Below, piece after piece: positions 1 through 36,453 of a DNA stretch of 36,453 bases. A program made the position numbers and the translations under genes. Numbering within the stretch: the stretch's first letter is position 1; each line of letters begins with the position of its first letter. This DNA comes from a bacterium. Its GTDB lineage: Bacteria > Actinomycetota > Thermoleophilia > Solirubrobacterales > Solirubrobacteraceae. Below the pieces are notes generated by a model, which saw only the letters and a program-made list of their open reading frames with translations, was not told where the DNA came from and made no database searches. Location: the NCBI GenBank assembly GCA_021323635.1, contig JAJPKQ010000016.1:1-36453 (forward strand), written 5' to 3'.

Positions 1-133
1 CGGCTCAGCCCTCCGGGCTTCGCCTCCACGACCAGTGCCCAGCGAGATCCCTGTCCAGGGTGAGACGCATGTCTCGACTCACCAGAGACCTATCACCTGG
101 GACATATTGTCCAGTATCAGCACATAGTCGACA

Positions 134-1376
134 GATGTGTCAGTACATCGGAGACAACGAACAAAGGAGTCTCCGATGTCCAAAGCGCGCTACCTGGTCG
201 AGGCGCATCTGCTGGAGGGCCGCCCTGTGGCCGAGCTGGCGCTGGCCCATGGTGTTCATCGCAGCTGGATCTACAAGCTCCTCGAGCGCTACCGCCAAGG
301 CGGCCTGCAGGCGCTCGAGCCACGATCGCGCGCTCCGCGCTCCTGTCCCCATCAGATCGACCAGGAGCGCTCGGGCAGGATCGTCTCGCTGCGCCTGCAG
401 CTGAGCGCTCAGGGCCTTGACGCGGGCGCCCAGACGATCGCCTACCACCTGCGCGCCGAGGGGCTTGACCCGCCTAGCCTTGCCACGATCTGGCGCATCT
501 TGCGCCGGGAAGGGCTTGTGCGCCCCCAGCCGCGCAAGCGCCCACGCTCGAGCCTTCAGCGCTTCTGTGCCGAGCTTCCCAACGAGCTCTGGCAGGTCGA
601 CATCACGCACTGGAAGCTCGGCGATGGCAAGGACGTGGAGATCATCAACATCATCGATGACCATTCGCGCCTGCTTGTGCTCTCTGAGGCGCGCTCGGTG
701 CACAAGGCCACAGACGTCGTCGCGGCCTTCCATCGCGCCTGCCGACTGCACGGGACTCCAGCGTCGCTGCTCTCCGACAACGGGGCGGTCTTCACCGGCG
801 CCTACCGTGGCGGCAAGGTGCTGCTGGAGTCCGAGCTGGAGCGCTTGGGCGTGCTGTTCAAGAACTCAAGGCCCTATCACCCGCAGACCTGCGGGAAGGT
901 CGAGCGTCTGCATCAGACGCTCAAGCGCTACCTGGCCTGCCAGACGCAGGCGCAGAGCCTCTGCCGGCTGCAGGGGCAGCTTGATGCCTTCCTGCGCTAC
1001 TACAACCGCATCCGCCCACATCGCGGTGTTTTGGGTCAAACGCCCTTGCAGGCCTACAGTGCGCGAGTGAAGGCTCGCCCGGCGCCCACGCTCGGCGCTC
1101 CTCACTTCCGGGTGCGCTCTGACCGGGTCGATGCAAACGGCAAGGTCACCCTTCGCTACGGCAGCCGGCTGCACCACATCGGGCTCGGACGCGCGCACAA
1201 GGGGAAGGCCATCCGGCTGCTCATCGCCGAGCGGGCGATCCGTGTGGTTGACCTCGACGGGCAGCTGATTCGCGAGCTGACGCTGGACCCCGAGCGCGAC
1301 TACCAGGGGCGCTCGCGGGAATGATCGACTTGTCTAGCATCTACCGAGACATCTGTCTCCGATGTCCCGAGACATC
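134..1376 (+). mobile_element. IS481-like insertion sequence
   Basis: An intact transposase gene is bracketed by an imperfect 23-bp inverted repeat, 134-156 against 1354-1376 (20 of 23 positions match, including a perfect 12-bp core at 145-156 and 1354-1365). This gives an element of about 1.24 kb, normal for the IS481 family. The ends are not certain. The 13-mer CCTGGGACATATT at 96-108 recurs inverted at 1491-1503 and could be an outer terminal repeat, and ATCACCTGGGACATAT occurs in direct orientation at 92-107 and 1379-1394. These repeats may be transposase-binding sites or older element ends. No clean target duplication is visible. The element sits just upstream of a broken integrase gene. 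Confidence 0.7.
176..1324 (+). CDS. IS481-family DDE transposase
   Basis: The 382-residue protein would cut and join the ends of the surrounding insertion sequence. The start is taken at ATG 176 because an AAAGGAG ribosome-binding site lies at 163-169; an in-frame start at 137 would lie inside the left terminal repeat. Residues 1-50 form a helix-turn-helix (AHGVHRSWIYKLLERYR). The integrase-like catalytic core follows, with Asp142 in WQVDITHW, Asp201 in LLSDNG and Glu243 in GKVERLHQTL, which is the complete DDE triad in the usual IS481/IS3 order. The length is normal for the family and no lesion is seen, so the element may still be active. The gene has no partner frame, as expected for IS481. 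Confidence 0.93.
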   Translation: MSKARYLVEAHLLEGRPVAELALAHGVHRSWIYKLLERYRQGGLQALEPRSRAPRSCPHQIDQERSGRIVSLRLQLSAQGLDAGAQTIAYHLRAEGLDPPSLATIWRILRREGLVRPQPRKRPRSSLQRFCAELPNELWQVDITHWKLGDGKDVEIINIIDDHSRLLVLSEARSVHKATDVVAAFHRACRLHGTPASLLSDNGAVFTGAYRGGKVLLESELERLGVLFKNSRPYHPQTCGKVERLHQTLKRYLACQTQAQSLCRLQGQLDAFLRYYNRIRPHRGVLGQTPLQAYSARVKARPAPTLGAPHFRVRSDRVDANGKVTLRYGSRLHHIGLGRAHKGKAIRLLIAERAIRVVDLDGQLIRELTLDPERDYQGRSRE

Positions 1377-1428
1377 ACATCACCTGGGACATATGTCTTG
1401 AACCCACACACCCGCGTCGGCTCTCAGG

Positions 1429-1456
1429 AATCCCTGCATAGCGGGGATTTTCGTTT
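1429..1456 (+). terminator. Rho-independent terminator-like hairpin
   Basis: A 9-bp stem (1429-1437 with 1441-1449, one G-T pair) with a 3-base loop is followed by TTCGTTT. It lies downstream of the IS481 transposase and before the integrase remnant and could stop transcription leaving the insertion sequence. It could also belong to the older flank. Confidence 0.5.
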
Positions 1457-1610
1457 AGGTTGGCACCTTGGCCAGGCGAAATATGTCCCGAATATGTCCC
1501 AGGATGGCGGCAGACTTGGTATGTGGCAACCGCCTCCAGAAAGTCCGTTTCGACCCCCAAACGGGGCCGGCCAGCACGCCCATCAGACCGGTCCACTGAG
1601 GCCGCCCAGC

Positions 1611-2776
1611 GGGCACGTCTTCAGGGCCGATCGCCGGCGCGGCCCGGTCTGATACGCGAAGTACCGACTGCCTGACGGTCGCCAGGTTCAACGCAAGCTC
1701 GGGCCGGCGTGGAGCGAGCGGGGGAGGCCGCCCTCCGGGTACTTCACGAAGCGCACCGCCGAGGACTGGCTGCGCGGGGTACTCGATCAGGCGCGCCGGG
1801 GCACCCTGCCCGGCATGGTGCGGACGGGCCTGACCTTCGACGAGGCGGCCGACGAGTACCTGCGCCAGGTCGAGCACGACCGTGGGCGCAAGCCCTCGAC
1901 AGTCGCCGGCTACGGCTGGATCGTCGACGGCCAGCTGCGACCAGCCTTCGGCTCCATGCAGCTGGAGGCGGTCACGCCCGCGCACCTGAAGGCATGGAGT
2001 GGGGGCCTCGACCTGGCGCCGGCGAGCAGACGCAAGGCGCTCGTCATCCTGCATGGGATCTTCGAGCGGGCGCGGAAGACCTACGGCCTGCCGGGCAACC
2101 ACCTGGCCGACGTCGAGAAGCCGCAGCAGGAGCGCAGCGGCGATATCGAGATCTTCTCGTCCGAGGGGTCTAGGCGCTTGTGCGAGCGGCCAGCGATGAT
2201 CGGGACGCAGCCATGTACCTGACCGCGGCGGTCACGGGACTGCGGATGGGGGAGCTGTTTGCCTTGCGCTGGCGCGACGTGGACTTTCGCGGCTTGGTTG
2301 TGCGTGTGCGCGCGAGCTACGCGGTTGGCTCGTTGACGACGCCGAAGTCAGGCGAGGTGTGCACTGTGCCGCTTGCGCCCGAGGTCGCGCGTGTGCTCAA
2401 GAAGCTCACCAAGCGCGAGCACTTCACTGGCGAGGACGAATTGGTGTTCGTCGGGAATGCGGGAGGGCACTTCGATGGCTCAGCGATGCGGCGTCGAAAC
2501 AATAGCGCTCTGCGGCGCGCCGCGGCGCGGCCGCTGCGCTTCCACGACCTGCGCCAAACCATTGGATCGCGCATGATCGCCAAGGCGGACATCCGCCGGG
2601 TGCAGGAGTGGATGGGACATGCGGACATCCAGACCACAATGCGAGACCTGCACTACGCGCCGCACGAGGAGGAGGCGCGCCTGGTGGCTGAGGCGTTCGC
2701 GGTACAGGGGAGAGCCGCGGGAAGGCGGCGAGCGGCAAGCAAGCCGGCGCGATCGATGCTGGGGAGCCGCACGTGA
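1611..2776 (+). pseudogene. Decayed tyrosine site-specific integrase
   Basis: This is the remnant of an actinobacterial phage/ICE-type tyrosine recombinase, split over two frames. The N-terminal part reads GHVFRADRRRGPV, then a TGA at 1650-1652 where family members have Trp (V-W-YAKYRLPDGRQ), then continues open through the arm-binding and SAM-like core-binding domains to about 2164. One base is missing near 2164-2171 and a TAG at 2171-2173 stands where Trp is expected in the EEVWALV stretch. The catalytic domain then continues in the other frame from 2174, with Arg (TGLRMGEL, 2243-2245), HDLR (2543-2554) and Tyr in LHYAP (2654-2656). The usual HDLRHT reads HDLRQT. No single frame gives an active enzyme. 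The reconstruction rests on remembered family sequence. Confidence 0.85.
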
Positions 2777-3174
2777 GCAATTTCCAGGCCGTGTACTACC
2801 GGGATCGGTCGGGCCGCGAGCCGGTGCGTCGGTTCATCGACAGGCTCGCTGAGGACATTCAGGCGGCGCTGGAGAACCAGATCGACCGGCTCAACCTGCT
2901 CAGCGACGCCATGCCGCATCTACCGTTCCCGCACTCCTCGCAGGTGGATGGCGAGCTGCGCGAGCTTCGCTGCCACTTCGGCCGCCAGCACTACCGCGTG
3001 CTCTACGCCCGGTCCGGACGTCTGCTGGTCCTGCTGCACGTCTTCTCCAAGCGCACTGCGAAGATCGATCCGCGCGACATAGCGGTGGCACGCGAGCGAT
3101 GGGACGACTTCAAGGCGCGCATGGACGCCAAACCGCGCGTGCCACCCCGTGCCGCCGGTCACGACGCGCCCTGA
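2773..3174 (+). CDS. RelE/HigB-family toxin (Gp49-like)
   Basis: The 133-residue protein resembles the phage Gp49/HigB branch of the RelE superfamily, mRNA-cleaving toxins that act in the ribosome. The diagnostic C-terminal half is present at about residues 55-105: ELRELRCHFGRQHYRVLYAR, then LLVLLHVFSKRTAKIDPRDI and AVARERWDDF, matching the family pattern of a basic core followed by a hydrophobic strand and a K-rich turn. The start is GTG 2773, which overlaps the stop of the integrase frame as GTGA, so it was probably translated by coupling to the integrase. An XRE-type antitoxin gene follows after 61 bases. The toxin-first order is that of higBA systems. Exact RNA target unknown. Confidence 0.8.
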   Translation: MSNFQAVYYRDRSGREPVRRFIDRLAEDIQAALENQIDRLNLLSDAMPHLPFPHSSQVDGELRELRCHFGRQHYRVLYARSGRLLVLLHVFSKRTAKIDPRDIAVARERWDDFKARMDAKPRVPPRAAGHDAP

Positions 3175-3199
3175 CCGTCCCGGAGCGAGTTCGCACTTC

Positions 3200-3208
3200 T
3201 GCTAACAT
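3200..3208 (+). promoter_or_regulatory. Possible extended -10 for the antitoxin gene
   Basis: TGCTAACAT sits in the toxin-antitoxin gap about 27 bases before the antitoxin ATG and resembles an extended -10 element (TGnTATAAT). No good -35 is visible. A private antitoxin promoter would let it be made in excess of toxin, as in some higBA loci. Weak evidence. Confidence 0.3.
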
Positions 3209-3235
3209 CGGCGCACCAAAGCGAGGCGAGTGACC

Positions 3236-3577
3236 ATGGCGAAGAACCACAGCCCAATCGGAACCAGCGTCAGCGAGCACATCGAGGGCAAGCTGGCGCG
3301 CAGCAAGCGCTACCGCGAGGCCCACGCGCGTCTTGAGCCCTTTGAGCAGATCGCTCGCATTGCGATCATGCGCCGCGCCCATTTGGGTCTCTCTCAGCAG
3401 CAGGTTGCTGAGCGCATGGGGACGACCACATCCGTGATCTCGCGCATCGAGAGCGGGCAGCACCGCACTAGCACCGAGACGCTGCGGCGCCTGGCCGAGG
3501 CGCTGGAGGGTCATGCGTTGCTTGGGTTTGAGTTCAACGGGACGGGGAAACCGACCCGCGAGCTAGTGGCGCTCTAA
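3236..3577 (+). CDS. XRE-family antitoxin (HigA-like)
   Basis: The 113-residue protein should neutralise the upstream HigB-like toxin and repress the pair. A helix-turn-helix of the XRE/Cro type spans about residues 42-92 (LGLSQQQVAERMGTTTSVIS, then RIESGQHRTSTETLRRLAEAL). The N-terminal 40 residues are helical and charged. ATG 3236 is preferred over the in-frame GTG at 3230 because a purine-rich GCGAGGCGAG lies just upstream. The stop codon (3575-3577) abuts the stop codon of the opposite-strand PIN gene with no spacer. Membership of the HigA group is inferred from order and partner. Confidence 0.82.
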   Translation: MAKNHSPIGTSVSEHIEGKLARSKRYREAHARLEPFEQIARIAIMRRAHLGLSQQQVAERMGTTTSVISRIESGQHRTSTETLRRLAEALEGHALLGFEFNGTGKPTRELVAL

Positions 3578-4855
3578 CTACCAGCGGGCGCTGTCCGCCC
3601 CAGCCGGCAGCTGAACCTGGGCCTCAAGAGGAGTCGACTCGGTTCTCCGAAGACGAAGGACCGACGGCACGTGCCCGAGCTGCCACCTACCGCGGTAGGG
3701 CTCGTCGAAACATGCAAGGCGGCGAAGAGTCTCGCGAACCAGATGCTCGCCTTGGCCGACGCCGGTGTCTGGCAGTGCCTTGGCGAGCTCCTCGGCGGAG
3801 AGCGGAGTGGCCGATGAGCGCGCAAGGCCATGGATGCATGCTCTTGCGAGGACCATGCGTTTCTCGTTCCTCAGGGCGAGTTCGTGCCAACTAGGGACGG
3901 TAGGGGCAGCTCGCTGAAACCGCGTGTAGGCGATCTCGTGCAGCACCAAGGCGTAGCCGAACGCGTTGACTACGTGGCCGAACGCCGAGCCGATTTTGCT
4001 GCGTGTCTCTGCGGGCACCTGAGCGCCCAGGACCACTCCCAGAATCCCGAGGGCGATGATCAAGAAGGGCGAGAAGGTATCCGCAAGCCAACGGCCGAGC
4101 TGAAAAAGCGCGGCGCCGGCGAGTGTCGGCAGCATCGAAAAGCCAAACATGAAGCTGCTTAGCTCGGCGGCGTCGCCCCCGGCCATGAGCACCTCCAGCC
4201 ATGCCCGATGCCCATCGACGTTGAACTCCGGCCCGTAGACCGCGCAAAGAGCGTCGCAGTCTTCGCTCAGGAAGAACGCTCTCAACGCAAGAGCCAGGAC
4301 AGCAGACGGTACGTCGTCGCAATCCCTATCGGCGAGCTCTGAGATTCGCAGGATCTCCGCTGGGGCGAGGACCTCGAACGGGATGTCTTCATCGCCGACC
4401 TCGTGGATCAAAGGCAGATAGCTGGTGATCCATCGCTTGAGAAAGTCATCGAGCGAGACATCGCCAGCTTCGGTCGTCCATCTTCTGGCGTGCTCGAAGA
4501 CCTCCCCCACCACGTGCGTTGCGCAGTAGATGCGCAGTGCTCCGGCGTTCGCTGCATTCACGAGCGTTGTTCGGCAGCCGTGTCGGCATGAGTAGATGAT
4601 GTCGTTGCGAAGCGTGTTCGCGTCCGCAACGATCGGGGGCACGCCGTGCCCGAGCATGCGCCCGGAAAGCGGCGAGGGCGGGAATGCTCCTTGCTCGTCG
4701 GGAAGCTTGATGGGCGCTGCGGCATTACGCGCGTGAGCCCCCTCGAGCATTTTACGAATTTGATCGACCATGGGATGGCTCTGGTCCAGCCGCGTCATGT
4801 CCGGCGGGTAGGCGGTGCCCCGTTCAGGGGCGGCATCGGGTGTCGAATACGACAT
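3578..4855 (-). CDS. PIN-domain protein with membrane hairpin and C-terminal helical domain
   Basis: The start is taken at ATG 4855 (425 residues); ATG 4798 is an alternative and neither has a strong ribosome-binding site. The frame stays open upstream to 5431, but that part reads like noise. Residues about 72-205 look like a PIN nuclease fold: VADANTL (Asp78), GEVFEH (Glu118), DRDCDDVPSAVLALAL (Asp178/180/181) and LSEDCDAL (Asp199/201) supply the acidic metal-binding residues in order. Two hydrophobic stretches follow at about 241-256 and 262-279, a probable membrane hairpin. Residues about 325-396 are helical and basic and could be a winged helix. PIN domains cleave RNA. No adjacent antitoxin is seen for it. 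Family not recognised by name; function unknown. Confidence 0.65.
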   Translation of the reverse strand: MSYSTPDAAPERGTAYPPDMTRLDQSHPMVDQIRKMLEGAHARNAAAPIKLPDEQGAFPPSPLSGRMLGHGVPPIVADANTLRNDIIYSCRHGCRTTLVNAANAGALRIYCATHVVGEVFEHARRWTTEAGDVSLDDFLKRWITSYLPLIHEVGDEDIPFEVLAPAEILRISELADRDCDDVPSAVLALALRAFFLSEDCDALCAVYGPEFNVDGHRAWLEVLMAGGDAAELSSFMFGFSMLPTLAGAALFQLGRWLADTFSPFLIIALGILGVVLGAQVPAETRSKIGSAFGHVVNAFGYALVLHEIAYTRFQRAAPTVPSWHELALRNEKRMVLARACIHGLARSSATPLSAEELAKALPDTGVGQGEHLVRETLRRLACFDEPYRGRWQLGHVPSVLRLRRTESTPLEAQVQLPAGADSARW

Positions 4856-5105
4856 CTGGTCATCATTGCAATGCCATCGGGGACGCCCCGAAACTCCGTG
4901 ACTTGGGTCTGATTGGCGACGGAGAAGGCCGCGCCTACCAGCGAGAGCATGCCGACTTCGATCTCTTGCCGATGGCACGCACGAGCGACCCGGGCGCGCC
5001 AAGATCGATGTTGTGGTCGACGTCTGGACGCAGGACTGCGTCTTTGCCCCGATCCACCGATTCCCTCCGACGCTGACCGAACAGCGACCTCCTGGAAGGG
5101 CTTGA

Positions 5106-5430
5106 ATGCGGCTGTTTGGACCAGCCGCGGCCGGAGCGCAGGAGGTCACCTTCACGGCGCACGATGACGAGGCGCTCGGAGTGGACGCTCCGCGGGTGAA
5201 GCTCGACGACACGCGCGCCGTCTCCGACGCGGGGGTCATGTTGGTCGGAACGCTGGCAAATCGTCTCGGGATCGAGGAGCTTGCAGGGCAGCTGGTCCGG
5301 CTGCGAGACGAGCGCCCCGGCGCGGCGAGCGGGGGACGCAGGGTGATGGCGCTGCTGTTCGCGATGGTGCTGGGCGCCGACTGCATCGATGACACAGAGG
5401 CTCTGCGCTCGGGGCGCACGCGCCCTCTCA
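5106..5430 (+). pseudogene. Truncated IS1380-family transposase
   Basis: Only the N-terminal ~105 residues remain. Features typical of one IS1380 subgroup are FTAHDDEALGVDAPRVKLDD, then VSDAGVMLVGTLANRLGIEE, GRRVMALLFAMVLGADCIDD and LRSGRT. After that the frame runs into unrelated sequence and stops, and the catalytic region of a roughly 450-residue transposase is missing. The start ATG 5106 has a GGAAGGG upstream. The break lies just beyond the 3' end of the P450 gene on the other strand, so the fragment marks an old insertion or deletion junction. Bases 4856-5105 between this remnant and the PIN gene hold no gene I can support. Confidence 0.75.
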
Positions 5431-5454
5431 ACCGCCGAGACGATTGTTCTTTGA

Positions 5455-6909
5455 CTAGCGGGCGCCCTCAAGGGATCGCCGCGCGCTATCCCCGCAAGGG
5501 CGACGATCAGCGCCGTGCTCGCTGTCCCCTGCTCCGATCGGGCGCGACCTGACGATCACGCGCGTGCCGTTGCGCGGCGCCAGCGTCACGTTTCTGCGCT
5601 GCGGGGACTCGGGCTTTGCGCTTGCGGGAGCAAGCTCAAGCGCGGCGAAGATCGTCGCCAGCACGGCTCGCATCTCCATCTCCGCAAAGGAGGCGCCCAG
5701 GCAGCGGCGCACGCCGCCGCCGAAGGGAATCCAGCCGTAGGTGGAAGGAGCGCTCGCAAGGAAGCGCTCCGGGCGAAACGCCGTGGCTTCGGGATAGAGG
5801 TCCTCGCGCATGTGCACAAGCCAGATCGCCGGCGACACATCGGACCCAGCGGGCAGATGGAGGCCGCCCGCATCGAGGTCTGCCGCAAGCCTGCGACCGG
5901 CCAGCGGGACGACTGGGCGCAGGCGCAGCCCCTCGCTCACGACCGCCCGCAGGTAGCGCTCGGCGCTCGACTGCGCCTGCTCGTCGCCGGGCCGCTCAGC
6001 GGCGTTGCGCAGCTCGCCGCGCAACCGAGTGAGCGCGGGCGGGCTGTGCAGCAGGAGGTCGATCGTCCAGGCAAGCGCGGTGGCTGTCGTCTCGTGGCCG
6101 GCGAGCAGCAGCGTCAGCAGCTGGTCGCGCAGCTCGGAGTCGGGCAGGGGTTCGCCCTGCTCGTCGCGTGCGAGCATCAGCAGCGAGAGGATGTCCGCGC
6201 GCTGATCGAGGTCGGAGCGCTTGCGCCGATCCGCGATCTCGGCAAAGATCAGCTGGTCGATCTGGCGGCGGATCGCAAGCACGGGAGCAAGCGGGTCCCG
6301 CCTGGGGCTCCGACGCGCAAGCAGCACGCGCAGCTGCAGGCGCACGCTTGCGCTTACGGCAAGGAGCGCTCGCAAGAGCTCGCGCAAGTTGGCGGCGCGC
6401 TGCGCTTCCCGCCGATCGTCTGTCTGCTTCTCATCAAGCCCGAAGACCGCGCGCAGGATCACCTCGAGCGTCAGCGCCTGCATGCGCGGATGGACCGCAA
6501 AGGCACGCCCGATCGGCCAGCGCGCGATCTCAGCGCTTGCGATCTCGCGCATCAGCGGCTCATAGGCGCGCATGCGCTCGCCGTGGAAGGGCGGCAGCAT
6601 GATCCGCCGGCGGGCGATGTGCTCCTCCCCCTCGAGCAGCAGCAGCGAGCGCTCGCCCAAGACCGGCTGCAGCGAGATCGTCCGTCCGGGCGGCAGGCCG
6701 TGGGCTGGCTCGGTGTAGAGGGCGCGGATGGCTTCTGGATCGGAGATCAGGGTCATCGGCCGAGTGAAGCCAATGAAGCGCAGGCTGAAGGCATCGCCGT
6801 AGCGCGCTCTGCAGCGTGCCATCAGCGACAGCGGCCTGGTAAGCCACCAGGCGGTCTGGATCGCCGGCGGCAGCCTCAGCGCGGGTGGCGTCAGCGCTTG
6901 CTCGACCAT
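5455..6909 (-). CDS. Cytochrome P450
   Basis: This is a heme-thiolate monooxygenase of 484 residues, soluble, substrate unknown. All core motifs are present: the oxygen-activating I-helix AGHETT at 270-275, the K-helix EGLR at 326-329, PERF at 380-383, and the heme loop PFGGGVRRCLG at 395-405 with axial ligand Cys403. ATG 6909 is the first start after the upstream gene. The last ~25 residues after RVIVRSRP (about 453) are not P450-like and end close to the IS1380 fragment, so the natural C-terminus may have been replaced. The gene lies 28 bases after a secreted-protein gene on the same strand and may share its transcript. No ferredoxin or reductase gene is nearby. Confidence 0.95.
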   Translation of the reverse strand: MVEQALTPPALRLPPAIQTAWWLTRPLSLMARCRARYGDAFSLRFIGFTRPMTLISDPEAIRALYTEPAHGLPPGRTISLQPVLGERSLLLLEGEEHIARRRIMLPPFHGERMRAYEPLMREIASAEIARWPIGRAFAVHPRMQALTLEVILRAVFGLDEKQTDDRREAQRAANLRELLRALLAVSASVRLQLRVLLARRSPRRDPLAPVLAIRRQIDQLIFAEIADRRKRSDLDQRADILSLLMLARDEQGEPLPDSELRDQLLTLLLAGHETTATALAWTIDLLLHSPPALTRLRGELRNAAERPGDEQAQSSAERYLRAVVSEGLRLRPVVPLAGRRLAADLDAGGLHLPAGSDVSPAIWLVHMREDLYPEATAFRPERFLASAPSTYGWIPFGGGVRRCLGASFAEMEMRAVLATIFAALELAPASAKPESPQRRNVTLAPRNGTRVIVRSRPIGAGDSEHGADRRPCGDSARRSLEGAR

Positions 6910-6937
6910 CGAGAAGATTGTGCGCCCTCCGAGCGCG

Positions 6938-7912
6938 CTAGCGCTGCAGGAGCATCGAGCGTGCCACGCGCAGCGTCGCGCTGCTCCCGCTCGCCTTTGC
7001 AGTCGCGCTGATCTGCAGCCGCACGCGCTTGCGGTGGGCGAGGAGCGCGCGCAGGCGCCGGAGCGCTGCTCCGCGGAAGCGGCAGGTGATGTGCAGGTGA
7101 CCGCCGCCGCTGTCGGCGACCTTGAAGTGTCGCGGCCCGCAGCGCACGATCTTCAGCAGGCTTTGCTTTCTGTGCGGGCCTAGCAGCCAGCCCTGGGCGC
7201 TTGTCTGGCCCGAGCAGGCGACCGTGCAGTCGATGAGGTAGGCGAGCGCCGTGCCGCGCAGGTGGATCAGCTTCGCGGCGGTGATGCCGATCCGGGCGCT
7301 CAGGCCCGAGCCCGTCTTCGCGCCGGCCGACCAGGATGTCCTCGATCCGCTGGTGGGCGCTGAGCCCGATGGCGGCGCTTCCTGGGCCGGCGGCGGTTCA
7401 GGTGTGGCTGCGGGCGGCAGCACAACCAGGGTGTGGGCCTTTTCATGGAGCGAGGTGGTGTAGAAGGTGCGTTCTTCGCCGCCGCAGGAGGGCAGGGCGC
7501 GCTTGAAGGAGGCGATCCAGTACACCGTCCCTTCGCTCGCCGCGGCGCGCGTTGAGACGAAGACGTACTTGGTTGCGTTTTCGCCGTGCTCTGCGCTGCC
7601 CGTCCCCTGGTCGATGTCCGGATGCGGGGTCTTTTCTTCGGAGGAGGCGACATAGAAGGTGAGCGGCCATTCTGATTCCGCTTCGAAGCTGACGGAGGAG
7701 CCGCGCGCCACTTCCGCGCCGGTTTCCGGCTTTGCCTGCTTGCCGATCGCGTACGCCGCAAGTTCGTAGATGAGCTTTTCGGCTTCGCAGCTGCTGGAGG
7801 GCGAGGATGTCGTCCCTTCGGCATGCGCAGCGAGGCTCGGGCCAAGGGGCGCGGCGATCGTGGCGACGGCGCCGAGCGCAAGCAGCCCCCTCCTCAACCT
7901 GACCGTCCTCAC
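6938..7912 (-). CDS. Secreted protein of unknown function
   Basis: The chosen start is GTG 7912, giving 324 residues with a good signal peptide (VRTVRLRRGLLALGAVATIA, cleavage likely after AAHA). An in-frame ATG at 7975 would add 21 Ala/Arg-rich residues ahead of the signal and looks wrong. The mature part has a first domain with paired cysteines, a Pro/Ser/Ala linker at about residues 178-210, and a C-terminal domain of about 110 residues with several cysteines and a strongly basic RLRALLAHRKRVRL segment, as in many Thermoleophilia exported proteins. I do not recognise the family. A TACAAT box ends 7 bases before the GTG, so the mRNA may be leaderless. Confidence 0.65.
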   Translation of the reverse strand: MRTVRLRRGLLALGAVATIAAPLGPSLAAHAEGTTSSPSSSCEAEKLIYELAAYAIGKQAKPETGAEVARGSSVSFEAESEWPLTFYVASSEEKTPHPDIDQGTGSAEHGENATKYVFVSTRAAASEGTVYWIASFKRALPSCGGEERTFYTTSLHEKAHTLVVLPPAATPEPPPAQEAPPSGSAPTSGSRTSWSAGAKTGSGLSARIGITAAKLIHLRGTALAYLIDCTVACSGQTSAQGWLLGPHRKQSLLKIVRCGPRHFKVADSGGGHLHITCRFRGAALRRLRALLAHRKRVRLQISATAKASGSSATLRVARSMLLQR

Positions 7913-7919
7913 AGCTGCG

Positions 7920-7925
7920 ATTGTA
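7920..7925 (-). promoter_or_regulatory. Possible -10 box for a leaderless transcript
   Basis: On the minus strand TACAAT (five of six to TATAAT) ends seven bases before GTG 7912. Transcription starting at the usual distance would begin at or next to the start codon. No convincing -35 is visible in the very GC-rich upstream sequence. Confidence 0.4.
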
Positions 7926-8020
7926 GAGGCCCGCTGCGCCGCTCGCGCCGCAGCGCGGGCGCGCGCCGCCTGCAAGGTGAGCCCGCCAGCGCTCCGGCTG
8001 AGCGCGGGCGAGCGTTGCGG

Positions 8021-8455
8021 CTAGCCCGGCGCGCGCTCTTGGTGGCGGGGCAGCCCGTCGTCGGGAAGCTCCTCCCAGGAGGCGGCGTAGGCGACGAACT
8101 GATGCGCGGAGGGCCGGATCCCGGGGTCGCCTTCGATCGCCCCCAGTCGCACTGCAAGACGCTCCGGCTCGCCACCCTGCCCGGCGCGCCGGCGCGAGAA
8201 GAGCGCCGATCCGCAGCGCGCGCAGAACCACTTCTCGGCGCCACCCTCAGGCCGCCACGCACTCAGATGCTCAGCGCCGGCGATCACCTGGAAGGATCCC
8301 TCTGCAACGCGCGCGTTTGCCGAGGCGGCGGTGCCGGTGCGGCGCTGGCAGCGCGTGCAATGGCAGTATGAGGCATCAAGCAGCGGAGATGTGATCTCAA
8401 AGCGCACCGCCCCGCAGCCGCAGGCCCCGCGCAGCGGCGGTGGGGTCGCTGTCAT
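8021..8455 (-). CDS. GFA/CENP-V fold zinc protein
   Basis: The 144-residue protein belongs to the family named after glutathione-dependent formaldehyde-activating enzyme (Gfa); most members have unproven substrates. The zinc ligands are all present: CGC at 12-14, CHCTRC at 31-36 and FCARCG at 77-82, in the spacing typical of the beta-tent fold. The length is normal. The ATG at 8455 has no clear ribosome-binding site and lies 23 bases after the stop of the ECF S-component fusion, so it may be read through from the B12 operon, though nothing links its function to B12. Confidence 0.88.
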   Translation of the reverse strand: MTATPPPLRGACGCGAVRFEITSPLLDASYCHCTRCQRRTGTAASANARVAEGSFQVIAGAEHLSAWRPEGGAEKWFCARCGSALFSRRRAGQGGEPERLAVRLGAIEGDPGIRPSAHQFVAYAASWEELPDDGLPRHQERAPG

Positions 8456-8478
8456 TGCCGCATCGTATCGCCGCTGCC

Positions 8479-10302
8479 TCAGCGCGCCTGCGGCGCCTGG
8501 AGCATCGCAAGCGCGCGCTGCCCGAGCGCGCGCAGCGACTCAGAGAGCGCTGCGGAGAGCGCGAGCGCGCTTGGGGCGACGTTCTGTGAGCCGCCTGCGA
8601 AGAGCGCCGGGGGGCGTGTGTGCGGTGGCATCGCCGCCGCTGCACCCCCGCCGCCGCCCGCCGCCGCAGGCGCGCTGTGGCTGCTTTCTGTCGCTATTGC
8701 CGCAGTGCTCTGCGCAGCTTCGCCGCGTGTGCCGTCGCCGGCTTCTGCGCCGATCGGCGCGCCGATCGGCAGCGGACGGGAGGCAAGCGCGGGCAGGACC
8801 TCCGCGGTCACCCACACCGGCGTCTGGCTGCTTTCGCGCGAGTAGCGGAAGGCGCCGTCCGGCTCCTGGAGTGAGAGCAGGTAGGAGAGAGCGCTGCGTC
8901 CCCCTGCCCGTGCCAGCGAGCCACCCTGCACCCCGACGGCGTCAAGGCCCTGCAGCGCCCAGGCGGTCGATTGGCTGTTTGCTTCCCCGCCTGCTTCCTG
9001 GGGGAAGCCGCCATCGCCGCCCTGCAGCGCGCGCAGATAGGCGATCGCATGCGCGACGATGGGCCCTGAGCGTACACCTGCGGCGGCAAGCGCCTCAAGC
9101 ACAGCGCCGGTGTCGTCAGCATCGGAGCGCGCCCCGCCGCCCGCGCTGCGCGCTCCATAGGAGAAGCCGCCGTCGCTGCCCTGCTGGCCTTCAAGCCAGC
9201 GCGCGAGCCGCTGGATTGCCGGGCTCTCTTGCGCGATTCCCGCTGCGCGCAGGGCGAGGATCGCAAAGGCGCTCAGGTTGACCTGCTCTGAGATCGAGCC
9301 GTCCGGCGCCTGCGCGGCAAGCAGCTCAGACTCGAGGTTGCGCGCGCCCAGGGCGCGCGCATCAAGCCCGCAGGCGTGAAGGGCGAGCATCGTGCGCTCG
9401 ATGTCGCCCGGGCCTTCGAGCGAGGCGGCACCCGCGCGCAGCGCCTGCGGCAGCGAGTGGCCGTCGCGCGCAAGCCTCGCCGGATCGCGGCCTGCGCCGG
9501 CAAGCCCGATCGCCGCCCAGGCGCTGTAGAGCTCGCTTTCGGCTGCTCCCGGCGCTTGGCCGAAGCCACCGCTCGGCCCCTGCGCGCGTTCGAGGTAGGC
9601 GCGCCCGCGTGCAAGCGCGCTGGCGGTCGCTGTGGCGCGGGCGGCCGGCGGCGCCACCGCGAAGGCCATCAGCAGCGCGCACAGCGCGCCTGAAACGGGC
9701 AGCCATTCGACGTGCAGACGCCTCCGCACGCGCGCGAGCACTGCCGCGAGCTCAGGGGCGAAGGCAAGACCGAAGAGGAACGTCGCAACGACGTCCGTGA
9801 GGTCGAATGGCAGCCCTTCGGCCACGCGCGCCAGATAGGCGGAAGGCGTGTAGATGCCACCGAGCGAGAAGACGTAGAGGTTCATGATCTCCTTTGCGAT
9901 CGCCGCCGAGAGAGCACAGGCTCCCGCCAGCGCCACGCGTGGCATGCGCCGGCCGCTGAGCGACCCCGCAAGCGCTCCCAGCAGCCCGACCAGCCCCCAG
10001 GCCGCCATCTGCCAGGGCGTGTAAGGGCCCTCGCCGAGCAGGATGTTTGAGGCGAGCATGCCGAGGGCGCCGACTGTGAACCCCTCCAAGGGCCCGAGGG
10101 CAAAGCCGCAGGTGAAGGTCATCGCGGTGATCGGCTTCACCTCCGGCAGTGCCGCGAAGGCATCGCGCCCGAGCGCCGCAAGCGCCGCCAGCGTGGCGAC
10201 CAGCGCAATCGTCCGCGCCGAGGGGCGTGAGCGCTCAAAGGCTGCCCAGCCGACGCCCAGCACGAGCGCGACCACTACAAAGGAGGCAAGCGGCCAGCTC
10301 AC
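8479..10302 (-). CDS. ECF S component fused to an alpha/alpha-toroid (transcobalamin alpha-like) domain
   Basis: This is the predicted substrate-binding subunit of a B12 importer, 607 residues. Residues 1-195 are an integral-membrane S component with five to six hydrophobic helices and the conserved-looking LPEVKPITA, LGPLEGF and GEGPYTPWQMAAWG stretches. A further helix at about 201-220 would lead to the outside. Residues about 225-508 are prenyltransferase/squalene-cyclase-type repeats (each with a Q-x-x-DGGF or DGSI-like turn, at about 241, 331, 373, 427 and 479), an alpha/alpha barrel like that of intrinsic factor and transcobalamin. The last 100 residues are Ala/Gly/Ser-rich. GTG 10302 overlaps the ATPase stop as GTGA. 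Substrate inferred from the riboswitch. Confidence 0.85.
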   Translation of the reverse strand: MSWPLASFVVVALVLGVGWAAFERSRPSARTIALVATLAALAALGRDAFAALPEVKPITAMTFTCGFALGPLEGFTVGALGMLASNILLGEGPYTPWQMAAWGLVGLLGALAGSLSGRRMPRVALAGACALSAAIAKEIMNLYVFSLGGIYTPSAYLARVAEGLPFDLTDVVATFLFGLAFAPELAAVLARVRRRLHVEWLPVSGALCALLMAFAVAPPAARATATASALARGRAYLERAQGPSGGFGQAPGAAESELYSAWAAIGLAGAGRDPARLARDGHSLPQALRAGAASLEGPGDIERTMLALHACGLDARALGARNLESELLAAQAPDGSISEQVNLSAFAILALRAAGIAQESPAIQRLARWLEGQQGSDGGFSYGARSAGGGARSDADDTGAVLEALAAAGVRSGPIVAHAIAYLRALQGGDGGFPQEAGGEANSQSTAWALQGLDAVGVQGGSLARAGGRSALSYLLSLQEPDGAFRYSRESSQTPVWVTAEVLPALASRPLPIGAPIGAEAGDGTRGEAAQSTAAIATESSHSAPAAAGGGGGAAAAMPPHTRPPALFAGGSQNVAPSALALSAALSESLRALGQRALAMLQAPQAR

Positions 10303-11990
10303 CTCAGGCCCTCCTCCTGTGCCGCCACGCCGTCTCGCTGGGGCTGCTCCTCAGCGAGCTCCCTCAGCAGCGCAGCCCCCTGCGCGGGCAGCAGCGGCGT
10401 CTGCTCCTCTGCGCAGTCGGCAAAGGTGCGCGCGATCTCGGTCGCGAAGTACCAGCCGCCCGCAAGCAGCTCGCTTGCGGGGCCATCAGCGATGACCCTG
10501 CCATCAGCCATCATCACCACACGCTCGGCGAGAGCCGCGGCCAGCTGCGGGTCGTGGGTGGCGAGGATCACCGCCTGTCCTTGTGCCGCGCGCGCGTGCA
10601 GCTCGGCGATGAGCGCCGCGCGCGCGCTCCCGTCCATCCCACGCGTGGGCTCGTCGAGCGCGAGCACCGCCGGGGGCTCGGGCGCGTCGCAGACGATCGC
10701 AAGCGCCAGGCGCTGGCGCTGACCGCCGGATAGGTCGCGCGGGTTGCGCGCTGCAAGGTCGCTCAGGCGCTGGGAGGCCAGCGCCGCGGGCGAGGCCTCT
10801 TCGCAGACGCGCTCGTGGATCAGGTAGTCGTTCGGGCTCTGAAGCATCAGCGCGACGCGGCCGGCGCAGCTGATGCGCCCGCGCGTGGGCTCAAGCAGCC
10901 CCGCTGCGTGGCGCAGCAGGGTGGACTTGCCGGCGCCGTTTCGCCCCATCAGCGCCACCCGCTCCCCGGCGGCGACGCGCAGCGTTGCGCCGCAGAGAAT
11001 CGCCGGTCCCTCTCGAAGCTCGTGCCAGACCGAGTCAAGGGCGAGGACGGGCTGCTGCGGATCTCCCGCCGGCGCCCGTGGCGGACGCCTCGCCTGCGCG
11101 CGGGCGCGCGGCTGCTTGACGGCGCCAGCGGCAATCGCGGCAAGCTGCGTGCGCGCCTCCTTGACGCCCACCGGCAGCGGCGCCTGTCCGGCAAGCGAGA
11201 AGGCAAGCGCCGCGGGCGGGAGCAGCTGTGGGGCAGAGCGCGCGGCGTGCTTTAGGAAGGCGTGCGGATCGCCGCAGAAGGCAAGCTCGCCGCCCTCAAG
11301 GGCGATCACCCGATCAGCATCGGCCAGCACGCGCTCGCTGCGATGCTCAGAGAGCAGGACCGTGAGGCCGAAGTCGCGGTTCAGCCGCCGCAGCAGCCCG
11401 ATCAGCTCGTCGCCTGCCACCGGGTCAAGCTGTGAGGTGGGCTCGTCGAGGAGCGCGAGGCGCGGCCTGCCGATCAGCGCCGCAGCGAGCGCAACCCGCT
11501 GGGCCTCGCCGCCGGAGAGGCCTGTGGTTGCTCGATCGAGAAGGTCGTCGATCGCAAGCGCCAGCGCGACCTCCTCGATCGCGAGCGCTGCGGCTGCGCC
11601 GCGCAAGCCCCTGCCCTCGGCGGCCAGCGCCAGCTCCCCGTGCACGGTTGAGCAGATCAGCTGCGTCTCGGGGTCCTGGAAGAGCACACCCACGTGGCGA
11701 CCGAGCAGGGCGGGCGGGGTGGTGCGCGTGTCCTGCCCACAGACAAGCACGCGCCCGGCAAAGGCGCCGCCGTGGAAGTGGGGCACAAGGCCGCAGGCTG
11801 CGCGCAGGAGCGTCGACTTGCCGGCGCCCGTTCCGCCCACCAGCAGGCAGAGCTCGCCTGCAGGCAGCGTCAGCTGCAGCCCCTGCAGCGCCGGCTCAGC
11901 GGCGCCTGGGTAGGTGTAGGTGAGCCCTTCGCATGTGAGCGCCGGCGCGCGTGGCTGCAGCGATCCCTGCGCTTGTTGGCGCCGCGACAC
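10299..11990 (-). CDS. ECF transporter ATPase, two fused nucleotide-binding domains (EcfA-like)
   Basis: The 563-residue protein would power the ECF importer from the cytoplasmic side. Two complete ABC domains are seen. The first has Walker A GGTGAGKST (52-60), a Q-loop near 104, signature LSGGE (158-162), Walker B LLDEP (180-184) and H-loop His216. The second has Walker A GRNGAGKST (349-357), a Q-loop near 384, signature LSGGQ (420-424), Walker B ALDEP (444-448) and His479. In many ECF systems these are separate EcfA1 and EcfA2 proteins; here they are one chain. GTG 11990 directly follows the EcfT stop, and the 3' end overlaps the S-component start by four bases, so all are translationally linked. 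Confidence 0.93.
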   Translation of the reverse strand: MSRRQQAQGSLQPRAPALTCEGLTYTYPGAAEPALQGLQLTLPAGELCLLVGGTGAGKSTLLRAACGLVPHFHGGAFAGRVLVCGQDTRTTPPALLGRHVGVLFQDPETQLICSTVHGELALAAEGRGLRGAAAALAIEEVALALAIDDLLDRATTGLSGGEAQRVALAAALIGRPRLALLDEPTSQLDPVAGDELIGLLRRLNRDFGLTVLLSEHRSERVLADADRVIALEGGELAFCGDPHAFLKHAARSAPQLLPPAALAFSLAGQAPLPVGVKEARTQLAAIAAGAVKQPRARAQARRPPRAPAGDPQQPVLALDSVWHELREGPAILCGATLRVAAGERVALMGRNGAGKSTLLRHAAGLLEPTRGRISCAGRVALMLQSPNDYLIHERVCEEASPAALASQRLSDLAARNPRDLSGGQRQRLALAIVCDAPEPPAVLALDEPTRGMDGSARAALIAELHARAAQGQAVILATHDPQLAAALAERVVMMADGRVIADGPASELLAGGWYFATEIARTFADCAEEQTPLLPAQGAALLRELAEEQPQRDGVAAQEEGLR

Positions 11991-12995
11991 CTAGCGAGCC
12001 TCCCCGGCGGCGCTGAGCACAGCGCGCCTGCCTGCCGCAGCGCCCGCGCTGCGCGGCACGATCCCGCGGCGATCGGCGAACGGCGCGAGCATCAGTGCGC
12101 AGATGCCCGCGCCGACTGCTGCGGTCCCCGCTGCGATCGGCGCCTGCGCCAGCGGATAGGCGACGTAGCGGTCGAGGCCTGAGAGCTGCGCGCCGGCCAC
12201 AAGCGCGAGCAGCGAGCCCGCTGAGCCTAGGAACGCGAGCTCGTGGCGGGAGAGCGCGCGGTGGGGTGAGCCGCGCAAGCGCTCTGGCGCGCGGCGCAGC
12301 GGGTCGCCCAGGCGCCGGGGCGCTTGCGGGTGCTGGTCGGCTGCCCCGCGCAGCTCGAGGGTCGCGGCGACCTCGAGCGCGCGGTCGAGCGCGCTGGTGA
12401 GCGTTGCGCGCAGGATCAGCGCCTGAGCGCGCCGACGTCCGAGGCGCTGCGGTCGCGTCTGCAGCGCCTGCGCAAAGCGCGCGCTGTCTGCGGCAAGCAG
12501 CGGGATCATGCGCAGCGCAAGCGTCGCGGTCAGAGCCGAGCGCGCGGTTGCCCTGCGTGCGCCCGCAAGCAGCTGATCGGGGTCGACCGCCCCGGCAAAG
12601 AGCGCGCAGCCGAGGGTCACGGCCGTGACCTTGAGCGCGATCACGACGCCATAGAGCAGCGCCTCGACGCTCAGATCACCCTGGCCGAAGGGGCCGAGGT
12701 CACCGAGGCGGGCGAAGATCGTGATCCCCTCTCTGGAGACCAGTACGTTGACGATCACGATCGAGATGTCCAGATAGAGCGTGGCGCGCAATGTGCGCGC
12801 CAGGCGCCGCAGCAGCCCGGAGGCCACGCCGGCAAGCACGATCGAGAGGTCCAGCAGCGCAAGCAGGAGCGGATGAGAGAGCACGAGCGCGCTTGCCAGC
12901 AGCGATGCGCACCAGAGCGCGCCGATGCTCGCGCGGGTGGCGTGCAGCGGGCTTGCGAGGCGCTGGTAGGAAAGCGCCAGTCGACTTGCGCTCAT
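11991..12995 (-). CDS. ECF transporter T component (EcfT/CbiQ family)
   Basis: This 334-residue integral membrane subunit couples the ATPase to the S component. The start is ATG 12995, whose ATGA overlaps the stop of the lipoprotein gene; a longer frame from 13127 is overlap artefact. The protein has hydrophobic helices at about 35-70, 75-90, 115-140 and two near 255-315. The cytoplasmic coupling region carries LALRMIPLLAAD and LELRGAA, the latter at the position of the Ala-Arg-Gly type motif of the family. The stop TAG touches the GTG of the ATPase gene. Confidence 0.88.
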   Translation of the reverse strand: MSASRLALSYQRLASPLHATRASIGALWCASLLASALVLSHPLLLALLDLSIVLAGVASGLLRRLARTLRATLYLDISIVIVNVLVSREGITIFARLGDLGPFGQGDLSVEALLYGVVIALKVTAVTLGCALFAGAVDPDQLLAGARRATARSALTATLALRMIPLLAADSARFAQALQTRPQRLGRRRAQALILRATLTSALDRALEVAATLELRGAADQHPQAPRRLGDPLRRAPERLRGSPHRALSRHELAFLGSAGSLLALVAGAQLSGLDRYVAYPLAQAPIAAGTAAVGAGICALMLAPFADRRGIVPRSAGAAAGRRAVLSAAGEAR

Positions 12996-13930
12996 CGCTG
13001 CTCGGGCAGCGGGATGATCGAGCCCTGCGAGCTGATGGCGATCGCGAAGTGGTTGCGCAGATCCGCTTCGCTGAGCGCCTGGGCGGCAAGCAGCGCGCCT
13101 TCTGCATCGGTCCCGGTGAGCACCCACAGCGGTTCCTCGCCCGGGTAGCGCACCGCGGCAAGCAGCCCCGCGCTGCCGCGCAGGACCTGTACGACCTGGC
13201 CGCGGACGCCGAGCAGCTCGATCGCCTTGCCGCCTTCTGCGATGCGCGCATAGACGCCGCTTGCCGAGGGCCCGCGGGTCAACGCCGAGGTTGCAGGCAG
13301 AACCCGAACAGCGCTCCAGGGGCCGACCGCCAAGCGCAGGGTGTCGGGCGTTTCGCCACCCGGTCCCACAGCGGAGACGCCCGCGGGGATGCCGAGCGCG
13401 TCGATGCGCTTGATCACCGTCCGGCAGGCTCTGCTTTCAACTTCGGCGCATTCGATCCGGATCGGTAGGTGCTTGCCTTCGATGCCGTTGCGGAAGGGCT
13501 CCGGATAGGAGCCGACGACCGCGGGCGTTTGCTCGGCCGCGCCCCAGTCGTGGAGGTCCCACCAGATCACCTCGCCGGCGCGCAGCTTCGTCTCCGCCGC
13601 TCCCTTCGGCGCTTCGCTGCCGTTGACGTAATAGAACCAATCGCGTGGTTCGCCGTCTGATTCGTGGCCTCCGGAGAAGCCGTTGATCGACTCCACGAAG
13701 CCGCCGCTGTAGCGGGTGCTGACCGCGTAGCTGCGCATCAGCAGGCTCATGATCGTTTCTTCCCCGACCGCGGTGGGGGTGCTGCGCGGGGGCACGCTCT
13801 GGGCGCCGAAGTTGCGCGTCACGGTGAGGGTGAGAGCGCCGGGCGCCCTGCCGGCGCCAAGGCCGCAGCCTGCAAGCAGGCCGACTGAGGCTGAGGCGCC
13901 AAGCAGGGCTGCGATGCGGCGCGCAGGCAT
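12992..13930 (-). CDS. Lipoprotein with transcobalamin-type beta domain (DUF4430)
   Basis: The 312-residue protein has a lipoprotein signal (lipobox LLAGC, Cys22), so it should be anchored on the outer face of the membrane. Residues about 32-131 match the DUF4430 pattern found in the C-terminal domain of transcobalamin and intrinsic factor: SYAVSTRYSGGFVESINGF, DWFYYVNGSEAPKG, then LRAGEVIWWDLHDW. The remaining ~180 residues form an extra domain I do not recognise. It follows the first beta-domain gene by six bases and overlaps the EcfT start by four. Role inferred: capture of B12 or presentation to the toroid-bearing S component. Confidence 0.82.
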   Translation of the reverse strand: MPARRIAALLGASASVGLLAGCGLGAGRAPGALTLTVTRNFGAQSVPPRSTPTAVGEETIMSLLMRSYAVSTRYSGGFVESINGFSGGHESDGEPRDWFYYVNGSEAPKGAAETKLRAGEVIWWDLHDWGAAEQTPAVVGSYPEPFRNGIEGKHLPIRIECAEVESRACRTVIKRIDALGIPAGVSAVGPGGETPDTLRLAVGPWSAVRVLPATSALTRGPSASGVYARIAEGGKAIELLGVRGQVVQVLRGSAGLLAAVRYPGEEPLWVLTGTDAEGALLAAQALSEADLRNHFAIAISSQGSIIPLPEQR

Positions 13931-13936
13931 CGGGCA

Positions 13937-14683
13937 CTAGCGCACGACGGTCAGGGCAAGCTCGTCGCGGATCGCGCCAGGGGCGCTCACGCGCACCACG
14001 AAGCGCCCGGCTCTGCGCAGATGCACGCGCACGGTCCCTGATGCGCCGACCGTCAGCGCCTTGCCCAGGCCGGCGATCGAGGCTCCCTTGGCGGCGCTGG
14101 GGGCGCCCTTGGCGTTTTCCAGCGAAAGCACGTGCAGGGTGATCGTCTGCCCGACGCGCGCGCGCTTGGGGCCGCGCAGCTCCAGCACGGGCGGGTCGAA
14201 GAGGCCCTGCGGGCACTGCGTTGCGGCTTCCTTCGAGCACTGCGGGAAGAACAGCAGGTGCTCGCCGGCGTGCAGCTTTGCCGAGCAGATGCCGACGGTC
14301 GCCGGCTTGGAGTCGATCCAGAAGGACCAGTAGTAGGGGGATTCGAAGCTGAAGGCTTCGCCGTCGATCGCTTCCACCGAGTAGCCGAGGCCGCTGTAGT
14401 ACTTGCCCTGCCAGCGACCGTGGGTGGCCTGCTGCAGCGCCGCCGCTGCGGTGACGCCGGTGCAGGCATCTTCCGGCTTGCCGGCGGGATCGACGCTTTC
14501 GGACTTGACGCTGATCGCCGTTTCGGCAAGCAGCGTGCGCTTGGCCCCCTCCACGCGGATGAAGACCTTCACGCCACCCTTGGCGGGTGGCTTGGCCTTG
14601 TGCGCGAGGGCGCCGGATGGCAGCAGCAGCGCAAGCGCAAGCGCGCATCCGCAGGTGGAGGCCAAGTGTGAGCGACTGAACAT
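13937..14683 (-). CDS. Exported protein with transcobalamin-type beta domain (DUF4430-like)
   Basis: This is the first gene after the cobalamin riboswitch, 248 residues. A signal peptide (hydrophobic 12-27, cleavage after ALAH/A) lacks a lipobox, so the protein is probably released or loosely held. Residues about 37-147 are DUF4430-like: YYSGLGYSVEAIDGEAF, YYWSFWIDSKPATVGIC, then LHAGEHLLFF. Residues about 164-248 look like an Ig-type beta sandwich (LELRGPKRARVGQTITLHV, later RRAGRFVVRV). The GAGGAAAGGGG ribosome-binding site at 14690-14700 is only about 20 bases beyond the riboswitch, a position where its folding could hide it. Probable role: external B12-binding partner. Confidence 0.8.
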   Translation of the reverse strand: MFSRSHLASTCGCALALALLLPSGALAHKAKPPAKGGVKVFIRVEGAKRTLLAETAISVKSESVDPAGKPEDACTGVTAAAALQQATHGRWQGKYYSGLGYSVEAIDGEAFSFESPYYWSFWIDSKPATVGICSAKLHAGEHLLFFPQCSKEAATQCPQGLFDPPVLELRGPKRARVGQTITLHVLSLENAKGAPSAAKGASIAGLGKALTVGASGTVRVHLRRAGRFVVRVSAPGAIRDELALTVVR

Positions 14684-14721
14684 GAACTACCCCTTTCCTC
14701 GAGGGCTGGCTTTTGGATTTG

Positions 14722-14899
14722 GGCCGGCGGCAGGTCTCCTGGCTCCCGGGCCAACCCTTCGCGCCTTCCCGGCGGCTTGCGCCTGCCAGTGGCTGCCCCT
14801 GCCGGTCGCCTTCAGGCGGGCGGAGCGTTGCGTGGGCATCCCCGGCTACAGTGGCGGGTCCGCGCCGGCCTCACACCGGACTTCCCTTGACCACCGACC
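14722..14899 (-). promoter_or_regulatory. Cobalamin (B12) riboswitch
   Basis: Reading the minus strand, a closing stem pairs 14891-14899 (GGTCGGTGG) with 14722-14730 (CCGCCGGCC), nine pairs including G-U. Inside are GGGAAGTCCGGTGTGAGG, the core GCCACTG (14849-14855), a GGGAAGGCGCGAAGG segment, and the B12 box GAGCCAGGAGACCTGCCG (14728-14745), all in standard order. The five-gene ECF/DUF4430 operon begins 39 bases downstream. No terminator hairpin with a T-run is seen between, so control is probably by masking the ribosome-binding site: CCCTCGAGGAAAGGGG there can fold on itself. Confidence 0.95.
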
Positions 14900-15005
14900 G
14901 ATTCGGCGCCATCCTATCAACGCGGTCCTGCGCGTGGCCTGCGCGCCCGCGGTCGCCCTCTAAAGTGTTGACAGTGCGAGCCTTGCCTGAGCGCGCAGGA
15001 TCCGG

Positions 15006-15464
15006 ATGCAGGCAGCCGATCTAATCAGTCAGGAGCAACCAGCTCGGATGCAACGTGCCAAGCGCATAGCGCTTGCGACGCTGGCAACACTTGTCGCGAT
15101 CAACATTTGGACCGGAGCGCCGCTGCTCGCGGTCTGGGTGGGCTCGCGGGTGGCGCCTGAAAGCGGCACCAGCATGGGCGCGATCGTGCTTGTGCTCGTC
15201 GTGCTGGTGGTGAGCGTGTTCGCCCTTGCGGTGGCGCTCACGCATCTGAACGCCGCCTATGACCGCTTGACCGGGCGCGTGGCGGCAACCCGTCGCGTCG
15301 CGCCGTGGCTGCGCTCGATGCGCGCTGAGCGCAACACGAGCGAGCGCCGGCGTGTGCGCACGAGCGCGGTCGAGCGGCTGGTGATAGTGAGCGTCGTGCT
15401 TGCGGTGCTTGCCTTCGAGGTCTGGTTCTTCTTCTTCGCGCGCTACGCCATTCCAGGCGCTTGA
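15006..15464 (+). CDS. Small membrane protein of unknown function
   Basis: The 152-residue protein has three hydrophobic helices, at about 22-47, 57-83 and 119-148, joined by a basic loop rich in Arg (about 91-118) that should face the cytoplasm. ATG 15006 has an AGGA five bases upstream; ATG 15048 is a possible alternative. I recognise no family. It is followed nine bases later by the FAD oxidase gene on the same strand and may share its transcript. The divergent B12 operon starts on the other side. A TTGACA at 14968-14973 has no matching -10. Confidence 0.6.
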   Translation: MQAADLISQEQPARMQRAKRIALATLATLVAINIWTGAPLLAVWVGSRVAPESGTSMGAIVLVLVVLVVSVFALAVALTHLNAAYDRLTGRVAATRRVAPWLRSMRAERNTSERRRVRTSAVERLVIVSVVLAVLAFEVWFFFFARYAIPGA

Positions 15465-15473
15465 GGGAGCGCC

Positions 15474-16889
15474 GTGGGCGTCGCCAGGGGCCTTGAGCGC
15501 GACCTGCGCGCGATCGTGCCGGCCGATGCGGTCCTGGCCGCCGCCCGCTTCGGGCCCTACTGCCATGACGCTACGATCCAGCGCGGCCTGCGCGGGCAGC
15601 CGCAGGCTGTCGTCTGCCCTGAACAGACCGCGCAGATCGGAGCGCTTCTGCGCTACTGCGAGCAGCATTCGCTCCCGCTGGTGCCGCGCGGCGGCGGGAC
15701 CGGGCTGGCCGGCGGGGCGAGCCCGCTTGCCGGCGGCGTGGTCCTCTGCACCGAGCGCCTGCGGATGGTCGCAAGCGATCCCGCGGAGCCCGCGACGCTG
15801 GTGGTGGGCGCGGGAGTGCGCACCGCTGAGGTGCAGCGTCTGGCGCGCGAGCGGGGCCTGCTGTTTGCGCCGGACCCGGGCGGGGCGAGCATCTCGACGA
15901 TCGGCGGCAATGTCGCGACCAACGCCGGTGGCCCGCACGCGCTTGGATACGGGCGTACGGGGGCGTTCGTGTGCGGGCTCGAGGTGGTGCTGAGCGGGGG
16001 CGAGCGCGCCTGGTGCGGCGAGGGGGAGCGGCGCGAGCGCTGCGGATATGACCTGCCGGCGCTGCTCATCGGATCGGAGGGAACGCTGGGGGTGATCAGC
16101 GCTGTCAAGCTGCGCCTGCTGCCGGCGCCGCAGGTGGCGCGCACGTGGCTTGCCCTCTTTGAGGCCTGCGAGCAGGCGCAATCCGCGCTTGACCTCCTGC
16201 TCGCCAGTGGGCTTGCGCCCTCGCTGCTTGACTTCTTCGACGGCCCGACGCTGCTGGCAGCTGCGGCGCGCTTCCCCGCGCGGCAGCTGCTGGCGCCGCT
16301 GCTTGACCGCGGGCGGCAGCAGCACGCGCGCGGCGCGCTCGCGCTCGTAGTCGAGCTCGACGGCCATCAGGCCTCTGCGGTCAACGAGCGCGGCCAGGAG
16401 CTCTGCGGGCTGCTTGAAGAGTGCGGCCCGCTGCGTCTGGCGGAGATCTCAGGGAGCGCTTTTGCATCCTGGCGGGAGGGCTTGGGGCCGCTGCTTGCCT
16501 CGCTGCGCGGGGGGCGCGTCAACGACGATCTCTATGTGCCCCCGAGGCGGCTTGGCGAAGCGCTCGCAGGCATTGCGGCGATCGGCGAGGAGCTTGCCGT
16601 CGAGAGCTTCGCCTTCGGCCACGCCGGCGAAGGGGTCGTCCACGCCAGCTTCCTGGCCGCGATCGAGCGCGCGGATGAGCGCGAGCGGGCGCATCTCGCG
16701 GGCGAGCGGGCGCTTGAGCTTGGGCTTGAGCTGGGCGGCGCGATCAGCGGCGAGCATGGCATCGGCGCGATCAAGGTGGACCTCTATGCGCAGCGCTCAG
16801 ATCCTGCCGCGCTGCGCGTCCAGCGGGCGATCAAGCAGGCGCTCGACCCCCACGGGGTGCTCAATCCGGGCAAGAAGCTCAGAGCCTGA
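15474..16889 (+). CDS. FAD-binding oxidase of the GlcD / D-lactate dehydrogenase type
   Basis: The 471-residue flavoenzyme should oxidise a 2-hydroxy acid such as glycolate or D-lactate. The FAD (PCMH) domain contains RGGGTGLAGGASPLAGG (about 62-78), PDPGGASISTIGGNVATNAG (about 130-149) and GSEGTLGVIS (about 201-210). The C-terminal substrate domain contains GHAGEGVVHASF, GAISGEHGIG and the closing LDPHGVLNPGKK. GTG 15474 follows GAGGGAG. The full length is normal for the family. No GlcE/GlcF or iron-sulfur partner lies nearby, so the exact substrate and electron acceptor cannot be told. Confidence 0.92.
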   Translation: MGVARGLERDLRAIVPADAVLAAARFGPYCHDATIQRGLRGQPQAVVCPEQTAQIGALLRYCEQHSLPLVPRGGGTGLAGGASPLAGGVVLCTERLRMVASDPAEPATLVVGAGVRTAEVQRLARERGLLFAPDPGGASISTIGGNVATNAGGPHALGYGRTGAFVCGLEVVLSGGERAWCGEGERRERCGYDLPALLIGSEGTLGVISAVKLRLLPAPQVARTWLALFEACEQAQSALDLLLASGLAPSLLDFFDGPTLLAAAARFPARQLLAPLLDRGRQQHARGALALVVELDGHQASAVNERGQELCGLLEECGPLRLAEISGSAFASWREGLGPLLASLRGGRVNDDLYVPPRRLGEALAGIAAIGEELAVESFAFGHAGEGVVHASFLAAIERADERERAHLAGERALELGLELGGAISGEHGIGAIKVDLYAQRSDPAALRVQRAIKQALDPHGVLNPGKKLRA

Positions 16890-17001
16890 CGATCGCCTGC
16901 GCGCGCCGCTCAGGCTGCCTGCCGCAACGAGCCGGCGCGACCAAAATGTAGGATCGCTGCAGCAGCGCAACGCCGCAGCCGATCAAGGGTTCGTGGGACA
17001 G

Positions 17002-18393
17002 ATGAGAGCGAAGACGGGCGAGTGCAGCAGGGGGCACCGGCGCGCGCAGCGCCTGCTTGCCGCTGCGCTGCTTGCCAGCGGGCTGCTCGCCGGGCCCGCT
17101 TGCACCCTTGCCTGGGCGCTTGCACCGCGCGCGCACGTCGCAGGCTCACCCGCGCGCCTGCAGCCTCGCTGCGCAGGCGGCGGCGTGCGCAAGAGTGCGC
17201 AGCGTGGCGGCGCCCGGGCCAGCTCCGCGCACCGCGGGGGGGCACAGGTGGCAAGGGAGAGGAGCGACGCTCGCAGGTCCAGGGGGCCGCAGTGTCGCCG
17301 GCAGGGCGCCCAGCAGATCGAACTGGCAACTGAGCGCGTGCGCGCACTGAAGCTCTTTGAAGCGATGCAGCACTACTTCTACATCCCTGCGGCGAGCCTC
17401 TACAAGGAAGAACTCGGCGCGACCTCGCCCTCCTTCCTGTGGCCCTTCTCGCAGGCGCTTGCAGCGACCGTCTCGGTGGCGCACTTCAAGGGGCAGCTGA
17501 GCCGCTGGCTGCCGCTCCTGCGCAGCCAGCTTGGCGCGCTGCAGCAGTACCTGACAAATGCGGTGCCGACCGCGGTCGCCTCGCGCGAGGCGCTGCAGAG
17601 CCTGCCTCACTACAACGCGACGGTGGCAGCCCTCGGCGCCGGCGGGACCGCCTTCTACGACGACAACGACTGGGTGGGCATCGAGCTGGTGCGTCTCTAC
17701 CAGCTGACTCACGAAGAAGCGCCGCTGGCGCTGGCGGAGCAGATCATGACCTTTGAGATGACCGGCTGGGAGAGCAACGCGAGCGCGCCCTGTCCGGGCG
17801 GCATACCGCACTCCGATGCCCCAGAAGATGAAAACCGCTCGACGATCTCGACCGGCCCTGCGGCGGAGCTGGCGGTGATGCTCTACCGCATCACCCACAT
17901 CGAGGGCTATTTGGCCTTCGCGCGCAGCGCCTACGCCTGGGTGCGCTCCTGCCTGCTTGAACCCCATGGCCTCTACGCCGACCACATCGAAGGCGACGGC
18001 GAACGCGACCCGGAACTGTGGAGCTACACCCAGGGCGTGATGATCGGCGCAGGCGCGCTGCTCTACGAAGTGACCGGCGAAGCGCACTATCTGGAAGAAG
18101 CGGCGGCAACCGCTGCGGCCGCCGAGGCCTACTTCAGCCTCGAACGGCTTGCGGTGGAAAATCCGTTCTTTGTCTCGGTCTACCTGCGCAACCTGCTCTA
18201 CTTCGACGCGCTTGAGCACTCCGACGCGGGCAGGGCGGTGGCCGATGAGTACCTGCGCTGGGCGTGGGGGAGCCTGCGCGAAGCAAACGGGCTGATCCTC
18301 TCGGCGACCGGCACGCCGACGGTCCTCCTCGGCCAGTCTGCTTACGTCCAGATCTATGCCCTCCTCGCGCTCGAACCGGCGGCGTACTTCTAG
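17002..18393 (+). CDS. Secreted glycoside hydrolase, GH76-like
   Basis: The 463-residue protein starts at ATG 17002 and has an N-terminal hydrophobic signal (about 16-42) followed by an Arg/Ala/Gly-rich segment to about 108. The rest is an (alpha/alpha)6-barrel of the GH76 type, a family of endo-alpha-1,6-mannanases. The catalytic-type Asp pair is in FYDDNDWVGIELVRLYQLT (Asp220-Asp221), and the conserved WSYTQGVMIGAGALLYEVTG begins at 340. A natural role would be cutting mannan-like glycans of its own or another cell envelope. It lies 112 bases after the oxidase gene. Confidence 0.82.
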   Translation: MRAKTGECSRGHRRAQRLLAAALLASGLLAGPACTLAWALAPRAHVAGSPARLQPRCAGGGVRKSAQRGGARASSAHRGGAQVARERSDARRSRGPQCRRQGAQQIELATERVRALKLFEAMQHYFYIPAASLYKEELGATSPSFLWPFSQALAATVSVAHFKGQLSRWLPLLRSQLGALQQYLTNAVPTAVASREALQSLPHYNATVAALGAGGTAFYDDNDWVGIELVRLYQLTHEEAPLALAEQIMTFEMTGWESNASAPCPGGIPHSDAPEDENRSTISTGPAAELAVMLYRITHIEGYLAFARSAYAWVRSCLLEPHGLYADHIEGDGERDPELWSYTQGVMIGAGALLYEVTGEAHYLEEAAATAAAAEAYFSLERLAVENPFFVSVYLRNLLYFDALEHSDAGRAVADEYLRWAWGSLREANGLILSATGTPTVLLGQSAYVQIYALLALEPAAYF

Positions 18394-18709
18394 GCGGCGG
18401 GCGACGGGCGAGGGGCTGGCGAGCGCGCGCTGGTGGACGGCTCGCCGGGCCGCTAACCGCAAGCCCGCGACCTACCGCTGCCCGCTCTGCGGCGAGCTCC
18501 TGCCGGCGCTCTCTGAGCACATGCTGCTGATGCCCGAAGGCAACCCGCGCGGGCGCCGCCACGCCCACACAGCGTGCGTGCTTGCCGCGCGCAGATCCGG
18601 GCGGCTGCTCTTCCGTGAGGATTACGAGCGCGCCAGCCAGGGCCCGCGCAGGCCGCTGCAGCGTCTGCGCGCGATCGGCTCGGCGCTGGCGCGCCGGTTT
18701 GCACGCTAG
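18356..18709 (+). CDS. Small zinc-ribbon protein
   Basis: The 117-residue frame overlaps the end of the GH76 gene by 38 bases; no later in-frame start is available before the zinc site. The recognisable part is YRCPLCGELLPALSEHMLLM followed by HAHTAC, four potential metal ligands (two CxxC cysteines, His, Cys) around residues 42-74. The rest is Arg-rich. A protein of this kind is familiar from Solirubrobacterales genomes but I know no function. Its position suggests cotranscription with the GH76 gene. Confidence 0.55.
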   Translation: MPSSRSNRRRTSRRRATGEGLASARWWTARRAANRKPATYRCPLCGELLPALSEHMLLMPEGNPRGRRHAHTACVLAARRSGRLLFREDYERASQGPRRPLQRLRAIGSALARRFAR

Positions 18710-18718
18710 CGCCGGCGC

Positions 18719-19120
18719 TCAGGCGCCGTAGTGGTAGACGTGCTCGGGGGAGACGCGGATGATCACCCGCACTTCGCCCTCCTGGCGGTAGGGGTAGCGC
18801 TCCTGGCCGAGGTACTTCATCGCCATGCGATCGATGTGCTCGTCGGCGCCCTCGTGCGTGCGCTGCGCGACGCGCCCGCGGATCGAGACGTACTCGTAGG
18901 GGTTCTCCATGTTCTGGATCGTCATGGTCAGGCGCGGGTCGCGCTCGAGATTGCGCGGCCAGCTGCGGCCCTCTGCGGTGTTCAGTACGGGCAGGCCCTG
19001 CTCGATGTCCACCCAGACGGGCGCGGTGTGGATCGAGCCGTCCGCGCGCAGAGTTGCCACGACGCAGAAGTTGGGCGCCGCCAGCAGCTCCGCGGCTCGG
19101 CCTTCAAGCAGCGTGCTCAT
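18719..19120 (-). CDS. PPOX-class flavin/F420-dependent protein
   Basis: The 133-residue protein has the split-barrel fold of pyridoxamine 5'-phosphate oxidase relatives; in actinobacteria many of these use F420 rather than FMN. Typical features are NFCVVATLRADGSIHTAPVW (about 16-35), RDPRLTMTIQNMENPYEYVS, IRGRVAQRTHEGADEHIDRM, and RVIIRVSPEHVYHYG at the end. ATG 19120 is chosen over TTG 19123 because AAAGGAG lies eight bases upstream. It stands alone. The substrate cannot be told from sequence. Confidence 0.88.
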   Translation of the reverse strand: MSTLLEGRAAELLAAPNFCVVATLRADGSIHTAPVWVDIEQGLPVLNTAEGRSWPRNLERDPRLTMTIQNMENPYEYVSIRGRVAQRTHEGADEHIDRMAMKYLGQERYPYRQEGEVRVIIRVSPEHVYHYGA

Positions 19121-19213
19121 CAATGCACTCCTTTCGCGGTTGGTTCGCCGATGCGGCCCGCGGCCGCCTGCAGCGCAAGTTAGCGCGGATCGCGAGGGCC
19201 TGCGGCGCGGCGC

Positions 19214-19885
19214 TCAGCGGCGCGCAGAGAGCGAGGGCAGCGGGCGGTCGGGTCGCAGTGTGCCGTCGTTCAGGCTGAAGCGCACCTGCGCGAGGCCGCC
19301 GCTGGCGCAGCAGGGCGGATCGTGCGGCCGGTAGAGGGCGTAGCCGAGGGTGACTTCATCGACGCCGCTGCCGAGCACGCTGATCGATCCCGAGGGCGTG
19401 CTCGAGTCGGTGCCCAGATAGCGGCTGTCAAGGAAGAAGAAGGCCTGCTGCCGGTGGCCTTCGGCGACGCCCGGACGCGCTCCGATGAGCACGCGCAGGG
19501 CGTCTTCTGGGTTGTAGGTTGCGGTGGAGATCGGCTCGTAGCCGGCATGCCTGAGGACGGCGATCGCGCTTGCGAGCGCGCCGGAGCTGCTTTCGCCATG
19601 GACGAAGGCGGGCGCCGATTCGGTGCGGGTGCTCGACACGCTGGCACCGCCGCGCTCGTCGGCCGAGCCGGCAGCAGCGCCGCTGCCGCTGGTCGTGCTG
19701 GTCGCAGCGCTCGTCGCTGGCCTGCCTTCGGCGGTCGAGGCGGCCACTTCGGCGATCGTTGTCGTGCTCTGGCTGCCCAGGCGCGTGGAGGTGCCGCGCG
19801 GGCTGCCCTGCGAGGCGCCGCAGCCGCTGAGGGCCGCACCGGCGATCAGGGAAGCGCATGCGCACGGGAGCAGGACGCGCCGCAT
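19214..19885 (-). CDS. LppP/LprE-family lipoprotein
   Basis: The 223-residue protein has a lipobox (LSGC, Cys22), so it is anchored outside the membrane. A low-complexity Ser/Thr/Ala stretch (about 23-90) leads to a C-terminal domain matching the LppP/LprE family known from mycobacteria: AFFFLDSRYLGTDSS, then VTLGYALYRPHDPPCCASGG, then AQVRFSLNDGTL. The function of that family is not established. ATG 19885 has AAAGGAG about 12 bases upstream; the longer frame to 19945 adds residues ahead of the signal. Confidence 0.8.
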   Translation of the reverse strand: MRRVLLPCACASLIAGAALSGCGASQGSPRGTSTRLGSQSTTTIAEVAASTAEGRPATSAATSTTSGSGAAAGSADERGGASVSSTRTESAPAFVHGESSSGALASAIAVLRHAGYEPISTATYNPEDALRVLIGARPGVAEGHRQQAFFFLDSRYLGTDSSTPSGSISVLGSGVDEVTLGYALYRPHDPPCCASGGLAQVRFSLNDGTLRPDRPLPSLSARR

Positions 19886-20006
19886 GATGGCGCCAGCTCC
19901 TTTCTGTTGGCCTCTTTGCACCCTTGCACTCGCTTTCGCCGGCACGGTCGCCCCACCTGCACTGCGCTCGCCGCTGCGCGTGAAGGTTACCCGGGGCAGC
20001 GGCCCC

Positions 20007-20076
20007 TTGAAACATTATTAGTGACTGCTAAGCTCTCATCTACGAAGTTAGTGCTCACTAGTTAGGAGGTCATCTG
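20007..20076 (+). promoter_or_regulatory. Promoter region with twin TetR-type operators
   Basis: Two copies of an inverted repeat with consensus TTAGTGnnCACTAA lie upstream of the efflux gene: TTAGTGACTGCTAA (20018-20031, 12 of 12 fixed bases minus two) and TTAGTGCTCACTAG (20048-20061, all fixed bases but the last). Their centres are exactly 30 bp apart, about three helical turns. TTGAAA (20007-20012) with TAAGCT (20029-20034) is a possible promoter overlapped by the first site. AGGAGGT (20064-20070) is the ribosome-binding site. The downstream TetR gene is the obvious regulator. Confidence 0.65.
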
Positions 20077-21501
20077 ATGGCTGCAGCGCAGAGAAGGTGG
20101 ACGCTTGGGATCGCTTCAATCGCTCTGTTCATGGTGGTGCTGGACAACCTGGTGGTGTCGATCGCGCTGCCGAGCATCAGGCGCGACCTGGGAGCATCGC
20201 TCGGCTCGCTGGAGTGGACAGTGAACGCGTATGTGCTGACCTATGCGGTGCTGCTGCTGACCGGATCGGCGCTGGGGGACCGCTTCGGGCGCAAGCGGAT
20301 GTTCCTGATCGGCCTCTCGATCTTCACGCTTTTCTCCGCGGCGGCTGCGCTGGCTCCCTCCAGCGGGCTGCTGATCGCAGCGCGCGCGCTGCAGGGCTCG
20401 GGCGCTGCAATCGCAACGCCGCTCACGCTGACGCTGCTTGCGGAGGCGTTCCCGGGCGAGCGTCGCGGCCTTGCGCTGGGCATCTGGTCGGGAGTCTCCG
20501 GGACGGCTGTCGCAATCGGCCCGCTGGTGGGCGGCGCGGTGGTTGAAGGGATCTCCTGGCACTGGATCTTCTGGATCAACGTGCCGATCGGGCTTGTGCT
20601 GGTGCCGCTTGCGGCGCTGCAGCTGCGCGAGAGCCATGGGCCTGGCAGCTCGCTTGACCTGGGTGGCCTGGCCCTTGGCAGCGCAGGCCTCTTTGCGCTC
20701 GTCTACGGTCTGATCCGCGCCCAGCGCATCGGCTTTGGCGCAGTGGAGACGCTGGCGATGCTGGCCGCGGCGGCGGGCCTGTTGGCTGCGTTCATCACCT
20801 ACGAGCGCCGTGCGGCGGAGCCGATGCTGCCGGTCGAGCTCTTTGCCCGTCGCGCCTTTGCGGTGACCAATCTCGCCTCGCTTGCAATGTACTTCGGGAT
20901 GTTCGGCTCTATCTTCTTTCTGACGCAGTTCATGCAGGATGCGCTCCACAACCGGCCGTTGCAGGCGGGGCTGAAGATCCTCGTCTGGACGGGTGCGACG
21001 ATGGTCGTGTCGCCGCCGGCGGGAGTGCTCGCCGCGCGCCTGGGCTCGCGTCCGTTCATGTTCGTGGGCCTTGCGCTGCAGGCGGGGGCGCTGGCCGCGC
21101 TGGCCGCGCTGGCGGGCACGCACATGGGCTATCCGGAGATGGTCGGCCCCTTCATGATGGGCGGCGCGGGGATGGCGCTGGTGTTCGCGCCTGCGGCAAA
21201 CGCGGTGCTGGCGGCGGCGCGCCCCGAGCAGGCCGGCCAGGCCTCAGGTGCGACAAACGCGATCCGCGAGGTCGGCGGCGTGCTCGGCGTCTCTGTGCTC
21301 GCGAGCGTCTTTGCCTCAGCCGGCTCCTATGCGAGCGGGCCGCTGTTTGTGAGCGGGCTGGTGAGCGCGCTGTGGGTGGCGGTCGCTGTGCTTGGCGCCG
21401 GCGCGCTGCTCGTTTTGGCGCTGCCCTTCGGCTCGCGCGCGCAAACTGCGAGCGGACAGCTGCCCGGCGCCGATACGCTGCTTGCGGCAGGAGGCGCATG
21501 A
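20077..21501 (+). CDS. MFS drug-efflux transporter, DHA2 (EmrB/QacA) family
   Basis: This 474-residue proton-driven exporter should have 14 membrane helices. Motif A, GSALGDRFGRKRMFLIG, follows helix 2; the helix-5 motif C region reads WSGVSGTAVAIGPLVGGAVV, characteristic of antiporters; WHWIFWINVPIGLVLV is the DHA2 signature around helix 6. ATG 20077 has a strong AGGAGGT. The stop overlaps the TetR start as ATGA, so pump and regulator are coupled. The pump is probably induced by its own substrate through the twin operators upstream. Substrate unknown. Confidence 0.93.
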   Translation: MAAAQRRWTLGIASIALFMVVLDNLVVSIALPSIRRDLGASLGSLEWTVNAYVLTYAVLLLTGSALGDRFGRKRMFLIGLSIFTLFSAAAALAPSSGLLIAARALQGSGAAIATPLTLTLLAEAFPGERRGLALGIWSGVSGTAVAIGPLVGGAVVEGISWHWIFWINVPIGLVLVPLAALQLRESHGPGSSLDLGGLALGSAGLFALVYGLIRAQRIGFGAVETLAMLAAAAGLLAAFITYERRAAEPMLPVELFARRAFAVTNLASLAMYFGMFGSIFFLTQFMQDALHNRPLQAGLKILVWTGATMVVSPPAGVLAARLGSRPFMFVGLALQAGALAALAALAGTHMGYPEMVGPFMMGGAGMALVFAPAANAVLAAARPEQAGQASGATNAIREVGGVLGVSVLASVFASAGSYASGPLFVSGLVSALWVAVAVLGAGALLVLALPFGSRAQTASGQLPGADTLLAAGGA

Positions 21502-22118
21502 GCGAGGAGGAGCAGAGAGCTGAGGTTGTGGCGCAGGGGCGCAGGCAGCGCCTCTCGGCCGCGCAGCGCCGGGCCGAGCTGATCGAGGCGGCGGCGATCG
21601 AGTTTGCAAGCGGCGGCCTGCACGGCACCCCGGTGGCGCGGATCGCGCGGCGGGTCGGGGTCGCCCAGCCCTATGTCTTCTCGCTCTTCACAAGCAAGCT
21701 GGAGCTCTTTCTGGCGGCGATCGCCTACGGCTTTGACCGTGTCGCTGATCTGTTCAGGATGGCGGCGGGCGACTTCGCCGCCGGTCGAGCGGGGCCGGAA
21801 TGCGAGGATGCGCTTGCGGCGATGGGCATGGCCTACAAGCGCATGCTCGATGAGAGTCGCGTCTACCTGATGCTGCAGCTGCAGTCCTATGCGGCCTGCG
21901 ACGAGCTTGCCGTGAGGACGCTTGTGCGTGCCCGCTATGCGGGGTTGGTGGCGCTCGTGCAGGAGCTCTCAGGCGCCGATGAGGAGCAGGTCGACGAGTT
22001 CTTCAGGCGCGGGATGGCGCTCAACGTGGCGGCGGCGATGGGCGTGGAGGACATCGCGGCAGGCTGCGATTGGGTGCAGGCGGAGCTGCGCTCTGCAGCG
22101 CATGCTGAGCGGCGCTGA
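21498..22118 (+). CDS. TetR-family transcriptional regulator
   Basis: The 206-residue repressor has its helix-turn-helix at about residues 18-65: AAAIEFASGGLHGTPVARIA followed by RRVGVAQPYVFSLFTSKLEL. The C-terminal part is the variable ligand and dimer domain. ATG 21498 overlaps the efflux-pump stop by four bases and has GAGG upstream. It most likely represses the pump-regulator operon through the inverted repeats at 20018-20061, an inference from arrangement only. Confidence 0.93.
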   Translation: MSEEEQRAEVVAQGRRQRLSAAQRRAELIEAAAIEFASGGLHGTPVARIARRVGVAQPYVFSLFTSKLELFLAAIAYGFDRVADLFRMAAGDFAAGRAGPECEDALAAMGMAYKRMLDESRVYLMLQLQSYAACDELAVRTLVRARYAGLVALVQELSGADEEQVDEFFRRGMALNVAAAMGVEDIAAGCDWVQAELRSAAHAERR

Positions 22119-22157
22119 GGCGAGGGGCCGGGCGCAAGTCGGTAGGATCAGGGCGCG

Positions 22158-22460
22158 ATGGCAGAGCCCTCTGGCGCAGAGCAGGAGCCGATCGGCAAGC
22201 CCCCCCACGCGGCCGAGGGCGAGCTGCAGGAGGGCCTCGCGAAGACGGGGCGTGGCCTGCGCGAGCACGCTCGCACGATCGTGCTGCTGGTGCTGGCGGT
22301 GCTGATCACGCTCTTTGCGGTGCTGAACCTGGGCGAAGTGAAGGTCAACTGGATCTTCGGGTCAAGCCACGCGCCGCTGATCGTGGTGATCGTGATCTCG
22401 CTGCTGGTGGGAATCGTGATCACGTACATCGCAGAACGACGCGTGCGCCGGCGGTCGTAG
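22158..22460 (+). CDS. LapA-domain (DUF1049) membrane protein
   Basis: The 100-residue protein has two membrane helices, about 40-58 (TIVLLVLAVLITLFAVLNL) and 71-92 (PLIVVIVISLLVGIVITYI), separated by the conserved GEVKVNWIFGSSHAP turn and followed by a basic tail, the standard LapA/DUF1049 layout (related to E. coli LapA, which takes part in lipopolysaccharide control). The N-terminal ~38 residues are hydrophilic. Its role in this organism is unknown. Confidence 0.85.
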   Translation: MAEPSGAEQEPIGKPPHAAEGELQEGLAKTGRGLREHARTIVLLVLAVLITLFAVLNLGEVKVNWIFGSSHAPLIVVIVISLLVGIVITYIAERRVRRRS

Positions 22461-22868
22461 GGGAGAGATAGGGGTGCGGTGGCGCCCGCGTAGCAGGTGC
22501 GCTGCGGTCTGCCACGTGTACCTGGGCGCTCGGGAGGCACCAGCCGCCCAAGCGCAAGTTGCAGCTTAGGCAGGCAAGTGGTAGCGTGCCTGGCTCTGTG
22601 ATCGCAAGAAGCGGAGACGCGTCGTGTCAATGACCAGCGCGAGATCTTCATTCCCACTTCCGGCGACAATGCACAGGACAGTGCACACCGGTGAAGATGG
22701 GGCCGGAATCGATGCGACGGTCGATCTTCACCATATGACCGCGGGCATCGCGCGAATGCCGAGCTGCACACCTCCAGATCGCGCCGAGGTGTGTGCTGAT
22801 GTCGCCTATGTGCCGCCGCACGGCCGCGAGCGGGCGGTGCGTGAAGCCTGCCGCGGAGGCGAGCGCAG
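22461..22868. other. 408-base gap with no supported gene; contains an inverted repeat
   Basis: No reading frame here has convincing coding character. A perfect 9-bp inverted repeat, GGTGAAGAT (22690-22698) and ATCTTCACC (22724-22732), encloses 25 bases. CACCGGTG and GTGCAC palindromes lie beside its left arm. The stretch is somewhat less GC-rich than its neighbours. It could be a regulatory leader for the MBL gene or the trace of a lost gene. Confidence 0.4.
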
Positions 22869-23615
22869 GTGAGCCCGCAGATGCCATACGAGGTCAGCGA
22901 GGGCGTCTACGCGCTGGGCAGCGAGCTGGTCAACTGGTACCTGGTCGAGGAAGGCGGGAGGCTGCTTGCGATCGACGCCGGGCTGCCCGGCTTTGCGAAG
23001 AGCCTCGATCGGGACCTGCAGAGCCTCGGCTTCAAGCGCGAGCAGCTTGCCGCGCTGGTGCTGACGCACTCAGACGCCGACCACACCGGCATCGCTCCCC
23101 ATCTGCGTAAGTCAGGCGTGGATGTGCTGATCCATGAGCAGGACGCAGACACGCTGCGGCGGCCGCGCGCCAAGGGCGGTGACGCGTCGCCGATCCACAT
23201 CCTCCCGCAGCTGGCAAACCCGCGGCTGTGGGCCCTGATCGTCCGCTTTGCCCGCGATGGGGCCGGGCGCCCGCGGGGGGTGGAGCCGACGCGCACATTC
23301 TCCTCCGGCGAGGCGCTCGAGCTGCCCGGGCGCCCGCGGGCGATCCACACGCCGGGCCACACCGCAGGGCACTGCGCGATCCTCTGCGAGGGGCGCTCGG
23401 CGCTCTTCGTCGGTGACGCCCTCTGCACCTACAACGTCCTCTCGGGCCGGCGCGGGCCGCAGCTGATGCCCCGCCAGATGAACGAAAGCAACGCTCAGAG
23501 CCTCGCCTCGCTTGCGATGATCGAGGGCGTCACGGCGCAGCTGGTGCTGCCGGGCCACGGCGAGCCCTTTCGCGGTGCGCCCTCAGAGGCCGTCGCGCAG
23601 GCGCGCGCACGTTAG
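22869..23615 (+). CDS. MBL-fold metallo-hydrolase
   Basis: The 248-residue protein has the metallo-beta-lactamase fold. The metal motif is THSDADHTG (His67, Asp69, Asp71, His72), an HxDxDH variant of HxHxDH, as in several related MBL groups. Further ligands are in TPGHTAGH (about 159-166), LFVGDAL and VLPGHGEP near the end. Start GTG 22869 follows GGAGGCGAG; ATG 22881 is also possible. Members include thiolesterases and quorum-lactonase-like enzymes, so the substrate cannot be assigned. tRNA-Thr lies convergently 13 bases downstream. Confidence 0.9.
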   Translation: MSPQMPYEVSEGVYALGSELVNWYLVEEGGRLLAIDAGLPGFAKSLDRDLQSLGFKREQLAALVLTHSDADHTGIAPHLRKSGVDVLIHEQDADTLRRPRAKGGDASPIHILPQLANPRLWALIVRFARDGAGRPRGVEPTRTFSSGEALELPGRPRAIHTPGHTAGHCAILCEGRSALFVGDALCTYNVLSGRRGPQLMPRQMNESNAQSLASLAMIEGVTAQLVLPGHGEPFRGAPSEAVAQARAR

Positions 23616-23628
23616 CGAACGCATCGAA

Positions 23629-23701
23629 AGCCCAGCTCCGGACTCGAACCGGAGACCCCCTCCTTACCATGGAGGTGCTCTACCAACTGAGCTAGCTGGG
23701 C
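23629..23701 (-). tRNA. tRNA-Thr (anticodon GGT)
   Basis: The minus strand folds into a full cloverleaf of 73 bases. The acceptor stem GCCCAGC/GCTGGGC, D-arm GCTCAGTTGGTAGAGC, anticodon stem CCTCC/GGAGG with loop ATGGTAA (anticodon 23666-23668), and T-arm TCCGG-TTCGAGT-CCGGA all pair. The discriminator base is T and the CCA end is not encoded. It reads ACC and ACU codons. Confidence 0.97.
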
Positions 23702-23849
23702 ACGCAGGCAGAGAGTAGCGCGACCCGCAGGGCGGTGGCTGGCGGGCGCGGCTATCGTTGCGTCTGCCGCGGCGTTGTGGCGATCGGCGGCGCAGAGGGT
23801 AGCTGCGCCGGCCACCGCGCAGGCTGCGGTCGGAGTTCAGGTAGAGCCG

Positions 23850-25541
23850 ATGTTGCAAAGAGCGGTGCCTGCGCTGCGCGCGATCGCGCGCGCCCGAGCC
23901 TTCGCTCCCCTCTGCGGAGCGGCGCTGGCGCTTGCGCTTCCTGCCGCGCACGCCGACGGCGCTCCCTACACCGCTTATCTGTGTGAGGGGCCGCATGTGC
24001 CCAGCGAACCGGTCGGAGCGGCGGGGTTGGGTGTGAGTGAGCCAGTAAGCGGCGAACTTGCCCGCTTCAGCGCAGCGTGTGCCAGCCCCAGCGAAGAGCT
24101 CCGCGTCGAGCTGCTGCCTGGAGCGGCAGGGCTTGCGCCCAACGAAGGCGGCTGGTTCGTCTACGAACCCCCGGCGGATGTCACGATCTCCGCCTTTGCG
24201 CTGCAGGCGCAGGCGGAAGCGCACAGCTGCGGGAGCGGCTGCAGCGGCGAAGCGTTTGTGCGCTACCGCAACGGCGCTACCACCGAATACCTACTGCGCG
24301 ACCGCGGCGAAGGCAGCGCTGCAAAGCTCAGCAAGGTGAGCGGCCTTGCAAACGTTCACGCGCTGGAATTCGGCGTGGCCTGCGCCGAAGGCGGCGTGCG
24401 CTGCTACGCCGAAGGGCCGCTTGCGACGCTTGCCGTGCCCTTCGGCGAAGTCACCCTTGAAGACCGATCGACCATCGCCGCAAGCGTTGGCAGCGCGCCC
24501 GCTCAGCCGCTCTCGGGCACCGTCTCCTGGTCCTATCAGGCCTCAGACCCCGGCGGTGGCGGCGTCTTTCGCATCGGTGAGCTGATCGACGGCCACCCGC
24601 TCGGCGAAGCGCGCATGATCGACGAAGAAGGGGGGCGCTGCCGGATGCTTGCGCTGAGCTCTGTCCGCGCCTTTGTCGCCCCGCAGCCCTGCCCCGAAAG
24701 CGTGCGCTCGACCCTCTCGCTGGACACCGACACCCTCACCGACGGCACCCACACGCTTGAAGCCTACGTCGAAGCTGTCGCCGGCGGGCGAGCGACAGTC
24801 CTTGACGAAGCGGTGCGCGTCGCTGACGCCCCCACGCTCGCCCAGCCCGCAGTCATCTCCGGCACCGCAGCCGTCGGCTCGCTGCTGAGCGCCGCTGCGC
24901 CGATCTTCGCCGCCCCTGCCGGCAACGTGATCACCGGAGAGTCCTATCAGTGGGAGCGCTGCACGGCCGGAGGCTGCTCGGCGATCCCGGGCGCAAGCTC
25001 GCTCACCTACACGCCCACTGAAGCGGATCGCGGCGCGCGCCTCGAGCTCCTCGCCAGCGCCACTGACGCCGCCTCGCTGCCTGAGCCGGGCGACATCGCC
25101 CACACCACAACCGTCGCCAGCGCGCAGAGCGCGCCGGTCGCGAGCTCTGCCTGCGCCGCCGTCTGCACGAGCCTTGCCGGTGAAGCCTCGCCGTGGCGGC
25201 TGCGCTTCTCGGTGCGCCCGCACCGCGTGCGTCGCCACTCGCGCATCATCCTGCGCGGGCGCGTGCTCTCGCGCCCACTGCCTGCAGCGGGCAAGCTGAT
25301 CTACCTGCAGGCGCGCTCGATCGTTCCTCTGCGCAGCGCTCGCCGCCGGGCGCGCTTTCTGCGCGGGGGCTGGATCACGTTCATGCTCCTGCGCTCGCGT
25401 CGCGACGGCGCCTTTGCGGCGCACTACCGCTTCCGGCTGGGCGGCCACCACATCTACCAGTTCCGTGCGGTGGCTCCCGCCGAGGGGCTCTTCCGCAACC
25501 CCACCGGCGCCTCGCGCCCGGTCACCGTCGTCGAGCGCTGA
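23850..25541 (+). CDS. Large secreted surface-type protein
   Basis: The 563-residue protein starts at ATG 23850 with a signal peptide (RAFAPLCGAALALALPAAHA). The first ~270 residues are a lectin-like or jelly-roll-like exported domain with paired cysteines. About 315-400 is an Ig-like repeat common in Thermoleophilia exported proteins, marked by GSLLSAAAPIFA, SYQWERC, then SSLTYTPTEADRGARLEL. The end (about 430-563) is a basic beta-rich domain (RLRFSVRPHRVRRHSRIILR, later HIYQFRAVAPAEG). The role is unknown, probably at the cell surface. The frame extends upstream to 23775 but without a better start. Confidence 0.72.
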   Translation: MLQRAVPALRAIARARAFAPLCGAALALALPAAHADGAPYTAYLCEGPHVPSEPVGAAGLGVSEPVSGELARFSAACASPSEELRVELLPGAAGLAPNEGGWFVYEPPADVTISAFALQAQAEAHSCGSGCSGEAFVRYRNGATTEYLLRDRGEGSAAKLSKVSGLANVHALEFGVACAEGGVRCYAEGPLATLAVPFGEVTLEDRSTIAASVGSAPAQPLSGTVSWSYQASDPGGGGVFRIGELIDGHPLGEARMIDEEGGRCRMLALSSVRAFVAPQPCPESVRSTLSLDTDTLTDGTHTLEAYVEAVAGGRATVLDEAVRVADAPTLAQPAVISGTAAVGSLLSAAAPIFAAPAGNVITGESYQWERCTAGGCSAIPGASSLTYTPTEADRGARLELLASATDAASLPEPGDIAHTTTVASAQSAPVASSACAAVCTSLAGEASPWRLRFSVRPHRVRRHSRIILRGRVLSRPLPAAGKLIYLQARSIVPLRSARRRARFLRGGWITFMLLRSRRDGAFAAHYRFRLGGHHIYQFRAVAPAEGLFRNPTGASRPVTVVER

Positions 25542-25575
25542 GGCGCCCGCACCGAATGCGATCGCCGAGCGCGCG

Positions 25576-25651
25576 GCGGGGGCGCTCCGGCCGGGCGCCC
25601 CCGCCTGCCTTCCTCCCCCGGCGTCGCGGGCCATCCCGGCAGGCCCGCGAC
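25576..25651. terminator. Tandem hairpins between convergent genes (bidirectional terminator)
   Basis: Two perfect 10-bp stems follow each other: 25576-25585 with 25595-25604, and 25623-25632 with 25642-25651, each with a 9-base loop. They lie between the stops of two convergent genes (25541 and 25668). Neither has a T-run, as is common in GC-rich actinobacteria. Confidence 0.6.
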
Positions 25652-25667
25652 ACCGCCAGGAGCCGCC

Positions 25668-27113
25668 TCAGGTTGCTGCCGGGGTTGGCGCCAGCACCGG
25701 CGCACCGGTGATGCGACCGCGTGCGCCAGCAAGCAGGCGGCTCTCGCCTGAGAGCTCCTCCAGGCTGACCTGCGAGGTCTCCGGGATCAGCGCCGTCAGC
25801 GCCATCCCCAGCGCCGCCATCGCCGCGGAGAACTCGAGCGCCCCGCCCACGCCGAGCGCTTCGCTGATGCGCGGGAAGAGGTAGACGCCGATGAAGGCGC
25901 CGAGCTTCGCTATCCCCGCCGAGAAGCCATGGCCGGTGGTGCGAACCGAGGTCGGGTAGACCTCCGAGGAGACGACGAAGGTGGTCGTGTTGGGCCCGAA
26001 CTCGGCGAAGAAGTAGCTGATGCCAAAGAGGATCAGGAACGGTGCGACCGCCGTGGTGACGCCCGGGATCACGCCGATCAGGAGGAACGCCAGGCCCATC
26101 GCCGGAAAGCCGATCAGCTGCAGGCGGCGGTGGCCGATACGGTCCATGAAGGCGCATGCCAGGTAGTAGCCGGGGACCGCCGCGATCACCCAGATCATCA
26201 GATTGAGCGCCAGCGACTGCTCGATCGTCGCCTTCTTGCCGAGCACGCTCAGCACGATCAGCGGCGCCGAGACGGAGTTGCCGTAGTAGGCGTAGTCGAA
26301 GACAAACCACGACCCGGCCGTGCCGAGCAGCATCAGCATCAGCCTGCGGTCGGAAAGGAACTGGCGCAGGCGCATGCGGTAGGGACGGATCTGCGCTCCG
26401 CTCAGCGCGGGAGCGACCGTGCCCTCCGAGAACTCCGCAAGGCTTGCCGCCGCCTCGCGCTCTCTTCCTTGCACCCATGCCAGGTAGCGCGGAGACTCAG
26501 GCATGCGCCGGCGCATGTAGAGCACCGCCAGCGAGGGGATCGCGCCCAGGCCCAACAGCAGCCGCCAGACGAGCGCGTGGTCGATGCCCGCCGAGAGCAG
26601 CGTCAGCCCGAAGACGTAGCCCGCGATCGTGCCGAGCGCCTGCATAGCGAAGACCAGGCCCACGAGGCGGCCGCGATTTCTGCGGTTGGCGTACTCGCTC
26701 ATCAGCACCGCCGAGACCGGGTAGTCCCCGCCGACGCCAAGCCCCAGGAAGAAGCGGCAGACGACCAGGAACGCGAGATCCGGCGAGAGGGCCGAGGCGA
26801 GCGCGAAGATCGCCATGATCGCCGCCTCCAGCCCGTAGATGCGCTTGCGCCCGAGACGGTCGGCGAGGCGCCCGTAGAGGATCGCGCCGAAGAACGCCCC
26901 GAGCAGGGTCATCGAGTTGATCAGGCCGACCGATGTCGCCTTCGAGTCCAGGTGCCAGCTCTTGGCGATCAGCGTCGTTGCTGTGCCGATGATGAAGAGG
27001 TCGTAGGCGTCGGTGAAGAAGCCCATCCCCGCGACGAAGATCGCCTTGGAGTGGAAGCGCGAGACCGGTGCCTCGTTCATAGCGTCGATCACGTTTGCTG
27101 CTTGCGCAGCCAT
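25668..27113 (-). CDS. MFS transporter, phosphate:H+ symporter (PHS)-like
   Basis: The 481-residue carrier has 12 predicted helices. The first reads GMGFFTDAYDLFIIG, the signature of the PHS/Pho84-like group. Motif A, GRLADRLGRKRIYG, and GLGVGGDYPVSAVLMSEYANRRNRG after helix 4 are also typical, as is FGPNTTTFVVSSEVYPTSVR in the second half. ATG 27113 has AAGGAGGAGCG directly upstream; the frame extends to 27425 but that part is not protein-like. Phosphate is the likeliest substrate from family resemblance, though organic-anion carriers share these motifs. Confidence 0.88.
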   Translation of the reverse strand: MAAQAANVIDAMNEAPVSRFHSKAIFVAGMGFFTDAYDLFIIGTATTLIAKSWHLDSKATSVGLINSMTLLGAFFGAILYGRLADRLGRKRIYGLEAAIMAIFALASALSPDLAFLVVCRFFLGLGVGGDYPVSAVLMSEYANRRNRGRLVGLVFAMQALGTIAGYVFGLTLLSAGIDHALVWRLLLGLGAIPSLAVLYMRRRMPESPRYLAWVQGREREAAASLAEFSEGTVAPALSGAQIRPYRMRLRQFLSDRRLMLMLLGTAGSWFVFDYAYYGNSVSAPLIVLSVLGKKATIEQSLALNLMIWVIAAVPGYYLACAFMDRIGHRRLQLIGFPAMGLAFLLIGVIPGVTTAVAPFLILFGISYFFAEFGPNTTTFVVSSEVYPTSVRTTGHGFSAGIAKLGAFIGVYLFPRISEALGVGGALEFSAAMAALGMALTALIPETSQVSLEELSGESRLLAGARGRITGAPVLAPTPAAT

Positions 27114-27280
27114 CGCTCCTCCTTGATGAGTGCTTGGATGGCCTGCCCGGAGCGGTCCCACCCCGATCCACCCCTCGCTCTGCTGACGTGAGCGCTGGTG
27201 CGCGTGGTCTGCATGGCGCAAGCATCGCGCGCGGCGAGGGCGTGTTTGTGAAGCGTCTGTGACGGGGCGCAGGCGCGCGC

Positions 27281-27955
27281 TTAGAAGTGGAAGATCGTGA
27301 GCTTGGTCGTGACCTTCGGCGCGGAGCCGGCGCGGAAGCCCTTTGAGTCGTCGAACTGGACGTCGTAGGTCGAGAAGCTGCTGCGGCCCGGGAAGAAGCG
27401 CGCTCGTGCGCTGAGCGTTCCGCACGGCCCCTCCGCGCGGCCGAAGCGGTGCGTGAGCGCGACGTGCCCGTGGTGCAGGTAGTGTCCGTAGATCGGCTGG
27501 CCGGGGGTGAAGCCCGCGAACCGGTAGGCGACCTTCCTGTCTGGTCGCGCCACCGAAGGGTGCATGGCGACGCCGAGGTTGGTCAGCTCGAAGGGCGCTT
27601 CGGCGAGGATCGCGCCGCTGAGCACGCCCTTGATCTGCATCCGCTCGTGCTCGATCGTCGGTTCGATGCCGGTCGGTATCACGTTCGGCAGCGTCGCGCT
27701 GATCGTGCCCTGCGCGCTGACCGTCGCTTCGACAAAGTCAAGCAGCCCGCCCGGAGCGGGGATCTGCGCGAACACCAGTTCGCCCGGCGTGAAGCCGCTC
27801 CCGGTCACTTCGATCGTGACGCCTTTAGCGATCACCTGCTGCACGTAGCAGGCGCGGCTCGTGGCGATGGTTGGCGCGGCAAGCGCCGCGGGGGAGCAGA
27901 GCAGCGCCGCGCTGCAGAGCGCGACGCCGAGCAGGCTTGCATGCTTAGTCTTCAT
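27281..27955 (-). CDS. Secreted protein of unknown function
   Basis: The 224-residue protein has a clear signal peptide (MKTKHASLLGVALCSAALLC, cleavage likely after ALAA). The mature part begins with a beta-sandwich-like segment, IEVTGSGFTPGELVFAQIPA (about 49-68), of the kind seen in IPT/Ig-like exported proteins, and ends with YRFAGFTPGQPIYGHYLHHG and a C-terminal beta-rich portion. AAAGGACC precedes the ATG. I recognise no specific family; similar proteins occur in Solirubrobacterales. Confidence 0.7.
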   Translation of the reverse strand: MKTKHASLLGVALCSAALLCSPAALAAPTIATSRACYVQQVIAKGVTIEVTGSGFTPGELVFAQIPAPGGLLDFVEATVSAQGTISATLPNVIPTGIEPTIEHERMQIKGVLSGAILAEAPFELTNLGVAMHPSVARPDRKVAYRFAGFTPGQPIYGHYLHHGHVALTHRFGRAEGPCGTLSARARFFPGRSSFSTYDVQFDDSKGFRAGSAPKVTTKLTIFHF

Positions 27956-28070
27956 TTGGCAGCTGGTCCTTTAGGTCGTGGGAGTGCGCGGGCGCAGGAT
28001 GCCGACGTGCCGCCAGCGAGCCACTGCCGCCCTCTCCCTGGCAGCGACTCGAGCCTCCGCAGCAAGCCGA

Positions 28071-28152
28071 TGGCGGGGGCAGGATTCGAACCTGCGTAGG
28101 CTGAGCCAACCGGTTTACAGCCGGTCTCCTTTAACCACTCGGACACCCCGCC
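28071..28152 (-). tRNA. tRNA-Tyr (anticodon GTA)
   Basis: The minus strand gives an 82-base tRNA with a long variable arm, as expected for bacterial Tyr. The acceptor stem GGCGGGG/CCCCGCC, anticodon loop CTGTAAA (anticodon 28116-28118) and T-arm GCAGG-TTCGAAT-CCTGC all pair. The discriminator is A and CCA is not encoded. Confidence 0.97.
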
Positions 28153-28185
28153 GAGCGATTGCAGGATAGCGGCTGCCTGCCGCCC

Positions 28186-29223
28186 TCAGCAGTGGCCGCG
28201 CAGCAGCTCCGCCTCGGGCAGCTCGCGCAGCTTCTCGATCGTGCGCGTCTCGATCTGGCGCACGCGCTCGCGCGTGACCTGCAGGCGCTTGCCGATCTCC
28301 GCGAGGGTGTAGCGGCGTCCGCGCAGGCCGTAGCGCAGTTCGATCACCGCCCGCTCGCGCTCGCCCAAGCGGTCCAGCACGCGCCGCACGCGCTCTGCTC
28401 CGATCGTCCGCAGCGTGTGTTCCCAGGGCGAGGCCTCAGGGTCGGGCAAGACATCGCCCAGCGGTCGCTCGCTGGCTCCGGCCGGGTGCTCGAGCGAGAG
28501 CGGCTCAAGCGCGTAGCGCAGCAGCTTCGAGACGCGCTCGGGCGGCCATTCAAGCGCCTGCGCAAGCTCCGCTTCCGTCGGCTCTCGACAGAGCTCCTGG
28601 GTCAGGCGCTGCCTGGCCCAGTGCAGGCGGTTGAGCTGTTCGCCGACATGCGCCGGCAGCCGGATCGCGCGTGAGTGTTCAGCGAGCGCCCGGCAGACGG
28701 CCTGGCGGATCCACCACGTTGCATAGGTCGAAAACTTAAAGCCACGGCGGTAGTCGAACTTCTCCACCGCTCGAATCAGCCCGAAGGAGCCCTCCTGAAC
28801 GAGGTCCAGCAGCGCCAGTCCCCGCCCGGCATAGGAGCGGGCGATCGCGACCACAAGGCGCAGGTTGGCTTCGACCATGCGGTGCTTGGCAACCGCGTCT
28901 CCGCGCTCGATCCGGCGCGCCAGCGCGCGCTCCTCCTCGGCGCTGAGCAGCGGCACGCGTCCGATCGCCGTCAGGTAGCGACCGACCTGGTCGGCTCCTT
29001 CGCGCGCGCCGGTGCCCTCTGCGACCCGCGCCTGCGCATCCTCGCCGCTTGGCCACAGCAGCTGCGCCTCCGCACCCGGCGGGCCCACCCAGGCGTCCTC
29101 GTCGAGCGGCTCTTCGCTCGGCTCCAGACGCAGCTCAGCCAGCTCCAGCTCCCCGTCATCCGCGCTCGCGCGCGACCGTGGCTTCCGCAACGGCAAATCG
29201 GCCTCCAGCACGGCCAGCTCCAT
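28186..29223 (-). CDS. RNA polymerase sigma-70 factor, RpoD/HrdB group (probably group 2)
   Basis: The 345-residue sigma factor has regions 1.2 ([20 protein letters not shown]), 2 ([53 protein letters not shown]), 3, and 4.2 ([20 protein letters not shown]). The N-terminus is only a short acidic stretch without a region 1.1, which suggests a non-essential group-2 sigma rather than the principal one. ATG 29223 follows AAGGAGG by 13 bases; GTG 29292 upstream is less likely. It is divergent from folE2 across a 97-base gap. Confidence 0.9.
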
Positions 29224-29320
29224 GGCCTCTCTCAGTCCTCCTTCACAGCCATCTGGTACCTCCCTGCGACAGACGGGATATACAGATACCACGTTTGCGC
29301 CGCGCTAGTCTTGCACTGCG

Positions 29321-30352
29321 ATGTCCCAAGCGCCCCCTGCGCCCCTCACCGCTGCCTCCCCGAGCATCCTCCCCGATGGTGTTCCGGACGTCCAGGCCCG
29401 CAAACCAAGTGTGCACGTTGCGCTCTCACGCGTCGGTGTGACAAATGTTGAGAAAGTGATACGTGTTCACGACGAGCTTTACTCCGCCCGGATCGACTGC
29501 TTCGTCGATCTGGGCGCCGCTCAGAAGGGGGCACACATGTCGCGCTTCGAGGAGGTCATCAACGAGGCGATCGGCGAGGTCGTCCTGCACGAGGCGCCGC
29601 TGCACGCCGAGCTTCTGGCCTGCCGCATCGCCGAGCGCATTCGCGCGCGCCAGGATGCCAGACGCGCTGAGGTGCACATCGCAGCGCGCTATCCGGAGCA
29701 CAAGCCCGCCCCGGTCTCGGGGACCCAGACGCAGGAGATCTACACCCTGCTCGGATGTGCCAGCGCAAGCGCCCGCGGCACCAGGCGTGTGGTCGGCGTT
29801 CAGGCCACGGGCATGACCGCCTGTCCCTGCGCGCAGGAGCTGGTCGCCGCCGGCGCCCGCAACGACCTTGCGCGCGCCGGCTTCTCCGGCGAGCAGATCG
29901 AGCAGATCATCGCCTGCGTGCCTGTGGCCACGCACAACCAGCGCGGCATCGGCACGCTCCAGGTCGGCTTTCCGGAGAGCGCGGGGGAGACCGCGGAAGC
30001 CATCGACGCAACGCAGCTGCTGGCAATTGTCGAGGCTGCGATGTCCTCGGAGATCTACGAGCTGATGAAGCGCTCCGACGAGGCTGAGGTAGTGGCCAAG
30101 GCGCACCGTCGACCGCGCTTTGTCGAGGACTGCGTGCGGGAGATGATCTCGGGCGTGCTCGAGCGTCTCGCGGAGCTGCCTGACGATGTCTTCCTCGCCG
30201 CCCGCCAGGAAAACCTGGAGACGATTCACCAACACAACGTGCTTGCCGAACGCCACGGTCTGCTCGGCAACCTGCGCACAGAGCTGGCCGGCGGCGCGCC
30301 GGCGCCCGTCGAGGTCACCCTCGAGGCTTGGCTGCAGCAGGCGGCGGGCTGA
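29321..30352 (+). CDS. folE2: GTP cyclohydrolase FolE2/MptA type
   Basis: The 343-residue enzyme opens GTP to 7,8-dihydroneopterin triphosphate (or a related cyclic product in MptA), the first step to folate. Signature stretches are VDLGAAQKGAHMSRFEE (about 65-81), VVGVQATGMTACPCAQELVA with the conserved cysteines, and VATHNQRGIGTLQV. The usual family length is about 260-310, so the N-terminal ~25 residues are extra. ATG 29321 has no ribosome-binding site; a TAGTCT ten bases upstream allows a near-leaderless message. FolE2 can work with metals other than zinc. The 3' end overlaps pgsA on the other strand by 38 bases. Confidence 0.93.
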   Translation: MSQAPPAPLTAASPSILPDGVPDVQARKPSVHVALSRVGVTNVEKVIRVHDELYSARIDCFVDLGAAQKGAHMSRFEEVINEAIGEVVLHEAPLHAELLACRIAERIRARQDARRAEVHIAARYPEHKPAPVSGTQTQEIYTLLGCASASARGTRRVVGVQATGMTACPCAQELVAAGARNDLARAGFSGEQIEQIIACVPVATHNQRGIGTLQVGFPESAGETAEAIDATQLLAIVEAAMSSEIYELMKRSDEAEVVAKAHRRPRFVEDCVREMISGVLERLAELPDDVFLAARQENLETIHQHNVLAERHGLLGNLRTELAGGAPAPVEVTLEAWLQQAAG

Positions 30353-30908
30353 GCCTCTGCTCATCGCGCCGCCGCGCTCCGGCCAGGTGGCGACGCAGCC
30401 CGAAGAAGTAGTCGAGCCCTGAGATCACCGTCACGGCAACCATCACATAGACCAGGACGGAAAGCCACAGCGGATGCGTGCGCTCGGCGATCACAGCCAA
30501 GATCACGCCGATCTGAACAGCGGTCTTCAGCCTGCCGAGCTGGCTTGCGCCGATCACGCTGCCGGTGCCTGCGCCGGCGCCCAGTCGCAGCACCGTCACC
30601 GCCAGCTCGCGGGCGATGATCACCATCGCCACCCACGCCGCCAGACGCTGCAGCGACACCAGCGCCAGCAGCGCCGCGATCACCAGCAGCTTGTCTGCCA
30701 GCGGGTCCATCAGACGCCCGAAGGTGGTCTCATCGGCGCGCGCGCGCGCGATGCGGCCATCGAGGAAGTCCGTTGCCGAGGCGACCGCGAAGAGCGCCGC
30801 CGCGAGCACATCGCCGGCTGCGGTGTTGGCCAGCAATGCCGCCAGCAGCGCCGGTACCAGCAGGATGCGAAGCACGGTCAGGAGATTTGGGAGGTTCAGC
30901 GGGATCAT
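30315..30908 (-). CDS. pgsA: CDP-diacylglycerol--glycerol-3-phosphate 3-phosphatidyltransferase
   Basis: The 197-residue membrane enzyme makes phosphatidylglycerol-phosphate. The complete CDP-alcohol phosphotransferase signature is present: Asp47, Asp50-Gly51, Ala54-Arg55, Gly64, Asp68 and Asp72. The start NLPNLLTVLRILLVP is typical of PgsA. ATG 30908 is chosen; upstream residues in the same frame belong to the clpP region read out of frame. It follows clpP by 11 bases and is probably cotranscribed with it. The Arg-rich tail is cytoplasmic. Confidence 0.92.
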   Translation of the reverse strand: MIPLNLPNLLTVLRILLVPALLAALLANTAAGDVLAAALFAVASATDFLDGRIARARADETTFGRLMDPLADKLLVIAALLALVSLQRLAAWVAMVIIARELAVTVLRLGAGAGTGSVIGASQLGRLKTAVQIGVILAVIAERTHPLWLSVLVYVMVAVTVISGLDYFFGLRRHLAGARRRDEQRLSPPPAAAKPRG

Positions 30909-30919
30909 CGTGCCGCTCT

Positions 30920-31501
30920 TCAGCGACCCTCGATGACGGCGTCGATCAGGCCAAAGTCGCGTGCCTGCTCGGCGCTGAAGAAGCGGTCGCGCTCGATCGC
31001 CTCGTGGATCTCCTCGCGCGAGCGGCCCGTGTGCTGCGCGAAGGCGGACTCGAGGCGCTCGCGCAGGGCGAGGATCTCGCGGGCGTGGATCTCGATGTCG
31101 GTCGCGTGCCCCCGCAGCCCGCCGGAGGGCTGGTGGATCAGGATGCGGCTGTTTGGCAGCGCTGCGCGCTTGCCCTTCGCGCCGCCCGCCAGCAGCAGCG
31201 CTCCCATCGACATCGCGATGCCCACGCACATCGTCCGCACATCGCACTTGATGAACTGCATCGTGTCGTAGATCGCAAGCCCGGCGTAGACGGAGCCGCC
31301 GGGGGAGTTGATGTAGAGGGCGATGTCCTTGCTGGGGTCCTCCGCCTCCAGGTGCAGCAGCTCAGCGACGATCAGGTTGGCGATCTGGTCATCGATCGGG
31401 GTGCCCAGAAAGACGATCCGGTCGCTGAGCAGCCGCGAGAAGATGTCATATTCGCGCTCACCGCGCGGGGTGTGTTGGATGACGGTGGGGATGATCGCCA
31501 C
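30920..31501 (-). CDS. clpP: ATP-dependent Clp protease proteolytic subunit
   Basis: The 193-residue serine peptidase forms barrel-shaped rings fed by ClpX, ClpC or ClpA. The catalytic triad is intact: Ser98 ([14 protein letters not shown]), His123 (ILIHQPSGG) and Asp172 ([18 protein letters not shown]). The N-terminal region [17 protein letters not shown] and [20 protein letters not shown] are canonical. No clpX or second clpP is next to it; instead pgsA follows, so this is a lone copy and the organism may carry another pair elsewhere. Region 1-13 (no propeptide sign) fits normal processing. Confidence 0.96.
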
Positions 31502-31535
31502 GCGCTCACCCTATCGCGCGCGTAAGCTCGCGCCG

Positions 31536-32627
31536 ATGCGACCCGCTCGGCTGGCCTCAAGCAGCTTCGCAGCGCCCGTGCGGCGGCAGCGCGGGGCGGC
31601 GCTGCTTGCGGCGCTGCTCTTTGCGGCAGCGGGGATCGCGCACTACCTCGCAGTCGCGGCCCTCGTGCGCTTCTTGCTGGCGACGCTTGCAATTGCGGCG
31701 CTTGCATGGCTGCTTGCGATTAGCTGCGAAGCCGTCGGAGCGCATCTGGGCAGCGCGCCCACCGCCTTCCTGCATGCATCGCTCGGCAACCTGCCGGAGC
31801 TGTTTGTGGTGATCTTCGCCCTCAAGGACCACGAGCTGGCGCTCGCTCAGAGCGCGTTGGTGGGCTCGCTGCTAGCCAACGCCCTGTTTGTGCTCGGGCT
31901 GGTGCTGATCACGGGCGCCCGGCAGGCGCAGGACGGTGTCATGCGCTTCTCCGCCCAGCTGGCGAGCGACACCGCCACGCTGCTGCTGGTCTGCGCCTTC
32001 ATCATCGTGCTGCTGGCGCTCGCGCTATCCACGCACGGGCCTGCCGCAAGGCACGTTGAGGCGATCTCGCTCGTCGGCGCCGGTTCGCTGCTGGTCGTAT
32101 ACGCGATGTGGCTGGCAGGGGCGATGAACAGGGAGCGCAGCGCCCCAGTGCGCCCCGCTGCCGCGGCCTCGGTTGCGCTGCCCGAGTCCCTCGCGCTGCT
32201 CGTGCTTGGCGCGCTCGGCGCAGCGTTCGCCTCCGACTGGCTGATCTCCTCAGCGGCGCCGGCGATCCGGTCGCTCTCGCTCTCACGCGCCTTCGTCGGC
32301 ATCGTGATCGTCGCAATTGCAGGCAACGCGGTGGAGAATGCAAGCGGCGTGCTGCTTGCCGCACGCGGCCAGGCGGAGCTCGCAGTGGCCCTCGTCAAGG
32401 GTGCGGTCGCGCAGATCGCGGCCTTCCTGCTGCCTGCGGCGGTGGTCGTCTCCGCCGCTCTCCCCGTCCACTTCACCTTCGCGCTGCCGCCGCTCTACGC
32501 CGGCGCCATCCTGCTCACCGCGCTGGCGCTGCGCCAGGTGTCGGGCGATGGCGAAGCCTCGCTCTTCGAGGGCGTCGCGCTGGTGGCCCTCTATGCGATC
32601 ATCGCCGTGATCGCCGCGCTCGGCTAG
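31536..32627 (+). CDS. Ca2+/H+ antiporter (CaxA/ChaA-like, CaCA superfamily)
   Basis: This 363-residue integral membrane exchanger has the two inverted CaCA repeats. The alpha-1 region is SLGNLPELFVVIFAL (82-96) and the alpha-2 region is IAGNAVENASGVLLA in the second half; both carry the acidic residue used for cation transport. About 10-11 helices are predicted. ATG 31536 lies 34 bases from the divergent clpP start, so the two genes share a short promoter region. It ends at the terminator before rpmG. Confidence 0.88.
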   Translation: MRPARLASSSFAAPVRRQRGAALLAALLFAAAGIAHYLAVAALVRFLLATLAIAALAWLLAISCEAVGAHLGSAPTAFLHASLGNLPELFVVIFALKDHELALAQSALVGSLLANALFVLGLVLITGARQAQDGVMRFSAQLASDTATLLLVCAFIIVLLALALSTHGPAARHVEAISLVGAGSLLVVYAMWLAGAMNRERSAPVRPAAAASVALPESLALLVLGALGAAFASDWLISSAAPAIRSLSLSRAFVGIVIVAIAGNAVENASGVLLAARGQAELAVALVKGAVAQIAAFLLPAAVVVSAALPVHFTFALPPLYAGAILLTALALRQVSGDGEASLFEGVALVALYAIIAVIAALG

Positions 32628-32674
32628 CCGGAGCGCGCGCAGCGTTGTGTATCCTTGCCCTGTAGTGCAGCCTT

Positions 32675-32700
32675 GCCTCGCTCGCGTGCGGGGCTTTTTT
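32675..32700 (+). terminator. Rho-independent terminator
   Basis: A 7-bp stem GCCTCGC (32675-32681) with GCGGGGC (32688-32694), including one T-G pair, is followed by six T residues and an A. It ends the antiporter transcript and separates it from the ribosomal-protein cluster. An attenuator role in an rpmG leader is possible but less likely. Confidence 0.75.
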
Positions 32701-32738
32701 AGCAATCCAGTGATGATCGAGCGCGCAGGAAGTGCGAT

Positions 32739-32903
32739 ATGGCCCGTGGAGATGTGAGGATCGCCGTGACCCTCGCCTGCGAGGAGTGCAAGCGGCGCAA
32801 CTACCAGACGAAGAAGAGCAAGCGCAACGACCCCGACCGCATCACGCTGCGCAAGTACTGCCGCTGGTGTCGTAGGCACACCAGCCATCGGGAGACCCGC
32901 TAG
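32739..32903 (+). CDS. rpmG: 50S ribosomal protein L33
   Basis: The 54-residue protein is ribosomal protein L33, with the family features [19 protein letters not shown] and [20 protein letters not shown]. Two CxxC pairs (Cys14/17 and Cys41/44) make it the zinc-binding (C+) form. ATG 32739 follows AGGAAGTG. The rpmG-secE-nusG order is the usual bacterial one. It is the first gene of the transcription/translation cluster in this window. Confidence 0.96.
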
Positions 32904-32917
32904 CGCGGAGACCCGCT

Positions 32918-33457
32918 GTGGCTCGGGATCGCAAGCGTGCCAAGCAGCGCCGGGATCGCGCCCGCGCGGGAGCGGCCTCCTCCGCGCCGATGGCGGCTGC
33001 GCACGCTGCAGAGCAGGCGCCCGACCTGCTCGAGCACGCCTCCGCAGACGCCGATGAGGCGCGCGCTGCGGTGATCCAGGGCGCGGCCGCCGCGCAGGCG
33101 GCGCTCCAGCCCGAGGCGGAGACAGAGCTGGATGGCGGGCTGGCCTCCGATGAGGAGGCCATGAAGCTTGCGACCGGCACGCAGCGGGGGAGCGTGGAGC
33201 CCGATCAGGCAAAGCCGGCCGCCGAGGAGGGCGCCGGCCGCCGGCAGGCGCCGCCGTCGCGATCGCGCGCCTCGCTGGCAAGCCGGACCGTCGACTTCCT
33301 GCGCGCCTGCTGGGCGGAGCTGCAGCGCATGCAGTGGCCCAACCGCCAGCAGACCTCCCAGGCCACCGCGGTCGTCCTTGGCTTCGTGATCGTCGCGGGG
33401 ATCTACCTGGGCGTAGCGGACCTGATCTCCCAGAAGATCGTGAACCTTATATTCTGA
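32918..33457 (+). CDS. secE: Preprotein translocase subunit SecE
   Basis: SecE clamps SecY in the protein-export channel. The core is at residues 118-179: an amphipathic helix ([20 protein letters not shown]) and one membrane helix (about 150-170), the single-span form usual outside enterobacteria. The first ~117 residues are an Arg-rich start and then an Ala/Glu/Asp-rich low-complexity arm, unusually long since single-span SecE is often 60-90 residues. GTG 32918 is the start used; no strong ribosome-binding site helps to choose among later ones, and a shorter start is not excluded. Confidence 0.92.
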
Positions 33458-33556
33458 GCTGCGGCGCAGAGCGGGCGCGCCGCCAGGCGGCAGAGGCCTC
33501 GCATCCCCAAGCGCGCTCGCGCACCCCCGCACCGCTATCTTCCCTTCGAGCACAAG

Positions 33557-34087
33557 ATGTTTCGCTGGTACGTCATCAACACTTACTCTGGACACGAGAA
33601 CAAGGTCAAGCAGAACCTCGAACACCGCCTGGTCTCGCTTGGCCAGCAACGCGCGGTGCGCCAGGTGATCGTGCCCACCGAGAGCGTCTCAGAGGTCAAG
33701 GACAACCAGAAGGTGACCGTCGAGAAGCGCACGATGCCGGGCTATGTGCTCGTCAACATGCAGCTCGACGAGGATTCGTGGGGAGTCGTTCGGGGCACAC
33801 CCGGAGTGACAGGGTTCGTCGGCTCCGAGCACAAGCCCGTGCCGCTCTCCGCCAGCGAGGTCGACCGCCTGCTGCGACGCTCAGGCGAGACCACGACCAC
33901 CGCCACGCGCACGCGCGCGGAGTTTGCGATCGGCGAATCGGTCAAGGTCGTCTCCGGCCCGCTGTCGGACTTCTCAGGCGAGATCTCGGAGATCAACGAG
34001 GATGCGGGCAAGCTGAAGGTGCTGGTGTCGATCTTCGGACGCGAGACGCCGGTCGAGGTTGGCTTCGACCAGGTCAAGAAGCTTTAG
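33557..34087 (+). CDS. nusG: Transcription termination/antitermination factor NusG
   Basis: The 176-residue protein binds RNA polymerase and couples it to Rho or the ribosome. The NGN domain starts [20 protein letters not shown] and contains [10 protein letters not shown] and [13 protein letters not shown]. The KOW domain is at about 121-176 ([20 protein letters not shown], then [15 protein letters not shown]). It lies 99 bases after secE and 20 before rplK. Confidence 0.97.
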
Positions 34088-34107
34088 GGGAGGATGAGCG
34101 CAAGCCG

Positions 34108-34545
34108 ATGGCAAAGAAGGTTCTGACCACGATCAAGCTGCAGGCGAACGCCGGGCAGGCCTCGCCCGCGCCGCCGGTCGGCCCCGCGCTCGGCCAGCAC
34201 GGGATCAACATCATGGAGTTCTGCAAGGCCTTCAACGCGCAGACCGTCAGCGAAACCGGGACGATCATCCCGGTCGTGATAACCGTCTACGAGGACCGCT
34301 CCTTCACCTTCATCACCAAGACTCCCCCCGCGGCGGTGCTGATCCGCCAGGCGCTCGGTCTCGACAAGGGCTCTGGCGAGCCCAATCGCAACAAGGTCGG
34401 CAAGCTGAGCGCCGAGCAGCTGCGCCAGATCGCCGAGCGCAAGCTCGCCGACCTCAACGCCAACGACATCGAGCAGGCGATGAAGATCATCGCCGGGACC
34501 GCGCGCTCGATGGGCGTCGAGGTTGAGGAGGCGCTGCCCGCATGA
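34108..34545 (+). CDS. rplK: 50S ribosomal protein L11
   Basis: The 145-residue protein forms the GTPase-associated centre with 23S rRNA and L10. Family signatures are [38 protein letters not shown] and [20 protein letters not shown] 34108 is used; the GGGGAGG upstream is rather far. The same frame stays open back to 33334, but that is nusG shadow. Its stop overlaps the rplA start as ATGA. Confidence 0.97.
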
Positions 34546-35273
34546 GCGTCAGACACGGCAAGCGTGTGCGCTCCGCGCGCGAGCAGGTCGATCGCCTGCG
34601 CCTCCACAGCCCGGCCGAGGCGGTGGCGCTGGTCAAGCGCCTCGCAAGCGCCAAGTTTGACGAGTCGGTTGAGATGCACGTGCGTACGACGCTCAACGTT
34701 CGCCACGCCGATGAGCAGCTGCGCGGCACCGTCTCGCTCCCGCACGGAACCGGCCGTGATGTGCGCGTCGCGGTCTTCGCCCAGGGCGAGAAGGCCGCTG
34801 AGGCGCAGCAGGCGGGCGCCGATGTGGTCGGCGGCGAGGATCTCTGCAAGCGCATCGAGGAGGGCTTCGACGAGTTTGACGTCGCGATCGCCACCCCGGA
34901 CATGATGGGAGCGGTCGGCCGACTGGGGCGGATCCTCGGCCCGGCGGGCAAGATGCCAAACCCGCGCGTGGGGACCGTCACGATGGACGTCGCCAAGGCT
35001 GTCTCCGAGGCCAAGGCGGGCCGCGTCGAGTACCGCACGGACAGGAACGCGATCGTGCACCTGCAGATCGGCAAGGCCTCCTTCAGCGACCAGATGCTGC
35101 TTGAGAACTACGCGACCGTGATCGAGGAGCTGATCCGCGCCAAGCCCTCCGCGGCCAAGGGGCGCTACCTGCAGTCGATCACGCTTGCCTCCACGATGGG
35201 GCCGGGCGTGAAGGTCGACCCAAGCCGCACACGCGATATCGTTACGGAGGCTCCAGCCGCGGCGGCAGCCTAG
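34542..35273 (+). CDS. rplA: 50S ribosomal protein L1
   Basis: The 243-residue protein builds the L1 stalk and can repress its own operon by binding mRNA. Characteristic stretches are [40 protein letters not shown] and [18 protein letters not shown] 34542 overlaps the rplK stop by four bases. The short tail after VKVDPS is Ala-rich. Confidence 0.97.
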
Positions 35274-35275
35274 TC

Positions 35276-35344
35276 GGAGCCCAAGTCAAGCCCCGAAGAC
35301 CCTCGGCGGCCGCAGGCGCGGCATAAGCCCGGGAGAGGAGCACC
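35276..35344 (+). promoter_or_regulatory. Probable L10 leader (autoregulatory mRNA element)
   Basis: The 71-base gap between rplA and rplJ contains CCCGAAGACC, a GC-rich stem region and GCATAAGCCCGGGAGAGG, resembling in part the actinobacterial L10 leader bound by the L10-L12 complex. I cannot fold it fully by eye; position supports the call more than sequence does. GAGAGGAG before the ATG is the ribosome-binding site. Confidence 0.45.
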
Positions 35345-35995
35345 ATGAACCGAGAGCAGAAAGCAGCCACCATCGACGCGCTCGCCGAGCAGCTTGCCTC
35401 GGCGCAGGCGGTGATCGCGCTCGACTTCCGCGGGCTTGACGTCGCCGGCACCGCCGAGCTGCGCGCGAGGCTGCGCGAATGCGAGACGACCCTGCGTGTG
35501 GTCAAGAACTCGCTCGCCGAGCGAGCGGCTGCGCAGGCGCAGATCGAGGGGCTGGGCGAGGTGCTTGCCGGGCCCACGGCGCTGGCCTTCGTCACGGGCG
35601 ACCCGGCGACAGCGGCAAAGGCGATCGCCGAGCGCGCGCGCGCCACCCAGCTGCTGCCTTTCAAGGGCGGGCTGCTCTCCGGCCAGGCGCTCAGCGCCGA
35701 GCAGCTGCAGGCGCTCTCGCGCCTGCCCGCGCGCGAGGTCCTCTACGGCCAGCTCGTGGGGGTCGTCGCCTCGCCGCTCAACGGGCTTGCACGCACGCTG
35801 AGCAGCCTCATCGGCGGCCTTGCGGTAGCGCTCTCGCAGGTGCGCGATCAGCGCGCGGCGGGGGGCGCAGATGAGGCTGATGCAGGCGCGGGAGAGGGCG
35901 GCGATGAGAGCAGCGCTGCGGGCGCCGAGGCGTTGGAGCAACCGCACGCCGAGCAGCAGGAAGAGGACCCACAACCAACCGAGAGCAAGGAGTAA
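35345..35995 (+). CDS. rplJ: 50S ribosomal protein L10
   Basis: The 216-residue protein anchors L12 dimers to the ribosome. It has the N-terminal rRNA-binding domain (MNREQKAATIDALAEQLASA, then LRVVKNSLAERAAA and LAGPTALAFV) and the helical L12-binding part ending about VALSQVRDQRA near 172. A further ~44 residues form an acidic Ala/Gly/Glu/Gln-rich tail not present in typical L10 of 165-180 residues. Its stop is three bases before the rplL ATG. Confidence 0.96.
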   Translation: MNREQKAATIDALAEQLASAQAVIALDFRGLDVAGTAELRARLRECETTLRVVKNSLAERAAAQAQIEGLGEVLAGPTALAFVTGDPATAAKAIAERARATQLLPFKGGLLSGQALSAEQLQALSRLPAREVLYGQLVGVVASPLNGLARTLSSLIGGLAVALSQVRDQRAAGGADEADAGAGEGGDESSAAGAEALEQPHAEQQEEDPQPTESKE

Positions 35996-35998
35996 GGA

Positions 35999-36391
35999 AT
36001 GGCAACAACCACGCAGGAGTGGATCGAGGAGCTCAAGAGCATCTCTGTGCTCGAGCTCTCCGAGCGCATCAAGGCGCTCGAGGAGGAGTTCGGCGTATCC
36101 GCCGCCGCAGTCGCGGCGCCGGTCGCGGTCGCCGCCGCCGGCGGCGAGGCAGGGGGAGAGGCAGCGGGCGAAGAAGCCTCCTCCACCGTCGATGTCATCC
36201 TCGCCAGCGCAGGCGACAAGAAGATCCAGGTGATCAAGGTCGTGCGCGCGGCGACCGGCCTGGGCCTCAAGGAGGCCAAGGCGCTGGTCGACGAGGCGCC
36301 CAAGCCCGTCAAGGAGGGGATCGAACGCGATGAGGCCGACAAGCTCAAGCAGGAGCTTGAGGAGGCCGGCGCAACCGTCGAGCTGAAGTAG
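35999..36391 (+). CDS. rplL: 50S ribosomal protein L7/L12
   Basis: The 130-residue stalk protein recruits translation factors. It has the N-terminal dimer domain ([20 protein letters not shown]), an Ala/Gly/Glu hinge (about 38-60), and the C-terminal factor-binding domain with [20 protein letters not shown] and [18 protein letters not shown] lies upstream of ATG 35999. The rplJ-rplL pair normally precedes rpoB. Confidence 0.97.
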
Positions 36392-36401
36392 GGCCGGGCT
36401 G

Positions 36402-36427
36402 CGGCGGGCGGCGGCCGCCGCCCGCCG
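36402..36427 (+). terminator. Perfect 26-bp GC palindrome after rplL (attenuator candidate)
   Basis: Bases 36402-36414 and 36415-36427 are exact reverse complements, all G and C. As RNA they form a very stable hairpin 10 bases after the rplL stop. There is no T-run. The place corresponds to the rplL-rpoB gap where partial attenuators are known in other bacteria. A second smaller GC repeat, GCGCG...CGCGC, closes the window. Confidence 0.5.
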
Positions 36428-36453
36428 GCTCGCTCGGGCGCGCTTTCGCGCGC

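Follow-up and report, generated by a model that had tools for sequence, protein, structure and literature searches.

A minus-strand operon of a soil bacterium, in which a cobalamin riboswitch is followed by five close-set genes, encodes, in order, a pair of exported DUF4430 proteins, EcfT, a double ECF ATPase and an S component that carries an alpha6/alpha6 barrel in the same chain. We are highly confident that the operon serves the import of B12 or other corrinoids. Judging from sequence, the barrel and the DUF4430 proteins probably act jointly on the same corrinoid. Analogy with transcobalamin suggests that they could do so with a similar clamp geometry, a reading that we hold with somewhat less than balanced confidence.

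Organization of the operon

The features below lie within the window, that is, the whole stretch of DNA analysed (36,453 nucleotides).

14712..14928, minus strand: cobalamin riboswitch aptamer (RF00174, 57.9 bits, E 5.3e-12, full model 1-189 of 189)
13937..14683, minus strand: exported DUF4430 protein 1, 248 aa, N-terminal signal peptide, no lipobox (PF14478; signal judged from sequence)
14249..14398, minus strand: DUF4430 match in protein 1, residues 96-145 (Pfam)
12992..13930, minus strand: DUF4430 lipoprotein, 312 aa, lipobox LLAGC (PF14478, E 1.4e-13, 51.5 bits)
13550..13756, minus strand: DUF4430 domain of the lipoprotein, residues 59-127, profile 3-71 of 72 (Pfam)
11991..12995, minus strand: EcfT, energy-coupling transmembrane subunit (PF02361 CbiQ, E 1.1e-15)
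10299..11990, minus strand: double ECF ATPase, two ATPase domains in one chain (two ABC_tran domains, Pfam)
8479..10302, minus strand: CbrT-type S component fused to alpha6/alpha6 barrel, 607 aa (Pfam ECF S component and squalene-cyclase/prenyltransferase toroid repeats; AlphaFold2)
9703..10302, minus strand: S component domain, residues 1-200 (profile match to 6fnp_A, positions 28-200)
9637..9702, minus strand: signal-peptide-like membrane helix between S domain and barrel, residues 201-222 (hydropathy over 67 relatives)
8773..9642, minus strand: alpha6/alpha6 barrel, residues 221-510, predicted extracellular (AlphaFold2; VIA)
8482..8772, minus strand: low-complexity C-terminal tail of the S-barrel protein (sequence; pLDDT 62 in block 511-520)

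The sequence-only reading had described a riboswitch and five tightly packed minus-strand genes, and the RF00174 match, the gene coordinates and the Pfam assignments bear this out with two corrections: the riboswitch boundary at 14899 was too short, as the aptamer reaches 14928, and the EcfT start is now placed at 12995. The aptamer scores above the RF00174 gathering score of 31.5 bits and lies upstream of the first start codon by 28 bases. From the coordinates, the successive gene junctions, 5′ to 3′ in the operon, are a gap of 6, an overlap of 4, a gap of 0 and an overlap of 4. Chance or artefact as the origin of this arrangement is ruled out, because relatives have the riboswitch as well and conserve the order of the operon genes; of the 53 related genomes that have DUF4430, 48 show a B12 riboswitch no more than 4 kb away from it.

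A CbrT-family importer in a B12-using host

EcfT, two ECF ATPase domains and the S component make up a complete ECF set. The best NCBIfam matches of the double ATPase are TIGR04521 and TIGR04520 (ECF ATPase), under the equivalog cut-off. When searched against the PDB, a profile of 16 relatives of the S component (A1) matched 6fnp_A (ECF-CbrT) with E 3.4e-25, the next match being the riboflavin S component 3p5n with E 0.038. By this profile comparison the S component is a member of the CbrT family, which, together with the RF00174 score, upholds the initial description of a riboswitch-controlled ECF importer. CbrT was reportedly predicted by Rodionov in 2009. B12 transport by ECF-CbrT has been demonstrated, and CbrT takes up cobinamide as well as cobalamin (PMC5997447). 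The Lactobacillus CbrT has high affinity without a barrel/DUF4430 module (PMC5997447), and such a module is therefore not required for transport as such. The Lactobacillus delbrueckii system (PDB 6fnp, PMC5997447) likewise consists of EcfT, ECF ATPases and an S component, the last belonging to the same family as that of the window. It draws on a group II module that is shared, however, and its description includes neither a barrel nor DUF4430 partners. In the window, five genes form a dedicated operon in which the ATPase is double, the S component carries a barrel and two DUF4430 proteins are exported.

The host genome encodes B12-dependent MetH and methylmalonyl-CoA mutase, while CobJ, a marker of de novo B12 synthesis, gave no match over the cut-off in it. 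Because the S component is of the CbrT family and the host uses B12 without CobJ, it is very likely that the operon imports a corrinoid. Across 61 genomes the S component is rarer where CobJ is present (4 of 11, against 43 of 50 without CobJ; Fisher p 0.0016, kinship ignored), and the same comparison among genomes at least 90% complete gave 3 of 10 against 28 of 31 (p 0.0005, kinship ignored). The host has a second importer of the BtuFCD type with its own B12 riboswitch, in a BtuFCD-CobA-CbiB cluster, and its presence rules out the operon as the only B12 route.

Exported DUF4430 proteins

Both exported proteins, one with a signal peptide and the other with a lipobox, match PF14478, as expected from the initial claim that DUF4430 domains reside on separate exported chains. 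For protein 1 the match is marginal, at 23.5 bits against a cut-off of 23.8, and reaches 25.7 bits (above cut-off) in a six-frame search. The lipoprotein has an extra C-terminal domain without a Pfam match, and its lipobox cysteine C22 is invariant across 17 relatives.

The barrel on the S component

AlphaFold2 predicted a full 12-helix barrel, with helices over residues 221-506 (pLDDT 91, the barrel mostly 95-98), in a model of the S-barrel protein that leaves out residues 521-607. The membrane helix at residues 201-222 is preceded by a basic stretch and followed by an A-x-A-like motif, features from which the barrel behind it should be outside the cell. Among the best 50 matches listed by VIA, the barrel is nearest to terpene cyclases and prenyltransferases, with Z 27.6 to squalene-hopene cyclase. 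Transcobalamin is absent among those best 50 matches listed, and among the Foldseek matches listed for the S-barrel model. Likewise, the barrel sequence profile matches terpene cyclases in the PDB and not transcobalamin. Against NF053823 the window barrel gave E 6e-18, under the cut-off. Conserved polar residues concentrate on one helix ring, at its N-terminal rim (p 0.002); D396/D397, N442, Q444 and Q493-W497 mark this conserved rim. The alpha6/alpha6 barrel fold is common to many families.

Recurrence across genomes

A survey of genomes for the co-occurrence of barrel, DUF4430 and B12 riboswitch, as the sequence-only reading had proposed, found the combination of barrel and DUF4430 with a CbrT-type S component repeatedly in Solirubrobacterales, in actinobacteria of other groups and in Clostridia, and in most cases a B12 riboswitch accompanies it. 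The S component-barrel fusion is found in Solirubrobacterales (67 full-length cases). In other actinobacteria, S component and barrel are neighbouring separate genes, with DUF4430. Clostridiales carry DUF4430 and barrel in a single chain adjoining an S component, most with a cell-wall anchor and with the domain order reversed relative to transcobalamin and intrinsic factor; a B12 riboswitch is present at 16 of 18 such fused loci. An AlphaFold2 model of one clostridial chain (P0006), computed without an alignment, was set aside because its pLDDT was 34. By hhalign, the two barrel families are homologous (E 3.4e-16). Where the operon has no barrel inside it, one separate barrel gene occurs elsewhere in 6 of 6 genomes tested; none of these six genes has a B12 riboswitch nearby, and five of the six barrels are only distant relatives, located beside ileS where examined.

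Because the combination of these three proteins recurs with its parts fused in various ways, a ‘split capture device’ is a good hypothesis. The word ‘split’, used from the outset, is apt in that the barrel sits on the S component and DUF4430 on other chains, but it should not be taken to mean derivation from a fused state, since separate, S-fused and DUF4430-fused forms all exist.

Comparison with known B12-binding systems

Vertebrate transcobalamin and intrinsic factor are likewise B12-linked systems in which a DUF4430-type domain accompanies an alpha6/alpha6 barrel. They differ in joining a PF01122 barrel and a C-terminal beta domain in one chain, where the window has separate chains with putative B12 binding, and the window barrel is, among the matches listed, nearest to terpene cyclases in sequence and fold. 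The idea that the same two folds are involved thus stands in part: the Pfam DUF4430 model aligns the intrinsic-factor C-terminus end to end (model 1-71 of 72, E 0.003, under cut-off) and the barrel is complete, but no significant sequence link was found for the barrel. PF01122 has no match in the window barrel at E 0.1 and matches 3 of 67 related barrels weakly (best E 0.006). Comparison by hhalign of the bacterial profiles with a single human intrinsic-factor sequence, checked against PDB 2pmv, was not significant, and PDB profile searches that started from the DUF4430 families (A2, A5) or from the family of fused clostridial proteins (A4) did not extend to transcobalamin.

The Streptomyces SCO2321 and SCO2322 families (NF053823, NF040672) show a similar layout in a Streptomyces-like locus, with SCO2321 (barrel) and SCO2322 upstream of EcfT, a double ATPase and a related S component, but there the barrel is a separate exported protein; the SCO2322-like domain resembles DUF4430 weakly (hhalign E 9e-4). 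Both NCBIfam entries are named without a function. BtuG and BtuH of Bacteroides are surface lipoproteins proven to catch B12 beside an importer (PMC6143338, PMC8941943), though they belong to different protein families and work with an outer-membrane TonB transporter, whereas the window encodes an ECF importer. In the open-licence literature, no paper was found that connects ECF transport of B12 in bacteria with DUF4430 or with barrel proteins; earlier mention is possible.

Proposed mechanism and alternatives

In the proposed mechanism, the B12-repressed operon would produce a CbrT-family ECF importer of cobalamin or corrinoids with an extracellular capture module. The DUF4430 domain may shut the mouth of the barrel and so hold the corrinoid between both, as transcobalamin and intrinsic factor do with their alpha barrel and beta domain. 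With the barrel tethered to the S component, captured B12 would be concentrated beside the S component and then released into it, and toppling of the S component by the ECF module would deliver B12 inside. By analogy, we tentatively propose a two-part extracellular B12 clamp of barrel and DUF4430, transcobalamin-like and handing B12 directly to a CbrT-type importer, in Gram-positives of at least two phyla; the vertebrate carriers would then be the animal version of a bacterial device, by descent or convergence.

There are alternative explanations for the association. A B12 importer might operate with no joint clamp, DUF4430 binding corrinoid (or different cobamides) alone and the barrel serving the S component as a gate or docking platform. 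The conservation of DUF4430, with its nearly invariant tryptophan and aromatic core, is consistent with this, as are the two DUF4430 proteins for one barrel in the window and the operons of several genomes (L028, L029, L031, L034, L060) that have DUF4430 but no barrel. We nevertheless consider it rather unlikely, given that Clostridiales fuse DUF4430 and barrel in one chain within the same operon type and that a separate barrel gene is found in every tested genome without the fusion. It is also conceivable, but improbable for an S component of the CbrT family, that a B12-related compound other than cobalamin is transported (cobinamide, an alternative cobamide, or a precursor or lower-ligand base of B12) and that BtuFCD serves cobalamin; in its favor are the riboswitch-controlled BtuFCD-CobA-CbiB cluster in the same genome and the acceptance of both cobalamin and cobinamide by CbrT (PMC5997447). 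Cobinamide or another cobamide as ligand would alter the preferred ligand and leave the mechanism the same.

Finally, the barrel could be an exported enzyme with the fold of type II terpene cyclases, or could act as receptor for some other molecule, and happen to ride on a B12 importer. Squalene-hopene cyclase and drimenyl-diphosphate synthase are indeed its top structural and sequence matches, and the window barrel carries a complete DxDD motif (S-D-A-D-D-T). All three Asp of this motif are present in only 34 of 67 relatives, the clostridial P0006 barrel reads D-x-D-M-T, and a terpene-cyclase role is ranked low because DxDD is not conserved. The usual substrates of such enzymes are absent outside the cell, and the close linkage to B12 riboswitch and CbrT-type S component also argues against this explanation, which we regard as very improbable.

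Implications for B12 acquisition

A 2019 survey described the identification of B12 transport systems in gut genomes as an open problem (PMC6593275). How Gram-positives gather scarce extracellular B12 is a question that is largely open. If barrel and DUF4430 do capture a corrinoid jointly for a CbrT-type importer, this would provide a function for DUF4430 and for the barrel proteins that many genomes now list only under squalene-cyclase-like or SCO2321 family names. It would also show that an ECF transporter can have an extracellular domain of its own for substrate capture, of which, to our knowledge, there is no description for ECF systems, and it would offer a concrete, testable connection to where transcobalamin and intrinsic factor came from.

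An ECF operon behind a cobalamin riboswitch

The window's genome has near relatives that are, by their records, mostly Solirubrobacterales MAGs. Its operon consists of five minus-strand genes with successive spacings of +6, -4, 0 and -4 bases, the first of them 28 bases from a cobalamin riboswitch:

14712-14928, minus: cobalamin riboswitch (57.9 bits)
13937-14683, minus: first gene, exported protein whose DUF4430 match is marginal
12992-13930, minus: second gene, DUF4430 lipoprotein (lipobox LLAGC)
11991-12995, minus: third gene, EcfT
10299-11990, minus: fourth gene, double ECF ATPase
8479-10302, minus: fifth gene, 607-residue protein with an N-terminal S component followed by toroid repeats

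The riboswitch, five-gene run and gene identities are as the sequence-only reading had described them, while a few of its coordinates needed correction. A GFA-family gene (PF04828; 8021-8455, minus) begins 23 bases past the operon end in the same orientation and may share its transcript; the minus strand also encodes, at 6938-7975, a putative exported protein without a Pfam match.

Importer ligand and host requirement for corrinoid

A profile of the S components of 16 relatives, compared with all PDB sequences, matched 6fnp_A best (E 3.4e-25, positions 28-200), followed by a riboflavin S component at only E 0.038. The 6fnp entry is ECF-CbrT of L. delbrueckii, for which transport of cobalamin and cobinamide has been demonstrated (PMC5997447). 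Because of this match, the riboflavin-type label that Pfam gives the S-component domain in the window is taken as generic, and the system, judged by its sequence, belongs to the ECF/CbrT kind. The host encodes methylmalonyl-CoA mutase and MetH, and CobJ, a marker of de novo B12 synthesis, was not found above cut-off in its 2.6 Mb genome; on this single marker and at 97.5% completeness, the host should therefore depend on imported corrinoid. Across 61 related genomes, 43 of the 50 that lack CobJ have the S component, versus 4 of the 11 with CobJ (Fisher p 0.0016; p 0.0005 in better genomes; kinship uncorrected), counting as CobJ-bearing one genome (G035) slightly below the cut-off. In another CobJ genome, locus L027 (G056:C4:146250-148214, as genome, contig and positions) retains only the riboswitch, a DUF4430 gene and then a barrel remnant with stop codons, an apparent case of importer decay in a B12 producer. 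The window's genome has a second B12 riboswitch, heading a BtuF-BtuC-BtuD-CobA-CbiB cluster (L026, G000:C24:13000-22000) that is adjoined by a divergent CbiA/CobB-type gene. With BtuFCD under its own riboswitch, the ECF system is thus one of two corrinoid importers of the host.

Recurrence and domain shuffling

Co-occurrence of barrel, DUF4430 and B12 riboswitch, for which the sequence-only reading had proposed a genome survey, recurs in Solirubrobacterales, other actinobacteria and Clostridiales. The Solirubrobacterales survey covered 80 loci from titled genomes; those of sufficient length show the order DUF4430, DUF4430, EcfT, ATPase, S-barrel. The full-length S-barrel fusion is found at 67 loci, and a B12 riboswitch lies <4 kb from DUF4430 in 48 of 53 relatives. 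Other actinobacterial families have DUF4430, EcfT, ATPase, S and then a separate adjacent barrel gene, with RF00174 upstream at several loci and a C-terminal membrane anchor in all three barrels inspected. Streptomyces-like loci carry SCO2321 (barrel), SCO2322, EcfT, ATPase and S, the SCO2322-like domains aligning weakly with DUF4430 (E 9e-4). The Clostridiales order is RF00174, EcfT, ATPase, S, a secreted DUF4430-barrel chain (many with LPXTG) and a separate DUF4430 protein; the riboswitch is present at 16 of 18 loci with such a chain, which were collected by protein alone, the riboswitch not being a criterion. One Oscillospiraceae locus (L113) has riboswitch, barrel, EcfT, ATPase, S and DUF4430, all unfused. 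A comparison by hhalign shows homology between the clostridial and actinobacterial barrels (98.7%, E 3.4e-16). Since one lineage fuses the barrel to S and another fuses it to DUF4430, the usual gene-fusion reasoning suggests that the three parts are physically or functionally linked, and this recurrence and shuffling is the strongest evidence for a module.

Six genomes with a barrel-less operon, Solirubrobacter soli included, each have one barrel gene elsewhere, with no riboswitch found near it (0/6); the S. soli copy is closely related (E 1.6e-89) and has a signal peptide, and the other five are distant. In genus g17 (L030, L032, L033, L210, L214), a distant exported barrel gene adjoins ileS and a gene for a large repetitive surface protein. 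At L038 (G054:C25:245005-246346) the operon is preceded by a pair of cobalamin riboswitches, spaced about 1 kb from each other, and at G052:C28:41135-41751 an extra DUF4430 gene stands under its own cobalamin riboswitch, apart from the main operon. Clostridial clusters L173, L174 and L175 (G201, G206, G097) combine several ECF/S units with very large surface proteins of up to 1453 aa, which contain barrel and DUF4430 domains in multiple copies; in two of the three stretches no B12 riboswitch was seen, so some may serve another ligand. Public records titled Chlamydiae or Bifidobacterium breve contain the Solirubrobacterales-type operon (L048, L075, L079, L081) and are probably mislabelled metagenome bins.

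Barrel, DUF4430 and the comparison with transcobalamin

The AlphaFold2 model of the S-barrel protein (67 sequences, mean pLDDT 91.1) folds residues 221-506 into exactly twelve helices, an alpha6/alpha6 barrel. In the 25 aligned sequences listed, the linker from S component to barrel resembles an internal signal peptide: basic residues come first, then a hydrophobic helix, and most end in an A-x-A-like motif. As S components have their C-terminus on the cytoplasmic side, the barrel would be extracellular. One ring of helices has an excess of conserved polar residues at its N-terminal rim (19/36, p 0.002), as expected of a ligand mouth.

In structural alignments by VIA, which take in about 260 barrel residues, squalene-hopene cyclase leads (Z 27.6, 2.5 A), followed by drimenyl-diphosphate synthase at Z about 25, oxidosqualene cyclase at about 24 and the beta subunits of prenyltransferases at about 22; transcobalamin is absent among the best 50 matches listed. 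Sequence searches match the barrel family to squalene-hopene cyclases, prenyltransferases and complement TED domains. The distribution of the type II cyclase motif DxDD speaks against a conserved cyclase activity: the window has all of it, but just 34 of 67 relatives do, and P0006, a clostridial protein that joins DUF4430 and barrel in a single chain, has D-x-D-M-T.

DUF4430 (PF14478) scores E 1.4e-13 against the window lipoprotein; its match to the first exported protein is marginal. PMC4350170 places a DUF4430 domain at the C-terminus of transcobalamins. In our control, human intrinsic factor (confirmed as 2pmv), PF14478 covers residues 340-415 (model 1-71 of 72) at E 0.003, under the curated cut-off, and direct comparisons of bacterial profiles with human intrinsic factor gave nothing significant; an end-to-end relationship with the intrinsic-factor C-terminal domain is plausible, if weak by sequence. 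PF01122, the transcobalamin/intrinsic-factor barrel family, matches only 3 of 67 barrel-family members, and weakly. For this reason the system, read earlier as a split transcobalamin-like device, is not classed in the transcobalamin family; its module may function as transcobalamin does.

Proposed mechanism and novelty

Regulatory element, importer family, export signals, barrel fold and co-occurrence are computational observations. The most likely overall mechanism leads from riboswitch through extracellular capture to the S component. Low B12 would allow operon expression through the riboswitch, and the exported DUF4430 proteins and barrel would jointly bind corrinoid outside the cell. We infer this binding together with a geometry in which DUF4430 caps the barrel mouth and a hand-over in which the tether would hold the loaded barrel next to the S component, which would accept the corrinoid and be toppled by the ECF module. 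Each of the two DUF4430 proteins may be for a different cobamide, or they may act one after the other.

A 2019 gut survey names BtuFCD and CbrT as known B12 uptake transporters and treats transporter identification as a still open problem (PMC6593275). No published description of a barrel/DUF4430 capture module was found in the literature open to search. The kind of importer being already known, we place the novelty in the candidate capture module, which is apparently both undescribed and widespread.
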